Origin: Lachnospiraceae bacterium
GTDB taxonomy: Bacteria; Bacillota; Clostridia; Lachnospirales; Lachnospiraceae
Direction: 5' to 3'
Assembly: GCA_017634975.1 (NCBI GenBank)
Contig: JAGBMJ010000016.1
Coordinates: 18,436 to 82,435 of the forward strand
Length of the DNA: 64,000 nucleotides
A model generated the notes under the pieces. That model was not told the DNA's origin, did no database searches, and was given only the letters and a program-made list of their open reading frames with translations. Each line of letters starts with the position of its first letter. The first letter of the stretch is position 1. Of the stretch, positions 1 to 64,000 are shown piece by piece. The position numbers and the translations under genes are program-made.

Positions 1-975
1 CAACGGATACTCTTCATATCCTTTAGGCAATAACCATGACCCCGGAGATACAATTTCTATTCTGTCACAGTAAATATCTACATCAATCTGTGTACCTGCA
101 ATAGAATAATCTCTGTGTGCCATTGCGTTAACCAACGCTACTCTGACTGCATCTTTGGGATAAGAACGAATTGCTTCCCTTCCACCATTTTCAGTCTTTC
201 TCCAGCCGGTTTTAGTATTTCGCTCTATAAACTTAATTGTGTTTTGGAAAACGCTTGCCAAAGATCCCCTAAATCTATCACTATCAAGTACAGTGCCTGT
301 TTTCTTTTTGCCCCTCCATAAACGGCAGCATAATAGAGTATCCTCCCCTTCGTAACCGTCCTGGAACATTACCAGTCCGGACTTAACATATCCATCTTTT
401 GAAACAATTTCCTCATTCTGGAGTTCTTTTAATGTTGGTGCATGCGAGTCATCCCTATACTCTCTGCAAAGGTCAGTATACTCTGTCCACTTTGCTTCAT
501 CATACCTTATATCTGTCGTCTCGTTATCAACTCCATATTTTCTCTTACCTAATGCAATTATCTCTTCGGGTGTTGCCGGAAGCGCATTGCCATCACCTTT
601 TGTAAATACTTTTTCATTATAATCGCCTTCTCTGTATCGCAGAATTGAATCTGCCTGCAATACATGGATCCCTAAAACAAAATGCTCAGCCTTATCATCT
701 ACGCTTCGCATGGAATATTGGACTCTGGCATGCGGAAAAATGCTTCTGTCATTAATTCTTGCCACCAGATTCTTGGTCTTGTCTATTTCCTCTAGATTCA
801 AGCCAAAGGCTTCACCTTCATTAGATACGCCAACAAACATCACTCCGCCTTTACCATTAGCATATCCAACTATGGTTTTTGCCCATTTCATTGGATTCTC
901 AGGATTCAATTCAGCTTTAAACTCATAATCCACGTTTTCATTGATCACGTCATTATATATTTCTGTTATCTTCAC
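1..975 (-). CDS. AlbA_2/Schlafen-type putative DNA-binding ATPase (partial, 3' end outside window)
   Basis: An open frame runs from the window edge to a GTG at 975 and encodes 325 residues without a stop. I chose the GTG because GGAGGT lies about 6 bases upstream; an in-frame ATG 11 codons earlier is possible but has no such site. The N-terminus (FKAELNPENPMKWAKTIVGY, then ANGKGGVMFVGVSNEGE) fits the AlbA_2 (Schlafen AAA_4) fold found in RecG-like putative transcriptional regulators. Further on, VRVALVNAMAHRDY followed by a Cys-containing strand matches the GHKL-like C-terminal part of that family (HRDY motif). Such proteins are often accessory or defence-associated, and their molecular role is not established. 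The gene is AT-richer than most of the window and has phased repeats at its promoter. The family call is firm; the function is unknown. Confidence 0.8.
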   Translation of the reverse strand, partial: MKITEIYNDVINENVDYEFKAELNPENPMKWAKTIVGYANGKGGVMFVGVSNEGEAFGLNLEEIDKTKNLVARINDRSIFPHARVQYSMRSVDDKAEHFVLGIHVLQADSILRYREGDYNEKVFTKGDGNALPATPEEIIALGKRKYGVDNETTDIRYDEAKWTEYTDLCREYRDDSHAPTLKELQNEEIVSKDGYVKSGLVMFQDGYEGEDTLLCCRLWRGKKKTGTVLDSDRFRGSLASVFQNTIKFIERNTKTGWRKTENGGREAIRSYPKDAVRVALVNAMAHRDYSIAGTQIDVDIYCDRIEIVSPGSWLLPKGYEEYPL

Positions 976-1013
976 CTTCCTACCTCCAGGTTGTTCTTCC
1001 ATAAACATATCAT

Positions 1014-1150
1014 ACATTGCGAAACATTGCAAGAACATTGCAGAACATTTCGAAAACATTGCAAACTCACTAAATAAACTATCTTTGGCAAGAATTTGCT
1101 ATATTTGTTTTCAACCACAACATTATGGAACATTACGATTTTTGCAATGT
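1014..1150. repeat. Helically phased ACATTGC direct repeats upstream of the AlbA_2 gene
   Basis: ACATTGC or a one-base variant (ACATTTC) starts at 1014, 1024, 1035, 1045 and 1056, a spacing of 10, 11, 10 and 11 bp. Two further ACATTA units start at 1120 and 1130, and an inverted copy, GCAATGT, lies at 1144-1150. The 10.5-bp average puts all five core copies on one face of the helix. This would suit a cooperative DNA-binding protein, perhaps autoregulation by the adjacent gene. The repeat is seen directly; the role is inferred. Confidence 0.7.
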
Positions 1151-1372
1151 TTCCTCAATCACCAGATGTTAATAAAAGCACCCTGCTTCTACAGAATCCG
1201 ATCCCCTCCTTCCTGTTTTTGGGTAAAAGAAAAGAACCGGTCTTGCTGTTTCCAGCAACGTCGTTACCGACTGCCACGCAAGACCCGCTACTGAAGGGCG
1301 GAGATCAACAAACAACAACTCCGGATGTATTCTTTCCAATATTCAGACCAATGCGATGGCGTAACCATTGCC

Positions 1373-1401
1373 TTGATTTGGCGTTTGAAAAGTATTAATA
1401 T
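1373..1401 (+). promoter_or_regulatory. Candidate sigma-A promoter for the ferredoxin/acetyltransferase gene
   Basis: TTGATT at 1373-1378 and TAATAT at 1396-1401 are separated by 17 bp and lie 36 bp ahead of the ATG at 1438. Both hexamers are imperfect. Confidence 0.4.
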
Positions 1402-1437
1402 GTTAGATAGACACAATGACCAACGGAGGTATTTCCA

Positions 1438-1893
1438 ATGCACAGACTGTACGAAACCGAAGACATTTCCGTATTCTGGAATTCCGATAAATGCCGGCAT
1501 GCCAAACAATGTGTTCAGGGATGCCCCGAAGCTTTTGACATCAACCGCAAGCCCTGGATCCATATCGACGAAGCACCTGCTGACAAAGTATGGAAAACGA
1601 TCTCCAAGTGTCCTTCCGGTGCCCTTGCCATAGTATATAACCACGGAGTACGGATCGTGTACGAAGCGGATGCACAGCGAAGCGCCGCTTATCTGGAGGA
1701 TCGTCTGATCGGAGAATGCGATTATGAAGAGACCGAAAACGGATGGCGGATCTTTCATACCGAAGTGGATCCCGAATTCGGCGGCAAGGGAATCGCGAAA
1801 CGTCTGGTCTACCGGGTCGTACAGGAAGCGGAGCGAAACAAATCCGAAGTGATTCCCTCCTGTTCCTATGCCAAAAGGATCTTAAATCTATAA
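1438..1893 (+). CDS. YjdI-type (4Fe-4S) domain fused to YjdJ-type GNAT acetyltransferase
   Basis: A 151-residue protein. Residues 1-65 contain CRHAKQC-x3-C and a later KCPSGAL, the Cys pattern of the Fer4_19 (YjdI) mono-cluster family. Residues 70-150 (EADAQRSAAYLEDRLIGECDY, then DPEFGGKGIAKRLV) are the short CG-type GNAT domain (YjdJ), with the GGKGIAKRL acetyl-CoA loop. In other bacteria these are often two adjacent small genes; here they form one polypeptide. GGAGGT at 1425-1430 sets the ATG at 1438. The substrate is unknown. The gene stands alone and ends in a terminator shared with the convergent protease gene. Confidence 0.85.
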   Translation: MHRLYETEDISVFWNSDKCRHAKQCVQGCPEAFDINRKPWIHIDEAPADKVWKTISKCPSGALAIVYNHGVRIVYEADAQRSAAYLEDRLIGECDYEETENGWRIFHTEVDPEFGGKGIAKRLVYRVVQEAERNKSEVIPSCSYAKRILNL

Positions 1894-1896
1894 GTA

Positions 1897-1926
1897 AAAG
1901 GTGCCAACCACGTTGGCACCTTTTCG
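1897..1926. terminator. Bidirectional intrinsic terminator
   Basis: AAAGGTGCCAAC, a three-base loop and the exact complement are followed by TTTT on the plus strand, with an A run on the other side. It sits between convergent genes ending at 1893 and 1931 and can serve both. Confidence 0.85.
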
Positions 1927-1930
1927 TCAT

Positions 1931-3232
1931 TTACTGTATCTTTTCGTTCAATATCTCGATCGCACGATCCAGCTGGTTATCCGTCCCGTCTTCCTGATAG
2001 GCGTCCCCATCAAATGCCAGCTCTTCATCCGGCGCAATACCTACCTTGTGGATGTCATTACCAAGCGGCGTGTAATAATGGCTGATCGTCAGCTTGACCG
2101 CCGAACCGTCAGTCAGCGTAAAGATCCGCTGAACGATTCCTTTACCGTAGGTCGTAGTTCCCAGCAGGAATCCCTTATCATAATCTTTGATCGCGCCTGC
2201 CAGGATCTCTGCCGCACTGGCACTGTTTCCGTTTACCAAAACAACCATCGGCACATCCAGCTCCTGCAGACCGTCACAATCGTATACATCCTGTTCTCCG
2301 TTCTTATCCTCGGTATATACGATTGTCCCCTTCGGCAGCATCATTCGCGCGATCTGCACACACGCTCCGAGAGATCCTCCCGGATTGCTCCGCAGATCCA
2401 GCACCAGTCCCTTCATCTGGTCGGCTCTGGCCTGATCCAGCGCTTCCTTAAACTGATCGATCGTCACGACGTCAAACTCGCCGATCGCAATATATGCGAT
2501 CCCGTCGCCCTTGTTCTCGTATTCCACCGTCGGCGTTTCCACCTTACGGCGTTCTACATCGTATTCCAGTTCTTCGCGTTCTCCCACTTCCCCGCGGATG
2601 ATCGTCAGATGCACCTTGGTTCCCTCCGGTCCGCGGATCATGCTCACGACCTCAGACAGATCCATATCATAAACATCCGTCCCGTCGATCTCCACGATAT
2701 AATCGTCTTCCTGAAGTCCGCTCTCCAGAGCCGGTGTATTCTTGATGACGCCGGTGATCCTCGGATACAATGTGTCCAGATCCTTTACCAGATATGCGCC
2801 GATGCCGTAATATATGCCCTGCGTATCATTCTGCATCTCGATCCATTCTTCCGGTGTGTAATACTCTGCATAAGGATCGTCCAATGCTTCCATAATACCG
2901 GAATAAATCCCGTTTTCGATCGCATTATCACTGACGGAATCGATAAAGGACTCATCAATGATCATCTCGAGTGCGCCGATCTTGCCGATCACGTCCTTAT
3001 CCTGCAGGACGGATCCTTCCGGCACCTTTCCGGGTGAAATGCGGACCAGTCCGCTGTCTCTGCTCTGCTGCGGGGTCGGCACCGCCACCTCGATCGTCGT
3101 CGGCTCCTGATCCGTCATTCTCTGCCGGTAGATACTGATGCACAGTACGATCACCGCCACAAATGCCGAAACAATGCAGCCTGTGAGCACACCAACCCAG
3201 AATGATCTACCGCTGTTATCTTTCTTTTCCAT
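1931..3232 (-). CDS. ctpA: S41 family C-terminal processing peptidase
   Basis: 433 residues. A single N-terminal membrane anchor (about 11-34) puts the rest outside the membrane. A PDZ domain follows (about 120-205, with the GIG carboxylate loop and EIDGTDVYDM), then the S41 core. GNSASAAEI at about 335-343 and TTYGKGIVQ at about 361-369 carry the Ser/Lys dyad (S339 and K364 by alignment to Prc). The ATG at 3232 follows an AGAGG site. The gene ends the ftsE-ftsX-M23 cluster, 21 bp after the M23 gene, so it probably works at the division site or in wall-protein turnover. The family is certain; the substrate is not. Confidence 0.92.
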   Translation of the reverse strand: MEKKDNSGRSFWVGVLTGCIVSAFVAVIVLCISIYRQRMTDQEPTTIEVAVPTPQQSRDSGLVRISPGKVPEGSVLQDKDVIGKIGALEMIIDESFIDSVSDNAIENGIYSGIMEALDDPYAEYYTPEEWIEMQNDTQGIYYGIGAYLVKDLDTLYPRITGVIKNTPALESGLQEDDYIVEIDGTDVYDMDLSEVVSMIRGPEGTKVHLTIIRGEVGEREELEYDVERRKVETPTVEYENKGDGIAYIAIGEFDVVTIDQFKEALDQARADQMKGLVLDLRSNPGGSLGACVQIARMMLPKGTIVYTEDKNGEQDVYDCDGLQELDVPMVVLVNGNSASAAEILAGAIKDYDKGFLLGTTTYGKGIVQRIFTLTDGSAVKLTISHYYTPLGNDIHKVGIAPDEELAFDGDAYQEDGTDNQLDRAIEILNEKIQ

Positions 3233-3253
3233 TGTTTTAAACCTCTTTGTTCC

Positions 3254-4474
3254 TTACTGGATATACGGCATCGGATCCACATATTCGCCGTTTTTACGTA
3301 CACCGAAATGCAGATGATTGCCCGTGGATCGTCCCGTAGATCCGACAGCAGCGATCTTCTGTCCCCGGGTGACCGATGCCCCTTTGGATACATAGAGCGC
3401 CGAAGCATGCATATACACCGTCATCAGATTGTCTCCGTGATCGATCATGATATAATTTCCCATACTGGAGGAATAGCCTGCTGCCACTACCTTACCGTCG
3501 TAAGCCGCCAGGATCGCTGAACCGCCCGGAGCCGCCAGATCCACACCGTTGTGAAATTTCTTCACATGCAATGTCGGGTGCATACGCCAGCCAAACGGAT
3601 CCGATATTCTGGTATACTTGGGCGCCGGCCAGGCAAACTTGCCGCCATTGTAATGCAGACGCTGTGCCTCTGCCAGTGCCGCTTTGTCCGCTGCGATCGC
3701 CGCCTCCACGTCTTTGATCAGCTGGTTCTGTGCTGCGATCTCCTCATCATATTCCCTGATCGCCTGTTCCTGATTCGCGATATCCGTTTCGTAAGCCTTG
3801 ATCTGCGCCTGCTTCTCCGCGATCAGCGTTTCCAGATCATCCTGCTCCTGCTGCGCTGCCGCCTTGGCTGCATCCAGCACCTCTTCTTCTTCCTCAAGCA
3901 CCTGCTTGGTCAGATTTACCTCCTCAACAACCAGACGGTATTCATCCAGTTTCTTACGGTCATAATCCGAAAGCATCTGGATATAATCCGCTTTGTTCAG
4001 CATATCCGTAAAGGAGTCCGCCGTCAGAAGCAGTTCCAGATACAGCGTTTCCCCATTTTCGTACATAAAGCAGATGCGCTTTTTCATCGCTTCATACTGT
4101 TCGGTCGCGGTCTCCTCCGCAGCCAGCAGTTCTGCCCGGGTTACTTCGATCTCCGCTTCTTTCGCGGCGATCTGCACATTCAGAGCTTCGATGTTCTCCT
4201 CGATCGTTTTGACTTCCTCATCAAGTGCCGCCACATAAGAACTCATCTCGCTCTTCTTGGCTTCCAGACTGTTAATGGTCTGCTGCACGCTCTGTTTTCC
4301 GCTCTGCAGCGCTTTCTTTTCATCCTGTAGATCCCCCAGCTCATCCTGCTTTTCGCCGATGCGCTCTTTCAGGGTATCGATATCGTCATCCGCATACGAC
4401 ACAAGACCGGCACCAGACAGTACCAGTCCTGCAAGCCAGACTCCCATTATGGATAAAAGGATTTTCTTTTTCAT
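3254..4474 (-). CDS. Coiled-coil M23 murein hydrolase or hydrolase activator (EnvC/PcsB-like)
   Basis: 406 residues. A signal peptide covers 1-28 and ends near SYA. Residues about 30-265 form a long heptad-rich coiled coil dense in Glu, Lys and Gln. A LytM/M23 domain occupies about 290-406. The zinc-site motifs HxxxD (H308, D312) and HLH (H387, H389) and the catalytic region H356 are all present, so the domain should be an active endopeptidase, unlike E. coli EnvC, which lacks them. The gene lies 3 bp after ftsX. Coiled-coil hydrolases next to FtsEX are known partners activated by FtsX, as with EnvC in E. coli and PcsB in streptococci. The same role is inferred here. Confidence 0.9.
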   Translation of the reverse strand: MKKKILLSIMGVWLAGLVLSGAGLVSYADDDIDTLKERIGEKQDELGDLQDEKKALQSGKQSVQQTINSLEAKKSEMSSYVAALDEEVKTIEENIEALNVQIAAKEAEIEVTRAELLAAEETATEQYEAMKKRICFMYENGETLYLELLLTADSFTDMLNKADYIQMLSDYDRKKLDEYRLVVEEVNLTKQVLEEEEEVLDAAKAAAQQEQDDLETLIAEKQAQIKAYETDIANQEQAIREYDEEIAAQNQLIKDVEAAIAADKAALAEAQRLHYNGGKFAWPAPKYTRISDPFGWRMHPTLHVKKFHNGVDLAAPGGSAILAAYDGKVVAAGYSSSMGNYIMIDHGDNLMTVYMHASALYVSKGASVTRGQKIAAVGSTGRSTGNHLHFGVRKNGEYVDPMPYIQ

Positions 4475-4477
4475 AGA

Positions 4478-5374
4478 TTATACTCTCAAATGCCGGCGTG
4501 TCGTAAAGGCACTGCCGAAAAATCCGATGCCTACCCCCACTGCCATAGCTACCGGGAACAGCTGCTCAAAAATATTGTCCACCGGCAGGAACTGCAATAC
4601 CTGCTTCAAAACGGTATAGCGTCCCAGCAGATATGCGATCATTTTGTCATAGAGCAGATATATCGTGGCTAATGGGATCAGCGCACCGATCGCACCGATG
4701 ATGATGCCTTCGATCACGAACGGTGAACGTACAAAAAAGTCCGTTGCACCGATATACTTCATGATCGCAATTTCTTCTTTGCGGACCGAGATACCGATCA
4801 TTACGGTATTGGAGATCAAAAAGATCGAAACCGCCAGCAGGATCGCTATGATACCGATGGAAACATATGCGATCATCGAGTTCATGCTGCTGAGCATATT
4901 GGCGGTCACCTCGGAACGGTTCACCTTACGCACTCCGGACATGCTCTCCAGATATGCCACCAGATCCGCCTGTCTGGACACATCCCGCAGATAAATCTGA
5001 TAGTTCATCGAGTACTCCAGCGGGTTTTCTTTGAATCCGTCCGCATATTCTCCCAGATATTCCTGTTTAAAACTTTCCCATGCCTCGTCAGCGGAAACAT
5101 AGACCACCTTGGAAACCGCCGAATGATTCCTGAGGATCTCTCCGATCTCTTCGATACGTTCCTGCGGACATCCGTCTTCAAAAAATACCGTAATGGAAAC
5201 GCCTTCTTCCGCTGTTTTGACCATATGCTGAATGTTCAGAACGATCGCATAGCCCAGACCGAAAAGAAACAGACACGCACTGATCGTAGCGATCGATGCC
5301 AGTGTAAACCATTTATTTTTAAAGGTGCTCTTGATGCCCTGCCCGATGCAGTAAAACAAAGTACTAATCTTCAT
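4478..5374 (-). CDS. ftsX: Cell division ABC transporter permease FtsX
   Basis: About 298 residues from the ATG at 5374, which has GGTGG upstream and overlaps the ftsE stop by 11 bases. A longer frame to 5401 has no good site. The protein has an N-terminal membrane segment (KWFTLASIATISACLFLFGL), an extracellular domain of about 120 residues, and three C-terminal membrane segments, the usual FtsX topology. FtsX links FtsE ATP hydrolysis to peptidoglycan hydrolase activation outside the cell. The next gene encodes the probable hydrolase. Confidence 0.95.
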   Translation of the reverse strand: MKISTLFYCIGQGIKSTFKNKWFTLASIATISACLFLFGLGYAIVLNIQHMVKTAEEGVSITVFFEDGCPQERIEEIGEILRNHSAVSKVVYVSADEAWESFKQEYLGEYADGFKENPLEYSMNYQIYLRDVSRQADLVAYLESMSGVRKVNRSEVTANMLSSMNSMIAYVSIGIIAILLAVSIFLISNTVMIGISVRKEEIAIMKYIGATDFFVRSPFVIEGIIIGAIGALIPLATIYLLYDKMIAYLLGRYTVLKQVLQFLPVDNIFEQLFPVAMAVGVGIGFFGSAFTTRRHLRV

Positions 5375-6530
5375 AAATATATCCACCCGCTTCCTCGTCA
5401 CTCACGATCACACCCTTCTTGATCGTGATGACGCGCTTCTTCATGTCGTTCACGATCTTGTCGTTGTGCGTTACCACAACAACGGTTGTGCCGTTTTTAT
5501 TGATGCGGTCCAAAAGATTCATGATCTCTATGGTATTCTTCACATCCAGATTACCGGTCGGCTCGTCGGCAAGCAAAATAGGCGGCTTGTTCACCAGCGC
5601 ACGTGCCAATGCCACACGCTGCTGCTCGCCACCGGACAGTTCATTCGGTCTCGCTTTATATTTTCCGGCCAGTCCCACCATTGCCAAGATATTCGGCACG
5701 TTCCGCTTCATCTCCCGCATCGGTGCCTGAATGATACGCTGTGCAAATGCTACATTTTCGTATACGTTTCGATCCTTCAGCAAACGGAAATCCTGGAACA
5801 CCACTCCCATGCTGCGCCGCAGCTTCGGTACCTTGTACCTGGGAAGTTTTTCCACCTGAAAACCGTTTACCATAATACTGCCTTCCGTGGGTTTCAACTC
5901 ACGCAAAAGCAGACGGATCAACGTAGACTTACCGGATCCGCTGTCACCGACAATAAATACAAATTCACCGCGTTTGATCTGAATATTGACATCATTCAAG
6001 GCCGGCACACCCTTGATATAGGATTTGCTCACGCCTTCCAATGAAATGATCACATCTTCATCGGGTTTGCCTTTGCGCTTTTTTTTGCGCGAGGTCTTCC
6101 CCGGTTCTTTCTTTCTTTTTTCCCGGTTGGCTTTTCTCTCCTGCGCGATCGCCTCTTCCATCTCACGCTCTTCCGCCAGCCGTTCTTCATGTTCGCGGAT
6201 CGCTTCCCCGATCCCGCCGGTCGGAACCGTATCATTGATACGGTCTTCAAAATTCTTTACCGCGATCTCCTCTTCGGACAGTTCCGAAAACTCCTCCTCG
6301 TACTCTCCCTCATAGACCGCATCTACTTCCTCCGGAAACTCCTCTTCGTATCCCTCTTCTTCGTAACCCTCTTCCCCGTCTTCGTACTCTGTTTCTTCTT
6401 CCGATACCGTCTCCTCCCCGGAAACTGTTTCGGATCCCTCTTCCGCTGCTTTCTGCGCCGCTACCTTCTCCTGCAGTTCCGCGATCGCAGCACGTACCTC
6501 TTCGGAATCCTCTAATTCTCTTCTTGCCAA
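5364..6530 (-). CDS. ftsE: Cell division ATPase FtsE with a long acidic N-terminal extension
   Basis: 388 residues, against about 230 for ordinary FtsE. The ABC domain (about 158-388) is complete: Walker A GDSGSGKS (195-202), LSGGEQ (298-303), Walker B ILLADEP (318-324) and the switch His at about 355. Residues 1-135 are extremely Glu-rich with repeated YEEE and EEET patches. A Lys/Arg-rich linker (about 136-157) follows. The start is TTG at 6530 with GAGGAG eight bases upstream. An internal ATG at codon 124 would give a nearly normal FtsE but has no clear ribosome site. The gene overlaps ftsX, so the two are translationally coupled. Confidence 0.93.
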
Positions 6531-6569
6531 ACCAATTCTCCTCTTTCTGACCCGGAGATGCGCAAAACC

Positions 6570-7661
6570 TTAATAATTCTGCGTCTCCATATACTTCATA
6601 TACTCAACTACCATCAATGCGATCTTGAAGGTGATCGCATCTTCAAAGATCCGCAGATCCAGATTCGTACTCTTCTGCAGTTTGTCCAGACGATAAACCA
6701 GTGTATTTCTGTGTATGAACAGCTGTCTGGAGGTCTCCGATACGTTCAGGCTGTTCTCAAAGAACTTCTGTATCGTCGTCAGCGTCTCCTCGTCAAATTC
6801 TTCCGGATTGCGTCCGTCAAAGATCTCCTGAATGAACATCTTGCACAGCGGGATCGGCAGCTGATAGATCAGGCGTCCGATTCCCAGCTCGTTGTACGGG
6901 ATGACATCCTTCTGTGCAAAAAAGATCTTTCCGACATCCAATGCCATCTTGGCTTCCTTGTAGGAACGGCTCACTTCCTTGATCTCAGCGACGGAAGTAC
7001 CGTAAGCTACCTTTACATCCTGCAGACCTTCCTTTGTCAAAAAGGCTACAATATTGTGCGCCACCTTATCCACTTCCTTGGCTGCATTCTCATCCGGAAG
7101 GTCCTTTACGATGACCACGTTGTTTTCATCCACGGCGGTAACGATCTCTTTCGCATTACCGGCGCCGAGACATTCCCGTACCATTTCGATCGTATTGCTG
7201 TCCTTACCGGAACCCGTTTCCACGATCAGCACTACGCGCTTCAAGTCGATCTGCATGTGCAGTTTCTTTGCACGGCTGTAGATATCCACCAGAAGCAGAT
7301 TGTCCAGCAGCAGGTTCTTGATGAAATTATCCTTATCGAATCTTTCCTTGTAAGCCACTAACAGGCTCTGGATCTGAAAAGCCGCCATCTTGCCTACCAG
7401 ATATGCATTCTCACTGGCACCGGATACGATCAGGATATACTCGAGCTGCTGCTCGTCAAAGATCTTAAAGAACTGGCAGTTCTGGACTTCCTGGCTTTCC
7501 GCAGAAGAATTGACAAAATCCTGTACCGCCTTTTCAAAACTCTTCTTTTCCTTCATCGTGCTGACCACAGAACGTCCGTCCCGATCCGTTACGCACAGTT
7601 CCACATGTGCAATCCCTGTCATCCCGTCAATCGTATTCTGCAGTATCTGATTTGAGATCAT
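6570..7661 (-). CDS. PucR/CdaR-type transcriptional regulator
   Basis: 363 residues. The C-terminus (about 295-355: FFENSLNVSETSRQLFIHRN, then TLVYRLDKLQKSTNLD) is the PucR C-terminal helix-turn-helix (HTH_30) found in sugar-diacid and purine regulators. The middle region resembles the GGDEF-like fold of CdaR proteins, and the N-terminus resembles a putative sugar-diacid recognition domain. GGAAGGAG precedes the ATG at 7661. No metabolic operon sits next to it, so the ligand cannot be named. It lies 40 bp ahead of ftsE on the same strand and could be cotranscribed with the division genes. Confidence 0.8.
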   Translation of the reverse strand: MISNQILQNTIDGMTGIAHVELCVTDRDGRSVVSTMKEKKSFEKAVQDFVNSSAESQEVQNCQFFKIFDEQQLEYILIVSGASENAYLVGKMAAFQIQSLLVAYKERFDKDNFIKNLLLDNLLLVDIYSRAKKLHMQIDLKRVVLIVETGSGKDSNTIEMVRECLGAGNAKEIVTAVDENNVVIVKDLPDENAAKEVDKVAHNIVAFLTKEGLQDVKVAYGTSVAEIKEVSRSYKEAKMALDVGKIFFAQKDVIPYNELGIGRLIYQLPIPLCKMFIQEIFDGRNPEEFDEETLTTIQKFFENSLNVSETSRQLFIHRNTLVYRLDKLQKSTNLDLRIFEDAITFKIALMVVEYMKYMETQNY

Positions 7662-7870
7662 AAGCTTCTCCTTCCCCTTTTCAACATATACCTTCTCAAG
7701 ATATTACAAATTTGTTACGTAAACCGTAATCCATCGGCATTTTAGCCAATATAACCCCGCAATTCTTTTGTAGTTTTCCCATATATATTTGCTATTTTAA
7801 TACAAATAGACAAAAAAATCTACACTTTTATCGCATTTTTTCATATACTTTTTACAATTATCGATATTTC

Positions 7871-7899
7871 TTGACAAAAAAGGGAAAATACACGATAAT
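7871..7899 (+). promoter_or_regulatory. Sigma-A promoter for the YjfB-like gene
   Basis: TTGACA at 7871-7876 and GATAAT at 7894-7899 are spaced 17 bp apart, 45 bp before the ATG at 7945. No sigma-28 (flagellar) promoter is evident. Confidence 0.6.
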
Positions 7900-7944
7900 A
7901 AAATCAACTATAGGAATGCAGCTTACGGGTAAAGGAGAGACGAG

Positions 7945-8157
7945 ATGAGAGTTGGTGGTATTGAAAATACAATAATCGCAGCATCCGTTAATCTTGCGCA
8001 GCGAAGCAATATGGGCGATATCGGGACTGCTGTTCTCGGCGAGGCTCTGGACAGTCAGGAAACTGCCGGAGCAGGTCTGATCAAGATGATCGATGCCGCA
8101 GCGATGGAGCGTTCCGTCAATCCGAATGTGGGTGGAAACTTCGACATCAGCGTATAA
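7945..8157 (+). CDS. YjfB family putative motility protein
   Basis: 70 residues. The pattern of small helical residues, the Met/Ala-rich middle (GLIKMIDAAAMERSVNPNVG) and the ending GGNFDISV fit the short YjfB (putative motility protein) family, whose members end in a hydrophobic G-x-x-I/F-D-I motif. AAAGGAG lies 10 bases before the ATG. The gene is monocistronic, with its own promoter and terminator. The biochemical role is unknown; in other Firmicutes the family is coexpressed with flagellar genes. Confidence 0.75.
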   Translation: MRVGGIENTIIAASVNLAQRSNMGDIGTAVLGEALDSQETAGAGLIKMIDAAAMERSVNPNVGGNFDISV

Positions 8158-8179
8158 ATCTGTTTCTTTCAAAAAACAG

Positions 8180-8204
8180 CCCCTGTCTTACGACAGGGGT
8201 TTTT
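8180..8204 (+). terminator. Intrinsic terminator after the YjfB-like gene
   Basis: CCCCTGTC, a four-base loop and GACAGGGG are followed by TTTTT. Confidence 0.9.
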
Positions 8205-8211
8205 CATTTCT

Positions 8212-9132
8212 TTATGAAGCTGTCTGTAAAACCAGTTCCAATACAACAAAGCCCGCACAGATCACCATTCCGACGATCACCGGTGCTCCGATTACACGCC
8301 CCCTCTCACGAACGCGTCCTTCCACAATATTGCACAGTTTCGGAAGCTCCCCCTGGGTTTTGGCAATCTTGATAAGCAATCCCAAAGCCGGCGCAACCAT
8401 AACAGCAGCTGCCGGCAGCATCACGCTCAGAAGCAAGGAAATCGTCTCCGGCGACAAGCCTTCCGAACTCTCCTCTAGTGTTCCGGCCAGTTCTCCGGAT
8501 CCCAGAAGAAGCAGCAGTGTACTCCCGCCGTTTACCGTCATATGGCAGATGATCGACGGCAGAATGCTCCCTGTCACCTCCCGTAATGCCGCAAAGAATA
8601 TCCCCAGCACTACCGCATACATCATCTGATTCAGGTTCATATGGAACAATCCGAACAAAAGCGCCGTGATCAGGATTGCCTGCAGCGCAGAACCGTTTTT
8701 CCTGAATCCGGTATACAGAATCCCGCGAAACGTCCATTCTTCACACACCGGTGCGATCACGGAAGAAAAAAGTGCGATCACAGGCAGCGGCAGTTCCGAG
8801 AGACTGTCAAAGATCGCTGAGGCCTCATTTCCCGTAAAATACATCGTAAATGCATTGCAGCAGGTGACCAGCGGCAGGATCGTCCAGGTAAAGACAATAC
8901 ACAAAGGGAGCAGAACCGGCCGCACTTTACGCACACCAAATATCTGCCCGAACGGCTCTTTGCATAAAAAGAAGGCAAACATACAGGGAATGATCATGAT
9001 CAGCTCGGAAGCCACCAATGCCCCTACTACGCCCATCGCCTCACCCAGCCCGGTGAATGACAGCAACAGTTCGATCCCCGTACTGACCAGAACGATCACA
9101 CAAAACAAAATCCCCGCTCTTTTCGCATTCAT
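8212..9132 (-). CDS. CPBP family intramembrane glutamic endopeptidase
   Basis: 306 residues with about eight membrane segments. The CPBP (Abi/CAAX protease) motifs are present: EEWTFRG at about 137-143, FGLFHMN in the next helix, and a later conserved His in SIICHMTVN. The ATG overlaps the stop of the upstream S1-domain gene (ATGA), so translation is coupled. In bacteria this family acts in bacteriocin self-immunity or membrane-protein processing; nothing here identifies the substrate. It is the last gene of the operon behind the manganese riboswitch. Confidence 0.88.
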   Translation of the reverse strand: MNAKRAGILFCVIVLVSTGIELLLSFTGLGEAMGVVGALVASELIMIIPCMFAFFLCKEPFGQIFGVRKVRPVLLPLCIVFTWTILPLVTCCNAFTMYFTGNEASAIFDSLSELPLPVIALFSSVIAPVCEEWTFRGILYTGFRKNGSALQAILITALLFGLFHMNLNQMMYAVVLGIFFAALREVTGSILPSIICHMTVNGGSTLLLLLGSGELAGTLEESSEGLSPETISLLLSVMLPAAAVMVAPALGLLIKIAKTQGELPKLCNIVEGRVRERGRVIGAPVIVGMVICAGFVVLELVLQTAS

Positions 9133-9977
9133 CCTTCTTTCTGCCCCTCCGTCAGCCGTATCTTTCCGTCCCGGATCTGAATCCTCCGTTCTTTATACAG
9201 ATGCCCCACGGCCCGCTTAAACTCATTCTTGCTCATCCCGGTTTCCCTGCGGATCACTTCCGGGTCTGCCTTTTCTGTAAACGGAAGCACACCGCCATAC
9301 GCTTTCAAAAGCTGCAGGATCTTTTCCATATCCGGATACATCTGCACGTATGCCTTTTCACGCACACTCAGGTTCAGCCGCCCGTCTTCCCGTACCTTGG
9401 TCACACGTGCATGGATACGGTCTCCTACCGCCACATCCCCGTACACCTCATTCTTCGGGATAATCGCCGAGTAGATGCCGTCGACCGCCACAAAGATCCC
9501 AAAGCGGTCACTCGCTTCATATGCGATTCCTTCCACATCATCCCCCGCTTTGTAGGGCGTATCCGAGCGCAGTTCCTTATACACATTCATCGTAGCACAC
9601 AAACGTGAGCTCTTATCCACATACAAAGAAACCAGTACGGTATCGCCTTCCCTCACGCGTCTGGTCTGCTGGCGATACGGAAGGAACAGATCCTTCTCCA
9701 GTCCCCAGTCGAGAAATGCGCCCATTTTGCTCACGCTGACCACCGTAAGCTCTGCCACCTGTCCGATGACCAGCTTCGGTTCCCGGGTCGTTGCGATCAG
9801 GCGGTCCTGTGAATCCCTGTATAAAAACACTTCCAGACGGTCTCCGATCTTTGCGCCTTCCCGGAGCTGCTTCTTCGGCAGCAGTACTTTTTCCTCACCG
9901 TCCAGTTCCGCCAGATAGGCTCCGAAATCGACGAGCTTTACGATCTGTAATTCCTGAATCTCTCCCAAATGAAACAT
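9129..9977 (-). CDS. cvfB: CvfB-type S1 RNA-binding protein
   Basis: About 282 residues from the ATG at 9977, one base after the antiporter stop; an extension to 10013 has poor support. S1-like beta-barrel repeats occur at about 1-60, 60-125 and 140-215 (for example VGQVAELTVVSVSKMGAFLD and GIYSAIIPKNEVYGDVAVGD). A C-terminal winged helix (TGMSKNEFKRAVGHLYKERR) completes the CvfB/YitL architecture. CvfB proteins bind RNA and affect virulence or stress gene expression in staphylococci. The specific RNA targets here are unknown. Confidence 0.88.
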   Translation of the reverse strand: MFHLGEIQELQIVKLVDFGAYLAELDGEEKVLLPKKQLREGAKIGDRLEVFLYRDSQDRLIATTREPKLVIGQVAELTVVSVSKMGAFLDWGLEKDLFLPYRQQTRRVREGDTVLVSLYVDKSSRLCATMNVYKELRSDTPYKAGDDVEGIAYEASDRFGIFVAVDGIYSAIIPKNEVYGDVAVGDRIHARVTKVREDGRLNLSVREKAYVQMYPDMEKILQLLKAYGGVLPFTEKADPEVIRRETGMSKNEFKRAVGHLYKERRIQIRDGKIRLTEGQKEG

Positions 9978-9978
9978 A

Positions 9979-10965
9979 TTACCCCACTTCCCGAAGTATC
10001 GCAAAAGCGACATCCGCTACATACATGAGCACCATTGCGATGCCTTCCCAGCGTTTGATGGATTTGCCGGCCACCGCAAAAATATACGTGAGCAGGCTGA
10101 CCGCGAACAGAATGAGCATGTCGTATACCGATGCCGCATTCACCGGGAACGGATGGATCGAAGACGATATGCCAAGGATCAGCATCGCATTGAAGATGCA
10201 GGAACCCACAGCATTTCCGACCGCCATTCCCACTTCACCCTTTTTCGCCGCCACAATGGACGTCGCCAGTTCCGGCAGCGATGTGCCGATCGCCACCACG
10301 GTCAACCCAATAATCGTCTCGCTCATTCCCGCAGCCTTGGCGATGTATTTCGCCGCTTCCACGGTTGCCTTGCCGCCGGCCACGATCAATACCAGGCCGA
10401 ACAGTATATATAAAACACACTTCCAGCCCGGCATTGCCTTGATCTCTTCTTCCTCCTGCACCGGATTCTTCTTTGCGTCTGCGATCAACACCACCAGATA
10501 GATCACAAACGCCACCATCAGTGCCAACCCCAGCACGCGACTGACCGATCCCACTTCTGCGGAGACCGCCACCTGCGTAAAACCGCCCGTTGTAAGCGTC
10601 CCCATAGAGGTTCCCAAAAGAATTGCAAGCGTCACAATCAGCATCACCGGAAAATCCCGCTTCAGGATCACCTGATCCACCGGTACTTTGCAGATGATCG
10701 CACAGCCCCCCAGCACCACCAGCAGATTAAAAATGTTAGAGCCAAGCACGTTGCTGAGTGCGATCTCATTCGATCCGGAAAGTGCCGCCGATGTACTGAC
10801 CGCCAGCTCCGGTGCGCTGGTTCCCATTGCCACGATGGTCAGTCCGATGATCACCCCCGGCACCTTAAAGATCTTTGCCAGAGACGAGCTGCCGTCTACA
10901 AACAGATCCGCGCCTTTGATCAGCCCGAAAAAGCCGATCACCAACAATAAAATGTTCCAAACCAT
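9979..10965 (-). CDS. CaCA family cation antiporter (YrbG-like), probably a Mn/Ca exporter
   Basis: 328 residues with ten or so membrane segments in two inverted halves. The alpha repeats are intact: GTSAPEL in the first half and GTSLPEL in the second, each followed by a GN/GS-x-NIFN-type motif, as expected for sodium/calcium exchangers. The two halves are joined by a charged cytoplasmic loop (KKNPVQEEEEIKAMP). The gene is preceded by a yybP-ykoY-type leader with a terminator, which suggests induction by manganese. I therefore infer that it exports Mn2+ or a mixed Mn/Ca load; family membership alone would suggest Ca2+. Confidence 0.9.
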   Translation of the reverse strand: MVWNILLLVIGFFGLIKGADLFVDGSSSLAKIFKVPGVIIGLTIVAMGTSAPELAVSTSAALSGSNEIALSNVLGSNIFNLLVVLGGCAIICKVPVDQVILKRDFPVMLIVTLAILLGTSMGTLTTGGFTQVAVSAEVGSVSRVLGLALMVAFVIYLVVLIADAKKNPVQEEEEIKAMPGWKCVLYILFGLVLIVAGGKATVEAAKYIAKAAGMSETIIGLTVVAIGTSLPELATSIVAAKKGEVGMAVGNAVGSCIFNAMLILGISSSIHPFPVNAASVYDMLILFAVSLLTYIFAVAGKSIKRWEGIAMVLMYVADVAFAILREVG

Positions 10966-11018
10966 TGCTTTCTCCTGTCCTTTCTGTTACCGTTTCCCAT
11001 TGCACTGCCGCTATCTGC

Positions 11019-11059
11019 AAAAAAAGAGACTCTTACTGTCAAAAAACAGTAAAAGTCTC
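11019..11059 (-). terminator. Riboswitch expression-platform terminator
   Basis: On the minus strand, GAGACTTTTACTG pairs across a T-rich loop with CAGTAAGAGTCTC, followed by seven Ts. Its 5' arm overlaps the conserved 3' strand of the aptamer, so ligand binding and termination should exclude each other. Confidence 0.85.
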
Positions 11060-11150
11060 GCTATTTACGACATGTCCCGGGGATTCTCTCCCGTCCTGAC
11101 GAGATCATATCACGCAGTAAACTGCGCCAGCTACTCCCTTATTACCTTAC
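11048..11150 (-). promoter_or_regulatory. yybP-ykoY-type manganese riboswitch
   Basis: Read on the minus strand, the leader has AAGGGAGTAGC near 11130-11140 and AGCGAGACTTTT near 11051-11062. These are the two conserved strands of the yybP-ykoY aptamer. GTCAGGACGG and CCCCGGGACAT lie in between, as in the internal loop L1/L3 region. The 3' conserved strand is also the 5' arm of the terminator at 11019-11059. This is the known arrangement in which Mn2+ binding prevents termination and turns the gene on. I recognised it from memory of the consensus, not from a covariance-model search. Confidence 0.82.
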
Positions 11151-11158
11151 AGAAGACA

Positions 11159-11187
11159 GTATAAAGCAGACAAAGCCCGTGTGTCAA
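11159..11187 (-). promoter_or_regulatory. Sigma-A promoter of the riboswitch-antiporter operon
   Basis: On the minus strand, TTGACA (11187-11182) and TTATAC (11164-11159) are spaced 17 bp apart, directly upstream of the aptamer. The transcript would begin near 11152. Confidence 0.8.
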
Positions 11188-11205
11188 TTCTTTTTTCGAA
11201 AACCG

Positions 11206-12108
11206 CTATTTGCCCACGCCCAACAGTGCGTCCACTGCTGCCACCAGCCTGCCGATCTCCGGTTTGGTCAGCTGTGCGTCCGCCCCAAGCTGTTCTCCCT
11301 TCCTCCTCAGATCATCATTGATCATTGAGGAAAAGATCACCACTACAAGGTCTTTCGTTTTTTCATCCGACTTGATCAGTCTGGTCAGCCGGTGTCCGTC
11401 CATCTGCGGCATCTCGATATCCGTGATCACGCATGCCACATTCGTTTTCAGCGTGCCTTCCTCTTTCCACTTGCAGATCAGATCCCAGGCCTGCTGACCA
11501 TTCTCCGTATGGGTCAGATTGGTATAACCCGCCATCTCCAGCGACTGGACGATCAATCGGTTTAAGAGCGCCGAATCTTCTGCAATCAGTATCGGCACAT
11601 CGATACGGCTGCGTCCCGCCAGTGCCTCCACCTCCTGTACCTTCAGGCTCACCTCCGGATTGATATCCGCAACGATCTTTTCAAAATCAAGAATGATGAT
11701 CAGCTTGTCGTCTTTCTTGATGATGCCGGTCGATACACCATCCTCCGAATGCGCTACCGTGGAAGATGGTTTCATAATATCTGCCCACGATACCCTGTGG
11801 ATCCCCTGCACTGCATCCACATGAAATGCCAGATTCAGGGCGTTAAAATTGGTTATGATAAACAAGCCTTTCTGCTCGGACTCTCCCATCTGCAGGCAGC
11901 TGCGCAGGTCGATCGCCGTGATCATTTCCCCACGCGGCATAAAGATGCCTTCGATACTCGGATGGGAATGCGGTACCGGCGTCACCGCCTGATAAGGAAT
12001 GATCTCCCGCACCTTTGCCACATTGATCCCGTAGGAACGTGCGCCGATCTTAAACTCCAGCACTTCCAGTTCATTGGTTCCGTTTTCCAGCAAAATATTG
12101 GTATCCAT
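11206..12108 (-). CDS. cheV: Chemotaxis protein CheV (CheW-REC)
   Basis: About 300 residues from the ATG at 12108 (GGAGGGGG upstream); the longer frame to 12165 lacks a site. Residues 15-165 form a CheW domain (LEFKIGARSYGINVAKVREI). Residues 175-300 form a receiver domain with ITDIEMPQMDGH carrying the phospho-acceptor Asp and a later FSSMIN and TKPEI. CheV couples receptors to CheA and tunes adaptation. No other che genes are in the window, so it is an orphan. Together with YjfB it suggests a chemotactic, motile cell. Confidence 0.92.
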   Translation of the reverse strand: MDTNILLENGTNELEVLEFKIGARSYGINVAKVREIIPYQAVTPVPHSHPSIEGIFMPRGEMITAIDLRSCLQMGESEQKGLFIITNFNALNLAFHVDAVQGIHRVSWADIMKPSSTVAHSEDGVSTGIIKKDDKLIIILDFEKIVADINPEVSLKVQEVEALAGRSRIDVPILIAEDSALLNRLIVQSLEMAGYTNLTHTENGQQAWDLICKWKEEGTLKTNVACVITDIEMPQMDGHRLTRLIKSDEKTKDLVVVIFSSMINDDLRRKGEQLGADAQLTKPEIGRLVAAVDALLGVGK

Positions 12109-12127
12109 ATTGCCCCCTCCAATACCG

Positions 12128-12217
12128 TTTTTTCCTTTGCCTGCAAGACGGGCAAATCGCCACAAAACTCGGGGTTCGCAAGCTCACCCTCGCGGTATTC
12201 CGAAATAATTATTGTTA
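12128..12217. other. Intergenic GC-rich hairpin-forming sequence upstream of cheV
   Basis: On the minus strand this leader contains CGAGGGT pairing with ACCCCG around a short loop, then GGCGATTTGCC. It resembles the other multi-hairpin intergenic stretches in this window more than any riboswitch I can name. Confidence 0.35.
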
Positions 12218-13156
12218 TTATACATCATGTTCCGCCGTTTTGCCACGAAATTTCAATCCGGCAAACGCCATCGGGTACACTCCCAGTGTCACAAAACCGA
12301 CGATGATATAGCGCACAAAGCGTACCATAAAAGCCGCTGTCGTTCCCGAAGCCAGAAACTCTTTGGAGAACGGTACTTTTAAGAGCAGATTGGAGAGCGC
12401 ATACACCGCGAAACCGCCCAGGATCCGCAACGCGCATTCCGCCGGATTCCTTGTATTTTCAAAATGCACATATTTTTCTTCAAACGCTATCGCAAGGAAC
12501 AATCCCGCCATCAGTCCGACACTGGTGTAATAATCCGACGTCCTGCAATACAGCATGCCCGGTAGTGCTGTAAGGAACAGGATCAGATGCAGGATCCACT
12601 TCCGCTGCACCTTCTTCTGCAGATACGAAACCAGAAACACGACCACAAGCCCCATCAGCCACCCGACCAGTACATCGGTCGGATAATGTACGCCCAGCAT
12701 GACACGGGAGAGACCGATCAGCAGAGGCATCACAATCCCGAACACCATCAGCCACTTATTTCTTTTATATACCGGGATACTTCCATAGGTAATCACCGCA
12801 TTGGTGGAATGCCCGCTCGGAAAAGAAAAGCCCTGCTCCGAAAGATCAAAAGGATCGGCATCCGCTTCGGCCGGCCGGATACAGCGGATCCCGGGATGAT
12901 CAAAATAGGGCCGTCTGCGCAAAGCTACATTCTTTATCATCGGATTCCAGACCAGCCCCACAACGATATTGACGCCGATAAACTTTCCGAATTCCTTATC
13001 ATAACACCAGTATATGAACCCCAATACAAGGATCAGTACGAGTTCCTCGCCGCAGACCGTCAGAACCTGCCCGACTGCTGCCCCCACAGATCCCATCCCG
13101 CTCTGCAGCAATTCCATCAATTTTACTTCCCATTCAAAATAAAACGTATTTCCCAT
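12218..13156 (-). CDS. PAP2 superfamily membrane phosphatase
   Basis: About 312 residues from the ATG at 13156; an upstream TTG at 13195 is less likely. The PAP2 motifs occur in order: a K/R-x6-RP-type motif in LRRRPYFD, PSGH in FSFPSGHSTNA, and SRVMLGVHYPTDV with the catalytic His. Six or more membrane helices surround them. Likely substrates are undecaprenyl diphosphate or other lipid phosphates, although the long loop between the first two motifs (CIRPAEADADPFDLSEQ) is a feature of less characterised relatives. It is a single gene with its own promoter. Confidence 0.85.
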   Translation of the reverse strand: MGNTFYFEWEVKLMELLQSGMGSVGAAVGQVLTVCGEELVLILVLGFIYWCYDKEFGKFIGVNIVVGLVWNPMIKNVALRRRPYFDHPGIRCIRPAEADADPFDLSEQGFSFPSGHSTNAVITYGSIPVYKRNKWLMVFGIVMPLLIGLSRVMLGVHYPTDVLVGWLMGLVVVFLVSYLQKKVQRKWILHLILFLTALPGMLYCRTSDYYTSVGLMAGLFLAIAFEEKYVHFENTRNPAECALRILGGFAVYALSNLLLKVPFSKEFLASGTTAAFMVRFVRYIIVGFVTLGVYPMAFAGLKFRGKTAEHDV

Positions 13157-13202
13157 CCTGTCCTTCTCTCCGCTATTTCGCTCCTGACTGTTCAAAGCAC
13201 CT

Positions 13203-13230
13203 ATTATAGCACAGGAATCCGTATCTGCAA
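13203..13230 (-). promoter_or_regulatory. Sigma-A promoter of the PAP2 gene
   Basis: On the minus strand, TTGCAG and TATAAT are spaced 16 bp apart, 47 bp upstream of the ATG. Confidence 0.7.
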
Positions 13231-13273
13231 ACCTTCCGAAACGATAGCAAAAAACGATGACAAAAAACGATCA

Positions 13274-13302
13274 TTGTCACGTCGGAACGGTTATGATACA
13301 AT
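13274..13302 (+). promoter_or_regulatory. Sigma-A promoter of the AEC transporter gene
   Basis: TTGTCA and TACAAT are spaced 17 bp apart, 37 bp upstream of the ATG. Confidence 0.65.
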
Positions 13303-13339
13303 CCATTTTTGATAAAATCTTAAGTGATAGGAGTTTTTG

Positions 13340-14263
13340 ATGAGTCTGTCCGTATTGCTGCAGCAGATGGGTGTGATCCTGATCCTGGTCTCCATCGGCA
13401 TCATGCTGTATAAAAAGGAGATCATAGATGACAGCAATTCCAAAAATCTGTCTGCGATCGTAGTAGATGTATGCAATCCTGCACTGATCCTGGCCTCGAT
13501 CCTGTCCGGCGGCCTTACGGCCACCCATGAGGACTTAATGACGGCGATCGCACTGGGAGCGGCTTTTTATGCCCTGCTGGTCATCCTCGGATTCCTGCTT
13601 CCCCGCATCCTGCGCGCCAGGCCGGAACACCGGCGTTTCTATAACCTGATGACGGTATATACCAACTGCGGTTTCCTCGGGATTCCGGTGGCAAAGGCCA
13701 TCCTGCCTCCCAATGCGATCCTGTATGTGATCGTCATCAATGTCTTTTACAGTCTGCTCTTCTATACCCATGGACTGACCATACTGGGCCACGGCAAACA
13801 GGCACACAAGACAAACCCTCTCCGGAGCATTTTAAATCCCGGCACGATCATGGCCGTATTAAGCCTCGTTGTCTTCTGGTATGGGATCACGCTGCCGCCG
13901 CTTCTCAAATACACCATCGAGTATATCGGCAATGCTACGATCTTCTTATCGATGGCCCTGCTCGGTGTAAACATCGCCAGATCCAAACTGGCGGATTCGG
14001 TAAAAGACCTGCGGATCTGGGCCTATATCCTGCTGCGTATGATCCTGCTGCCTGTTGCGATCGTATTTGTGATGCGTGCGCTGTCCTTTGATCCCGTTGC
14101 CACGCTCGCCATGTGCCTGATGGCAGCCGTACCGGTCGGAAACCTGCCGATGATCCAGGCGGAAAAGATCGGCGAAGATACCCGGATCCTTTCTTCCGCC
14201 ATCGCCGTGACCACCGCCGTTTCCCTTTTTACCATCACGATCCTGATGTCTGTATTCTCCTGA
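13340..14263 (+). CDS. AEC family transporter (auxin efflux carrier/malate permease type)
   Basis: 307 residues with ten membrane segments arranged as two five-helix halves. NCGFLGIPVAKAIL in the first half and AVPVGNLPMIQAEKIGED in the second are the conserved crossover motifs of the family. AGGAG at 13329-13333 supports the ATG at 13340; a TTG lies one codon upstream. Bacterial members move small organic acids such as malate or malonate. No enzyme gene is adjacent to define the substrate. The stop codon lies inside the terminator hairpin. Confidence 0.88.
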   Translation: MSLSVLLQQMGVILILVSIGIMLYKKEIIDDSNSKNLSAIVVDVCNPALILASILSGGLTATHEDLMTAIALGAAFYALLVILGFLLPRILRARPEHRRFYNLMTVYTNCGFLGIPVAKAILPPNAILYVIVINVFYSLLFYTHGLTILGHGKQAHKTNPLRSILNPGTIMAVLSLVVFWYGITLPPLLKYTIEYIGNATIFLSMALLGVNIARSKLADSVKDLRIWAYILLRMILLPVAIVFVMRALSFDPVATLAMCLMAAVPVGNLPMIQAEKIGEDTRILSSAIAVTTAVSLFTITILMSVFS

Positions 14264-14293
14264 AAAGCCCTTGCTTTGGGCTTTTCAGGTTTT
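14259..14293 (+). terminator. Intrinsic terminator of the AEC gene
   Basis: CCTGAAAAGCCC and its exact complement enclose a seven-base loop and are followed by TTTT. The gene's TGA stop is in the left arm. Confidence 0.9.
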
Positions 14294-14315
14294 AAAAATA
14301 TTTTTCAAAAAATGC

Positions 14316-14344
14316 TTGCATTTTATCCGACACTGTACTATAAT
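14316..14344 (+). promoter_or_regulatory. Sigma-A promoter of tRNA-Gln
   Basis: TTGCAT at 14316-14321 and a perfect TATAAT at 14339-14344 are spaced 17 bp apart, 21 bp before the mature tRNA 5' end. Confidence 0.85.
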
Positions 14345-14365
14345 ACCATTTGTTACACGACATAT

Positions 14366-14438
14366 AGCGCTATCGCCAAATGGTAAGGCAACGGACTCTG
14401 ACTCCGTCATTTTCAAGGTTCGAATCCTTGTAGCGCTG
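14366..14438 (+). tRNA. tRNA-Gln (anticodon CUG)
   Basis: A full cloverleaf: acceptor AGCGCTA with TAGCGCT, anticodon stem ACGGA with TCCGT around loop CTCTGAC (anticodon CTG at 14398-14400), and a T arm with GGTTCGAATCC. CCA is not encoded. It is monocistronic. Confidence 0.95.
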
Positions 14439-14441
14439 TGA

Positions 14442-14480
14442 AAGAGAAGCTCTTGTGAATGATCACAGGAGCTTTTCTTA
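14442..14480 (+). terminator. Terminator after tRNA-Gln
   Basis: AGAAGCTC-T-TGTGA pairs with TCACA-G-GAGCTTTTCT across a four-base loop, ending in a T-rich tract. It also lies just beyond the stop of the convergent radical SAM gene. Confidence 0.75.
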
Positions 14481-14488
14481 GTTTATTC

Positions 14489-15439
14489 TCACAGGTAGCA
14501 GTTGACATCCTTAAGATCCAGGCGGCCGGTCTGTGCATAGGTTACGCAGCGGGCACCGCCGGCACACTTATAAAAGTATTTGCAGCTCACGCAGTCTTGC
14601 GGGAAAGAGGGTGCCGCCAGTTTCTTCATGATCTCGTTTTCTTCCAGAAATGTTTGCAGCTGTGACACTTCCCGGATATTGCCGATCACAAACGGAAGTC
14701 TTCGACACGCCATCATATCGCCGTTTGCCAGCAGAATCAGCAGCCGCTTGCCGGCACTGCATTCATATCCGCAGCCACCTTCCGGGATCCATTCCAACGC
14801 ACGGCTGTTGCTGATAAAAGGATACCTCTTAGCCAGTTTTGCCGCCGTCCGGCTCACATCCTGAAACTGCTCTGTGGTCAGATACTGCGCTGGATCATCG
14901 GTCACCACACGATCCCACCACAGTTTATCCACGTGATGACGGGCGCACACTGCGGCGACAGCCTTCATCTCCCGACAGTTCTGCTGCATTACGGTAAAGG
15001 ATACGAGCACCTTCACCCCCTGTTCTTTCAGCCGGTCAATCCCATACAGAGCCTTCGGAAAACTGCCCGTCCCGCGGATGCTCTCATGTACTTTTTCTCC
15101 TCCATCCAGACTGACCTGCACAAAGACCGGTTTCAGTTCCGCGATCGCCCGGGCCTCTTTTGCATCGATCATTGTCCCGTTGGTCAGGATCCCCAGGCGG
15201 ATTCCCCGCCTGCGGATCTCCGAGGCAATCCTGAAAAAATCCGGATGTAACAGCGGTTCGCCCCCGGTCAGATTGATCTGTCCCTCAAAGCCCTTTGCAC
15301 GGATATACTCCTCATACTTATCCAGTGTACCCACCATTTCCGGATACACCATCACACAGTGACAATCTTCCTGATAACAATGGATGCAATGCAGATTGCA
15401 TTCATGCGTGATATGCCATTGCAGGTAGTGCCGGTACAT
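14489..15439 (-). CDS. Radical SAM/SPASM domain enzyme
   Basis: 316 residues. C14-x3-C18-x2-C21 near the N-terminus (HECNLHCIHCYQ) is the radical SAM 4Fe-4S motif, followed by the LTGGEP motif that contacts S-adenosylmethionine. The C-terminal third has the SPASM Cys set: CGYEC, then CVSCKYFYKCAGGARC and a final NCY. SPASM enzymes carry auxiliary clusters and commonly modify peptides (sactionine or thioether links, epimers) or mature enzymes by formylglycine formation. The ATG lies 2 bases after the stop of a membrane protein with a Cys-rich tail, so the two are translationally coupled. Modification of that tail is the obvious hypothesis. It is the last gene of the four-gene operon. Confidence 0.9.
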   Translation of the reverse strand: MYRHYLQWHITHECNLHCIHCYQEDCHCVMVYPEMVGTLDKYEEYIRAKGFEGQINLTGGEPLLHPDFFRIASEIRRRGIRLGILTNGTMIDAKEARAIAELKPVFVQVSLDGGEKVHESIRGTGSFPKALYGIDRLKEQGVKVLVSFTVMQQNCREMKAVAAVCARHHVDKLWWDRVVTDDPAQYLTTEQFQDVSRTAAKLAKRYPFISNSRALEWIPEGGCGYECSAGKRLLILLANGDMMACRRLPFVIGNIREVSQLQTFLEENEIMKKLAAPSFPQDCVSCKYFYKCAGGARCVTYAQTGRLDLKDVNCYL

Positions 15440-15441
15440 AC

Positions 15442-16977
15442 TCAGTCTGCACCTCCGCCGCCGCAGCCGGAACAGGAGGAACAGCTGGAGCAGGAAGACC
15501 CACCCGAAGAAGATGAGGTATGTGCTGCATGATACGAATCGTATGCCCGGTTAGAACTGCTGTCCAGCATATAATAGAAATATACGGTATCATCATTCAG
15601 ATAACCTTCCCGGTTGTCATATACCACCTGACCGGTCGTCATGATCATAAATACATCATAGTGCGACATATTTCCCTGCAGCAGGCGTGTAATGGTGATC
15701 GTATCCTTTGCATATCCCGCTGCCAGGAAGCACTCCTTCCAGGCTTTTTTATATTGACCGTATTCTTTTTTGTCCAGTTTTCGTATTACAGCTTCCGTAA
15801 ATCGTTTGTTCAGCGTGATACAAAAGCTTCCGAAGGTCTCGTATTGTACCTGGATCGTTTCCAACAGTTTATTCTTGCTCAGACGCCCGTCTGCATCCAT
15901 TGCATTCTGCCACACAAAAGTACACATATCACTGTCTGCCGGACCGGTACAGCGCTCTTTTATTTCTGCAAAATGATCATTGTCGGCATCCACCACGATC
16001 ACTCCTCTGCGGATCATATCCGCAAAATAGGTACTGAAGAGTTTGGAATAATGCACAGTGCTTCCGCCATAGGCAAATTCAAAAGGATCCAGCTTTCCTG
16101 CCCATCCTGCAATAATACTCCGGATATAATTCGGATCATTGCTGACAGCCTTTTTGATACGGATCGATCTTGCGATCAGGTATATGAGTGCTCCTACCAG
16201 TACCAGCGGGAACATCAAAAATACTACGCCGATGAAGATCCACAAAAGAATATCGCTTCCGTCATCTCCGTCCGCCGGATTGTTGAGATCTTCCGCATCG
16301 ATCGATACTGCACCGGTAAACGTCACCTGGTCCATACGGATCTTTACTTTATACATACCGTTGCTGTCGGATGCCGTGATCACCGTCACATTACCGTTGT
16401 CCTGCACGCTGTCCGAACACGAAGCATAACGCAGCTCATTTACGGCACCGTCCGGTGTCTGCACCGTTACTTTTACATGATCCACTGTCTTGGAAAAATT
16501 CGCGCCGATCACGCGATAGGTAAACAGATAATAGGAATTGTCCACATACTTGACCGCATCGTAGATCCGATATCCGATCTCGTAGGTTCGGGTCACATTC
16601 TGACTGGCTTTATAGCAGTCGATCTCATACCCCATAGATGAACTATCCAGATGAAAGGTATCATCCGGGCGTCCGTTCGTATCTTCCGTTACGCTGCACT
16701 CCACGCCGTCGATCTTAACATACAGACTGCCCTGATCCAGCTCCACGGTATCCTCTTTACCGGCGTTGGTCACGATATCCTTGTAAAATCTGGTAAAGGA
16801 TCCCTCTTCAAAACGCACCGTCCAGTATTCGACCACATCCGCAGTACCGTCCTCATGGACCGTGATCGTAAACTCCGCTTCCGGTATACGGTAGCTGGAG
16901 GCCTGCGCTTTTAACGGACTGCAGACACTCACCAGTAGAAATATGGCCGCAAAAGCAAATGTCCAAAAACGTTTCAT
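15442..16977 (-). CDS. DUF2207-like membrane protein with a Cys/Gly-rich C-terminal tail
   Basis: 511 residues. A signal peptide (1-27, ending AQAS) leads into an extracytoplasmic domain (about 28-235) of the DUF2207 type. One or two membrane segments follow (about 243-270), then a cytoplasmic domain of about 215 residues. The last 25 residues are a low-complexity tail of Ser, Cys and Gly in which four Cys follow a C-x2-C-x2-C-x2-C pattern, ending in GGGGAD. The predicted topology leaves this tail in the cytoplasm. Many DUF2207 proteins end in plain Gly-rich tails; here Cys is interspersed and a radical SAM/SPASM gene follows at once. The function of the family is unknown. Confidence 0.8.
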   Translation of the reverse strand: MKRFWTFAFAAIFLLVSVCSPLKAQASSYRIPEAEFTITVHEDGTADVVEYWTVRFEEGSFTRFYKDIVTNAGKEDTVELDQGSLYVKIDGVECSVTEDTNGRPDDTFHLDSSSMGYEIDCYKASQNVTRTYEIGYRIYDAVKYVDNSYYLFTYRVIGANFSKTVDHVKVTVQTPDGAVNELRYASCSDSVQDNGNVTVITASDSNGMYKVKIRMDQVTFTGAVSIDAEDLNNPADGDDGSDILLWIFIGVVFLMFPLVLVGALIYLIARSIRIKKAVSNDPNYIRSIIAGWAGKLDPFEFAYGGSTVHYSKLFSTYFADMIRRGVIVVDADNDHFAEIKERCTGPADSDMCTFVWQNAMDADGRLSKNKLLETIQVQYETFGSFCITLNKRFTEAVIRKLDKKEYGQYKKAWKECFLAAGYAKDTITITRLLQGNMSHYDVFMIMTTGQVVYDNREGYLNDDTVYFYYMLDSSSNRAYDSYHAAHTSSSSGGSSCSSCSSCSGCGGGGAD

Positions 16978-17000
16978 AGATGTTCTCCCCCTCTTGTTCT

Positions 17001-17411
17001 CTAATATTCCCTCCGCAGGAACAGATATGCCATGATCGGTCCTTCAAGACTTACCCCAAGCATCATAACACCAAATAACAGGATCAGCTTCACCAGCTCC
17101 TCCGGTGAACGTCCGCTCTGCGCAAAGGAACGATGAAACATCGCTGCCACCAGGATCATACAGCCACCATATAACAGGATCCCGGAGATCTTCGGCACAA
17201 ATACATAACGCCCGTCTTTTTCCGTAAAGGTATAATCGTAATACCTTCCACCTCTTCTCGCGGTTCGGTACATATATACAATAACCCCTTCTTCCGTCTC
17301 CTCCACGTACGGCTCGTGTATCCGGTTCACCAGATATTGTCCCACATAAGCCATGATAAGCACTCCCAGAACCACCAAAAGCATATAAGACCATACACTA
17401 TCCTGAAACAC
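17001..17411 (-). CDS. Hypothetical membrane protein
   Basis: 136 residues that I do not recognise. A membrane segment covers about 7-27, a soluble part of about 50 residues rich in Tyr, Arg and Glu (VYMYRTARRGGRYYDYTFTE) follows, and two further membrane segments lie at about 76-95 and 105-128. It sits 23 bp upstream of the DUF2207-like gene and 19 bp downstream of the 71-residue membrane gene, all on one strand, so it is probably part of the same system. Confidence 0.65.
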   Translation of the reverse strand: MFQDSVWSYMLLVVLGVLIMAYVGQYLVNRIHEPYVEETEEGVIVYMYRTARRGGRYYDYTFTEKDGRYVFVPKISGILLYGGCMILVAAMFHRSFAQSGRSPEELVKLILLFGVMMLGVSLEGPIMAYLFLRREY

Positions 17412-17430
17412 TACTATCCCCCCTTTACCG

Positions 17431-17646
17431 TTAATACCGTATAATATAATAGATCACATATACCCAGCTCAGCAATCCATGTATGATCGCCAGCCCCACC
17501 GAATGCCAGTTGGTATAGCTGATCACCATCGCCAGTGCCACTCCGAAAGAAATGCCTGTCTTGGCCGCTGCTTTTCCACCTTCGGATCTCTTTCTGGTCA
17601 CTCTTCTGCCGTCTTCTTCAACGATCTCCACTTCTTTATATGCCAT
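17431..17646 (-). CDS. Hypothetical small membrane protein
   Basis: 71 residues, unrecognised. A charged N-terminus (KEVEIVEEDGRRVTRKRSEG) precedes one or two membrane spans (about 29-48 and 50-69). GAAGGAA precedes the ATG at 17646. It is the first gene of the operon leading to the DUF2207-like and radical SAM genes. A TATAAT-like -10 lies at 17684-17679, but its -35 is weak. Confidence 0.6.
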   Translation of the reverse strand: MAYKEVEIVEEDGRRVTRKRSEGGKAAAKTGISFGVALAMVISYTNWHSVGLAIIHGLLSWVYVIYYIIRY

Positions 17647-17744
17647 AGTTCATTCCTTCCCTTCTATCTTCTGACATTATTATATCCGAAAACATGCCGC
17701 CTTTCCAGCAAAACGGCATTGCATTTCCGCTACTCTGCAGAGCC

Positions 17745-17770
17745 CAAAACAGCCGGCATAACCGCCGGCT
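17745..17770 (-). terminator. Terminator after the amidase gene
   Basis: AGCCGGC and GCCGGCT enclose a six-base loop; on the minus strand GTTTT follows. It starts 11 bp after the amidase stop. Confidence 0.75.
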
Positions 17771-17780
17771 GACTTTCCAT

Positions 17781-19247
17781 TCACTTCATTCTGTTGTATG
17801 GGATCTCGTAGTCCCACGGGGCGATCTGCTCAAACGCCCGCGCTACCGCAAACACATCTTCATCCCGGAATCGCTTTCCGATGATCTGCATGCCCACAGG
17901 AAGACCTGCTGCCGTCAGCCCGGCCGGAACGGATGCCGCCGGATTGCCGGTAAAGTTTTCAAAAAAGGTCTCGCAAAAGCCGATCAGTGGCTCGATCTTT
18001 CTGCCGTTCAACTCCGTCGGTCCTTTGGTATTCCCATCCGCTGCATTCTTTACGGGCGGACAGATCGTCACCGGCGATACGATGATATCATATCGTTCAA
18101 AGATATCCTGCTGTGCATCCAGGATCTCCGTACGCAGTTCATTAAAATACCGGTAATCCATGATCGTGCTGTTCAGTGCCTCACGGTTCCAGTAGATGAA
18201 TTCTTCCGGAAGCTCCTCCCGGTGATCCCGCACCAGATCAAAACCATCCCTCTTCCACAGTTCCATATCGATCGCCGTATCCACGCAGATGCTCCTGCAC
18301 CACAGCTTTGCAAAATCATTCTGCGAATGCCTGAAGGAAAAGTGTACCGGCTCGACCACGGCCCCGGCTTCTTCCAGCCGGTGTGCCGCTGCTGTAACGA
18401 TGCGTGCCACTTCCGGATCTACCGTAAAGATATCAAAATCCGTCGTAAACGCGATCTTCCAGTCTTTTATGGACCTTTTCATCAATTCCGTGAAATCCCG
18501 TTCTTCGCGTGGCAGGCTGAGCGGATCTCTTGGGTCATAGATTGCCATATAGTTCAGCATCACCGCACTGTCCAATACCGTTCTGGTGATCGCACCGTCA
18601 AAACAGTACGGATGTGTCGCCGTCCAGCCATCCGGACGGCACACGCTTGGGATCGTGCCCACCGATGCCTTAAACCCGAAACACGAACACCATGCCGACG
18701 GGATCCGTATGGATCCTCCGCCGTCGGAACCTTCGGCAATCGGAACCAGTCCGTCCGCCACCGCCGCCGCCGAACCTCCGGAAGATCCTCCGGAATTGTA
18801 TGCCGTATGAAACGGATTGCGGGTAGGTCCGTAGAGTTTATTATCACATGTTCCGCGAAAGGCAAACGCCGGCGCATTGGTCTTTCCCACGGCGATCGCT
18901 CCGGCCCGGACCGCCGCATCGTAAAATACAGAATCCGCAGGATCCTCCATGATCAGGGATTTCACACCGCCATGGCTGTTGATCCACCCCTTCTTGGATG
19001 GTAAAAAATCTTTTAAACCGATCGGGACTCCGGTTAAGGGGCCTGTCTCTTCCCCTCGCGCCAGCCGTTCTTCCAGCTTCTTTGCTTCCGCCTTTGCATC
19101 TTCGATTTTGGTATAAACAAAAGCGTTGATCCCGGGATTTCGCGCTTCGATCCGCTCCGCAAAGAAGTCAATGACTTCCGTTGGAGTGATACGTCCGCTC
19201 TTTACTTCCGCTCCCAGTTCAACGCCGGAAAGTTTTTCAAGACTCAT
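17781..19247 (-). CDS. Amidase signature family hydrolase
   Basis: 488 residues with the complete amidase-signature Ser-Ser-Lys triad: Lys in GVPIGLKDFLP (about 79-89), the cis-Ser in GGSSGGSAAA, and the nucleophile in GSDGGGSIRIP (about 176-186). Length and motifs fit GatA-like amidases, but there are no gatB or gatC neighbours, so a small-molecule amide is the likely substrate. The gene begins 2 bp after the stop of the VUT transporter gene and is probably cotranscribed with it. The transporter may import the amide or its product. Confidence 0.88.
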   Translation of the reverse strand: MSLEKLSGVELGAEVKSGRITPTEVIDFFAERIEARNPGINAFVYTKIEDAKAEAKKLEERLARGEETGPLTGVPIGLKDFLPSKKGWINSHGGVKSLIMEDPADSVFYDAAVRAGAIAVGKTNAPAFAFRGTCDNKLYGPTRNPFHTAYNSGGSSGGSAAAVADGLVPIAEGSDGGGSIRIPSAWCSCFGFKASVGTIPSVCRPDGWTATHPYCFDGAITRTVLDSAVMLNYMAIYDPRDPLSLPREERDFTELMKRSIKDWKIAFTTDFDIFTVDPEVARIVTAAAHRLEEAGAVVEPVHFSFRHSQNDFAKLWCRSICVDTAIDMELWKRDGFDLVRDHREELPEEFIYWNREALNSTIMDYRYFNELRTEILDAQQDIFERYDIIVSPVTICPPVKNAADGNTKGPTELNGRKIEPLIGFCETFFENFTGNPAASVPAGLTAAGLPVGMQIIGKRFRDEDVFAVARAFEQIAPWDYEIPYNRMK

Positions 19248-19248
19248 A

Positions 19249-19992
19249 TTATGCCGCTGCCTTTATCGATTTGAGATACTCGACTCCTATGCCTTCGCTC
19301 TTCCACCGCTCAGATACGTGATATCCTACGGGAGAGAACATCGCTTCCGCCACCAGCTCGATCACCATAGAAGTGGTAGAACAAATGAGCACCTGCGTCC
19401 AGTTCCATCCGAAAAATACATGGGAAACCAGTGCGGAGAACACAAAATTATCCACCCACTGTCCGACCGCGGTTGAAATGTAACTGCGAAGTGCGAAGCC
19501 ACGGAATCCGCCCTTATCTGCCTTCTTTCCGATCAGCTCATTCATCAGGGCATTTACCACCGAGGATAACAGCATCGCGATCGACGATCCCAGCACCACA
19601 TACCATGCGCTGCCGAACGTCGCGTTTAACCCGGCATTGATATACTCTCCGACCGCCGGATCTGCCGCCCCATAGTAAGCCGCCCAGCGTCCCGGCGTCA
19701 GTGACAGCAGCCAGAATACAATCACGGTAACAATGTTGACAAACATTGCCAGAAGCGAGATCTTAATGGATGCTTTCGCCCCGAATCGCTTGCAGATACA
19801 GTCCATACATAAAAAGGATATCCATGAGAGTGCCAGGCCGCAATTGATGCAGAAATACTTTGATGCATACAGTTCTTTGCCGGCCACCAGGTTCATGCAG
19901 ACAACAGACAGGATAAAGATCGAAATGACCATAGACGGCACATTCCGCAGAAGGATCCTGTAATCCTTCCATTCTTTCTTTAAGTAATTCAT
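19249..19992 (-). CDS. VUT family (YhhQ-like) transporter
   Basis: About 247 residues from the ATG at 19992, with AAAGGAG eight bases upstream; an upstream extension to 20109 would run through the structured leader. It has six or seven membrane helices. RSYISTAVGQWVDNFVFSAL is the hallmark segment of the VUT/YhhQ family (COG1738), which imports queuosine precursors such as preQ0 in E. coli. This member is paired with an amidase instead of queuosine genes, so the cargo could differ. Confidence 0.8.
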   Translation of the reverse strand: MNYLKKEWKDYRILLRNVPSMVISIFILSVVCMNLVAGKELYASKYFCINCGLALSWISFLCMDCICKRFGAKASIKISLLAMFVNIVTVIVFWLLSLTPGRWAAYYGAADPAVGEYINAGLNATFGSAWYVVLGSSIAMLLSSVVNALMNELIGKKADKGGFRGFALRSYISTAVGQWVDNFVFSALVSHVFFGWNWTQVLICSTTSMVIELVAEAMFSPVGYHVSERWKSEGIGVEYLKSIKAAA

Positions 19993-20021
19993 TTTTCTTC
20001 TCCTTTGGTTTTGATATTTTA

Positions 20022-20081
20022 CAAGCAGGATATCGGACCCGAACTGCTTGGCACGCATCTTCCGCTTCTTTTGATGCGTGC
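20022..20081 (-). promoter_or_regulatory. Structured leader (two abutting hairpins) of the VUT-amidase operon
   Basis: On the minus strand, GCACGCATC/GATGCGTGC (20081-20051) is followed directly by CAAGCAG/CTGCTTG (20050-20022), then an A-rich stretch and the ribosome site. The two stems abut and could stack coaxially. VUT genes often carry preQ1 riboswitches, but I cannot match this leader to the preQ1-I or preQ1-II consensus. Confidence 0.55.
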
Positions 20082-20088
20082 AGAACAC

Positions 20089-20116
20089 ATTATAAGATAA
20101 ATCTGCCAAAAAGCAA
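20089..20116 (-). promoter_or_regulatory. Sigma-A promoter of the VUT-amidase operon
   Basis: On the minus strand, TTGCTT and a perfect TATAAT are spaced 16 bp apart, just upstream of the two-hairpin leader. Confidence 0.7.
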
Positions 20117-20160
20117 TAGTCAGATGATACGAATTTTCCGATTTTACCGGAAACCTCTCG

Positions 20161-21576
20161 TTATTTTCCGAAATGTTCCCCGACGATCCGCTTCTGCTCC
20201 TCCGTCAGGTTCCATACATTTCCGAATTCGATCTCCACGATCCTGCGGTCATAATACAGCAGATAACGCGGCCGCAGTCCGCCTGCGATCTCCAGTTGGT
20301 ATGCTTCTTTTGCTCCCCACGGCGTTCCGTCAACTGCTATATGTTCTTCCCAGTCGACGCCTGACATAGGTTTGCCGTAATCGTGTGCAAACTCTTTTTC
20401 CATCGTATTCCTGCACACTCCGTAAAGCAGCGGCAGCTTCACGTCTATGATACGATAGGCCAGCTTCGGTTCATCCAGTCCATCCACACCCGGGATCTGG
20501 TGCGCCCGGTGCACCCCGCACAGAATGGATTCAGCTGTATACTCCATTTCATAAGAATACCCCTGATACGAAGTACTGCGCAGATCCTCTACAACAAGCG
20601 GCAGTGCGTCATGAAAAATATACTCCGTAAATCCGTTTGTGTTACGCACTTCCGGCGCCGTACGGTATGCATTTGGTTCCTGTACTTCATGTACCATGAC
20701 CGACAACAGCAGACCGGCGATCAGCAGTGCGCCGACGATAGCCGCTGTATATGTCAGATTACGATTGGTCCTGCCGGATACCCTCCGCTTTTTCATAAGC
20801 TTCGAAAATTCCAGTACGACCAGCGTGATCCCCAAGATCCCGACAAACGCCATCGCCAGGATCAGGAGCCCCGACCTGCCTCCAACCAGAGATATGATCG
20901 TAAATGCCAATGCGATGAACATCATCCCGATAATGGATACCCGCAGATCCGGCGGTCCGTTTCTTTTCCCGATCTCCTCTCCCGATTCGATGAGCTCTTC
21001 CGCATGCTTATGCCAGCGATGATACTGCAAAACGGAAACAACCGGCAATACCAACACAAGCAGCGAACAGATCCCGGACAGGATCGCAGCATTATTGGAA
21101 AGAATATACATCGTATTCGTTGCCAGGCGATAGCAGAACAGACCGAACTGTATCAGACCGAGTACGACCAGGAAACAGCATACCGGCAGGTAATATCGTT
21201 TGGCCGACTCATGGATTGCCAGCACTGCCAGTTCCTCTTCGGTTTCAAGGGGAGTTGCGTCATCCGCTTCATTATAGTAGATCTGTGTCTGCCCATCACC
21301 CGCCGCCAGCTTCCAACCGGTATGCTCACACAGATCCTGAAACATCAGCAGTTTCTCGGAAGGTTCCGGATCATAGGAAGATGCTTTCGGAAAATATACC
21401 ACGGAAAAATGCAGGCTTTTCGGTTCTTCCTTACGAAACCGCCATATAATATCGTTGATACTCTCCAGCATCCAGCCACCGGCAGCTTTCTTTTCCAGAA
21501 ATGACTCGATGCCTTCGCGATCCCATAAGGATTTCAGTACAAATTCACGCTTACTCTTTTTCGCTTCTGATCCCAT
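20161..21576 (-). CDS. DUF2812 domain membrane protein
   Basis: About 471 residues from the ATG at 21576, which overlaps the padR stop by one base (TAATG) and has AAAGGAG upstream. Residues 10-130 are a DUF2812 domain (LWDREGIESFLEKKAAGGWM, then FHFSVVYFP-like strands). Four or so membrane segments follow in two pairs (about 155-215 and 230-330), then an extracytoplasmic C-terminal domain of about 150 residues. PadR-DUF2812 pairs are widespread in Firmicutes. The DUF2812 partner is thought to modulate the regulator or a membrane response, but its mechanism is not established. Confidence 0.85.
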   Translation of the reverse strand: MGSEAKKSKREFVLKSLWDREGIESFLEKKAAGGWMLESINDIIWRFRKEEPKSLHFSVVYFPKASSYDPEPSEKLLMFQDLCEHTGWKLAAGDGQTQIYYNEADDATPLETEEELAVLAIHESAKRYYLPVCCFLVVLGLIQFGLFCYRLATNTMYILSNNAAILSGICSLLVLVLPVVSVLQYHRWHKHAEELIESGEEIGKRNGPPDLRVSIIGMMFIALAFTIISLVGGRSGLLILAMAFVGILGITLVVLEFSKLMKKRRVSGRTNRNLTYTAAIVGALLIAGLLLSVMVHEVQEPNAYRTAPEVRNTNGFTEYIFHDALPLVVEDLRSTSYQGYSYEMEYTAESILCGVHRAHQIPGVDGLDEPKLAYRIIDVKLPLLYGVCRNTMEKEFAHDYGKPMSGVDWEEHIAVDGTPWGAKEAYQLEIAGGLRPRYLLYYDRRIVEIEFGNVWNLTEEQKRIVGEHFGK

Positions 21577-21896
21577 TACTTCGTCTCCTTTCCGAAGACT
21601 TTTCGGAAATCTTCCAACTGCGCGGAAAGCCTTGTGCATTCCTTCTCTAATACTTCACGTCCTTTGTCTGTCAGTATATAGCTGCGCCGGCGCCCCTCCA
21701 CCTTGGTCTCGCGAATCCACTCCTCCTGTAAAAACTGCTCCAAAAGGGTATAAAGCGTACCGGATCCCACATTGACCCGCTGCCCGGTCATCTCCGGCAC
21801 CTTATCCAATATATCCATGCCGCAGCATTCCTGATGCAAACACAGAAGTGTATAAAACATCTGCTCGGTAAGCGTCTGATATTTTATCCTTGCCAT
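21576..21896 (-). CDS. PadR family transcriptional regulator
   Basis: About 106 residues from the ATG at 21896. The sequence has the PadR winged helix: LTEQMFYTLLCLHQECCGMD, then VNVGSGTLYTLLEQFLQEEW and a wing GRRRSYILTDKG. The C-terminal helix for dimerisation is short. The promoter contains a 13-bp palindrome just downstream of the -10 box, so autorepression is likely. Identical or one-step variant palindromes form the array at 27177-27354, which makes the surface-protein operon a probable target. The link is inferred from shared sites. Confidence 0.9.
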   Translation of the reverse strand: MARIKYQTLTEQMFYTLLCLHQECCGMDILDKVPEMTGQRVNVGSGTLYTLLEQFLQEEWIRETKVEGRRRSYILTDKGREVLEKECTRLSAQLEDFRKVFGKETK

Positions 21897-21957
21897 CTCA
21901 TCTCTCCCGATCACCCTGCCCAACCACAACACTCTGCAGCCGGCCGTATTCCTGTTT

Positions 21958-21970
21958 CTCGATATTCGAG
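21958..21970. promoter_or_regulatory. Candidate PadR operator at the padR promoter
   Basis: CTCGATATTCGAG, flanked by T and A to give a 15-bp palindrome, is identical to two of the six palindromes at 27177-27354. It lies 13 bp downstream of the -10 box, where a bound dimer would block transcription. Confidence 0.75.
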
Positions 21971-21983
21971 ACAGTATGATATC

Positions 21984-22011
21984 ATTATATTTTGATCACA
22001 GCGTATGTCAA
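21984..22011 (-). promoter_or_regulatory. Sigma-A promoter of padR-DUF2812
   Basis: On the minus strand, consensus TTGACA (22011-22006) and TATAAT (21989-21984) are spaced 16 bp apart. Confidence 0.85.
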
Positions 22012-22091
22012 GTATGTATCACCATCTACCATTCCGTATACATGATGGCTATCGCCCCCCATGGTTTCCGACCTTTTGCAAAATATGCCGG

Positions 22092-23300
22092 TCACTTCAC
22101 AACGATTGGTTCTATTGTACACAGTTCGAGTTCCTGCGGCGAACAGATTGGCTGATATTCCGCAGCATCTGTCAAAACGTCTTTAGGTATAACCGCTATA
22201 GAAACATATTGGGTAGGGGGCCACCAGACCCGCACTCCCACGCTGCATTCGCTAAACCTATCATACTTATAATGAAAATAGAGAAGGCCTTTATTATCAT
22301 ATCGGACAGAATCCGCTACTCTTACCGTCTTTTCCACAGTACCCTTAGTACCCTTGTCAATCATAACCTGAAGTATATAATCATACTTCTCGAGCGGATA
22401 AGCTGCAGAAACAGCTCCTGTGTCTCGAAGAGGATCGGAAAACAATCCCATGGAGCTCTTTGTATATTCCAGTTCTTCTTCCGTTGAAATCTTAAATACC
22501 CTATTCTCCGGATATGACTCCCCTGATACCCTTGAATACGTTGCTATATATTCGCATTCCAGAGTCGGATTTTTATCTGTTCCTGTTTTACTGATCTGCC
22601 TTTCCCACAAATGCAAATAGGATGAATCTTCAAACCATTCGATGATCTTTACGAAGGATGGATCATTATAATACCGCATTCCATCCCTCTTCGAGGGATC
22701 ACTCAAAAACTGCGTCCCATCCGTCTTCGGAGGATCATTCTCCTCCAGGCCGTAATTTGGCCCCCATATATTCCCTTCCCGTTTCGGAAAAATATCTCCA
22801 CATAAATTCAGATATCTCTCAGTGTCTTGAAAGCCTTCTTTTACAGAATCCCATTTAGCCAAATTGGAATTATTATACGAAGCCTTTCCCATCCAATCCT
22901 CTATATTTTTTACCTCTTCTGACGATACTCTCCCCAGGCAATACACATCACTGAAATCCGAGCGAACATTATCATACAGATCCGTTAATCTATCCATTTT
23001 ATCTTTCGTATACAGATTGGCACAATAGATATACCCATCCCGAAGCATGATGAAAAATCTGTTATTCCCGTTCTCCGCCTGTATACATACCAGCAGAATA
23101 TCTTCCACGCTGACATTTTCCAAAGAAGCATCCGCTGTAAATAACTCTTTCGCATCCCATTGATCGGCCTGCTCTTTTCCCGCTTCCGAAACCGCCACTT
23201 CTACCGGCGAATCTTCTGCTGCCTGATTACTTTCAACATTCTGACAACCTGCGAGAGACAGAACCGCCAGACATATGAGCATAACAACTTTCCTTTTCAT
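22092..23300 (-). CDS. Putative lipoprotein, shorter paralogue
   Basis: 402 residues. The N-terminus is a lipoprotein signal (KRKVVMLICLAVLSLAGC) with the lipidated Cys at 19. The mature part is acidic, and I recognise no catalytic family. It is clearly related to the next upstream gene: both share EDSPVE, QADQWDA, FTADASLENVSVEDILL and IIEWFE/NSSYL stretches. It lacks the roughly 110-residue C-terminal region of that paralogue. It is the last gene of the surface-protein operon. Codon and base use are AT-richer than in the flanking housekeeping genes. Confidence 0.75.
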   Translation of the reverse strand: MKRKVVMLICLAVLSLAGCQNVESNQAAEDSPVEVAVSEAGKEQADQWDAKELFTADASLENVSVEDILLVCIQAENGNNRFFIMLRDGYIYCANLYTKDKMDRLTDLYDNVRSDFSDVYCLGRVSSEEVKNIEDWMGKASYNNSNLAKWDSVKEGFQDTERYLNLCGDIFPKREGNIWGPNYGLEENDPPKTDGTQFLSDPSKRDGMRYYNDPSFVKIIEWFEDSSYLHLWERQISKTGTDKNPTLECEYIATYSRVSGESYPENRVFKISTEEELEYTKSSMGLFSDPLRDTGAVSAAYPLEKYDYILQVMIDKGTKGTVEKTVRVADSVRYDNKGLLYFHYKYDRFSECSVGVRVWWPPTQYVSIAVIPKDVLTDAAEYQPICSPQELELCTIEPIVVK

Positions 23301-23471
23301 AATAACCTTCTCCTATGAAGTGCACTATTATCCCAGCGTTTTTCCTGTTTCTTCCATATGTCGCTGCCAATACGAACAGAGCGGCGAATTAATATACCAT
23401 TCAATTACAGTTTCCGCTTCTGGTTCTCTCCGCCATAAAACCATAAGGTCCGTCCCCGTGGTTTCTATGCA
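23301..23471 (-). pseudogene. Remnant of a duplicated 195-residue gene 3' end
   Basis: Read on the minus strand, about 36 bases near 23425-23462 match the end of the 25030-25617 gene: GAAACCA, GGGGACGGACC, then TGGTTTTA. Here the frame continues into unrelated sequence. The remnant sits between the two paralogous lipoprotein genes, just as the intact gene sits before the first one. This supports tandem duplication of the unit followed by loss. Confidence 0.5.
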
Positions 23472-24992
23472 TTAACGTAACGTAATATATAACATCAATT
23501 TATTATATGATATAATATATTCCGGCACTGCTGCACTGATCTCCTCCCGTTTTTCCCGCAATTCTTCGGCGGTCAATGCATCGTCAGACGCCAGCAGATA
23601 ATGCTTTTCTTCCTCCTGCGTAAATTCATCAACGATACATCTTCTGCCTCCTTCTCCAACGATATGAAAACCATAGGGACTCACCATATTCTCTGCTTCC
23701 TCCCGACTTAATTTTCCATCTGCAATGAGCACCAGCTGATCCTTAATAACTTTTGCTTCACCTTCTGAATTCATTATGGTATATGTCGTTTTTACACTTC
23801 CGGGTGTCTGACCATCTACAGTTTTCAGATCTATCTCCTGCGGTGTGCAGATTCTGCAACAAATGGCATTTTCATCCAATACGCCTTTCGGTACGACCGC
23901 TATATCAACATACAGTTCCGGTATAAAAAATGTATAACTGCTAAAAGGAACAGCATTTTCGCGTACGCGTCCGAAAAAACTATCGTGAAAATAAATATGT
24001 CCATTGCTGTCATATCTGACAGAATCCGCTGTTTTAATAAAATCATCTCTACCACCATCATAATAAGTTATATGAAGCAGATAATCATATTCAGCAACCG
24101 GATACTCTGTAGAATCCATTTGCAACCCGGGGCATGCCTCCTGATCCAATCCCAGAAATCCTTTTGTATATTCCAGTTCTTCCTCTGTTGAAATTCTGAA
24201 TACCTCATCGTCCGGATATGTAGTACCCGCTAAAAGAACTCTATAGGTATTCACACAATCACTTTGTATACTTGCATTCTTGTCCGTTCCCGTTTCGCTG
24301 ATATGTCGGTCCCAACTCTGTAGATAGGAGGAATTCTCGAACCATTCGATGATATTTACAGAATACGGATCATCGTAATACCACATCCCATCACGCATCG
24401 ACTCTTCACCGGTCATTATCGGAAACGTATAGCAAGGCCAACAAATATTCACCTCTCGATCGGAAAAATGAGTTCCATAGATATTCAGAAATCTATCCTT
24501 ATCCATCATAGACTTACGGGTACTCAAAGTCCGATTCGAGTTCATTTGCCTCGCATCAGGTGAAATCCGATCAATCCGGTCTTCCAGCTCATTCAATTTC
24601 TCCGAGGATATTCTTCCCAGACAATACACATCACTTAATTCATCCCAGGTCTCATCAAAAACTTCTGTCAGCATTACTCTGCGATCAAAGAAAACATTGT
24701 TATACATATTCGCACAATATACGTTTCCATCACGAAGTAATACAAAAATCCTGTTATTCCCATTCTCTACTTGCGTACAAGTCAATAAGATATCTTCTAC
24801 GCCGGCGTTTTCCAAAGAGGCATCCGCTGTATATAACTCTTCTGCGTCCCATTGATCGGCCTGCTCTTTTTCCGGATCCGAAGCCACCTCTTCTACCGGC
24901 GAATCTTCTGTTTCCTGATCGCTTTCAGCATTCTGACAGCCGGCGAGAGACAGAACCGCCAGATACATGAGCAAAATGGCTTTTCTTTTCAT
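23472..24992 (-). CDS. Putative lipoprotein, longer paralogue
   Basis: 506 residues from the ATG at 24992; the frame could start six codons earlier. Its lipoprotein signal is LLMYLAVLSLAGC. Residues about 30-370 align with the 402-residue paralogue. The extra C-terminal region (about 395-500, SPYGFHIVGEGGRRCIVDEF) has no family I recognise, but its KIKDQ/LSREEAE pattern suggests a small folded domain. It should be anchored on the outer face of the membrane. No enzyme motif is visible. Confidence 0.75.
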   Translation of the reverse strand: MKRKAILLMYLAVLSLAGCQNAESDQETEDSPVEEVASDPEKEQADQWDAEELYTADASLENAGVEDILLTCTQVENGNNRIFVLLRDGNVYCANMYNNVFFDRRVMLTEVFDETWDELSDVYCLGRISSEKLNELEDRIDRISPDARQMNSNRTLSTRKSMMDKDRFLNIYGTHFSDREVNICWPCYTFPIMTGEESMRDGMWYYDDPYSVNIIEWFENSSYLQSWDRHISETGTDKNASIQSDCVNTYRVLLAGTTYPDDEVFRISTEEELEYTKGFLGLDQEACPGLQMDSTEYPVAEYDYLLHITYYDGGRDDFIKTADSVRYDSNGHIYFHDSFFGRVRENAVPFSSYTFFIPELYVDIAVVPKGVLDENAICCRICTPQEIDLKTVDGQTPGSVKTTYTIMNSEGEAKVIKDQLVLIADGKLSREEAENMVSPYGFHIVGEGGRRCIVDEFTQEEEKHYLLASDDALTAEELREKREEISAAVPEYIISYNKLMLYITLR

Positions 24993-25029
24993 ATAGCTTT
25001 TTCCTTTCAATTTATATATCCCTGCAGTT

Positions 25030-25617
25030 TCAATACCTTATCCATTGTAAAACCACCTGGTCCGTCCCCATGGTTTCCAGCACAATGTAATTTTGAAACG
25101 CATCGGCATAAACCGAAAAGATTTCATCCTTTTCTTCCGGTGTCGCCATATCATAATAGTATCGCCACTCGTCAACTATCCGGATCAGCTCTTCTGTCAT
25201 CGCTGAAAGATCCGGATTTTGCATATCTTCTTTCAGTTGGCGTAATGTTTCCAACCTGACGTTGATTTCTGCATTATCCTTCACCTCCGCTAGTTCTATG
25301 GTTGCTTTTTCCAAAATTGCGATCGCACCATCAATATCTCCGGCCAGTTCCTGCTCCATAGCCATTGCCGAGTATAGTTTCTCTCCAAATGTAACAACTC
25401 CGACATCCGACAGATTGATATCACACGCCGATTGATACTCCTGCATTGCTGCATCATAATCACGTTCCGAAAGAAACTGTTCTGCAATCTGCAAATGGTT
25501 TCTCATCTCTTCTTCCTTTTCCTTTTGCACCAGAACAAGAAACACCACAACCACAAACAGTAGCAAAACACTAAAGACAAGATATTTCTTTTTATTCCTG
25601 ACATCGCTATTCTTCAT
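25030..25617 (-). CDS. Membrane-anchored protein with TPR-like helices
   Basis: 195 residues. One N-terminal membrane anchor (about 12-30) has a short basic tail inside. The remainder is helical, with a TPR-like pair (AEQFLSERDYDAAMQEYQSA and AMEQELAGDIDGAIAILEKA). It may be a scaffold for the neighbouring surface proteins. It lies 13 bp after the 117-residue gene and 37 bp before the lipoprotein pair. Its 3' end recurs as a fragment downstream of the first lipoprotein gene. Confidence 0.65.
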   Translation of the reverse strand: MKNSDVRNKKKYLVFSVLLLFVVVVFLVLVQKEKEEEMRNHLQIAEQFLSERDYDAAMQEYQSACDINLSDVGVVTFGEKLYSAMAMEQELAGDIDGAIAILEKATIELAEVKDNAEINVRLETLRQLKEDMQNPDLSAMTEELIRIVDEWRYYYDMATPEEKDEIFSVYADAFQNYIVLETMGTDQVVLQWIRY

Positions 25618-25629
25618 ATTCTTACTCTC

Positions 25630-25941
25630 TCATTTAACAACAATCTGATTTCCTGTACCGGAGTACGTGTTCGTCTTCTTCTGTTCCATGATGTCATACA
25701 CATGATCTGCTATATCACCGGTAAGTGAATTAAGGTAAACCACTTTTTCATTCAGATCCGATACGCCTTTTTCTATTTTCTGCATACTCCATGTCTGTAA
25801 TACAACGATCACAAATGCCGCTACCAGGATGATCGCCACCCCGAATACTCGGAAACGATTTGCCGCGTCAAGCGAATCTTGCAGATTTTCCAATACTGCA
25901 TCATTGATATCCATTTCAACGGTTTTATTGTACTCGTCCAT
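25630..25941 (-). CDS. Small membrane protein, paralogous to the N-terminus of the adjacent gene
   Basis: About 103 residues from the ATG at 25941 (AAAGGAG upstream). One membrane span (about 36-56) is followed by a short heptad-like helix. Residues about 30-85 match residues 10-75 of the next upstream protein: ANRFRVFGVA with GNRLRLLGIV, SDLNEKVVYLNSLTGDIADH with SDLNEKVTDLNSVTEDMAGN, and a shared VYDIMEQ. It looks like the membrane and coiled-coil module without the extracellular domain. The function is unknown. Confidence 0.65.
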   Translation of the reverse strand: MDEYNKTVEMDINDAVLENLQDSLDAANRFRVFGVAIILVAAFVIVVLQTWSMQKIEKGVSDLNEKVVYLNSLTGDIADHVYDIMEQKKTNTYSGTGNQIVVK

Positions 25942-25958
25942 AATCGTATCTCCTTTCT

Positions 25959-26855
25959 TTATCTCATTTCCAATCCGCCCCATTCAACAACCGTAAATCC
26001 GTTTCTCTCAAAGGTAGCAAATTCCTGCGGGTTCATTTCCACATATTCCTCCGATGCTTTCCACGCCATCATCACACGCAATATACTGTCCGGCTCATTT
26101 CCTGCATCATCTGTCACATGCAATTCATAGTTCTGATTGTAAATATCTTTCGGATCCAATCCGTCAAAATGTATGATGTTATATTCATTATCCTGCATCT
26201 GCGGTAACCAATAGACAATAAATTCGTTGTATTCCTTTGGCGTCAGACCGATCTCCTGCAATGTCTCCCGAAGAAATTCTGCGGTATCGCTTCCCTTCAC
26301 GCAAAATCCCTCATCCGATATCTGTGCTCCGTAATCGGAGGCTTCCCAGAAAATATAGGAATACTCATTACCGCTCTGATCATAAAGTGTGCCGTCCTTA
26401 TCCGCCACCATATCCCAATTGTATGTCTGATCTGTCTGTTCTCCCTGAGGCCACATATACCACATTTCCGATTGATGAAATGTCAGGCTGATATGCGTTT
26501 CCGTGTTATCTTCTTCCGGATATATATAGGTAACCGGTTTATCAGATCCGCTGATCCATATCTGTGGCGCCGAATTATACATTTGATAATTCGCACCTTT
26601 TATTGTATTTCCCGGGCATCCTTGTTCCATAATATCGTATACATTTCCGGCCATATCCTCCGTAACCGAGTTCAGATCCGTCACTTTTTCATTCAGATCC
26701 GACAGCCGTTCCTCGATCTTTCGAGTATTTTGTGTCTGTATGGTAACGCCGGCAACACCGCACGCTACCAGTGTTACAATACCGAGAAGGCGAAGCCGAT
26801 TCCCCTTCTTGATCGCTTTACTCATTTTTTCCAAACTCGAAATCTGTTGATCCAT
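25959..26855 (-). CDS. Membrane-anchored surface protein with a Lachnospiraceae-type extracellular domain
   Basis: 298 residues from the ATG at 26855 (AAGGAG upstream). A membrane span (about 20-42) and a heptad helix (about 45-75, IEERLSDLNEKVTDLNSVTE) lead to an extracellular domain at about 100-298. That domain has KPVTYIYPEED, a DGTLYD/EYSYIFWEAS stretch, FCVKGSDTAEF, FIVYWLPQMQDN and a final FTVVEWGG. I recognise this motif series from uncharacterised secreted proteins of Lachnospiraceae. It has no assigned function that I know of. It is the second gene of the operon behind the operator array. Confidence 0.75.
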   Translation of the reverse strand: MDQQISSLEKMSKAIKKGNRLRLLGIVTLVACGVAGVTIQTQNTRKIEERLSDLNEKVTDLNSVTEDMAGNVYDIMEQGCPGNTIKGANYQMYNSAPQIWISGSDKPVTYIYPEEDNTETHISLTFHQSEMWYMWPQGEQTDQTYNWDMVADKDGTLYDQSGNEYSYIFWEASDYGAQISDEGFCVKGSDTAEFLRETLQEIGLTPKEYNEFIVYWLPQMQDNEYNIIHFDGLDPKDIYNQNYELHVTDDAGNEPDSILRVMMAWKASEEYVEMNPQEFATFERNGFTVVEWGGLEMR

Positions 26856-26892
26856 GTATTCTCTCCTTATCTCACCGGTCTTTCTATACACT

Positions 26893-27147
26893 TCAATCTT
26901 TAAACGCCTTTGTCAGTTTTATCAATACCGGATGTAATACACTCACTCCCCGCATTTTTCCGCTGTCTGCCAAACAAGGGCTCGTTTTTCCATAGACAAA
27001 AGGCTCTGTGGGTGTCGGTGCTAATGTCGGGATCGCAGCCGGCACCTGTTCCGTTTCCGATCCAACATCCATTGCGTCACTCATATTCGCGCACCCTGCC
27101 AGTGTGACACACGTTAGTATCGTTAGTGCAATATTTCGTTTCTTCAT
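26893..27147 (-). CDS. Short putative lipoprotein
   Basis: 84 residues. The signal (ALTILTCVTLAGC) ends in a lipidated Cys at 19. A Pro/Thr-rich linker (IPTLAPTPTEPF) leads to a short tail. The length and the linker suggest a truncated surface protein whose domain has been lost, or a small exposed peptide. AGGAGG lies seven bases before the ATG. It is the first gene after the palindrome array. Confidence 0.6.
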   Translation of the reverse strand: MKKRNIALTILTCVTLAGCANMSDAMDVGSETEQVPAAIPTLAPTPTEPFVYGKTSPCLADSGKMRGVSVLHPVLIKLTKAFKD

Positions 27148-27176
27148 ATCTTTTTCCTCCTGCGATCCGCTTCTTA

Positions 27177-27354
27177 CTCGATAATCGAGAAACTTATTTT
27201 AAAAAAATATCTCGATTATCGAGAATTTATAGTGTTTTAAAACTCGAATATCGAGCATAACCGATTTTAAAAAAACTCGATATTCGAGTTTGGGTTGTTT
27301 TAAAAAATCTCGATATTCGAGATTGATTAAGTTCATTATATCTCGATTATCGAG
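27177..27354. repeat. Six-copy palindromic operator array
   Basis: Thirteen-bp palindromes of consensus CTCGAWWWTCGAG start at 27177, 27211, 27243, 27276, 27309 and 27342, spaced 34, 32, 33, 33 and 33 bp. Four of the five intervals also contain TTTTAAAA. The copy at 27342-27354 lies within the spacer of a TTGACT-16-TATAAT promoter, and the other five fall in the 5' leader. Two copies are identical to the palindrome at the padR promoter. This fits a repressor operator array; CRISPR is excluded because the intervals are similar to one another and AT-rich. Confidence 0.85.
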
Positions 27355-27362
27355 AAAGTCAA
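27335..27362 (-). promoter_or_regulatory. Promoter of the surface-protein operon, overlapped by an operator
   Basis: On the minus strand, TTGACT (27362-27357) and TATAAT (27340-27335) are spaced 16 bp apart. One operator palindrome fills the spacer, so a bound dimer would exclude RNA polymerase. Confidence 0.8.
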
Positions 27363-27410
27363 GATATTATTTTATAATAATCAAAAAGTTTTCAAAGATC
27401 GGGCAGATAC

Positions 27411-27446
27411 GGGGACGGTTCTTTTGTCTGACAAAGAACCGTCCCC
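27411..27446. repeat. REP-like hairpin element (GGGGACGGTTCTT type)
   Basis: GGGGACGGTTCTTTTGTC pairs with GACAAAGAACCGTCCCC. A second element with the same GGGACGGTTCTTGTG core lies at 39213-39290. There is no T tract, so it is not a standard terminator. Short elements of this sequence are scattered in many Firmicutes genomes. Confidence 0.75.
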
Positions 27447-27454
27447 ATTGACAC

Positions 27455-27655
27455 TCATTGCTGAAATGCCAGTTGAGCAAAATTATAAAAGCCCAGGTAC
27501 CAGATATTAAAATCATGTCCGCCGCTCTTTTCCTGCCACATAAAGTTTTCCCCGTCCACGAACTGATCACAGACGGAAGGCAGATTCTTTGCTGCTGCCG
27601 ACGCACTGAAATATGCCACATTATCACCGGTTCCGCAAATCATTTTTTTATTCAT
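27455..27655 (-). pseudogene. C-terminal remnant of an esterase (alpha/beta hydrolase)
   Basis: About 66 codons encode a segment with a CGTGD motif, then KSGGHDFNIWYLGFYNFAQL. This is the end of a putative esterase (EstA/enterochelin-esterase-like) in which the His of GGH is catalytic. The Ser nucleophile half is absent, replaced by an ABC-2 permease gene whose stop overlaps the first ATG of this frame. A REP-like hairpin lies immediately downstream. Probably non-functional. Confidence 0.6.
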
Positions 27656-28479
27656 CAGGAACCGGTGCCGTTATACTTTCTCGCCCCCAGCATCCAGAAT
27701 TTATAACTGAGCCGGAAAAACAGGATCCCCAAAAGCGGTGAAATATAGGACAACACAGGGATCTCATCAGGTCTTAACAGTACCAATGCCGGATAGTATG
27801 CGATAAATGCGATCGGTATCACAAATGTGAAAATGACCTTGAAGATCCCGTCAAAAATGCTCGCCGGATATTTTGCATAGTCTTTAAAACGAAACATCAA
27901 GATCATCACATAGCCGGAGCGTTGGATCCAAAAACAGGTAGCCACTGCGAAATTCATAATAGCGATCATAAACAGCGATGCCGTGAGCAGCAAAAGCAAC
28001 AACTGTGCAATCGTAACCGCACTGACCGGGATCGCCAGATGCATCCAGGCATACCCAAGTACCAGGATCCCGAACGCCAGCTGTCCCAGCCCTTTGACAT
28101 CAAATACTTCTGAAATATAGTAAAAAAAGACGTTGATGGGCCGAAAACAGTATTTGATAAAATCCCCCGATTCCACCGAATAACGCAGGTTCCAGTTGTT
28201 GTCAAACAGGCACTGTAGCGGTGTCAGCGCGATCAGTGAAAACCCGTAAAAGAACAGCATCTCATAATAGTTCCATCCGTTGATGGACGGAAAGTTCTGA
28301 AACAGGATATAGAAAGAGATAAATCCTACGGCATTGGTCATTATCATCCCGAAGGTGGAAATGATAAAATCCGCCCGGTAACTCATCTTGCTTTTCAGAT
28401 CCTGGATCAATACTTTCCGATAGATTCTTGCATAAAAGGCAAGCCCTCTTTTTGTATGCATTCCGATATTCTTACTCAT
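27655..28479 (-). CDS. ABC-2 type exporter permease (second subunit)
   Basis: About 274 residues from the ATG at 28479, which has GGAGG upstream; the longer frame overlaps the preceding gene. Six membrane helices and the segment FYARIYRKVLIQDLKSKMSY, then RADFIISTFGMI, fit the ABC2_membrane_6 (DUF990) family. This family occurs as two different permeases with one ATPase. It forms a complex with the next two genes upstream. The substrate is unknown; relatives are annotated as multidrug or antibiotic exporters, mostly without proof. Confidence 0.85.
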   Translation of the reverse strand: MSKNIGMHTKRGLAFYARIYRKVLIQDLKSKMSYRADFIISTFGMIMTNAVGFISFYILFQNFPSINGWNYYEMLFFYGFSLIALTPLQCLFDNNWNLRYSVESGDFIKYCFRPINVFFYYISEVFDVKGLGQLAFGILVLGYAWMHLAIPVSAVTIAQLLLLLLTASLFMIAIMNFAVATCFWIQRSGYVMILMFRFKDYAKYPASIFDGIFKVIFTFVIPIAFIAYYPALVLLRPDEIPVLSYISPLLGILFFRLSYKFWMLGARKYNGTGS

Positions 28480-28484
28480 ATTCT

Positions 28485-29288
28485 TTAACCTCCGTTGACT
28501 GTGATCCGTTTGACGGAATACTCCCAAAACAGTTTGGATGCAACACATAATCCCACGTACCAGAGCAGCTGCAGACCGAGCATCAGCCACAGACCGGTCT
28601 CCGGTGTATACCCCGGCTTTCTGAGCAGGATATTTAACGGCGCGTCATAGATGCAACGAAACGGCAGACACTCCACGATCCGGCGGAATCTTTCCGGAAA
28701 GAATACCAGCGGGATCGTAGCTCCCGAGAACAGCAACACGACACTCTCTTTAACGATATTGATGCCCCAGGTCGATTCCGTATGCAGACAAATGGTTGCG
28801 ACAAACATATCAATATAGAAATTCACCAGCAGCGCCAGCACCACCGAGATCCCGAAATACAGGAGATTCCAGCCGATCGCTATGGTCCCGCTCGTTATGA
28901 AAAAAACGATGATAAATGTCGGCAGGAATGTGGCAAAAAAAGTCATCACGTTTTTTCCGAAATATTCGAAAAACTTAAGACGCCGGTATTTCAACGGTTT
29001 GAGCAGATCCAGTACGATCGCTCCGGACTGGATCGACCGGCTCATCTCCCACACGATATACATCTCCAGAAAATTAAACAACGCCGTTGCCAGTACCAGG
29101 TAGATGATCGTATCCGAAAAGCTCATCCCGTTTACCGCGTCCGTACCGGCGGAAGCATAGATAGCCTTCCACAGATGATAGATGAGCGTCAGGTAGATCA
29201 GGTTCCCGAAGATCGTAACAAATGTCCCTAGCCTAAAATGCAGTTCCTGTATGATACCGGCTCTTGTTAATGCGATATATTTTTTCAT
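28485..29288 (-). CDS. ABC-2 type exporter permease (first subunit)
   Basis: 267 residues with six membrane helices; the N-terminus (KKYIALTRAGIIQELHFRLG) matches the first subunit type of the DUF990 pair. Its ATG overlaps the ATPase stop by 4 bases, and its stop lies 5 bp before the second permease. The order ATPase-permease-permease is the usual one. Confidence 0.85.
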   Translation of the reverse strand: MKKYIALTRAGIIQELHFRLGTFVTIFGNLIYLTLIYHLWKAIYASAGTDAVNGMSFSDTIIYLVLATALFNFLEMYIVWEMSRSIQSGAIVLDLLKPLKYRRLKFFEYFGKNVMTFFATFLPTFIIVFFITSGTIAIGWNLLYFGISVVLALLVNFYIDMFVATICLHTESTWGINIVKESVVLLFSGATIPLVFFPERFRRIVECLPFRCIYDAPLNILLRKPGYTPETGLWLMLGLQLLWYVGLCVASKLFWEYSVKRITVNGG

Positions 29289-30229
29289 CCGGCCACCCCC
29301 TCGTATATTTTCTTGATCACTTCTTCCGTTGCGATCTCCTCCAGCTTGATATCCAGGATATTTCCCTTCTTCTGGTATTCCGAGATAACACTCATCACAT
29401 CCGTTTCGGATTCATCAATCTGTTCCTCTTCCCAGACATCTCCCGGAAGCCGCAGTTTTAACGTCCGGTAGGATCCGTAATAGGTCTTGAGATGTTCCAT
29501 ATCATTATCGTAGATCATCTTCCCATGGTCGATGATCACGATACGCTCACACAACGCATCCACATCTCCCATATCATGCGTTGTCAGGATCACGGTGGTC
29601 TGTTTTTTTCGATTGAGTTCTTTGATCAGTTCCCGGATCTTCGCTTTCATCGATACGTCCAGTCCTATGGTCGGCTCATCCAGAAATACGATCTGCGGAT
29701 CATGCAGAAATGCTGCCAGGATATCGCTGAGTGTTCTCTGTCCGAGAGACATCTGGCGTACCGTCTTATGCAGCAGCGGTTCCAGATCTACCAGACTCAT
29801 ATATAACTCCATCATCTCGTTGTAATCCGCATCCGATATGAGGTAGATCTCCTTGAGCAGCCGGAAGGATTCGATCAGCGGAAGCGACCACCACAACTGA
29901 CTTCTCTGCCCGAATACCACGCCGATCTTCTCCGCATTCTTCGTCCGGTTTTTATAGGGAATACATCCGTTTACCAGCAGTTCACCGCGTGTGGGTTCCA
30001 GCACTCCGGTCATCATCTTTATGGTTGTGGATTTGCCGGCGCCGTTCGGTCCCAGATATCCTACGATCTGCCCTTTGGGGATTTTGACGGAAATATCGTC
30101 CACGGCAGTGACGGTTCTGTAATCTCTCGAGAACAGATCCAGAAGGCTTCCCTTCAGCCCTTCCCTTCGGTTGAGTACTTTAAACTCCTTTACGATACCG
30201 TTCATTACGATTGCATATTCCTTTTCCAT
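29285..30229 (-). CDS. ABC exporter ATPase
   Basis: 314 residues. Walker A GPNGAGKST (about 58-66), a Q-loop at VVFGQRSQLWW, signature MSLGQR (about 160-165), Walker B IVFLDEPTIGLD (about 181-192) and the switch His in LTTHDMGD are all present. The GQRSQLWW segment is typical of the exporters that pair with ABC2_membrane_6 permeases. The C-terminal 70 residues resemble the regulatory extension of drug exporters. It is first in a three-gene operon and divergent from an AraC-type regulator. Confidence 0.93.
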   Translation of the reverse strand: MEKEYAIVMNGIVKEFKVLNRREGLKGSLLDLFSRDYRTVTAVDDISVKIPKGQIVGYLGPNGAGKSTTIKMMTGVLEPTRGELLVNGCIPYKNRTKNAEKIGVVFGQRSQLWWSLPLIESFRLLKEIYLISDADYNEMMELYMSLVDLEPLLHKTVRQMSLGQRTLSDILAAFLHDPQIVFLDEPTIGLDVSMKAKIRELIKELNRKKQTTVILTTHDMGDVDALCERIVIIDHGKMIYDNDMEHLKTYYGSYRTLKLRLPGDVWEEEQIDESETDVMSVISEYQKKGNILDIKLEEIATEEVIKKIYEGVAG

Positions 30230-30276
30230 ATTTCTGCCCCTCCTGTCTTTTGAAAATATTTTTCTGTCCGCGCGGC

Positions 30277-30305
30277 TTGTATTTTGTGATAAAACGCATT
30301 ATACT
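30277..30305 (+). promoter_or_regulatory. Promoter of the AraC-WYL-GyrI-GNAT cluster
   Basis: TTGTAT and TATACT are spaced 17 bp apart, about 72 bp before the AraC start. Confidence 0.55.
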
Positions 30306-30377
30306 CGTTTTGAAATCAGAAAAATATCAGTAAAATTCCTTGTTTTTATAACAATTTTACAGGAGGCATGAAATATT

Positions 30378-31277
30378 GTGATAAGAGAGTACAGAGGACT
30401 GGTAAGAACCAATGAAGACGGATCCGAGATCGTCAACTATGACGATCCCTCTTTTCCTTCCTACATCTATGACGGATATATCTACGGCGGCTGCACCTGG
30501 GAGAAGGTTCCGCACTTTCACAAAGATGTGGAACTGCTCAGTGTACATTCCTCATGTATGGGCTATTCGGTGAACGGAAGCAGCATCTTTCTGGAAAAAG
30601 GCGACACGATCTTTGTCAATTCCGATCAGCTGCATTATTCCTATGCCCTACCTCCCAGAGAAGCACGCTATATCATCTCCGTTCTGCATCCGCGTATCCT
30701 GTGCTCCAACTACGCAGTGGAGTCCAAGGCCATCATGCCCGTGATCAGTAATAAGAAGATCCCCTACATCCATTTCCGTAACGGAGACCGCGATGCTGCG
30801 GATATCCAGGCTCTGATGTTTGAACTGCACCACAAATCCCTGGGAAATGAATTTCTGATCACCAAAACTTTTTTTGAGATCTGGGAGATCATCCTAAACC
30901 GCTTTAATGAGTCCGGCCGCTTCAGCCAGGACGAAACGGTAAATCAGGATCTGCATAACGAAGTGCTGAAAGCCATGATGAACTATGTCGACAAAAACTA
31001 CATGAACAATATCACGCTGACGGAGATCGCATCGGCCGGCGGCATCAGTAAATCGCTGTGCAATTCCATATTCAATAAATATACGCAGATGACGCCGATC
31101 GAGTATATCATGCACTATCGCACCAGAAAAGTGGCTGATCTGCTGCAGTCCGGCGATCTTTCCATGTCGGAGATCGCAGAGCAGACCGGCTTTTCCAATG
31201 CCAGTTATATGGCCGAAACTTTTAAAAAGTTTTACATGCTCTCTCCTCGCGAATACAAAAAAGCAATGGAACAATAA
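30378..31277 (+). CDS. AraC family transcriptional regulator
   Basis: 299 residues from a GTG at 30378 with AGGAGG at 30361-30366; a nearer ATG at 30368 is out of frame. The N-terminal half is a cupin-type sensing domain (HFHKDVELLSVHSS; ILSNSDQLHYSY-like strands). The last 100 residues hold the two AraC helix-turn-helices (LTEIASAGGISKSLCNSIF and MSEIAEQTGFSNASYMAETF), followed by the conserved YKKAMEQ-type end. It is divergent from the ABC exporter and could control it. Confidence 0.9.
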   Translation: MIREYRGLVRTNEDGSEIVNYDDPSFPSYIYDGYIYGGCTWEKVPHFHKDVELLSVHSSCMGYSVNGSSIFLEKGDTIFVNSDQLHYSYALPPREARYIISVLHPRILCSNYAVESKAIMPVISNKKIPYIHFRNGDRDAADIQALMFELHHKSLGNEFLITKTFFEIWEIILNRFNESGRFSQDETVNQDLHNEVLKAMMNYVDKNYMNNITLTEIASAGGISKSLCNSIFNKYTQMTPIEYIMHYRTRKVADLLQSGDLSMSEIAEQTGFSNASYMAETFKKFYMLSPREYKKAMEQ

Positions 31278-31288
31278 AGGGTGATGCT

Positions 31289-32197
31289 ATGAAAATTGAC
31301 CGACTGATCGGAATCCTGTCCATATTGTTACAAAAAGATAAAGTGACCTGCACGGAGCTGGCGGAAAAATTTGAAGTATCCCGCCGCACGATCCTGCGCG
31401 ATATCGATTCCCTGAATATCGCAGGGATACCCATTGTATCCGAGGCCGGCCAGGGCGGCGGTATCTCGATCATGAACGGCTATAAGGTCGACCGCACACT
31501 CCTTTCTTCGGAAGATATGCAGGCGATCCTTTCCGGCCTGCAGAGCCTCGATAGTATCAGCGGCACCAACCGCTACCGTCAGCTGATGGAGAAACTCTCT
31601 GCCGAAGAATCCGCTTCCGTATATGCCGATAACGATATCATCATCGACTTATCCAGCTGGGACAAATCTCTGGTCTCCGACAAGATCGAACTGATCAAAA
31701 AAGCCATGGAACAGCGACGCGTTATCTCGTTTTGTTATTATTCGCAAAACGGTGAAAGTACGCGCATGATCGAACCATACCATCTGGTCTTCCAGTGGTC
31801 CTCCTGGTATGTCTGGGGATACTGCACCAAACGCAGGGATTACCGCATGTTCAAGCTCACACGTATGACCGATCTGTGTCTTACCGAACAGTCCTGCAAA
31901 GAACGGGATGTTCCGGAATATACCTGTGATAAACTGCGCCATACCAAAGGCGAGATCTCGGCAACGGTGCGTTTTGACAACTCCCTGAAATGGCGGATGA
32001 TCGATGAGTTCGGTGCCGATCTGATCCGATATGATGATGACGGAAAGATTCTGCTGGAACTGTCCTGGGAAGATGCGCCTTCGTTTTACCGCTATATCCT
32101 TTCCTTCGGAGACAATGCAGAGATCATCGCCCCCAAAGAGCTCCGGAACGGCTTTACGGATCTGGTAAAAAAAATATCCGGAAAATATGAAATGTGA
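31289..32197 (+). CDS. HTH/WYL domain transcriptional regulator
   Basis: 302 residues. An HTH_11 winged helix (CTELAEKFEVSRRTILRDID) covers 1-60, and a WYL domain covers about 130-225 (with SWYVWGYCTKRRDYRMFKLT in place of the canonical WYL). A WCX-type C-terminal extension follows. The GGTGATG segment before the ATG acts as the ribosome site. It begins 11 bp after the AraC gene. Confidence 0.9.
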   Translation: MKIDRLIGILSILLQKDKVTCTELAEKFEVSRRTILRDIDSLNIAGIPIVSEAGQGGGISIMNGYKVDRTLLSSEDMQAILSGLQSLDSISGTNRYRQLMEKLSAEESASVYADNDIIIDLSSWDKSLVSDKIELIKKAMEQRRVISFCYYSQNGESTRMIEPYHLVFQWSSWYVWGYCTKRRDYRMFKLTRMTDLCLTEQSCKERDVPEYTCDKLRHTKGEISATVRFDNSLKWRMIDEFGADLIRYDDDGKILLELSWEDAPSFYRYILSFGDNAEIIAPKELRNGFTDLVKKISGKYEM

Positions 32198-32274
32198 CAG
32201 ACTGTTGTCACATTATCTTTTGTATCCTTGGTATATCAAAAAACAAATCAAACAATATACGGAGGATATGATTT

Positions 32275-32724
32275 ATGGATTACGAAATTGTAGAACTGAA
32301 AGAAACGAAGATCGCAGGATTGACCGCACGCACCAACAATACCGCACCGGATATGGGTGCCGTGATCGGCGGGTTGTGGCAGAAATTTTTCTCGGAAAAC
32401 AGATATGCGGCGATCCCCGGCAAGATCACCGGAAAAACCATGGGGATCTATACGGATTACGCCGGCAACGAACACGACGATTACACAGTTATGACCGGCT
32501 GCGCGGTAGAAGGTGATGTTCCGGAAGGCTTTGAAGTGCGTACCTTACCGGCCGGTAAATATGCCAAATTTGTGGTCATCGGCAATATGGTCACTGCCGT
32601 TGGCGAATTCTGGCAGAAACTGTGGCAGCTGCCGTTAGACCGCACTTATGTATTTGACTTCGAAGAATACCAGAACGCCGATCCCGATCACTGCGAAGTA
32701 CACATCTATATTGGGATCAAGTAA
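32275..32724 (+). CDS. GyrI-like effector-binding domain protein
   Basis: 149 residues. MDYEIVELKETKIAGLTART, then GALWQ-like and YTVMTGCAVEG, FEVRTLPAGKYAKF and VHIYIGIK match the AraC effector-binding (GyrI-like, SHS2) fold. There is no DNA-binding domain. Such proteins bind hydrophobic small molecules or hydrolyse cyclopropanoids. GGAGG lies six bases before the ATG. It is cotranscribed with the regulators. Confidence 0.88.
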   Translation: MDYEIVELKETKIAGLTARTNNTAPDMGAVIGGLWQKFFSENRYAAIPGKITGKTMGIYTDYAGNEHDDYTVMTGCAVEGDVPEGFEVRTLPAGKYAKFVVIGNMVTAVGEFWQKLWQLPLDRTYVFDFEEYQNADPDHCEVHIYIGIK

Positions 32725-32748
32725 ATCATTATGATGAGGTAAAACAAA

Positions 32749-33318
32749 ATGCCGAATGTATACGAAAACTGTCCTGTCTTTGAAAACGAAAGGTTTCGGA
32801 TGCGTCTGATCCGAAAGGAAGATGCCGCAGACCTGTTAGAAGTGTACAGCGATAAAAACGCTCTGCCGTTCTTTAACAGCGATAACTGCAAGGGGGATAA
32901 CTTCTATTACCCTACTCTGGAAAAAATGGCAGGTGCCGTTGATTTCTGGATACAGTCCTATATTGACAAATGGTTCGTCCGCTGGACGATCCTCGATAAA
33001 TCCGTTTCCAAAGCCATCGGAACAATCGAAATGTTCCGCCGTTTATCCGACGATGCTTTTAACGAAGTGGGGTTGTTGCGTCTGGATGTGCGCAGCGATT
33101 ATGAGTGTTCGGAGATACTGCAGGAACTGTTTACACTTTGTGTACCGCCCGCTTATGAACTGTTTGACTGCAGTGAAGTCGTTTCCAAGATCCCGCTCTA
33201 TGCGGTGGAACGAGCCGGTGCTGCCGAAAAATATGGTTTCCGGAAATCCGAAGAACTGCTGATCGGCGGTGAAGACCATTACGCTTACAATGGTTATTGG
33301 ACGGTTCGTCGTTCTTAA
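32749..33318 (+). CDS. GNAT family acetyltransferase
   Basis: 189 residues. FENERFRMRLIRKEDAADLL is the opening typical of RimJ/RimL-type GNAT domains. IGTIEMFRR and EVGLLRLDVRSDYE fit beta-4 and beta-5. The acetyl-CoA loop is not canonical, so activity is uncertain. It is the last gene of the cluster and is followed by a terminator. Confidence 0.7.
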   Translation: MPNVYENCPVFENERFRMRLIRKEDAADLLEVYSDKNALPFFNSDNCKGDNFYYPTLEKMAGAVDFWIQSYIDKWFVRWTILDKSVSKAIGTIEMFRRLSDDAFNEVGLLRLDVRSDYECSEILQELFTLCVPPAYELFDCSEVVSKIPLYAVERAGAAEKYGFRKSEELLIGGEDHYAYNGYWTVRRS

Positions 33319-33322
33319 AGTC

Positions 33323-33364
33323 AAAAAAGGAGCGGTAACATCAGTTTTCCGCTCCTTTTTTCTT
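33323..33364 (+). terminator. Terminator after the GNAT gene
   Basis: AAAAAAGGAGCGG and CCGCTCCTTTTTT flank a 13-base loop. The hairpin also encodes the last codons of the convergent CPBP gene. Confidence 0.85.
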
Positions 33365-33967
33365 TTTCCGGATCTCCAGCATCTTTTCGATCTCGTTCTC
33401 TCTGCTGTAATAATATGTCAGATAGATTCCCATTGCAATGACCAGCAACAGATCCACAACCGATGCAAGAGTAATGCCGTGTATGACGAGCCCGCTTTCA
33501 TCCGTCGCCCCCACTTCAGACAACGCAATGATATCGTGTAATGTATGAAGGATCATCCCGGGCAGTATATGCCGCGTGCGCAGAAAGAGCAGGCCAAATG
33601 CCGTCCCCATTGCCATGGCGGAGATCATCTGCATAATGCTTACGTCAATCCCGGCACCGTAAAAGATATTGCCTCCATGCGCCAGTGCAAAGATCACGGT
33701 AGAAATCATCAGTGCCCGGTACAACTGTTTCTTCTCTCTTCGCTTCCGCAGCAATACTGAGATGATCAAAAGACGAAAGATCAGTTCCTCCAAAATCCCC
33801 GCAGCAAAAGATGCATACAGCTTCTCCGTAGACGGAAATGCAAACTCCGCATGCTCCGTAAGTATCCCAAATACAGCTGAAGCGCTCCAATAAACGACAA
33901 ACGCAATGAAAAACCGAAGTATTACGTTCAGAGTATCGGTTATGCGATCCTCTTTCTTACTCTCCAT
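33341..33967 (-). CDS. CPBP family intramembrane metalloprotease
   Basis: 208 residues with six or so membrane segments. EELIFR (about 61-66), ALAHGGN and LHTLHD supply the CPBP Glu and His residues. A basic C-terminus (RKKKKGAEN) is encoded across the terminator hairpin. It begins 3 bp after the DUF362 gene stop. The substrate is unknown. Confidence 0.85.
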   Translation of the reverse strand: MESKKEDRITDTLNVILRFFIAFVVYWSASAVFGILTEHAEFAFPSTEKLYASFAAGILEELIFRLLIISVLLRKRREKKQLYRALMISTVIFALAHGGNIFYGAGIDVSIMQMISAMAMGTAFGLLFLRTRHILPGMILHTLHDIIALSEVGATDESGLVIHGITLASVVDLLLVIAMGIYLTYYYSRENEIEKMLEIRKKKKGAEN

Positions 33968-33969
33968 AT

Positions 33970-35094
33970 TTATTTCATCGTTACCAGTTCGTATTCTCTG
34001 GAGCCGACACCGATCTTTTCCGCATGCTCAAGCGTCTCTTCCCAGGATACATTATGATTACTGTTGTGCCATACATCGCCATGATCGTGGAAATGTTCGC
34101 TCGCCATGTTATCGCCCAGCTGACTGTTGCGGATCGGTTCCGCCTTCTGACACAGATCCACGCAGGCCTGATCCAGCGCTACCGGATCAAACGACGCCAG
34201 CATACCGATATCCGGCAGGATCGGTGCATCATTCTCACCATGGCAGTCACAGTTCGGTGATACATCCGTGATCAGACTGATATGAAAACTCGGTCTGTCC
34301 GAGATCACGGCTGCGGTATACTCTGCCATCTTTCTGCCGAGCAATGCCGCCGCATTCCAGTTATCATTTTCAATGGCGTCAAATCCGCAAGCCCCGATGC
34401 AGCGCCCACAGCCCTTGCACTTATCCGGATCGATCCATGCCTTGTTTCCGTTATACACGATCGCATCGGATCCGCATTCCTTCGTGCATCTGCGGCATCC
34501 CCTGCACTTATCTTCGATCACATGCGGATGTCCGCTGTTATGCTGCTGCATCTTGCCTGCTCGGCTGCCGCAGCCCATACCGATATTTTTGATCGCACCG
34601 CCGAAACCGGCCTGCTCATGCCCTTTGAAATGGTTCAGGGAGATCACGATATCCGCATCCATCACCGCACGTCCGATATAGGCTTCCTTGCAATACTCAC
34701 CGTTCGGTACCGGCACGGCGACATCGTCCGTTCCGCGCAGACCGTCTGCGATCAGGATCTGGCAGCCCGTCGTGATCGTGTTGAAGCCGTTGATGTTTGC
34801 ACAATCCAGATGCTCCAAGGCATGCTTGCGGCTCCCCGGATACAGGGTATTACAGTCCGTCAGAAACGGCAGTCCGCCGCCCTCCTTGACCACATCGGCA
34901 ACTGCTTTGGCATAATTAGGTCTTAAATAGGCCAGATTGCCCAATTCCCCGAAATGCATCTTGATCGCTACGAACTTTCCGTCCATATCGATCGAACCGA
35001 TCCCGGCCATGCGGATCAGCTTCTGCAGCTTCGCCGGCAGGCTGACACCCAATACCGTTCTGAAATCCGTAAAGTACACTTTTGATCGTTCCAT
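33970..35094 (-). CDS. DUF362 domain protein with two 4Fe-4S clusters
   Basis: 374 residues. DUF362 segments (ISLNHFKGHEQAGFGGAIKN, then IGMGCGSRAGKMQQH) flank a ferredoxin insert at about 215-265 with two CxxCxxCxxxC sets: CRGCRRCTKEC and CKGCGRCIGAC. DUF362 proteins are proposed iron-sulfur proteins of anaerobic electron transfer or metallo-assembly; the role is not settled. The C-terminal part (SFDPVALDQACVDLCQKAEP) is conserved in the family. Confidence 0.9.
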   Translation of the reverse strand: MERSKVYFTDFRTVLGVSLPAKLQKLIRMAGIGSIDMDGKFVAIKMHFGELGNLAYLRPNYAKAVADVVKEGGGLPFLTDCNTLYPGSRKHALEHLDCANINGFNTITTGCQILIADGLRGTDDVAVPVPNGEYCKEAYIGRAVMDADIVISLNHFKGHEQAGFGGAIKNIGMGCGSRAGKMQQHNSGHPHVIEDKCRGCRRCTKECGSDAIVYNGNKAWIDPDKCKGCGRCIGACGFDAIENDNWNAAALLGRKMAEYTAAVISDRPSFHISLITDVSPNCDCHGENDAPILPDIGMLASFDPVALDQACVDLCQKAEPIRNSQLGDNMASEHFHDHGDVWHNSNHNVSWEETLEHAEKIGVGSREYELVTMK

Positions 35095-35155
35095 CCGCTT
35101 CCTCCTTTTTTACCTTTTTTTATCTTTTTTCTGCTTTGATCTTACGCTTTCTCTT

Positions 35156-35749
35156 TTATTCTGCAGCAAGTTCTTCATTAATGGTATCTTCAGAGGCTGC
35201 CATTGCCTGCAGAGTCATTTCAAGCAGTTTATCGAGTTCCCAGCCAAGCTGTACTGCTCCGCGCTCGATCACCTCCCTGGAGCAGCCGGCAGCAAAGCCC
35301 TTGCTCTTGTACTTTTTCTTTAAGGACTTGAGCTCCATATCCTTGGTGCTCTTGGAAGGCCGCATAAGGGCAGCGGCACCGATCAGTCCCGTAAGTTCAT
35401 CTGCCGCAAAAAGTACCTTCTCCATCTCATGAACCGGTTCCACATCGATCGTTGTACCACAGCCTACAGTGATGCCATAACCGTGAGAGCACACCGCATG
35501 GATGATATCATCGCTTACGCCTCCCTCTTTAAGGAGTTCGGGTGCCTTCAGGCAATGCTCTTCCGGATACAGTTCAAAATCGATATCATGCAAAAGTCCC
35601 ACGATGCCCCAGTATTCCGCATCCTCTCCATATCCCAGTTCCTTCGCATACCATTTCATGACCGCCTCAACCGTCAGGGCATGCTGAATATGAAACGGAT
35701 CCTTATTGTATTTTTTTAAAAGTGTAAATGCTTCCTCTCTTGTGATCAT
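35156..35749 (-). CDS. HD domain hydrolase
   Basis: 197 residues. HIQHALTVEAVM, then the HD pair in GLLHDIDFELYP and VCSHG fit the HDIG/HD metal-dependent phosphohydrolase fold. EMEKVLFAADELTGLIGAAA is a conserved later motif. Its ATG overlaps the HAD gene stop (ATGA), so the two are coupled and may act on the same phosphorylated metabolite. Confidence 0.85.
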   Translation of the reverse strand: MITREEAFTLLKKYNKDPFHIQHALTVEAVMKWYAKELGYGEDAEYWGIVGLLHDIDFELYPEEHCLKAPELLKEGGVSDDIIHAVCSHGYGITVGCGTTIDVEPVHEMEKVLFAADELTGLIGAAALMRPSKSTKDMELKSLKKKYKSKGFAAGCSREVIERGAVQLGWELDKLLEMTLQAMAASEDTINEELAAE

Positions 35750-36414
35750 TTTTTTCCTCCTTCGTTGCCGATATACCGGATCACGTCGTTTAAGCTTGGC
35801 AATACCACTTCTGCCAGCTCTTTCATCTCCTCATCTGCCGGAAGCAGATCCGGTACCATGATTGCCCTTAGCCCACCGGCCTGCGCAGACCGGATACCGT
35901 TGTAGGAATCTTCGATCGCAAATGCATTCTGCGGATCCACGCCGATCTTTTCACAGGCCATCCGGTAGATCTCCGGATCGGGCTTACTTTTCGTCACCAT
36001 ATCTCCGGTGATGATCTCGTCGAAATACTTCAGGATCCCTGCCTGCTCCAGCTGATACAATACCGTCTGTCTCCGGGTCGAAGTTGCAAGGGCGATCTTT
36101 TTTCCCTGCTCTTTCAGATAGTCCAGCAGTTCAAATACGCCCGCCTTGACCGGCAGCTTTCCGTTATCGTATCTTTCATGAAAGATCACGGATGCTTCAT
36201 GTGCAAATTCTTCATAAGGAAACTCCGCTCCATACGCTTCCAGCATGATCTCTCTGGTCCGACTCATCGTCGTCCCGGTACATGCCAGAAAATTCTTCTC
36301 GATCTCTTTGATCCCGTATTTATCTGCGATCTCCTTCCAGCACTCAAATACACAACGCTCCGAATCAAAGATCACACCATCCATATCAAAAACTACTGCA
36401 TCATATACTGCCAT
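35746..36414 (-). CDS. HAD family hydrolase (beta-phosphoglucomutase-like)
   Basis: 222 residues from the ATG at 36414 (GGGGAG upstream); the frame extends further up but lacks a site there. Motif I is FDMDGVIFDSE, motif II is IALATSTRR, a Lys lies in TKSKPDPEIY, and motif IV is FAIEDSYNGIRSA. The cap is the helical class I type. Such enzymes dephosphorylate sugar phosphates or isomerise beta-glucose 1-phosphate. Confidence 0.88.
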   Translation of the reverse strand: MAVYDAVVFDMDGVIFDSERCVFECWKEIADKYGIKEIEKNFLACTGTTMSRTREIMLEAYGAEFPYEEFAHEASVIFHERYDNGKLPVKAGVFELLDYLKEQGKKIALATSTRRQTVLYQLEQAGILKYFDEIITGDMVTKSKPDPEIYRMACEKIGVDPQNAFAIEDSYNGIRSAQAGGLRAIMVPDLLPADEEMKELAEVVLPSLNDVIRYIGNEGGKK

Positions 36415-36467
36415 AAGCACATCTCCCCTCTTTATTTTCCAAATCAACAGTATAGCAGAAACTGCTT

Positions 36468-39122
36468 CTATGACAAAGTCCCCCGAAACTGCTTCATCAG
36501 CTGATCCAGCTCCTGATCTACCGCCAGTTTCAGTTCCCTGGCAGACATCCGCCGGCAGTTGCTGCCCCATGCAGCGCCCTGGATCAGCAGATCCGAAGTA
36601 GCGACCGTCATATCGTATTGTCGGCCATACTGCGCCGCCATACGTTCAATGTACTGGTCTGCTGTCTGTCCTTCTCCGGTATACACAACCTTCAGTCCCG
36701 AAAGATCCTGTTCCGAACTCTTCCGGCCTTTGACACGATAGGCATCAAAGACCAGGACCACCTCGCTGCCGAGTGCCCCCTGATAATTCGACATAATGTC
36801 GATCAGCTCATCCCTCGCGCTGTCGATATTGACCGCTGCCAGTCCTTTCAGTTCCTCCCAGGCATAGATGATATTGTACCCGTCCACGACCAGCAGTTTT
36901 TTCTTGCGCGCTACCGGCTGATAGGAATACTCTGCCGTATCGTCTGCCATGATATTCTTATTCTCCCGTTCCCCGATGCCCTTACGCTTCTCATGCTCCG
37001 CCCGGATATTGGTATCGCTGTTGGAATAAAACGTACGGTTTAAGATCGCATCCACTTCATCCGTTCCGATGCTGCCCGTCTCTGCCTGCTGCCGCTGCCG
37101 TGGCATAAAACTCTGCTCTTCCCTGCGGATATTGTTTTCGGAAAAAGGCTGGTAATCGCTCTCCACATGCATATAGTCACGTACCTGCTGCCACGGTACT
37201 ACGAACCCCGCTCCGTGCGCACAAAAGACCGAGTCCGGGGTATTGCGCAGATCGCTCTCCGGCAGATACTTCGCCTTTTCGATCACTTCTTCCGCATTAT
37301 GACAGGGTCCGTACCCGGCCAGTTCCAGGGAGATCTGTCCCATTCCCTGCGTATAAGCCGCCAGATCTTTTGCATAATTGCGGATCGCACTGACCGGTGC
37401 CGTCCCGTTCAGGATCGCCGTCTCCGTACCGGTCTCCGGAGCCTCCATACTGCCATGCATATTTTCCACATCGGTCATGGCACGTCCCAGACTGCCGGTG
37501 GGCAGCTCCATCCGGAAGCGGTAGAACGGCTCCAGCAAAATGCTCTCAGCCTGCATCAGTCCCTGTCGTACCGCACGGTAGGTCGCCTGCCGGAAATCGC
37601 CGCCCTCAGTATGTTTCGGATGCGCGCGACCGGTCAGGATACGGATCTTCATATCCGTAATGGGGCTGCCGGTCAGCACGCCTCTGTGTATCTTTTCCTT
37701 CAGATGCGTAAGCACCAGCCTCTGCCAGTTTTTATCCAAAATATCTTCACTGCACAGGCTTCCGAAATGCAGACCGCTCCCCCGCTCATCCGGCTCCAGC
37801 AGCAGATGTATCTCCGCATAATGCCGCAGCGGTTCGAAATGTCCGATCCCTTCCACCGGAGCAGCGATCGTCTCCTTATAAACCACCGAGCCTTCATCAA
37901 AACGAATGGCGATCCCGAAACGGTCCGACACCGTTCGCTTCAGCACTTCCAGCTGTACCTCACCCATCACGCGGATCTGGATCTCTCTCCTGCCTTTCCC
38001 ACTTTCTTCATCGCAGAAGATCCGAAGCTGCGGATCCTCTTCCTCCAGAATACGCAGTTTTGCAAGCAGCACCGTATCATCGGTACCATCCTCCGCCAGC
38101 ACACGATAGGAGAGCACCGGTTCCAGAAAGCCCGGGGTATTTCCGGCCAGAGCCCCCAGTCCCATACCGATCCTTGTTTCATTCAGTCCGGTCACTGCAC
38201 CGATCCGCCCTGCCGGCAGTTCCGTCACGGTTTCATATTTTTCACCGGAATAGATGCGGATCTGATTAACTTTTTCCCTAACCGGTTCTGCCTCACTTCC
38301 CACATACTCCAGCACATCCCTTCCGTGCAGTACACCACCCAGGATCTTCAGATAGGTCAGGCGCTCCCCTTTGGCATCCCGGCTGATCTTGAATACCCTT
38401 GCCGCAAAGTCTTCCCCATAGGAGGACTCCGGAGCATACTCCGCCAGCGCCTGCAGCAGGATATCCACGCCTTCCATCTTCAGTGCCGATCCGAAAAAGA
38501 CCGGAAACAGTTTGCGCTCCTGCAGTAAGCTTCCGATTTCGTTTTTTTCCGGTGCAAACGCCCCTGCCAGATACTCTTCCATCAGCGCATCGTCACAGAC
38601 GGCAACCGCCTCCAGATCCTCTTCTGAAAACCCGGTAAACGCCCGGCTGAAATCCACACAGTTTTCGTGAAGCCGTTTTTTCAACTCTGCCAGTACAGCT
38701 TCCCCATCTGCCCCTGGCTGGTCCATCTTATTAACAAAGAGGATCACAGGGATCCTGTAACGCTGAAGCAATGACCATATGGTCAGCGTATGGCCTTTCA
38801 CCCCATCTGCCGCACTCACCACCAGGATACACAGATCCAGCACCTGCAGCACACTCTCTGCCTCCGCCGAAAAATCCACATGCCCCGGCGTATCGAGCAG
38901 TGTGATCTCCAGATCCTGATACGTCAATTCCGCCTGTTTGGATACGATGGTGATCCCGCGCTCCCGTTCCTGCACGTTATGATCCAGAAAACTGTCCCGC
39001 GAATCGACACGTCCGGCTTTACGCAGCACTCCCGTCTTATACAGCAGCGCCTCAGTCAGCGTTGTCTTGCCCGCATCCACGTGGGCTAATATCCCCAGAT
39101 TGATATGTCTCTTACTTTCCAT
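36468..39122 (-). CDS. TetM/EF-G-like ribosomal GTPase fused to a Rae1/YacP-type NYN nuclease
   Basis: 884 residues. The first 640 or so follow the ribosomal protection GTPase layout: P-loop AHVDAGKTT (13-21), DTPGHVDF, NKMDQPG, then domains II-V, with the domain IV segment RFRMELPTGSLGRAMTDVEN. A linker of about 90 residues leads to a C-terminal NYN domain (about 739-884). Its putative catalytic Asp pair (D747 in VVDGYN, D822 in TADQYIE) matches D7 and D81 of B. subtilis Rae1 in spacing (75 against 74 residues). TetM-type proteins act in the ribosomal A site, and Rae1 cleaves mRNA there. A ribosome-rescue or mRNA-cleavage role is inferred. Resistance to tetracycline is possible but should not be assumed. 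Confidence 0.88.
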   Translation of the reverse strand: MESKRHINLGILAHVDAGKTTLTEALLYKTGVLRKAGRVDSRDSFLDHNVQERERGITIVSKQAELTYQDLEITLLDTPGHVDFSAEAESVLQVLDLCILVVSAADGVKGHTLTIWSLLQRYRIPVILFVNKMDQPGADGEAVLAELKKRLHENCVDFSRAFTGFSEEDLEAVAVCDDALMEEYLAGAFAPEKNEIGSLLQERKLFPVFFGSALKMEGVDILLQALAEYAPESSYGEDFAARVFKISRDAKGERLTYLKILGGVLHGRDVLEYVGSEAEPVREKVNQIRIYSGEKYETVTELPAGRIGAVTGLNETRIGMGLGALAGNTPGFLEPVLSYRVLAEDGTDDTVLLAKLRILEEEDPQLRIFCDEESGKGRREIQIRVMGEVQLEVLKRTVSDRFGIAIRFDEGSVVYKETIAAPVEGIGHFEPLRHYAEIHLLLEPDERGSGLHFGSLCSEDILDKNWQRLVLTHLKEKIHRGVLTGSPITDMKIRILTGRAHPKHTEGGDFRQATYRAVRQGLMQAESILLEPFYRFRMELPTGSLGRAMTDVENMHGSMEAPETGTETAILNGTAPVSAIRNYAKDLAAYTQGMGQISLELAGYGPCHNAEEVIEKAKYLPESDLRNTPDSVFCAHGAGFVVPWQQVRDYMHVESDYQPFSENNIRREEQSFMPRQRQQAETGSIGTDEVDAILNRTFYSNSDTNIRAEHEKRKGIGERENKNIMADDTAEYSYQPVARKKKLLVVDGYNIIYAWEELKGLAAVNIDSARDELIDIMSNYQGALGSEVVLVFDAYRVKGRKSSEQDLSGLKVVYTGEGQTADQYIERMAAQYGRQYDMTVATSDLLIQGAAWGSNCRRMSARELKLAVDQELDQLMKQFRGTLS

Positions 39123-39212
39123 ATATGCTCTATCCTTTCACTTAGTCTTATTTTAAGCGATAATCCCCGCTTTTTCAAACGGCTTTTCTCCTCCGTACAA
39201 ATTCATGTTTAT

Positions 39213-39290
39213 CGGTGAGCCATGGGGACGGTTCTTGTGGCAACAAGATCGAAGATCTTTAGCCACAAGAACCGTCCCTGTGGCTCGCCG
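39213..39290. repeat. REP-like long hairpin element
   Basis: CGGTGAGCCATGGGGACGG and the following GTTCTTGTGGC pair with GCCACAAGAACCGTCCCTG and TGGCTCGCCG across an internal loop holding AAGATCGAAGATCTT. The core equals that at 27411-27446. It lies between divergent genes and has no T tract. Confidence 0.75.
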
Positions 39291-39317
39291 ACTCGACAAA
39301 CCGGAATTTATCAGCTT

Positions 39318-39346
39318 TTGGTTGGCAGGGCAAAATATGATATGTT
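39318..39346 (+). promoter_or_regulatory. Candidate promoter of the GH43-GH27 operon
   Basis: TTGGTT and TATGTT are spaced 17 bp apart, 38 bp before the ATG at 39384. Confidence 0.4.
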
Positions 39347-39383
39347 AGAATGTAGGTATCTATTTGAAAGGGGGGATTCCGAA

Positions 39384-40304
39384 ATGTCTGAAGTAATGAG
39401 CAAAAATCCCATCATCACCAATATGTATACTGCCGATCCGGCACCTATGGTATACGGCGACACACTGTATCTGTATACCACGCATGATGAGGATGAACTG
39501 ATCAACAATTTCTATACCATGTTTGACTGGAGATGCTTCTCTACAAAGGATATGGTGAACTGGACCGATCATGGCAAGATCTTTTCCCTGGATGATATCG
39601 AGTGGGCCGATGACCGTGCCTGGGCACCGCAGTGCATCGAGAAGAACGGTAAGTTCTATCTCTACTGCCCGGTACACAAAAAAGACAGCGGTATGGCCAT
39701 CGCCGTAGGTGTTTCCGACAGCCCGACGGGACCGTTTAAAGATCTGGGGCATCCTCTGGTGGACGAAGGTGACTGGAATGATATCGATCCGACCGTATTT
39801 GAGGATGAAGATGGTAAGGTATATCTGTACTTCGGCAATCCCGAACTGCGCTACGTGATCCTGAATGACGATATGATCTCCTATGATGAATCCGTCGGCA
39901 TCGTAAAGATCCCGATGACCGTGGAATCCTTCGGCAAAGGCAGCCACAACACCGGTACCTCCTATGGCGAGGGGCCGTGGTTCTACAAGCGGGGCAGCCT
40001 GTACTATATGGTTTATGCCGCATTTGCTGAGGGAGAAAAACGCAACGAACACTTTGCGTATTCCACTTCCGATTCTCCGACGGGACCCTGGGTATACCGT
40101 GGTGTCCTGATGGAGGAAGGTCCCTGCTTTACCAATCACCCGGGCATCTGCGATTACAAAGGACATTCCTATCTCTTCTATCACACCGATGAACTGCCCG
40201 GTGGAAGCCTCTTCCACCGGAGTGTCTGCGTTGCGGAATTTTCCTATAACGAAGACGGCACTATCGATACCATAGCAAAATGCTCCGGCGTAAAGGGCAT
40301 TTAA
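39384..40304 (+). CDS. Glycoside hydrolase family 43 enzyme
   Basis: 306 residues from the ATG at 39384 (AAAGGGGGG upstream); an extension back through the hairpin to 39222 is unlikely. The five-bladed propeller motifs are ordered: ADPAPMVYGDTLYLYTTHD with base D18, WNDIDPTVFEDEDGKVYLYF with the pKa-modulating Asp, and YGEGPWFYKRGSLYYMVYA with the acid Glu. There is no signal peptide, so it acts inside the cell on imported oligosaccharides, probably arabinosides or xylosides. It lies 21 bp before the alpha-galactosidase gene. Confidence 0.9.
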   Translation: MSEVMSKNPIITNMYTADPAPMVYGDTLYLYTTHDEDELINNFYTMFDWRCFSTKDMVNWTDHGKIFSLDDIEWADDRAWAPQCIEKNGKFYLYCPVHKKDSGMAIAVGVSDSPTGPFKDLGHPLVDEGDWNDIDPTVFEDEDGKVYLYFGNPELRYVILNDDMISYDESVGIVKIPMTVESFGKGSHNTGTSYGEGPWFYKRGSLYYMVYAAFAEGEKRNEHFAYSTSDSPTGPWVYRGVLMEEGPCFTNHPGICDYKGHSYLFYHTDELPGGSLFHRSVCVAEFSYNEDGTIDTIAKCSGVKGI

Positions 40305-40325
40305 CAGTTTACGGAGGGCGGCATA

Positions 40326-42071
40326 ATGACACGGAAACCGGATAAGATCCGCAGGGAGATGACTTTTGATACTTTTACCGACGGGAAGGTATTGTACGGG
40401 AAAAAGAAAGACCGGCTGCCGGCTATGGGCTGGAACAGCTGGAATGCCTTTGGCAGCGGCAATACGGAAGACCTGACAAAACAGATGGCTGAGTGTCTGA
40501 ACAAACTGGGCCTCAATGAACTGGGCTACGAATATGTGGTTCTGGATGACGGCTGCTACAAACCGGAACGTGTAGACGGAAAACTTTCCAACGAAGAAAT
40601 AAAGTTTCCAAGCGGCTTCCGTGCACTGGCCGATCATCTGCACAAGGCCGGACTGAAATTCGGTATGTATAATGACGTGGGTACCAATCTCTGCGCCGGT
40701 GCTGCAGTAGGAACCTGCGGCCACGAAAAAGAGGATGCACGGAGCTATATCGACTGGGATGTGGATTTTCTCAAAGTCGACAACTGCTACTATCCCTACG
40801 ACAATGCCACCTTTTCCGATCCGGAAAATGCACGCTTTGTCTTTGCGCCGAATATCCGCTCCATCCGCATCGGAAGCAAAAACTATTCTGCCGTAAAAGA
40901 TGCAAAGATCACGGGATCCGTTGCATCCGCAAAAAAGGACGGCTATGTAACCGGTATCGGCACTTTTGACGGCACCGGTCCCCGCTACTCACCACTCGGT
41001 CTGCGCAGCAGTGAGCTGGTATTCACGGTGACCAATAAACAGGATAGCGAAACGACACTGCTCGTCGAATACGCCACCGGAAAACGGGAAGGCGTGGGCG
41101 AATGGCTGCAGCTGGCTGTAAATGATGAGCGTGTTTATGATGCGCTCCTGCCCGCAACCGACAGCGAAAGTGCCTTTGTACTGAGCAAAGAGATCACAAT
41201 CCGTTTGAAAAAAGGCAGCAATACGATCCGCCTGATGAACCACCGTCGGCAGGAAAACACCCTCAATTCGTACGCGAAACTTCTGAAGTATCTGAAGGAA
41301 GCCGCACCGGAAAAAGATATCCTCTATTCCGCATGCGAATGGGGAAAGACACAGCCGCAAAATTGGGCCGGAAAGGTCTGTGATTCATGGCGCATCTTAA
41401 ATGATATCACTTTCCGCGTGGGATGTAACGGCGATTCGGGACACGGTGACTGGGTCAGCGACTACACCTGCAGCGTGACTTCCCAGTACAACAAAGCCGT
41501 GATCATGGATCGTTTCGCCGGGCTCGACAAAGGCTGGAATGACCCGGATATGCTGATGATCGGCATGGATGGTCTGAACCTTACGCAGAACCAAACCCAT
41601 ATGGCAATGTGGTGTATGATGAACTCGCCCCTGATGCTTGGTCTGGATCTGCGCCGTGTAAAGAAAGGTGACGAACTGTACAACATCATCGCCAACCGCG
41701 AGCTGATCTCCATCAATCAGGATCCCCTGGGCATTCCGGCCAGACGTCTGTATTGTTCGCTGGCTCCGAAACGCCCGGACAGCAATTATGTGCGCGATAT
41801 ACGGCGTGTGGACATCCTGGCCAAACCGCTGACCGGCGGCCGCTTTGCGATCAGCTTCATCAACGTGAGTGAGGAAGTACAGAAGGGGGATTTCGCGCTC
41901 TCTGCCGATATGATACGAAAACATTTCAAAGGTTTGGTGGACAGCGGGAAACGTTACGAAGTCCTGGATGTATGGACCAGGGAAACAAAGAGCAATCGTG
42001 ACGGCATCTTCCGGGTAAAGAAACTCAAAGCCTGCGAAAACGTGACCCTGATCGTCACTCCCAAGCCGTGA
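40326..42071 (+). CDS. GH27 alpha-galactosidase with an inserted sugar-binding-like domain
   Basis: 581 residues. The GH27 motifs are MGWNSWNAFG (about 34-43), a substrate-binding VVLDDGCYK, the nucleophile in FLKVDNCYYP (about 150-159), and the acid Asp in DSWRILNDI. Between about 165 and 305 is an insert (VFAPNIRSIRIGSKNYSAVK, then KEITIRLKKGSNTIRLMNHR) that looks like a CBM35/NPCBM-type beta sandwich. The C-terminal beta domain follows. No signal peptide is present, so cleavage of imported galactosides in the cytoplasm is likely. GGAGG lies eight bases before the ATG. Confidence 0.9.
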   Translation: MTRKPDKIRREMTFDTFTDGKVLYGKKKDRLPAMGWNSWNAFGSGNTEDLTKQMAECLNKLGLNELGYEYVVLDDGCYKPERVDGKLSNEEIKFPSGFRALADHLHKAGLKFGMYNDVGTNLCAGAAVGTCGHEKEDARSYIDWDVDFLKVDNCYYPYDNATFSDPENARFVFAPNIRSIRIGSKNYSAVKDAKITGSVASAKKDGYVTGIGTFDGTGPRYSPLGLRSSELVFTVTNKQDSETTLLVEYATGKREGVGEWLQLAVNDERVYDALLPATDSESAFVLSKEITIRLKKGSNTIRLMNHRRQENTLNSYAKLLKYLKEAAPEKDILYSACEWGKTQPQNWAGKVCDSWRILNDITFRVGCNGDSGHGDWVSDYTCSVTSQYNKAVIMDRFAGLDKGWNDPDMLMIGMDGLNLTQNQTHMAMWCMMNSPLMLGLDLRRVKKGDELYNIIANRELISINQDPLGIPARRLYCSLAPKRPDSNYVRDIRRVDILAKPLTGGRFAISFINVSEEVQKGDFALSADMIRKHFKGLVDSGKRYEVLDVWTRETKSNRDGIFRVKKLKACENVTLIVTPKP

Positions 42072-42077
42072 TCCCCC

Positions 42078-42482
42078 ATGGCGGAAACACCGATCACTCT
42101 GGAACAGTTTATCTCAAACCTTTGGAACAGCTATGAAAAAAGCTGCTCTTCTTCCGATACCGCGGAGGAGATGCAGCTTTTTTATGCCACGATCCGGTCT
42201 GCTTTTTCCACACAGCAGTTAAAAGCCCCGGCGCTTCGAAGGGATGCGGCGAGGATCCTTCATATCTTTCTTTTGCAGATTGCAAAACTCCCCGACGAAG
42301 ACTGGGGTGAATACACTCGTCTGAAAGATCTCTATGACTGCCGGATCTGTGCCAATGCCATCGCGCAGGTCTGCGTACGCTCCCTGCTGCATCCTGTCAG
42401 CCGCACGGAGTTTGGCAGCTTACGCCCGCTATCCGAAAAGGAGGCATCCGATGCGATCGAATGCCTCCTGTCATTACTATAA
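42078..42482 (+). CDS. Hypothetical protein downstream of the GH27 gene
   Basis: 134 residues, unrecognised. It appears wholly helical with two Cys near the C-terminus and no membrane span or signal. It starts 6 bp after the alpha-galactosidase stop with a weak ribosome site. A GGAGGCAT/ATGCCTCC hairpin lies over its last codons (42440-42468). Coding is supported by position and by frame length between known genes. Confidence 0.55.
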   Translation: MAETPITLEQFISNLWNSYEKSCSSSDTAEEMQLFYATIRSAFSTQQLKAPALRRDAARILHIFLLQIAKLPDEDWGEYTRLKDLYDCRICANAIAQVCVRSLLHPVSRTEFGSLRPLSEKEASDAIECLLSLL

Positions 42483-42492
42483 AAAATATTTT

Positions 42493-44601
42493 TTACACTT
42501 CAAAGATCAGCTCGCCATAGGTCGGGAACGGCCACAGCTCCTTATCCACGATCCGCTCCAGTGCATCGGCCGGAGTACGCAGCGCCGTCATATCCACGCA
42601 GATCGTATCACGATAGTAGATTGCCTGCTTCTTGCCTTCCATCTTTACAGCCTTTGCCACATCCTTCTCCAGAGTCTCTACCGCTTTCACCATCTCTTCC
42701 AGCAGTGCATTGGCATCCTTCAGCAGTTTCTTCTGTGCCTTCGGTTCCACGCCCGCTTCCTTGATCGCAATCACGGTCTGTGCCAGGCCGCCGGTATAAT
42801 CGGTCACTGCCGGGATGATCTGCTTCTTTGCCATATCGATCATGGTCAATGCTTCAATATTGATCGTCTTGGAATAGGTCTCATACAGGATCTCCGCACG
42901 AGATTGCAGCTCTGTCTTTGTAAAGATCTTGAAACGCTCAAACATCTTTACGGTTTCCGGCTTTAACAGTGCATCCACAGACTCTACCATCGATTTGATG
43001 TTGGGCAGACCGCGTCTTGCCGCTTCTTCTACCCAGGCTTCGGAATAACCGTCTCCGTTAAAGATAATGCGCTGATGATCGGTTAGATATTCCTTGATCA
43101 GATCATGTACCGCCAGATCAAAGTCTTCTGCTTTTTCCAAGACATTCGCTGCCTCGCAGAAGGCTTCCGCTACGATCGCATTCAGCGTGGTATTCGGTCC
43201 TGCCACGGAATCGGCGGAACCTACCATACGGAATTCAAATTTATTGCCGGTAAATGCAAACGGTGATGTACGGTTACGGTCGGTTGCATCCTTTTCCAGA
43301 TCCGGCAGGGTGGATACGCCGGTCATCAGCTTGCCGCCCTTCTTGCTCTTCTTTGCTTCACCGGTAGATACCAGCTGACGGACCACATCTTCCAGCTGAT
43401 CCCCAAGGAATATGGAGATGATCGCCGGCGGTGCCTCATCCGCTCCCAGACGATGATCATTACCGACATCCGCCGCCGACTGACGCAGCAGATCCGCATG
43501 CTCATCGACTGCCTTGATCATACATGCCAGTACCAGAAGGAACTGGATATTCTCATTCGGGGTATACCCCGGATCCAGCAGGTTAACACCGTTATCCGTT
43601 ACCATGGACCAGTTGTCATGCTTACCGGATCCGTTCACGCCTGCAAACGGTTTCTCATGCAGCAGACAGTTCATACCATGACGGCCGGCTACTTTCTTCA
43701 TGGTCTCCATCACCAGCTGGTTGTGGTCGATCGCCACATTCCCGCTCTCATAGATTGGCGCCAGCTCGTGCTGTGCCGGTGCCACTTCGTTATGCTGTGT
43801 CTTGGCCGTCACCCCCAGCTTCCACAGCTCCACATTCAGATCCTTCATAAATGCGCCGATACGCTCACGGATCGCACCAAAGTAATGATCCTCCATTTCC
43901 TGTCCCTTCGGAGCCGGAGCGCCGAACAGGGTACGTCCTGCAAAGATCAGGTCTTCTCTCTGCAGATACTTCTCATGATCCACCAGAAAATACTCCTGCT
44001 CCAAACCAACTGAGGTCGTGACTTTCTTTGCCGCCGTATTTCCAAACAGACGCACAATACGCAGAGCCTGTTCATTCAATGCTTCCTCGGAACGAAGAAG
44101 CGGTGTCTTCTTATCCAGTGCCTCACCCGTATAAGCGCAAAAGGCCGTCGGGATGCAGAGGATCTTGCCGGTGGCATCCTCCTTTAAGAAGGCAGGAGAT
44201 GTGATATCCCATGCCGTATAGCCTCTTGCTTCAAAAGTTGCCCGAAGGCCGCCGGAGGGAAAACTCGATGCATCCGGCTCGCCCTTGATCAGCTCCTTGC
44301 CGGAAAACTCCATCCAGGTTCTGCCTTCTTCATCCGGGTGTGTGATAAAGGAATCATGCTTCTCAGCCGTGATCCCGGTCAGTGGCTGGAACCAGTGGGT
44401 ATAATGGGTGGCACCGTTCTCCACCGCCCAGTCCTTCATGGCCTTGGCTACCACATCCGCAGACGTCTTGGAAAGCTCACCGCCTTCCTCCATCACCTTC
44501 ATGACTTCCTTAAACACCGCACGCGGCAGACGCTCCCGCATCTTCCCCACGGTGAATACATTCTTACCGAATAATTCTTCGATATTGATCTGCTCTGTCA
44601 T
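42493..44601 (-). CDS. glnN: Glutamine synthetase type III
   Basis: 702 residues, the usual size for GlnN (650-740). The family motifs [11 protein letters not shown] (about 60-70), [12 protein letters not shown] with metal-binding Glu, [10 protein letters not shown] and [15 protein letters not shown] are present. GSIII is a double-hexamer enzyme of Firmicutes and Bacteroidetes that condenses ammonium and glutamate. GGGAGG lies seven bases before the ATG. It is a single gene with its own promoter, as for many GSIII genes. Confidence 0.97.
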
Positions 44602-44648
44602 TTTGACCTCCCGAAGTCTTTTTTATATTTCTTTAGGAATTGCTATAT

Positions 44649-44677
44649 ACAATACAGCAATGTCTCATTTTTTGCAA
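44649..44677 (-). promoter_or_regulatory. Promoter of glnN
   Basis: On the minus strand, TTGCAA and TATTGT are spaced 17 bp apart, about 48 bp before the ATG. Confidence 0.5.
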
Positions 44678-44696
44678 GGTATATACTGCTCACCGC

Positions 44697-45938
44697 TCAT
44701 CGGCTGCCTTCCATACGCAGCAGGTCCCCGATCTCCGGCTGCCCGGAAAGCGTCAGCCAGATCGTCTCGCCGGCATGCGGACAGCTCTCCACTGCTTCGC
44801 CATCAGCATTGTGCATCGCAAGCACCTTGACCTGCACATCACGTCCGTCCGCTTTCATGATCTCGATCGTATCACCTGCGGAGAACTTGTTCTTCTGGGT
44901 GATGCGGCAGCGTCCGCTTTCGATCTCCTCGATCTGTCCCAGATAGATGTATTCGATGATATACGTATTGGCATCGTAGATCTGTCCGTTCTCATCCGGT
45001 TTGCCGAAATAAAAGCCTGTCGAATACTGCCGGTACGTACATTTGCGTATCTCGGTACGCAGCCAGTCCAGATGCGAACGATAGCACTCTTCCGATTCCA
45101 TATAAAAGTCTATGGCCTTGCGGTAGGTTCTCGCAACCATCGCCACATAGAGTGCGGTCTTCATACGGCCTTCAATCTTGTAACTGTCGATCCCGGCTGC
45201 CACCAGTTCCGGAATATGCTCGATCATACACAGGTCACGGGAGTTGAAGATATATGTTCCCCGCTCGTTTTCGTACACCGGCAGGTATTCTCCGGGTCTG
45301 GTCTCTTCCATCACCGCATATTTCCAGCGGCACGGATGGGTGCAAGCCCCGCGGTTTGCATCCCGCCCGGTAAAGTAATTGGACAATAGACAGCGCCCGG
45401 AATACGAGATGCACATCGCCCCGTGAATGAAGCTTTCGATCTCCATATCCTCCGGGATGTGTTCACGGATCTCTGCGATCTCCCGAAGAGACAGCTCTCT
45501 GGCCGTGACCACACGCCTGGCGCCCAGCCGGTGCCAGAAGAGAAAGGTTTCATAATTGGTATTATTTGCCTGCGTGGAAATATGGATCTCGATCTCGGGG
45601 CAGATCTCCTTTGCGATCGTAAACATCCCCGGATCCGAAATGATCAGTGCATCCGGTGCCAGTTTCTTCAGTTCCGCAAAGTATTTTCTCGCTTCCGACA
45701 GGTCATAGTTATGCGCCAGGATATTTGCCGTCACATGCACCTTCGCTCCATGCGCATGCGCATAGGCAATGCCTTCCGCCATATCTTCTTTGGAAAAATT
45801 CTTGGCCTTTGCCCGCAGGCTGAAGACTTCGCCGCCGATATATACCGCATCGGCGCCGTAACGCACTGCGGTCTTTAAGACTTCTAAACTGCCGGCGGGA
45901 ACTAAGAGTTCCGGGCGCTTTTTTTTATTCTCTGACAT
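44697..45938 (-). CDS. Peptidase U32 family protein
   Basis: 413 residues. MEIESFIHGAMCISYSGRCL and SNYFTGRDANRGACTHPCRW carry the U32 signature with its Cys set. The N-terminal TIM-barrel-like part (LVPAGSLEVLKTAVRYGADA) agrees. Homologues include RlhA, which hydroxylates 23S rRNA, and UbiU/V; older annotation as collagenase is doubtful. The order MltG, O-methyltransferase, U32 is also found in B. subtilis (yrrL-yrrM-yrrN/O), which supports orthology to yrrN or yrrO. Confidence 0.92.
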   Translation of the reverse strand: MSENKKKRPELLVPAGSLEVLKTAVRYGADAVYIGGEVFSLRAKAKNFSKEDMAEGIAYAHAHGAKVHVTANILAHNYDLSEARKYFAELKKLAPDALIISDPGMFTIAKEICPEIEIHISTQANNTNYETFLFWHRLGARRVVTARELSLREIAEIREHIPEDMEIESFIHGAMCISYSGRCLLSNYFTGRDANRGACTHPCRWKYAVMEETRPGEYLPVYENERGTYIFNSRDLCMIEHIPELVAAGIDSYKIEGRMKTALYVAMVARTYRKAIDFYMESEECYRSHLDWLRTEIRKCTYRQYSTGFYFGKPDENGQIYDANTYIIEYIYLGQIEEIESGRCRITQKNKFSAGDTIEIMKADGRDVQVKVLAMHNADGEAVESCPHAGETIWLTLSGQPEIGDLLRMEGSR

Positions 45939-45965
45939 AGATTTCCTCTATCTGTAACTGCAGCA

Positions 45966-46613
45966 TCAGGTTGATTTTTTCACGCTCAGTGCCATTCCGT
46001 CCCCCACGTTTAAGATCGTGGAATCCAAAAGATCGCTGTGCATCAGCTCATATAAATAATCGCGCATGCGGGCGTGGATCGTACGATCCCGCCTCGTCAC
46101 TGCGTAACGGGATTCCAGCAGGTCGCCGTCCTGCAGCACATTGTCGGTGATCAGCAGTCCGCCGGGAGCCAGCAGGCGCAATACTTCCGGCAGAAATGCC
46201 GAATACTGGCCTTTTGCCGCATCCATAAAGACCATCGGATACGTCCCGTCCAGCGTTTTTAAGACCTCTGCCGCATCCCCTTCCAGCAGGGTGATCTGTG
46301 CATCCGCACCGTTCTTTACAAAGTTCTCTCTGGCGATGGGGATACGTTTTTCATAGTTTTCGATCGTCGTGATCCGTGTACTTTTTCCGGAGGCTTCCCA
46401 CATCAGAAGCGCCGAAAAGCCGACCGCCGTCCCGACTTCCAGTATCTGTTCCGGTTTATGATATTTCACCAGAAAACGCAGCAATTGCTGCGTTTCTTTT
46501 CGAATGATCGGAACCATATCGGTAATCGCCTGTCGCTCCAGATCCGTCAGCCACTGCGGGGCTTCCGGCTCCAGCGATTCGATAAACGACCGGATCCTCT
46601 CTGCATTGATCAC
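45966..46613 (-). CDS. O-methyltransferase (YrrM-like)
   Basis: 215 residues. ILEVGTAVGFSALLMWEA is the S-adenosylmethionine loop, followed by TTIENYEKRIPIAREN and VFMDAAKGQYSAFLPEVLRL with metal-binding Asp and ITDNVLQDG, all typical of the catechol/caffeoyl-CoA O-methyltransferase family. Its B. subtilis orthologue TrmR (YrrM) methylates 5-hydroxyuridine in tRNA; the same role is likely here, next to a U32 gene that would provide the hydroxylation. The ATG overlaps the MltG-like stop by 4 bases. Confidence 0.9.
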   Translation of the reverse strand: MINAERIRSFIESLEPEAPQWLTDLERQAITDMVPIIRKETQQLLRFLVKYHKPEQILEVGTAVGFSALLMWEASGKSTRITTIENYEKRIPIARENFVKNGADAQITLLEGDAAEVLKTLDGTYPMVFMDAAKGQYSAFLPEVLRLLAPGGLLITDNVLQDGDLLESRYAVTRRDRTIHARMRDYLYELMHSDLLDSTILNVGDGMALSVKKST

Positions 46614-47110
46614 TGTTCTGTTTCCCCGTCTTCACCGTTTTCTTCGGTGCTTTCTTCGCTGTTTCCGTCGATCGTTTCATCCTCCAGCACCAGCTCGGAA
46701 GACTCCTCACTGTTTCCGCTGATCTCCTCATCCTCCAAATCATCCACGGAATCGGCCGCCATTACCCCCATCATCTCGTCGGGAGTCATCGCCGTACTCA
46801 GCTCATATACCCCGGGTTGAAGCTTCTTATGGTAAGTCGAAAACATCTCCTGAAGATAGAACAGATACGCATCGCGGATCAGTCCTTTTCCTTCCAGGAT
46901 CTCGCCGATCTCCATCACAGACTTGCCTTCCACGATCGCAACCGACATGGTCAGACCGGGTTCCGGACTCACCGGCGTCTCCGCAAAGATACGATACCCG
47001 AAATCGTACGCATCCAGTGCGAAGCGATATACCAGCATCATGATCACGATGCTCATTACCAGACCAAATATAAATCTTACGATGGACCAGGCCACTCTTC
47101 TGGCTCTCAC
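46610..47110 (-). CDS. MltG/YceG-like protein lacking the catalytic domain
   Basis: 166 residues against about 350 for MltG. A membrane anchor (about 8-30) is followed by the LysM-like YceG segment (MSVAIVEGKSVMEIGEILEG, then AYLFYLQEMFSTYHKKLQPG). The catalytic transglycosylase domain is missing; residues 125-166 are a Glu/Asp/Ser-rich acidic tail. Its locus position is that of mltG in B. subtilis (yrrL), so this is a reduced orthologue. The frame is open and shares overlapping stops and starts with its neighbours, so it looks like a kept, not decaying, gene. Confidence 0.75.
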   Translation of the reverse strand: MRARRVAWSIVRFIFGLVMSIVIMMLVYRFALDAYDFGYRIFAETPVSPEPGLTMSVAIVEGKSVMEIGEILEGKGLIRDAYLFYLQEMFSTYHKKLQPGVYELSTAMTPDEMMGVMAADSVDDLEDEEISGNSEESSELVLEDETIDGNSEESTEENGEDGETEQ

Positions 47111-47135
47111 TTCTTTATCCTCTTACTTCCGTTAG

Positions 47136-47462
47136 TTATTCAAAATCGATCCCGGATACAACGCGGTCAACGATCTCCTGCAGCATCCGGCACAAGGCAA
47201 GTTCCGCATCCAGAAACTCTCGGGCTCGGGGTTCTTCGGTCAGTTCCAGATTGGCCTGCGCAAACGCCTCGATCCGCTCCTCTAAGGTACCGTCATCCGG
47301 TGACGTCTGCAGGCGGTAGTTTTCCGCACGGTATTCATCCACCCGTTTCTTCAGTTCCGGGTCACTCTTGAGCGCGATGAGCTTTCTGCCATACTGCTTG
47401 TAGGTTTCCGAATGCCGTACCGCTTCGATCAGTACAAAAAGCTCATTATCTACCTCTGTCAT
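47136..47462 (-). CDS. YlbF/YmcA family regulator
   Basis: 108 residues, all helical. The ETYKQYGRKLIALKSDPELK segment and the later EPRAREFLDAELALCRMLQE fit the Com_YlbF family. In B. subtilis, YlbF with YmcA and YaaT forms a complex that regulates RNase Y cleavage of mRNA and thereby sporulation and biofilm. It sits next to RNase J, so an RNA-decay role is plausible. Confidence 0.85.
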   Translation of the reverse strand: MTEVDNELFVLIEAVRHSETYKQYGRKLIALKSDPELKKRVDEYRAENYRLQTSPDDGTLEERIEAFAQANLELTEEPRAREFLDAELALCRMLQEIVDRVVSGIDFE

Positions 47463-47491
47463 AAAGCCCCCTCCCCGGTCTTCGCCGGTTA

Positions 47492-49174
47492 CTAATCAAT
47501 ATCCATGATCACCGGCAGCACCATCGGACGGCGCTTGGTCTTTTTCCAGACATACTCGCCCACCGCCTCTTTGATATTATTCTTCAGGCGGCTCCGGCTG
47601 CCGACGTTTTCTTTTTCATAAAACTCGCAGATCGTATCATCCACCAGCATATGGATATCTTCCAGCAGTTCGTCGGCCTCCTTCACATAGACAAATCCGC
47701 GCGTAACGATCTCCGGTCCGGAAACCACACGGTTTTCTCCGTCCATCACCAATGCCAGCAGCATGATGCCGTCATCAGCAAGGCGCTGACGGTCACGGAG
47801 CACTACATTGCCTACGTCACCGACACCAAGCCCGTCGACAAACACAAAACCGCTCTGCACATGTCCGGCCTTCTCCGCCTTATCCCCGCGGATCTCTAAA
47901 ACATCACCGCTTGCGAGCAGGAAGATATGATCCTTCTCCACGCCCATCTGTGCCGCGATCTTGGCCTGGGCCTTTAAATGCTTGTATTCGCCATGCACCG
48001 GGATCGCATATTTCGGTCTGGTCAGGGCATAGATCAGCTTGATCTCTTCCTGACAGGCGTGCCCGGATACATGGGCATCCTGAAAGATCACATCCGCCCC
48101 CTTCTGGAAGATCTCATTTGTGATCTTGGTCACGGCTTTTTCATTGCCCGGGATCGGATGGGAGGAAAACAGGATCGCATCCCTCGGTCCGATCATCACT
48201 TTTTTATGCGTACCATTGGCCATACGTGCCAAAGCTGCCAGACGTTCGCCCTGACTGCCGGTCGTAATGATCACGGTCTGTTCCTGCGGATAATTGCGCA
48301 GCTGATCCAGATCCACGAGCGTATCTTCGGGCACACTCAGGCGCTCCAGCTCGATCGCCGTCTGGATGATATTGACCATGCTGCGGCCTTCCACCGCACA
48401 TTTTCTGCCGTAGCGGTGTGCCGTGTTGATGATCTGCTGTACGCGATCCACATTGGAAGCAAACGTCGCCACGATCAGGCGCTTATCCTTCTGCGCTTCA
48501 AAGATATTGTTCAGTGTCTGTCCCACCGTGCGTTCGGACGGTGTAAAGCCCGGACGTTCCGCATTCGTGGAATCGCACATCAGCGCCAGCACACCTTTCT
48601 TGCCCAGCTCACCAAAACGCTGCAGATCGATCGCATCGCCGTAGATCGGTGTATAGTCCACTTTGAAATCGCCGGTGTGAACGATGATGCCCTGCGGCGT
48701 ATAAATAGCCAGCGCCGCTGCATCCGATATGCTGTGATTCGTGCGGATAAACTCCACATGAAAATCTCCCAGCGTGATGGTCTGCCCGAAGGTGATCACC
48801 TTGCGGGTCACCATATTCAGCATATTATGTTCTTCCAGTTTGTGTTCTATGATGCCGATCGTCAGCTTGGTCGCATAAACCGGTACATTCAGCTGCCGCA
48901 GGATATACGGCAGGGCCCCGATATGATCCTCGTGACCATGTGTGATCACAAAACCTTTTACTTTCTCAATATTCTCCACCAGATAGCTGACATCCGGGAT
49001 CACCAGATCCACGCCGTACATATCATCTTCCGGGAACCCGAGTCCGCAATCGATGATCATGATGGAGTCCGCACATTCGAGTGCGGTAATGTTCATTCCG
49101 ATCTGCTCCATGCCCCCCAGTGGAATGATCCTGAGTGGCGGTGCTTCTGCATTTCCTGTCTTCTTCACGTGCAA
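47492..49174 (-). CDS. rnj: Ribonuclease J
   Basis: 560 residues. The metallo-beta-lactamase motif HGHEDHIG (about 80-87), the beta-CASP motifs CDSTNAERPGFTPSE and SQGERLAALARM, and a C-terminal domain are present. IPLGGMEQIGMNITALECAD opens the protein as usual. RNase J is a 5'-exonuclease and endonuclease of mRNA decay in Firmicutes. It is 11 bp downstream of the DUF1292 gene. Confidence 0.95.
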   Translation of the reverse strand: MHVKKTGNAEAPPLRIIPLGGMEQIGMNITALECADSIMIIDCGLGFPEDDMYGVDLVIPDVSYLVENIEKVKGFVITHGHEDHIGALPYILRQLNVPVYATKLTIGIIEHKLEEHNMLNMVTRKVITFGQTITLGDFHVEFIRTNHSISDAAALAIYTPQGIIVHTGDFKVDYTPIYGDAIDLQRFGELGKKGVLALMCDSTNAERPGFTPSERTVGQTLNNIFEAQKDKRLIVATFASNVDRVQQIINTAHRYGRKCAVEGRSMVNIIQTAIELERLSVPEDTLVDLDQLRNYPQEQTVIITTGSQGERLAALARMANGTHKKVMIGPRDAILFSSHPIPGNEKAVTKITNEIFQKGADVIFQDAHVSGHACQEEIKLIYALTRPKYAIPVHGEYKHLKAQAKIAAQMGVEKDHIFLLASGDVLEIRGDKAEKAGHVQSGFVFVDGLGVGDVGNVVLRDRQRLADDGIMLLALVMDGENRVVSGPEIVTRGFVYVKEADELLEDIHMLVDDTICEFYEKENVGSRSRLKNNIKEAVGEYVWKKTKRRPMVLPVIMDID

Positions 49175-49185
49175 CCTCTTATCTT

Positions 49186-49449
49186 TTATATCAGGTCAGT
49201 ATCCTCCAGCAGATTGGCAAACACGTCTCCGATCGCCTGCAATTCCTGATCGTCTTCCACAAATTCAAAAACCGCCTCTTCCGAGCCTTTTTCGGAAAGG
49301 TCTTTCAGGATCATCGCGTCTCCGTCCCCTTCCGCAACATCCGTCACGAGGTAATAGTCCACGCCTCCCATGGTCGTCTGCTCCAACACATAAAAGGTGA
49401 CTTCCTCACCGTCGATCGCCAGTCGGATCGTATCCAATTCTGCTGCCAT
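49186..49449 (-). CDS. DUF1292 family protein (YrzB-like)
   Basis: 87 residues, acidic. The FYVLEQTTMGGVDYYLVTDV and AVFEFVEDDQELQAI segments match the DUF1292 family, which follows ruvX in many Firmicutes. The function is unknown. It lies 15 bp after ruvX. Confidence 0.88.
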   Translation of the reverse strand: MAAELDTIRLAIDGEEVTFYVLEQTTMGGVDYYLVTDVAEGDGDAMILKDLSEKGSEEAVFEFVEDDQELQAIGDVFANLLEDTDLI

Positions 49450-49464
49450 TCACTAACCTCTTTC

Positions 49465-49893
49465 CTACGCCTTGTTTGCTATGCTGTCCAGATATCCCTG
49501 CAGGATAAAAACCGCTGCGATCTCATCCACCAGTTCCTTGCGTTTCGCGCCGCGGATCCCTGCTTCGGACATATACCGGTCCGCAGCCACGGTCGTCAGA
49601 CGTTCATCCCACAGGACAACCTCCAGACCGGTTCTGCGCTCCAGCATTTCCTGAAACTCTTTCGTTTTTTCCACACGTTCGCCTTCACTGCCGTCCATAT
49701 TCTTCGGCAGTCCCATAACGATACGTTCCACACCGTATTCCACGATCAGTTCTTCGATGCGCGCACAGGTCTGCCGCAGCTTGCTCTCCCGCTCCCTGCG
49801 GACGATCTCCTTGCCCTGCGCCGTGAGTCCCAGCTCATCACTGATCGCTACCCCTACCGTCTTTGAACCGAAGTCCAGGCCCATAATACGCAT
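49465..49893 (-). CDS. ruvX: Holliday junction resolvase RuvX (YqgF)
   Basis: 142 residues with the RNase H-like motifs [19 protein letters not shown] at the N-terminus, [13 protein letters not shown] in the middle and LWDERLTT near the end. Recent work on the family favours a role in rRNA 5' processing as well as recombination. Its start codon overlaps the ireB stop by one base. Confidence 0.95.
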
Positions 49894-50180
49894 CAGTCTT
49901 CGATCTCCTCAGCCCCAGGCCAGTTGTTGTTACGGATGTACTCGGTCAAAAGTTCCTCTACCAGCTCATCACGCTCCGCCTTCATAATGATGCTCCGCGC
50001 ATTCTTAAAGCTGGTAATGTATGTCGGATCGCCGGACATAATGTAGCCCACGATCTGGTTCACCGGGTTGTACCCCTTCTCCTCCAGCGCATAATAGACT
50101 TCCTCCAGGATCGTCCGTACGCTGTCTACCGGCTCCACTTCAACTTTGAAAAATTGAGTATTGCTTACGCCTTCTGCCAT
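49893..50180 (-). CDS. ireB: IreB family regulatory phosphoprotein
   Basis: 95 residues. [20 protein letters not shown] and [20 protein letters not shown] are diagnostic of the IreB (UPF0297, YrzL) family, a substrate of the PASTA-domain kinase IreK in enterococci. A Thr-rich segment occurs at both ends of this stretch. The order ireB-ruvX-DUF1292 is conserved across Firmicutes. Confidence 0.95.
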
Positions 50181-50311
50181 CTTTGCTTCCTTCTTTCTTG
50201 ATTAATATATATCTTCTGCTTTACGCAGACTATGATCACTATATCTGGTATAATATTATAGCGTATTTTACTATATTATTCAAATTATATTTCAGCAGAG
50301 GGTGGCTTGCA

Positions 50312-50456
50312 GTTACCATTCACAGTCGAATCGCGCACTTGCTGCGCGATTACGACTCAAAACACTTTGCGTGAGATGGGTTCTGCCCATCGCCGCAGGC
50401 GATTTTTATTGGCAACCCCCGTTACTATCACAGCACGAAGGGCTGTGAATAGTAAC
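50312..50456. repeat. REP-like inverted repeat cluster with GTTACYATTCACAG units
   Basis: GTTAC-C/T-ATTCACAG occurs at 50312-50325, in a near copy lacking one T at 50421-50433, and inverted at 50443-50456. The last two make a hairpin with loop ACGAAGG. A CGCGCA/TGCGCG hairpin and an ATCGCCGCAGGCGAT hairpin lie between. The cluster overlaps the mtaB stop at 50406 and supplies its last codons. Confidence 0.7.
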
Positions 50457-51845
50457 GCCCTGCAGGATGCCGTCCGTCAGTTCTGCGCCCAGACGGACCG
50501 TACGGATCTGTCCGGAGAGATCCCCGGACGATTCCACGGCCACCCGGATATATTCACGGGTGTGGCCTGCCAGATAATTCTTTCCGGCGATCTGCTGGAA
50601 TTCCTCGAAGAGCACCTCACATTCGCTCCCGGTGCGGTCCCTTCGAAACGCCGCAGAGAGATGCTTTTCCAAGGCTTCCAGGCGATCGGAGCGCTCCGCT
50701 TTCTGTGCTTCCGTCAGCTGCCCCGGCATCGACGCCGCAGGAGTTCCTTTCCGCTTGGAATATTTAAAGATATGCATCTCGTAAAAACCGATCTGCTCCG
50801 CAAAAGCCAGCGTTTGCGCAAATTCTTCCTCTGTCTCGCCCGGGAACCCCACAATGATATCTGTCGTGATCGCCGGCCGGTCAAACGCTTCCCGTAACCG
50901 TTCGGCACAGCGTGCAAAATCCGCCGTTGTATACTGCCGGTTCATCCGCCGCAGTACCGTATCGCTGCCGCTCTGCAGGGACAGATGAAAATGCGGGCAG
51001 ATCGTTTTCATTGCCGCCAGCCCCTGCACAAATGCCTGCGTTATGATCCTGGGCTCCAGCGAGCCCAGACGGATCCGTTCCACTCCCGGGATCTCCTCCA
51101 TCGCCTGCAAAAGCTGCAAGAGGGATTCCTCGTGAAACTGGTTTGCCATCGGCTTTTTGTCCGGATGCACCAGATCATAGCCGTAGGAGGAGATATGGAT
51201 CCCGGTCACCACAAACTCCCGGCAGCCGGCTTCTGCCAGCCCACGTACTTCCTTTAAAATCTCCTCCGGACGCCGGCTGCGCACCCGTCCCCTGGCATAC
51301 GGAATGATGCAATAGGTACAGAACTGGTTACACCCGTCCTGGATCTTGATATAGGCTCTGGTATGCTCAGAAATCTTTTTGAGCTGCATATCCTCATATT
51401 CGCAGCCGCCGTTCACATCGATCACGGAGCGGTTTCCCAGCGTCTTGTCCGCCTCCTGAAGTGTCTTCAGTCCCAGATATTCGGACAGAAGCTGCACCAG
51501 CTCCCCTTTCTTGTTATTGCCGATGCACAGATCGATCCCCGCATCTTTCAACGCCTCTTCCAGCCCGGTCTGTACGTAACAGCCGACGGCTACGACCACG
51601 CCGTCCGGATTCATTTTCTTGGCCCGGTGCAGCATCTGCCGGCTCTTCCGGTCCGCGATATTGGTCACGGTACAGGTGTTGATGATCACCACGTCCGCCG
51701 GCTCCGTAAACGGCACGATCCGGTACCCATTCTCGCGCAGCAGCTCCTCCATCACGTCCATTTCGTAGGCGTTCACTTTACAGCCAAGATTATGTAAGGA
51801 TGCGGTTTTCGCCTCTTTCTTCGTTTCCATTTTCAGTTCATTCAT
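50406..51845 (-). CDS. mtaB: tRNA (N6-threonylcarbamoyladenosine(37)-C2)-methylthiotransferase MtaB
   Basis: 479 residues. The methylthiotransferase N-terminal domain carries HNLGCKVNAYE, a NTCTVT motif and a CYVQTG motif, each supplying a Cys for the auxiliary cluster. The radical SAM motif is CNQFCTYCIIPYARGRVRSR, and a C-terminal TRAM-like domain follows. The final 20 or so residues are encoded by the REP-like hairpin (50421-50456) and end in an unusual SPSCCDSNGGCQ. The ATG at 51845 lies 12 bases after AGGAA; an ATG at codon 6 is an alternative. Confidence 0.93.
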   Translation of the reverse strand: MNELKMETKKEAKTASLHNLGCKVNAYEMDVMEELLRENGYRIVPFTEPADVVIINTCTVTNIADRKSRQMLHRAKKMNPDGVVVAVGCYVQTGLEEALKDAGIDLCIGNNKKGELVQLLSEYLGLKTLQEADKTLGNRSVIDVNGGCEYEDMQLKKISEHTRAYIKIQDGCNQFCTYCIIPYARGRVRSRRPEEILKEVRGLAEAGCREFVVTGIHISSYGYDLVHPDKKPMANQFHEESLLQLLQAMEEIPGVERIRLGSLEPRIITQAFVQGLAAMKTICPHFHLSLQSGSDTVLRRMNRQYTTADFARCAERLREAFDRPAITTDIIVGFPGETEEEFAQTLAFAEQIGFYEMHIFKYSKRKGTPAASMPGQLTEAQKAERSDRLEALEKHLSAAFRRDRTGSECEVLFEEFQQIAGKNYLAGHTREYIRVAVESSGDLSGQIRTVRLGAELTDGILQGVTIHSPSCCDSNGGCQ

Positions 51846-51846
51846 A

Positions 51847-51875
51847 TTGACTTATTTTCCTATTTGCTCTAATAT
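51847..51875 (+). promoter_or_regulatory. Sigma-A promoter of the HPr-like gene
   Basis: TTGACT and TAATAT are spaced 17 bp apart, 34 bp before the ATG at 51909. Confidence 0.65.
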
Positions 51876-51908
51876 TATTTATATGAATCCAGAAAGGAGT
51901 ATTATTAA

Positions 51909-52148
51909 ATGAAGACAACACAGATTCTGATTGATTCCATCGACAAGGTAAAATCTTTTGTAAATGAGATCACAAAGTTTGAATGTGACTTCGATCTGAT
52001 CTCCGGTCGTTATGTCATTGATGCCAAATCCATCATGGGCATTTTCAGCCTCGATATTTCCAAACCGATCGATCTGGATATCCATGTGACCGACGAAACC
52101 GAAGCGGCAGAGATCATGAAAGCGATCGATCCGTATCTGGCAAAATAA
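51909..52148 (+). CDS. HPr-like protein lacking the active-site His
   Basis: 79 residues with the HPr fold outline: the later motif AKSIMGIFSLDISKPIDLDI matches the HPr S46 region (here S41), so regulation by HPr kinase is conceivable. The N-terminal GLHARPA motif that carries the phospho-His is absent; the region reads IDSIDKVKSFVNEI. It cannot therefore act as a normal PTS carrier. GAAAGGAG lies before the ATG. It is monocistronic with a promoter and a strong terminator. Confidence 0.75.
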   Translation: MKTTQILIDSIDKVKSFVNEITKFECDFDLISGRYVIDAKSIMGIFSLDISKPIDLDIHVTDETEAAEIMKAIDPYLAK

Positions 52149-52177
52149 CTGCGGTCTGTCTGATCCTGATATAACAT

Positions 52178-52214
52178 GCGCCCGGTTCCCTTCAGGGGAA
52201 CGGGCGCTTTTTTT
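52178..52214 (+). terminator. Terminator of the HPr-like gene
   Basis: GCGCCCGGTTCCC pairs with the GGGGAACGGGCGC arm across TTCA, then seven Ts. Confidence 0.9.
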
Positions 52215-52285
52215 GCGCACTCGCGCGCAATGAATGTGTTGCTGTCGCAACCGCGCTCGGCGCGAGCGTTCCGCAAGCGGAACGT
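52213..52285. repeat. Cluster of four small hairpins
   Basis: TTGCGC/GCGCAA, GTTGC/GCAAC, CGCTCG/CGAGCG and GTTCCGC/GCGGAAC follow in tandem in the convergent gap before thiI. Similar multi-hairpin stretches lie at 50312-50456 and 63425-63560. Confidence 0.55.
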
Positions 52286-52293
52286 TTATTTAA

Positions 52294-53475
52294 TCATCCT
52301 ACCTTGATCACTTCCCTGTCGGTAACAGCAGTCTCCACCATTTCATCGATCTGTTCCTTCAGGTATTCCTCGTGTCTGCGGATCACCTTTGCGCTCGGTT
52401 TCGTCACCGGATGCTTGGCCACCCAGATCGTACAGCAGTCCTCAAACGGAAGGATCGAAGTCTCAAAGGCGCCGATATCTTTGGATACCGTCACGATCTG
52501 CTCCTTGTCAAATCCGATGAGCGGCCGGAATACCGGAAGTGTTTCACACACTTCGTTCGTGACCAGAAGACTGGCCATCGTCTGGGATGCCACCTGTCCG
52601 ATGGATTCCCCCGTCACCAGTGCCAGACAGTCATGCTCGAGCGCGATCCGCTCTGCGATACGCATCATATAGCGCCGCATGATGATCGTCAGCTCGTCGT
52701 GCGGACATTTTTCATAGATATATTTCTGGATCTCCGTAAAGTTCACCACATGCAGGTAGATCTCTCCGGCATAATCCGATACGATCTTTGCCAGATCCAC
52801 GACCTTCTGTTTCGCACGCTCCGACGTATAAGGCGGCGCATGGAAATATACGGCATTCAGTACGACACCCCGCTTGGCGATCATATAGCCTGCCACCGGA
52901 GAATCGATCCCGCCGGACAAAAGCAGCATCGCTTTTCCTCCGGTCCCGGTTGGCATACCGCCGGCTCCCGGGATACTTAACGAATAGACATAGATCTTCT
53001 CCCGGATCTCGATATGCAGCATGATCTCCGGTTCCTTCACATCCACATGCATCCCCGGAAAGGCATCCAGTATCGCCTCTCCCATCCGGGCATTGATCTC
53101 CATCGACTCGATGGGATAGTTCTTGCGTGCCCTTCTGGCGTTTACCTTGAAGGTTCCCGTCTGCTCGGGATAGGTTTCCCGGATATACTCGCAGACCCGT
53201 TCTTTGAGCACATCAAAACCTTCATCCTCCAGCACCAGTACCGGACAGATCGCCGTGATGCCGAATACTTTCTGCATTGCCGCTACTGCCCCGTCATAGT
53301 CAAAGCCGGGTTCCGTATCGACATGTACCCGTCCCTGGGTCTTATACACATGAAAAGAACCGTCCACCGGTTTCAATGCACGGCGCAGCTGCTTTACCAG
53401 CGCATCCTCAAAAATGGGGCGGTTTTTTCCTTTGATCGCGATCTCTGCGTATTTAATTAAAAAAGCCTGAAACAT
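52294..53475 (-). CDS. thiI: tRNA 4-thiouridine synthase ThiI
   Basis: 393 residues. The THUMP domain covers about 55-165, and the PP-loop SGGIDSPVAGYM (about 184-195) begins the adenylation domain. A conserved Cys pair-bearing FEDCCTIWVAKHP lies near the end. The C-terminal rhodanese domain of the E. coli protein is absent, as in most Firmicutes. The enzyme makes s4U8 in tRNA and may feed thiamine synthesis, with sulfur from a cysteine desulfurase. A desulfurase gene is encoded 3 kb upstream on the same strand. Confidence 0.95.
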   Translation of the reverse strand: MFQAFLIKYAEIAIKGKNRPIFEDALVKQLRRALKPVDGSFHVYKTQGRVHVDTEPGFDYDGAVAAMQKVFGITAICPVLVLEDEGFDVLKERVCEYIRETYPEQTGTFKVNARRARKNYPIESMEINARMGEAILDAFPGMHVDVKEPEIMLHIEIREKIYVYSLSIPGAGGMPTGTGGKAMLLLSGGIDSPVAGYMIAKRGVVLNAVYFHAPPYTSERAKQKVVDLAKIVSDYAGEIYLHVVNFTEIQKYIYEKCPHDELTIIMRRYMMRIAERIALEHDCLALVTGESIGQVASQTMASLLVTNEVCETLPVFRPLIGFDKEQIVTVSKDIGAFETSILPFEDCCTIWVAKHPVTKPSAKVIRRHEEYLKEQIDEMVETAVTDREVIKVG

Positions 53476-53485
53476 AAATCCTCTC

Positions 53486-54196
53486 TCATCCGTTCCGGGT
53501 CTGGCACTGGAACATACGGTTCTTCATCTCCGTATATTGCTGCTGGCTGATCGGAATGTAATCCTGGTTCTTCATCGTCGCCTGATACCGCTCGATATTC
53601 TCAACCTCTAAGAGATTGACGATATAGGAGCGATGGCAGCGGAAAAACTGATCCGGCAGCATCTTTTCCAGATCCGAAATCTTCATATGCGTGATCAGTC
53701 TGCGATCCTTAAGTGTGAGTTCCACATCTCTCGCCTGACTCTCCGCATAGATGATCTCCTTGTAATTGATATTATAGAGCTTCCCTTCCGATGTAACGGA
53801 AAGGCCTTCCTTCTGCGCTGTCTTGCGATACGAGATCAGCAAAGCTTCCTTCAGCATCGCGCTGTCCACCGGTTTTTTCAGATAACGCAGTGCATTCACC
53901 TTATACCCTTCCAAAGCATATTCTGCCGTGGAAGAAATAAAGATGATATCCAGACGTTCTCCGATCCCGCGCAGACGCTCTGCCGCTTCGATCCCGTTCA
54001 TCCCCGGTGCGAGGATATCCGAAAGAAGTACGTCATACGGCTGTCCCGGTCGGGACAATTCTTCTGTCATCAATCCGATATCATCAAATGTACGGATCTC
54101 ATAGGAAATACCTTCTTCCTTCAGGATCGTTTCCACAAGGATCGTATTTAACTGTAAAGATGTTGCTTCATCATCGCAAATGGCTACTCGAAACAT
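53486..54196 (-). CDS. LytTR response regulator
   Basis: 236 residues. The receiver domain (1-120) has ICDDEATS and the phospho-Asp in LLSDILAPGMNGIEAAE. The LytTR DNA-binding domain (about 135-230) has NYKEIIYAESQARDVELTL and FFRCHRSYIVNLLEVENIE. LytTR regulators often control peptide signalling or extracellular genes. It starts about 115 bp after the hybrid kinase stop and ends 10 bp before thiI. Confidence 0.92.
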   Translation of the reverse strand: MFRVAICDDEATSLQLNTILVETILKEEGISYEIRTFDDIGLMTEELSRPGQPYDVLLSDILAPGMNGIEAAERLRGIGERLDIIFISSTAEYALEGYKVNALRYLKKPVDSAMLKEALLISYRKTAQKEGLSVTSEGKLYNINYKEIIYAESQARDVELTLKDRRLITHMKISDLEKMLPDQFFRCHRSYIVNLLEVENIERYQATMKNQDYIPISQQQYTEMKNRMFQCQTRNG

Positions 54197-54312
54197 AAGC
54201 CCACCCCCCGATTCATTTATCCCATAAATGCTATTATAGCATGATTTTCATGCATTTTTCACATTTTTTTCACATTTTTTCGACAAATACGGATTTATTC
54301 TGCCGCTGTTTC

Positions 54313-56439
54313 TCAGATTCCGGTGAAATTCTTCCTGAGCATACCAGTGATCTTGGTGTACTCTTCCATCAGATCCTCGTGATGATCCCAGATATATGTG
54401 ATATCACCGCGCTTGCCCGCACGTTCCAGGCTGTACGCCATATCCGCCACATCCGTTGCACCGACGGACAGACTGGCACCCTTGATGGAATGTGCTGTGA
54501 TCGCATAATTTTCCAGATCTTCCGCCTCATAAAACTGCTGCAGAAGCGTTGCCAGGTTGGAACCGGAATAGGTTCTTAACAGTTCAAAGTAGGCATTCAC
54601 ATTACCGGCACAGTTCTTGATACCGGTCTGCGTATCGATCCCGTCCAGTCGTGCAAGTTTTTGTTCCTCGGACAGAGAGATCCACGGTTTTGCCGCTTCT
54701 CTTGCTTCGATCTCTTCCATCGTGGTTCCCGGAGCAAACATCTTTTCCTTCGGGATCCAGCGCTTCAGGATCTCACCCAGCATCTCGATCCGGATCGGCT
54801 TGGGCAGATAGTCGTTCATTCCCGAATCCAGAAACTGCTGCTCCACACCTTTGATCGCATTTGCCGTCAGCGCAACGATGGGTACCTGCCGCGCATAGTT
54901 GCTGTTCAGCAGGCGGATCTTTCTGGTCGCCTCCACACCATCCATATACGGCATCATATGATCCATAAAGATCAGGTCATAGCTGACCAGGTTCTTGGTG
55001 ACTTTATCGATCGCTTCCTGTCCGCTCTCGGCCAGCGCTGCTTCAATACCGAAGAGCTTCAGCAGTTCCTGCGCCACCTGGCGGTTTACCTTGTTATCAT
55101 CGACGATCAGGACCTTGGCTTTCGGTGCGATAAAGTCCGGACGGAACACTTCCTCCCGGCCCGCCTTTTCCCACTGCCGGATCTCAAAGTTGCTCGGGCT
55201 GGAGTCGTATACCTTCTGCGGCAGCGTTACCGTAAAGATCGATCCCACCTTCAGTTTGGAGGAAACCGTGATCTCACCGCCCATAGCATCCGCCAGTGAC
55301 TTACAGATGGCCAGTCCCAGACCGGTGCCTTCCACGTTACGGTTCTTCTTGGTATCGATCTGACCGAACGCGGTAAACAGATGCGGAAGGTTTTCCTCCG
55401 CGATACCGATACCGGTATCCTGTACCTGGATCGTCAGATGTCCGATCCCCGTATTGAAGCTGTTCGCATCATAATTCCAGACAATGCGCAGGGTCACCGA
55501 TCCCTGATTGGTAAACTTCACCGCATTGTTCAGCAGGTTGATCAGGATCTGACGCACACGCGTCTCATCCCCCAAAAGCACCTTCGGGATGTTGGAATCG
55601 ATTTCCAGATGCATAACAATGTTCTTATCACGCATACGGAATTCGATGATCGTCACCACATCCGTCAGCATTTCATTAAAATCATAAGGATCTTCTTCGA
55701 TCACCATCTTGCCGGAATCGACTTTGGAAAAATCCAGGATCTCATTGATGATGGAAAGCAGGTTTTCGGAAGAATGCTTGATCACGGCAATATACTCATG
55801 CTCTTCGCGGCCGAAGTCGCGCTCTTCCAGAAGTTCTGCCATACCGTAGATCGCATTCATCGGAGTACGGATCTCGTGGCTCATGTTTGCCAGGAAGTTG
55901 GATTTGGCCTCCAGTGCCTCCTGCGCCACTTCGTTCTTTTCCTCCATATCCTTCTTATAATTGTCCACGCTGTAACTGATGAAGATCAGTGCCACGCCGG
56001 CGAATGCGTACATCGTGATATACGCTACATACTGACTCATATCAAAGAACGAAATGATGACTTCCTGCTGAAACAGTCCCATCAGGACGAGGATGACCAG
56101 CGTCACGCCGAAATACTCGATCAGGATCCGCTGGTTCAGAAACAGTGCAATGGTCGTAGCGGTCGCCAGGAACATAAACACCAGCATTCCCTGCGTATTG
56201 GATGCATAACTCATATAGTACAGGGAGGAGATTCCCGCCACCGCAAGACAGCGGATCACGACCTTTTCGTTCTCAGTCCGCATCGAGAGCAAAAAGACCA
56301 GCAGCACCGGGATCAGACCAAAGGCCACGATAAATGCCCGCTCAAGACCATAGGCGGCTACCGAGTAGAAGATCTGCAGGATAACCGAACAAAGAAACTC
56401 TAATATAAAAATAGATACGTTTGTTTTAAAAGGTAACAT
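54313..56439 (-). CDS. Hybrid sensor histidine kinase with REC and HPt domains
   Basis: 708 residues. Five membrane helices (about 5-165) form the sensor part with short loops. HisKA begins at NFLANMSHEIRTPMNAIYGM (about 185-205), and HATPase follows (about 290-405), including DTGIGIAEENLPHLF. A receiver domain (about 430-550) has VLIVDDNKVN and IFMDHMMPYMDG, and the HPt domain (about 605-695) has AHSIKGASLSVGA with its phospho-His. All phosphorelay residues are present. The ligand is unknown; the partner regulator may be the LytTR protein. Confidence 0.92.
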   Translation of the reverse strand: MLPFKTNVSIFILEFLCSVILQIFYSVAAYGLERAFIVAFGLIPVLLVFLLSMRTENEKVVIRCLAVAGISSLYYMSYASNTQGMLVFMFLATATTIALFLNQRILIEYFGVTLVILVLMGLFQQEVIISFFDMSQYVAYITMYAFAGVALIFISYSVDNYKKDMEEKNEVAQEALEAKSNFLANMSHEIRTPMNAIYGMAELLEERDFGREEHEYIAVIKHSSENLLSIINEILDFSKVDSGKMVIEEDPYDFNEMLTDVVTIIEFRMRDKNIVMHLEIDSNIPKVLLGDETRVRQILINLLNNAVKFTNQGSVTLRIVWNYDANSFNTGIGHLTIQVQDTGIGIAEENLPHLFTAFGQIDTKKNRNVEGTGLGLAICKSLADAMGGEITVSSKLKVGSIFTVTLPQKVYDSSPSNFEIRQWEKAGREEVFRPDFIAPKAKVLIVDDNKVNRQVAQELLKLFGIEAALAESGQEAIDKVTKNLVSYDLIFMDHMMPYMDGVEATRKIRLLNSNYARQVPIVALTANAIKGVEQQFLDSGMNDYLPKPIRIEMLGEILKRWIPKEKMFAPGTTMEEIEAREAAKPWISLSEEQKLARLDGIDTQTGIKNCAGNVNAYFELLRTYSGSNLATLLQQFYEAEDLENYAITAHSIKGASLSVGATDVADMAYSLERAGKRGDITYIWDHHEDLMEEYTKITGMLRKNFTGI

Positions 56440-56448
56440 AGCCCGCTG

Positions 56449-57732
56449 TTACTTCCTTGTAAATTTTCGCAGTTCCGGCAGGATCTCTTTTATGGCCGCG
56501 ATCGTCTCTTCCACATCTTCCTCTGTGGTAAATCTGGAAAAACTGAACCGCAGGGTCGCATCCAGCAGATCCTTGCGCAGACCGATGGCCTGCAGGGTCG
56601 CCGAGATCTCCGGCTTATGTGTCGCACAGGCACTGCCTGCCGATACATAGATCCCTTTTTCCTCCAGCGCATGCAGCATCACTTCCGCACGCACGCCTTC
56701 AAACGACACACTCACGATATGCGGCGCACTCTGACGGATCGCAGCAAACACCTCCTCTTTGATCTGCTCGCTGCTCTTATCGGAAGAGGCATCCGACAGC
56801 CGGTGAAATCCCGGGATACCGTTAAAGGACACGCCCTCTTCCTTCACCATTCCGCTCACAAAGGCTTCCTTCAATGCAAAAGCACGTTCCCGCTCTTTCT
56901 CGAGATCGGCATATACCATCTCCGCCGCCATCGCCATACCGGCGATCCCGGCTACGTTCTCGGTACCGGAACGCATACCGTTCTGCTGCCCGCCGCCCAG
57001 GATCTGAGGCTCCAGCTTTGCTTTTTCCGAAACATACAAGAGTCCCACGCCTTTCGGCCCGTGGAATTTGTGTGCACTGATGCTGAGCAGGTCAATGCCC
57101 ATCTCCTTCGGATGGATCACGCTGTTGCCGAAGCCCTGCACGGCATCTACATGAAATAAGATCTTCGGATATTTTCTCTTAAGCAGCTGTCCGATCTGCG
57201 CAATGGGCTGCACCGAACCGATCTCATTGTTCGTATGCATCACGGAAAGCAGCATCGTATCCCCGGAGATCACATCTTCCAGCGCCCCGATCTGGATGAT
57301 GCCGTCCTTATCCACCGGCCAGTAAGATACTTCATACCCTTCCTTCTCCAGATGTTCCATCGCGCGTTTCACCGCCGGATGCTCCAGCTTCGTTGTCACG
57401 ATATGCATACCGTTACGCTTATTTGCATGCGCCGCACCGATCACCGCCAGATTGTCGCTCTCCGTTCCACCGGAGGTAAAATACAACTCCTCCGGCTTAC
57501 AGCGCAGGATCTTTGCAAAGCTTTCCTTTGCCTCCCGCAGATGCTTCTCCGCTACCACCCCGAGATGATGCGCACTCGAAGGATTGCCGTAATCCTGCGT
57601 ATAGATCTCGGCGATCTTCTGTGCCACCTCGTCAAAGCATCGCGTCGTTGCCGAGTTGTCCAGATAGATCTCGCGCTTTTCCTTTTTGGATGCCGCCTTT
57701 TTGGTTGTTGTCTTTTTTGTTCCTGCCGCCAT
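56449..57732 (-). CDS. Cysteine desulfurase (IscS/NifS type)
   Basis: 427 residues. EIYLDNSATTRCFDEVAQKI opens the aminotransferase fold; the PLP Lys is in ISAHKFHGPKG, and the catalytic Cys is in VSAGSACATHKPE. An N-terminal extension of about 20 residues is built of Lys, Thr and Ala, and GGAAAGGGG directly before the ATG supports it as real. The enzyme takes sulfur from cysteine for iron-sulfur clusters and for ThiI or MnmA. It lies 1 bp after rsmE. Confidence 0.92.
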   Translation of the reverse strand: MAAGTKKTTTKKAASKKEKREIYLDNSATTRCFDEVAQKIAEIYTQDYGNPSSAHHLGVVAEKHLREAKESFAKILRCKPEELYFTSGGTESDNLAVIGAAHANKRNGMHIVTTKLEHPAVKRAMEHLEKEGYEVSYWPVDKDGIIQIGALEDVISGDTMLLSVMHTNNEIGSVQPIAQIGQLLKRKYPKILFHVDAVQGFGNSVIHPKEMGIDLLSISAHKFHGPKGVGLLYVSEKAKLEPQILGGGQQNGMRSGTENVAGIAGMAMAAEMVYADLEKERERAFALKEAFVSGMVKEEGVSFNGIPGFHRLSDASSDKSSEQIKEEVFAAIRQSAPHIVSVSFEGVRAEVMLHALEEKGIYVSAGSACATHKPEISATLQAIGLRKDLLDATLRFSFSRFTTEEDVEETIAAIKEILPELRKFTRK

Positions 57733-57733
57733 G

Positions 57734-58507
57734 TCAGCCCCTTTCCTCCAAGTGATACATCAATACAGACAGTATCGCCAGGCCTGCCGTTTCGGTCCGT
57801 AAGATACGCTTTCCCAGCGACAACGGACACACTTCCTTTTCCTGTGCAAGTTCGATCTCTTCTTCCGTAAAGCCGCCCTCCGGCCCGATAAAGATGCCGA
57901 TCTGCGGTCTTTCTTCTCCGGCCTTCTGCGATGCCAGACGGCATACATCTTCTACAAAACGATCCGTCGCCTGCATCCCTTCCGCCAGCTCATACGGGAT
58001 CGCCGCCATTGCCATCTCCGAAGCATAGTTCAATGCCTCTTTCATAGACATCGGAGCGCATACCTGCGGTACTACGGCTCTTTTGCTCTGCTTTGCCGCC
58101 GCTTCGCTGATCCCCTGCCAGCGTTCCACTTTGGACTTTGCTTTTTTATCATCCAGCTTCACAACGCAGCGCGCCGTCGCTACCGGAACGATCTCAGCCG
58201 CTCCCAGTTCCACGGCTTTCTGGATGATCAGCTCCATCTTATCCGCTTTGGGCAGTCCCTGAAACAGGGTGATCCGTACCGGAAGTTCCACACCGTCTTC
58301 CTTGATGAACATCAGCCGGCACAGTACTTCGTCCTCGGTGATCGTATCGATCTCGCAGCGGTAATCCCTTCCGTCCGTCCCGTTACTGACCGAGATCTCC
58401 TCGCCGGAATGCATCCGGAGCACATTGCGGATATGGTTTACATCCGTGCCGGTGATCCGGATCCGGTTTCCCTGTATCTGCGAGGGTTCCACAAAAAAAT
58501 GCTGCAT
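57734..58507 (-). CDS. rsmE: 16S rRNA (uracil1498-N3)-methyltransferase RsmE
   Basis: 257 residues. VEPSQIQGNRIRITGTDVNH starts the PUA-like domain, and the SPOUT fold carries FIGPEGGFTEEEIELA and LSLGKRILRTETAGLAILSV. The fusion order and length are normal. It lies 1 bp downstream of prmA, its usual neighbour. Confidence 0.95.
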   Translation of the reverse strand: MQHFFVEPSQIQGNRIRITGTDVNHIRNVLRMHSGEEISVSNGTDGRDYRCEIDTITEDEVLCRLMFIKEDGVELPVRITLFQGLPKADKMELIIQKAVELGAAEIVPVATARCVVKLDDKKAKSKVERWQGISEAAAKQSKRAVVPQVCAPMSMKEALNYASEMAMAAIPYELAEGMQATDRFVEDVCRLASQKAGEERPQIGIFIGPEGGFTEEEIELAQEKEVCPLSLGKRILRTETAGLAILSVLMYHLEERG

Positions 58508-58508
58508 A

Positions 58509-59483
58509 TCACACCAGTCTTCCCGTTACGCTGCGCCATTCGCCCTTTGCGGAAATATCCACCACCTCAAAGCCGTTTGCCTTCATCGTATCCGCCACCA
58601 GATTCTCTTTGCCTTCAATGATACCGGATGTGATCAGGATGCCGCCTTTCTTCAGATGCGCCGGCAATACCGGGATCAGCGGCACCAGCACCTCTGCCAG
58701 GATATTGGCCGCTGCGATATCGTATTCGTCCCCGACCGTTTTCTGTATCTCCGGATCATTGATGATATTGCCGATCAGCAGAGTAAACTTCTTCTCATCG
58801 ATACCATTGGTACGCAGATTGTCCGCTACGGCCTCGATCGCACAGGGATCCAGATCGGTCCCCAATGCCTCCTTCGCCCCAAACATAAGCGACAATATCG
58901 ATAAAATACCGCTGCCGGTCCCCACATCCAGAAGCCTGGTCTCCTCATTTACATATTTCTTCAGCTGTCGTATGCACAGCTGTGTCGTTTCATGCATACC
59001 GGTTCCGAATGCCGTCCCCGGATCAATATGCAGGATCATCTTGTTCTTGTCCTGCGGCTCCACATTCTCCCAGGAGGGGATTACCAGGATATCGTCATCG
59101 ATCGTAAACTGATGGAAATACTGCTTCCAGTTGTTGATCCAATCCAGATCCTCGGTCTCGGAAACAGTGATCTCACCGCTGCCGATCTCCATATACGCAC
59201 GCACACCGTCCAGTGCCTCTGCGATCGCATTTTTCCGTTCTTCGATCAGCGCCTGCTTTTCCGACGCTTCTTCGGGAGCCTCCACGAAGAAGCTCAGGTA
59301 TGCAATCCCATCATCCTCTTCCGTCTCCGGCAGGATATCCACAAACATCTGCTCTTTTTCCAACGGCGTCAGTGGGATCTTATCCTCGATCTGCGCCCCT
59401 TCCAAACCAATATCATACAGATCGGAAATAATGATGTCTTCCGCCTCTGTGGTCGTCTGTATCGTAAAACGTATCCATTTCAT
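58509..59483 (-). CDS. prmA: Ribosomal protein L11 methyltransferase PrmA
   Basis: 324 residues. WIRFTIQTTTEAEDIIISDL is the substrate-binding domain start, and LLDVGTGSGILSILSLMFGA (about 184-203) is the S-adenosylmethionine site, with TDLDPCAIEAVADN and NILAEVLVPLIP following. The 90-bp stretch upstream has no clear promoter that I can name. The gene heads a prmA-rsmE-desulfurase operon. Confidence 0.95.
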   Translation of the reverse strand: MKWIRFTIQTTTEAEDIIISDLYDIGLEGAQIEDKIPLTPLEKEQMFVDILPETEEDDGIAYLSFFVEAPEEASEKQALIEERKNAIAEALDGVRAYMEIGSGEITVSETEDLDWINNWKQYFHQFTIDDDILVIPSWENVEPQDKNKMILHIDPGTAFGTGMHETTQLCIRQLKKYVNEETRLLDVGTGSGILSILSLMFGAKEALGTDLDPCAIEAVADNLRTNGIDEKKFTLLIGNIINDPEIQKTVGDEYDIAAANILAEVLVPLIPVLPAHLKKGGILITSGIIEGKENLVADTMKANGFEVVDISAKGEWRSVTGRLV

Positions 59484-59663
59484 GAAGTCGTCCTCTTTTC
59501 GTAAACTATCCTATAAATTTTAGCATTTTTTTGGTGGAAATACAACTCCCCTGAAGCCTCTAAACATTCAATATTATTGCCATTTTCACCGATAAACACT
59601 TCATCCGTCAGCTTCCCCTCAATGGGAAGCCGGGTTCACTACCGGTATTACTCACCAGCTGCA

Positions 59664-59696
59664 ACAAAAAAGCCGGAGCATCTCACTCCGGCTTTT
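59664..59696 (-). terminator. Terminator of the sugar ABC transporter operon
   Basis: On the minus strand, AAAAGCCGGAG and CTCCGGCTTTT flank a seven-base loop, with further Ts. It lies 30 bp after the second permease stop. Confidence 0.88.
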
Positions 59697-59725
59697 AAGA
59701 AATACCTATTCTTTTTTAACGTTGA

Positions 59726-60592
59726 TCAGCCCTTTACTGCACCGGCAGTCAGACCTTCCACGATCTGGTTTGCAAAGATACAGTAGACAATGATCGTCGG
59801 GATGACCGCGATCATAATACCCGCAAACATCTGCGTATAGTTTGTATGATACGGTCCTACGAACTTCGTCAGCGATACCGGCAGCGTCTTGAATGCCTCC
59901 TTGGAGATAAATACCATCGCCAGGAGCAGTTCGTTCCAGTTGCTGATGAAGGACATCAAGCCGGTAACCATAAAGCCGGTCTTTGCCATCGGCAGTGCAA
60001 CCGTAACAAACATACGCGGTATGGAACAACCGTCGATCACGGCTGCCTCAAACAGCTCGTTTGGAATGCCCTCAAAGAACCCGACCATAATGTAGATCGT
60101 GATCGGCAACGAGAATGTCACATACGGGATGATCAGACCGATCAGCGAGTTCGTCAGCTTCCAGGAGGAGAACTGAATGAACAGCGGGATCAAAACGCAG
60201 TGTACCGGGATCATCATACCGATCATAAAGTACGTCAGGATCAGCTTGGAGAACTTAAAACGGAGTCTCGCGATCGCAAATGCTGCCATAGCACCTACGA
60301 TCATAGAGATCAGCAGGGTAACGGAACAAACGATGAACGAGTTCAGCGTTGCTCTTCCCAGGTTACCCATGGTCCACGCATAACTGTAGTTATCAAATCT
60401 GAGTTTCTCCGGCATTGCCCAGGGAGATGTCATCAGCACATTATCATCCTTTAAGGATGTGATCACCACCCACACAAGCGGCAGGATGTAGATCAGTGCC
60501 AGCAGGATCAGAAAACCGTAGATCAAGCCGGAAACAAGTTTTCTTTTTTCATTGTCTTTTTTATCATTTACTGCATCAACCGAAATATTCAT
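59726..60592 (-). CDS. Carbohydrate ABC transporter permease (MalG type)
   Basis: 288 residues with six membrane segments. The EAA loop reads EGIPNELFEAAVIDGCSIPRMFVTVALPM (about 190-218), the ATPase contact. NWNELLLAMVFISKEAFKT matches the MalG C-terminal part. It pairs with the upstream permease. No ATPase gene is in the operon, so a shared MsmX-type ATPase is likely. Confidence 0.93.
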   Translation of the reverse strand: MNISVDAVNDKKDNEKRKLVSGLIYGFLILLALIYILPLVWVVITSLKDDNVLMTSPWAMPEKLRFDNYSYAWTMGNLGRATLNSFIVCSVTLLISMIVGAMAAFAIARLRFKFSKLILTYFMIGMMIPVHCVLIPLFIQFSSWKLTNSLIGLIIPYVTFSLPITIYIMVGFFEGIPNELFEAAVIDGCSIPRMFVTVALPMAKTGFMVTGLMSFISNWNELLLAMVFISKEAFKTLPVSLTKFVGPYHTNYTQMFAGIMIAVIPTIIVYCIFANQIVEGLTAGAVKG

Positions 60593-60604
60593 TCCCGCTC
60601 CCCC

Positions 60605-61510
60605 TTACATATCAAAATTATCTACTTTAACGAACTTGTTGATCAGGAAGGTTACGAGCAGACACATCAGGAGAAGTACCACACCGATGGTACAGCCATA
60701 ACCAAGCTTGTTGAACTTAAACGCCTGATCATACAGATGCGTTGCCAGTACCTGTGCACGGTTGCCGAGGAAACCTTCCGGGATCATATTGTACACAAGG
60801 TCGAAGAATTTCAGGGATCCGATCGCGTTCAAACTCATTGCCGTAGCCACCATCGGCCGGATCAGCGGCAGGGTGATGCGGAAGAATGCCTGTTTTTTGG
60901 AGCATCCGTCGATCGCAGCCGCTTCGTAGATATCGGCGCTGATGCCGGAAATCTGTGCCATATAGAGCATCATGGACTGACCTACATACTGCCACAGAGC
61001 TACAAAGGAGATCACGATGATCGGCAGGATGATGAATCCGTCCGTATTGAACAGCCACTGCGGACCATCCGCACAATCTTCGAGCCAGCCGAAGGATTCC
61101 ATCATCTTGTTGATACCGAGTGTCGGAGTAAATACGAACATCCACAACAGACCCAGCGCCGCACTGGAAAGTACGCAGGGCAGATAGTAGATATTCTTAA
61201 ACACGTTACGTCCCTTCTTGATGTTCGTCAGCAATGCCGCCAGGACCAGACCGAACAGCAGCTGCGTCACACAGGAAAATATCATAAAGAACATCGAGTT
61301 CTTAAAAGCCGTTTTCATAGTTTCGTCGTTCGTAAACAGCTTGATATAGTTTTTCAAGCCGGTAAACTCGATCGGATAGTTTACTTTATAATTACAGAAC
61401 GAATAGTACACCGCCTTACAGATCGGTATAAACAATACTCCCGTAAACAGGATAAAGGCCGGTGCCAAAAAAGCGATGATATAAGATTTTTTCCGTAAAA
61501 GCTTATCCAT
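60605..61510 (-). CDS. Carbohydrate ABC transporter permease (MalF/UgpA type)
   Basis: 301 residues with six membrane segments. The EAA loop is ISADIYEAAAIDGCSKKQAF at about 190-209. The N-terminus (YIIAFLAPAFILFTGVLFIP) is typical. It lies 12 bp before the second permease and 82 bp after the binding protein, separated from it by a long palindrome. Confidence 0.93.
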   Translation of the reverse strand: MDKLLRKKSYIIAFLAPAFILFTGVLFIPICKAVYYSFCNYKVNYPIEFTGLKNYIKLFTNDETMKTAFKNSMFFMIFSCVTQLLFGLVLAALLTNIKKGRNVFKNIYYLPCVLSSAALGLLWMFVFTPTLGINKMMESFGWLEDCADGPQWLFNTDGFIILPIIVISFVALWQYVGQSMMLYMAQISGISADIYEAAAIDGCSKKQAFFRITLPLIRPMVATAMSLNAIGSLKFFDLVYNMIPEGFLGNRAQVLATHLYDQAFKFNKLGYGCTIGVVLLLMCLLVTFLINKFVKVDNFDM

Positions 61511-61529
61511 AAGTCACCCTTTCAAGAAA

Positions 61530-61557
61530 TGTCAGTACCCGGATCCGGGTACTGACA
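61530..61557. repeat. Perfect 28-bp palindrome between binding protein and permease genes
   Basis: TGTCAGTACCCGGA and its exact complement abut with no loop. It lies between the stop of the binding-protein gene and the permease start, in the position where malE-malF of E. coli carries a REP hairpin that stabilises upstream mRNA. No T tract follows. Confidence 0.85.
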
Positions 61558-61592
61558 CCTGTAAAATCTTTAATGAATTACTCTTCCGTTAC

Positions 61593-62960
61593 TTACCAAA
61601 CGTTCTCTTCGTAGTACTGCTGGATCGGCTTCAGAGCTTCTGCCGGATCGGTTCCCTTGAAGATCTCTACGAAGCAGTTATCAAAGGTAGAACCAGCCTC
61701 GGTATCATACAGAGATTCGTTGTAGAAACCGAAGGTGGAGTTTGCGCTTCCAAATACGTCCATAACGTATGCCAGCTCAGGCGGAGCAACGGTCGCATCA
61801 TATTCTACCTTGGTTACAGGGATCTTACCACCCTGCTCTGCAGTGTACTTCTGAGCGGTATCATCTACGAAATACTTCATAAGAGCAACTGCTGCATCCG
61901 GATTCTTGCTGGTAGCGCTCATACACAAAGAGTCGGACTTTGCGATCACGCGGTTCGGATCTGCGGAAGAACCGGAAACTGCCGGGAATGCGAATACGCC
62001 AACCTTGTCAGCGAAGCCTTCTGCACAGCTGCCGTTGATCTGGCCGATTGCCCAGGAACCCTGGATCAGGATTGCTGCGTTGCCGTTGTAGAATGCTGCA
62101 GTAGCGATATCATTGTCATCGCCGGCTGCAGTCTTCTGGAAGTACTGGCTCAGCTCCTGGATCTGCTTACCTGCGGTGATCACCTTCTCATCCATCCAGT
62201 CGGTCTTGTGATCTTTGATATCCTGAAGGTTCAGGCCGTTTCTGTCGCACAGATAACCTGCTACCATGGACAGACACCAAGCAGTACCTGCGGAAATAGT
62301 GATCGGGGTATAACCCTTATCCTGCAGCTTCTGGCAAGCTGTCAACAGTTCATCAAAGGTCTTGGGAACTTCTGCACCTGCATCTGCAAACATTTCTGTG
62401 TTGTAGAAAACGCAAGCTGCAGCAATGTTCAGAGGGATCGCATAGATACCTGCGCCGTTCTTTGCTTCGTCACCATAGGTGCCGCCAGAAAATACAGCAT
62501 CGGAGGTAAATGTGCCCTTCCAGCCGTCTGCATTCAGATAATCATCCAGCTTTGCAGCTGTACCGGTCAGAACGTAGTCGTTCATGTTTGCACCCGGAGA
62601 TACGATGAATACATCCGGAGTCTCCCCTGCTGCTACCAGAGCGTTCAGCTTGTTGTAGTACTCTTCCAGGTTCGTGGTGATCGGTGTGCAGTGATATACA
62701 CCTTCATAATCCTTGTTGAAACGATCGATGGAGTCCTTGTATCCCTTTGTGATCAGGTCGGAAGATGTCTCCAGATCATCCCATACCATGAAAGAGATTT
62801 CCTGTACTTCACCGGATGCTGCCGGCGGATTGTCACCGCCGCCCGGATTCGATGCGGGAGTGGTGCCGCTACCGCTGCCTGTGTTGCCGCCGCAACCTGC
62901 CAACATGCTGGCAGAAAGAACAGCTGTCATCGCAAGCGATAAAAACTTCTTCATTTTCAT
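61593..62960 (-). CDS. Extracellular solute-binding lipoprotein, sugar ABC transporter
   Basis: 455 residues. The signal SLAMTAVLSASMLAGC places the lipidated Cys at about 22, followed by a Gly/Ser/Pro-rich linker (NTGSGSGTTPASNPGG). The body is a family 1 (MalE-like) binding protein: ISFMVWDDLETSSD-type start, TAAFYNGNAAILIQGSWAIG, and DAAVALMKYFVDDTAQKYTA. The sugar is not identifiable from sequence. AAGGAGG lies eight bases before the ATG. It is the first gene of the operon. Confidence 0.93.
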   Translation of the reverse strand: MKMKKFLSLAMTAVLSASMLAGCGGNTGSGSGTTPASNPGGGDNPPAASGEVQEISFMVWDDLETSSDLITKGYKDSIDRFNKDYEGVYHCTPITTNLEEYYNKLNALVAAGETPDVFIVSPGANMNDYVLTGTAAKLDDYLNADGWKGTFTSDAVFSGGTYGDEAKNGAGIYAIPLNIAAACVFYNTEMFADAGAEVPKTFDELLTACQKLQDKGYTPITISAGTAWCLSMVAGYLCDRNGLNLQDIKDHKTDWMDEKVITAGKQIQELSQYFQKTAAGDDNDIATAAFYNGNAAILIQGSWAIGQINGSCAEGFADKVGVFAFPAVSGSSADPNRVIAKSDSLCMSATSKNPDAAVALMKYFVDDTAQKYTAEQGGKIPVTKVEYDATVAPPELAYVMDVFGSANSTFGFYNESLYDTEAGSTFDNCFVEIFKGTDPAEALKPIQQYYEENVW

Positions 62961-63338
62961 TTGTCTTGCCTCCTTTTAGTTTTGTATTCCGGAAAAACCG
63001 GAATTTGTTTAATATATATAATTTTACCAATATCGTTTAATAACGAAACCGATAAAATTTGACATGATACCCGATAAAATGATGGATTTGTGACATGAAT
63101 GTGAATTTTCTCAGATGGTTATTTGTATAATTTGTCAATAATGGGGAGTATATAATTATCTATTTTGCCCTAAAACACTTTGCCTACGGACAGGAATACC
63201 ATAAAGCACGTGATTTATTATAGGAAAAACATTATAGGAAATAAAATTCTTCCGGGAAGGGGTTGCTACTTGAAAAAGTAAAATTATGATCGATAAAACA
63301 AAAAATCCCTCAAACGCACTGTTTAAGGGATTTTTGAG
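62961..63338. other. Upstream region of the sugar ABC operon with candidate regulator sites
   Basis: This 378-bp gap holds no gene. ATCGTTTA pairs imperfectly with AAACCGAT across 63032-63053. CCGATAAAAT occurs at 63049-63058 and 63071-63080 (22 bp apart), and TGACATGA occurs at 63060 and 63091 (31 bp apart). These helical-turn spacings suit a dimeric regulator, but no clear promoter hexamers are visible. A terminator for tRNA-Cys occupies the right end. Confidence 0.5.
63301..63335 (-). terminator. Terminator after tRNA-Cys
   Basis: AAAAATCCCT-C-AAAC and GTTT-A-AGGGATTTTT form a symmetric hairpin 4 bp beyond the tRNA 3' end, with a T tract on the minus strand. Confidence 0.85.
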
Positions 63339-63409
63339 AGGTGCCAGACGGATTTGAACCGCCGATCAGGGAGTTGCAGTCCCACGCCTTACCACTTGGC
63401 TATGGCACC
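63339..63409 (-). tRNA. tRNA-Cys (anticodon GCA)
   Basis: A cloverleaf on the minus strand: acceptor GGTGCCA/TGGCACC, anticodon loop of CTGCAAC with GCA, T arm with GGTTCAAATCC. CCA is not encoded. It is downstream of tRNA-Asn and the 23S gene. Confidence 0.95.
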
Positions 63410-63424
63410 AAGGTATTAAATTAT

Positions 63425-63560
63425 GATAAATGCCGCAGAAGCATTCATCGCCTCCTTCGCTACTAAACTCAAGCTTCGTCTTCGACTCGCTTTCGTTAAG
63501 AGCTACGGAGGGCACGCACTAAATTCGTGCATCGCCTACGGCTCGCACTCATTAAGTGCT
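63425..63560. repeat. Hairpin-rich spacer between tRNA-Cys and tRNA-Asn
   Basis: Small inverted repeats such as GCACG/CGTGC and GCAC/GTGC follow one another. The style matches the clusters at 50312-50456 and 52213-52285. There is no coding potential. Confidence 0.5.
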
Positions 63561-63566
63561 CCGCGC

Positions 63567-63638
63567 CTCCCCGAGTAGGGCTCGAACCTACAACCCCGCG
63601 GTTAACAGCCGCGTGCTCTACCATTGAGCTATCGAGGA
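63567..63638 (-). tRNA. tRNA-Asn (anticodon GUU)
   Basis: A cloverleaf on the minus strand: acceptor TCCTCGA/TCGGGGA with one G-T pair, anticodon loop CTGTTAA with GTT, T arm GTTCGAGCC. The discriminator is G and CCA is not encoded. Confidence 0.95.
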
Positions 63639-63782
63639 ATATTTTCCGGTTTCAGTTACAAGTAAACCCCCAATTAAGGGGCATTCTATCATAAAACTGT
63701 CTACTTGTAAATAACCTTGAAAACCGAACACAGAAACTACCATTCTCTTGAACCTCTTCACATTCGCAACAGTCCATTTCAG

Positions 63783-64000
63783 GACAAGCCCTCGATCGAT
63801 TAGTGACTCTCCGCTGAGTGTGTTACCACACTTACACTCGAGCCCTATCTACCTTGTCGTCTTCAAGGGATCTTACTTCTTGACGAATGGGATATCCCAT
63901 CTTGAGGGGGGCTTCACGCTTAGATGCCTTCAGCGTTTATCCCTGCCGGACTTGGCTACCCTGCTATGGAGTTGGTCTCCAACAGGTACACCAGCGGTCC
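63783..64000 (-). rRNA. 23S ribosomal RNA, 3' end (partial)
   Basis: The minus-strand sequence contains the conserved 3' part of 23S rRNA, including the AAGCGTGAAGCCCCCCTCAA segment and an ending in ACTAATCGATCGAGGGCTTG. The rest lies beyond the window edge. The 3' boundary is estimated. Confidence 0.93.

Follow-up and report, generated by a model that had tools for sequence, protein, structure and literature searches.

Does a radical SAM/SPASM enzyme that is encoded directly behind a membrane protein modify the C-terminal tail of this protein, and does the tail stay in place thereafter? Peptide-modifying radical SAM enzymes are mostly known with free precursor peptides. The question is raised by one locus in the window, i.e. 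the whole stretch of 64,000 nucleotides of Lachnospiraceae DNA that was analysed, where such an enzyme follows a DUF2207 protein with a Cys-rich end. We favour, with a probability of roughly 0.7, a two-gene maturation system in which the enzyme modifies the tail and the tail stays on its membrane carrier.

The locus and its Cys-rich tail

The locus comprises the following features:

14489..15439, minus strand: radical SAM/SPASM enzyme, 316 aa, with CxxxCxxC at residues 14/18/21 and the radical SAM core almost at the N-terminus
15442..16977, minus strand: membrane carrier, 511 aa, with N-terminal signal/TM, DUF2207 domain (residues 30-205), TM 243-261, C-terminal region and Cys tail
15445..15516, minus strand: tail SSSSGGSSCSSCSSCSGCGGGGAD, the last 24 carrier codons, Ser/Gly/Cys with four Cys as CxxCxxCxxC; proposed substrate
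17001..17411, minus strand: small membrane protein, 136 aa, GTG start; possibly co-transcribed, outside the core
17431..17646, minus strand: small membrane protein, 71 aa; possibly co-transcribed, outside the core

The initial annotation placed the enzyme start 2 bp past the stop of the DUF2207 carrier, and on re-check the coordinates, strand, tail and gap were all exact. It also had two small membrane proteins heading the operon. Both are real ORFs, but they stand outside the conserved unit: the 136-aa protein has a counterpart in L003 only among the loci compared, and the 71-aa protein gave no significant family match and has no counterpart in the other loci compared. A four-gene operon as the unit was ruled out, because the small upstream genes are not conserved. 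A promoter-like site was found upstream of the 71-aa gene (17707-17679), such sites being no more numerous than in shuffles.

The carrier is indeed a DUF2207 protein with a Ser/Cys/Gly tail, as first described: PF09972 matches its N-terminal domain with 62.2 bits (gathering score 24.4), and SSSSGGSSCSSCSSCSGCGGGGAD forms the C-terminus of the ORF at 15442-16977 (minus strand). DUF2207_C (PF20990), which clearly matches the carriers of G153 and G123, and TIGR04222 gave no match in the window carrier. Among the 143 window ORFs of at least 100 aa, the carrier is the only one with CxxCxxCxxC within the last 40 residues, and its tail codons differ from those of the closest relative by 11 synonymous changes and 1 replacement. 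Hence, the tail is no chance feature of an ORF, and purifying selection, to judge from these codons, is acting on it. The tail end CS[SG]CGGGG is kept in 5/5 DUF2207 carriers. The predicted cytoplasmic location of the tail is supported by hydropathy and charge, with a single internal TM segment that is preceded by a net charge of -6 and followed by one of +4; the AlphaFold model of the carrier was poor (pLDDT 48) and was excluded from the evidence.

The enzyme

The 316-aa protein is a radical SAM enzyme (PF04055, E 7e-24, over cut-off). The SPASM model PF13186 scored 20.5 bits, just below its cut-off of 21.5, and 27.3 bits in the G123 homologue. CxxxCxxC and seven C-terminal Cys are invariant in the 11 aligned members of the enzyme clade described below, and on these grounds we assign a SPASM/auxiliary cluster domain to the enzyme. 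The AlphaFold model of the window enzyme (pLDDT 87) has SuiB, SkfB, PqqE and anSME as PDB neighbours.

Among NCBIfam models, the window enzyme scores highest with SbtM (TIGR04082), at 152.5 bits (cut-off 350), in a partial match that spans positions 201-502 of the 516 in the profile; StsB (93.5 bits) and PapB (79.7 bits) scored well under it. SbtM is not the top model for the enzymes of G507 and G1092. The ACGX-system radical SAM model (TIGR04340) scored above SbtM for these two and about equally for G153 and G572, these scores being far under its 400-bit cut-off and the paralog G821 exceeding every clade member scanned (173.8 bits). For the G1092 enzyme, WgkB (130.8 bits) also outscored SbtM (122.5). 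An assignment as anti-phage viperin (PADLOC pVip, 77 bits) was rejected, as this score is exceeded by those of SbtM, ACGX and several further models. In 159 genomes, a search with E up to 1e-50 brought up no SbtM; control genomes likewise gave no match, so that SbtM may nonetheless be present.

Pairing of the enzyme with tailed membrane proteins

The enzyme clade has 12 members in the sampled genomes, all found via the enzyme and not via the tail, with the exception of L003, which was found via the carrier. Eleven of them directly follow a membrane protein with a Ser/Gly/Cys tail of 2-8 Cys, the gene directly 3' of the carrier is the radical SAM gene in 11/11, and the first in-frame enzyme start codon lies 1-11 nt past the carrier stop in each of these. 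We applied a fixed tail test to all ORFs of at least 60 aa, which required two or more Cys and an S/G/C share of 50% or more among the 25 C-terminal residues. A single ORF passed at every one of the 12 clade loci, and no ORF passed around the six paralogs outside the clade. A direct tailed neighbour distinguishes the clade (11/12) from these paralogs (0/6; Fisher p 0.0004). At G745, no Cys-tailed protein stands directly upstream of the enzyme; its single tailed ORF (129 aa, ending in SSGCGSSCSGCST followed by Asn) is located 1.6 kb upstream, next to another radical SAM gene. The counts are small because the module is rare (4/397 family genomes). Nevertheless, the directly adjacent tailed neighbour is kept in five families (f1, f21, f43, f46, f55) with differing carriers and flanking genes.

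The boundary of the clade was set by score and tree, the A3 profile itself having been built with the members; G1092, which lies outside this profile, scored 472 bits vs 222-286 for the paralogs. A first tree with two very divergent radical SAM rows had few supported forks; rebuilt without these rows, it separated 11 members from 5 paralogs as a monophyletic clade with a support of 100/99.

The survey of Cys-tailed DUF2207 proteins that had been suggested at the outset gave a consistent result. Among 19 complete DUF2207 C-termini in the family sample, two have at least 2 Cys in the last 40 residues and both are followed by the enzyme, while no radical SAM motif was found behind the other 17 in the 60-441 nt downstream. 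Neither a lack of conservation of the tail Cys nor a radical SAM gene mostly without this partner was seen in the samples: the tail Cys are conserved, their number varying from 2 to 8 across carriers, and the one enzyme of 12 without an adjoining tailed partner has one 1.6 kb away.

The radical SAM gene is the sole gene common to all clade loci, with no third gene in common among the loci compared. The comparative genomics supports carrier and enzyme as a functional pair, and the enzyme probably modifies the Cys-rich tail of the adjoining membrane protein. A seemingly parallel case is G585, where the gene ahead of a different radical SAM/SPASM gene encodes a DUF2207-like protein whose tail is (ACHS)n.

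As to the surroundings, 4 loci have a gene for a sensor kinase and 3 one for a response regulator, both being common genes, and a link to copper is weak, with copper genes noticed only in G153. Searches with one clade enzyme each gave no match in plasmid and phage collections at E up to 1e-25 and 1e-20, respectively.

The carriers

DUF2207 was initially taken as the specific partner, a view that had to be abandoned. Five of the 11 adjacent carriers are DUF2207 proteins and six are not, by Pfam or alignment, which rules out a DUF2207-specific pairing. Two of these six are TIGR04222 proteins over cut-off (G717, G572), one is so weakly (G560) and three were classed by eye only; TIGR04222 gave no match in the carriers of G648, G507 and G1092. 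The carriers fall into five blastp groups without matches between groups, and in a profile comparison of two carrier sets the tail alone aligns. At the sequence level, the tail is the clearest feature common to these very different proteins. Since the G717 carrier matches both TIGR04222 and, weakly, DUF2207_C (E 2e-4), the carriers may be distantly related rather than unrelated.

The ten carriers analysed have 180-615 aa and 2-8 hydrophobic TM segments, the 180-aa protein being the second of two overlapping ORFs. The predicted topology of the tail is less clear outside the DUF2207 carriers: those of G717 and G572 have an extra hydrophobic stretch past the hairpin, which, if spanning, would place the tail outside, and PMC12452194 gives TIGR04222 tails as predicted periplasmic.

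Proposed mechanism and alternatives

We propose that the carrier would insert into the membrane such that its Ser/Gly/Cys tail faces the cytoplasm, where the radical SAM/SPASM enzyme encoded directly 3' would modify it. The modified tail would remain attached and work within the membrane protein, most probably as a metal- or redox-active site built on sulfur. We infer the action of the enzyme on the tail and, because the tail consists almost entirely of Ser, Gly and Cys, the modification of Cys; likewise, that the product is not released from the carrier and that a metal/redox site is its putative role. Crosslinking at -2 Da, as initially expected, is only one option, because the best-scoring enzyme model is SbtM, a thiooxazole maker (-4 Da). 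An SbtM-like thiooxazole (-4 Da per Cys) seems as plausible as thioether crosslinks (-2 Da per crosslink), each being a serious candidate that falls short of even odds, and some other modification of Cys, Ser or Gly is slightly less favoured.

Alternatively, the tail could be a RiPP core that is cut from the carrier, then a giant leader, after modification and then set free to serve as a signal, metallophore or bacteriocin. The C-terminal position and the repeat-like Cys units do resemble RiPP precursors, a thiopeptide precursor model gives a weak score for the G1092 tail (20.5 bits vs a cut-off of 25), and by eye we noticed a downstream membrane protein with a HEYGH motif in G266 and an upstream CPBP-protease-like gene in L003. 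However, the loci share no third gene, hence none for a peptidase or exporter, in a gene comparison made without models for these two (either could be encoded elsewhere), proteins of the size and with the TM segments of the ten analysed carriers are poor leaders, and a product made in the cytoplasm would require export. We consider such a release improbable.

About equally improbable is the assumption that the tail is an unmodified Cys-rich segment for metal or cluster binding and that the enzyme acts elsewhere on the carrier or on another substrate. Metal binding by CxxC repeats is known from many proteins, and in G153 the genes that diverge from the pair encode a metal-sensing repressor and a copper-type P-ATPase. 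But copper genes were noticed at 1/12 loci, no enzyme was seen behind Cys-free DUF2207 tails (0/17, short downstream stretches), and the carriers have little in common except the tail, which makes it difficult to name a different substrate shared by all. Finally, a neighbourhood without function, in which the radical SAM gene travels along with the carrier gene in a few lineages, would fit the rarity of the module, but is very improbable in view of the adjacency kept in five families and the 1-11 nt spacing in all 11 cases.

Comparison with known systems

Unlike in a classical RiPP system, the proposed tail maturation involves no short precursor with leader and core, the ten analysed carriers being membrane proteins of 180-615 aa. 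Free short precursors are the substrates of sacti-/ranthipeptide and other RiPP maturases. Such maturases (SkfB, 5wgg, SuiB, StsB, PapB, WgkB) share the fold and the auxiliary-cluster architecture with our enzyme, and SkfB, 5wgg (which we take to be CteB) and SuiB are among its nearest solved structures by sequence and fold; in contrast, the proposed substrate here is a tail on a membrane carrier. The anaerobic sulfatase maturase anSME is a radical SAM/SPASM enzyme whose target residue is a Cys or Ser within a large protein left intact, and it had the top query TM-score (0.81) among the matches listed for the AlphaFold model of the window enzyme. Its target motif is of the CxPxR type, which is absent from the tails. 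The target of the ACGX-system radical SAM enzyme is a Cys-repeat peptide. SbtM (TIGR04082) is a thio(seleno)oxazole-forming radical SAM/SPASM enzyme acting on peptide Cys, according to PMC11002830. It is the highest-scoring NCBIfam model of the window enzyme, which, however, stays far under 350 bits and leaves about 200 N-terminal model positions unmatched; moreover, SbtM works on precursor peptides that contain Cys or selenocysteine.

In the literature covered, only PMC12452194 came close to the arrangement; most subscription papers lay outside this scope, and a prior description is possible. This 2025 article describes TIGR04222 membrane proteins, mostly from Actinomycetota, with Gly/Ser/Cys tails adjoining MNIO (DUF692) enzymes; in it, "radical SAM" occurs in the reference list only and "DUF2207" is absent. 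Both systems have a multi-TM protein, an unstructured Ser/Gly tail with interspersed Cys and an adjoining proposed Cys-modifying metalloenzyme, and the carriers of G717 and G572 (over cut-off), and perhaps that of G560 (weak), are themselves TIGR04222 proteins. In contrast, the enzyme here is radical SAM/SPASM and not MNIO. The tail kept on a large membrane protein, put forward initially as different from classical RiPPs, is from the genes alone a well supported arrangement, because the tail Cys are conserved and 11/12 radical SAM genes adjoin a tailed partner, but given the TIGR04222/MNIO pairing in PMC12452194 it is not wholly new.

In related bacteria, then, the same kind of enzyme stands beside very different membrane proteins with the tail as the clearest common feature. 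If our reading is true, a clade devoted to membrane-retained tails would add a class of substrate, the Cys-bearing DUF2207 and TIGR04222 members would gain a role, and the use of radical SAM chemistry in some bacteria vs MNIO in others would become testable, in a system of only two genes and with candidate chemistries whose predicted mass shifts differ. It is a tentative and rather doubtful extension that one radical SAM/SPASM clade might put thiooxazole-type or other sulfur ligands on the tails of very different membrane proteins, reaching the same site as the MNIO route; if so, the same membrane-bound metal/redox site would arise via two unrelated maturases. The best reading of the locus would parallel the TIGR04222/MNIO pairing proposed in 2025.

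Gene pair in the window

Re-reading of the window bore out the gene positions of the initial annotation as well as its 2-bp spacing, the enzyme starting 2 nt past the stop codon of the carrier, i.e. the membrane protein encoded directly upstream:

14489-15439, minus strand, radical SAM/SPASM enzyme (316 aa) with the radical SAM motif almost at the very N-terminus
15442-16977, minus strand, carrier (511 aa) with a DUF2207 domain (PF09972, 62.2 bits) and the C-terminal tail SSSSGGSSCSSCSSCSGCGGGGAD

Among the 143 window ORFs of at least 100 aa, only this carrier has a CxxCxxCxxC pattern in its last 40 residues. The genome holding the window comprises 4.36 Mb in 147 contigs.

Occurrence of enzyme and tailed carrier

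Orthologues of the enzyme (E <= 1e-40) were found in 4 of 397 family genomes, namely the window's own, G266, G153 and G123, while a fifth locus, L003 from a Lachnospiraceae MAG of sheep omasum, was reached via its carrier (83-85% identical to the window's) and not via the enzyme. In all five family-level loci, a tailed DUF2207 protein with Cys is encoded directly upstream of the enzyme. A profile of these five enzymes, searched against 391 class genomes at E <= 1e-60, was positive in eight, six of them new besides G153 and the own genome. Five of the six new enzymes follow a membrane protein of another kind, with tails such as ...SGCGGCGGCGGCGGCGGCGGCGD or ...SSCSSCSSCSSCSSCSSCSSCGGCGGGD. The sixth genome, G745, has no tailed carrier directly before the enzyme; a gene 1.6 kb upstream encodes a 129-aa protein whose C-terminus reads SSGCGSSCSGCST followed by Asn. 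Furthermore, G1092, also with a tailed carrier, was gained from 64 genomes of the family of G560, and no further clade members were found in the phylum sample (299 genomes) or in the families of G717 (14 genomes), G507 (5) and G648 (16). The initial annotation had asked whether the radical SAM gene mostly occurs without such a partner; it directly adjoins an upstream tailed carrier in 11 of the 12 clade members. In these 11 pairs the first in-frame enzyme start lies 1-11 nt past the carrier stop, all being predicted starts, since the enzyme reading frame extends without a stop upstream into the carrier gene.

In G745 (L040:2464-7213), the clade enzyme stands in a gene run with a second radical SAM gene (582 aa) and the 129-aa Cys/poly-Asn-ended protein.

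Starting from the carrier, PF09972 was detected in 20 of 150 family genomes with 21 matches, of which 19 remained after exclusion of L024 (under cut-off) and L023 (C-terminal end missing). Only two of them, the window's and that of G123, have at least two Cys in the last 40 residues, and both are followed by the enzyme. Of the 17 others, one contains a lone Cys that lies outside the Gly/Ser stretch; no radical SAM motif was found in the short stretches (60-441 nt) downstream of these 17 genes (Fisher test for Cys tail versus downstream enzyme in the DUF2207 sample, p 0.006). In the class sample, TIGR04222 was detected in only 2 of 291 genomes, G572 and G585, one of them over the cut-off. In G585 (L050:5407-8462), the gene for a DUF2207-like membrane protein, whose long tail is an (ACHS)n repeat, is immediately followed by a different radical SAM/SPASM gene, which represents a second instance of the tail-enzyme arrangement. 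The TIGR04222 carrier of G572 (L043:5295-6336) is split over two overlapping ORFs by a frameshift of genome or assembly.

Paralogs outside the clade

An 11-row profile built without G1092 scored 472 bits on the G1092 enzyme versus 222-286 bits for a set of six paralogs (G821, G1101, a second G572 copy, G1069, G734 and G506). According to labels given by eye, four of the six have AgrB/AgrD-like neighbours and one a PqqD-like gene, and the remaining one is a longer radical SAM gene adjoining nitroreductase- and YcaO-like genes. A fixed tail test was applied to all ORFs of at least 60 aa, requiring of the last 25 residues that two or more be Cys and that S, G and C make up at least half. Every one of the 12 clade loci has exactly one such ORF, which in G745 is that of the 129-aa protein, and no ORF passed at the paralog loci, six stretches of 4 to 13 kb. 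A tailed direct neighbour is present in 11 of 12 clade members versus 0 of 6 paralogs (Fisher, p 0.0004). A tree without G1092 and G1101 separated 11 members from five paralogs at 100/99 support; in an earlier tree including two very divergent rows few forks were supported.

At L054, L055, L056 and L057, radical SAM/SPASM paralogs adjoin AgrB/AgrD-like genes and a sensor kinase (labels by eye), possibly indicating a radical-SAM-modified signal peptide.

Common features of the loci

All-vs-all blastp of 13 loci (12 clade loci and G585) revealed the radical SAM gene as the only gene group common to all neighbourhoods. The carriers fall into five blastp groups, plus that of G585, without matches between groups, and in profile comparisons of the DUF2207 carriers with five other carriers the tail alone aligns. 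Nevertheless, carriers of different groups may be remote kin, because the G717 carrier matches TIGR04222 and, weakly, DUF2207_C, and that of G585 gives weak matches to TIGR04222 and DUF2207.

In G266, a membrane protein with an HEYGH motif (L029:6537-7007) lies directly downstream of the pair; it has no Pfam or NCBIfam match and no counterpart among the other compared loci. In G123, a LemA-like gene (L031:8093-8650; assigned by eye, NCBIfam best match MamQ under cut-off) precedes the carrier, as this type of gene also does for many ordinary DUF2207 genes of the sample; the small membrane proteins of the window stand in its place.

Conservation and topology of the tail

The other four DUF2207 carriers share 20-85% identity with the window's, and the C-terminal end CS[SG]CGGGG is retained in all five, which answers in the affirmative whether the tail Cys are conserved among homologues. 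Between window and L003, the 24 tail codons differ by 11 synonymous changes and one replacement, all four Cys codons being silently altered, versus 61 synonymous and 27 replacement changes in the preceding 200 codons. At the codon level, the tail has the appearance of a substrate segment under selection.

Ten of the 11 carriers were analysed for topology. Around the internal TM, the DUF2207 proteins carry acidic or neutral residues on the N-terminal side and basic ones on the C-terminal side, which places their tail in the cytoplasm. G153 departs from this pattern at that TM, with weak agreement from its later hairpin. The charges are less clear-cut in the non-DUF2207 carriers; those of G717 and G572 have one extra hydrophobic stretch, which would put the tail outside if membrane-spanning, and PMC12452194 predicts TIGR04222 tails to be periplasmic. 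For the window carrier, the charge asymmetry (-6 before the TM, +4 after) supports the cytoplasmic tail proposed initially, and we hold to this prediction.

Possible chemistry and role

Most likely, the freshly synthesised carrier is modified by the enzyme at Cys residues of its tail, and the tail would most likely stay in place to serve as a metal- or redox-active site. Because the tail consists almost exclusively of Ser, Gly and Cys, aromatic cyclophane chemistry is unlikely. The nearest NCBIfam model of the window enzyme is SbtM (TIGR04082; 152.5 bits versus a cut-off of 350), for which a review describes thiooxazole formation with loss of four hydrogens (PMC11002830). SbtM ties with ACGX (TIGR04340) for the G153 and G572 enzymes and is outscored by TIGR04053 and ACGX for those of G507 and G1092, in the latter also by heme b synthase and WgkB. 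By structure and sequence, the enzyme fold groups with SuiB, SkfB, PqqE, anSME and 5wgg, neighbours that leave the reaction type undecided.

Regarding the role, there are two weak hints. An S. mutans mutant of a DUF2207 protein, which may or may not have a Cys tail, is described in the abstract of PMC10457818 as poorly tolerant of low pH, methyl viologen and peroxide. Moreover, the tailed DUF2207 gene of G153 is oriented divergently to genes for a copper-type P-ATPase and a metal-sensing repressor (L030:1823-6668), the repressor matching PF02583 over and a RicR-like model under the cut-off.

Comparison with known systems

In the full text of an open-licence literature, which most subscription journals lie outside, no paper was met in which DUF2207 and radical SAM occur together, TIGR04222 appeared in two papers, and no title or listing pointed to this carrier-enzyme pairing. 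Within this literature, the pairing of a Cys-tailed membrane protein with a radical SAM/SPASM enzyme would be new. A similar arrangement has already been proposed for MNIO (DUF692) enzymes in PMC12452194, the likeness being a Cys-tailed membrane protein that adjoins a modifying metalloenzyme.
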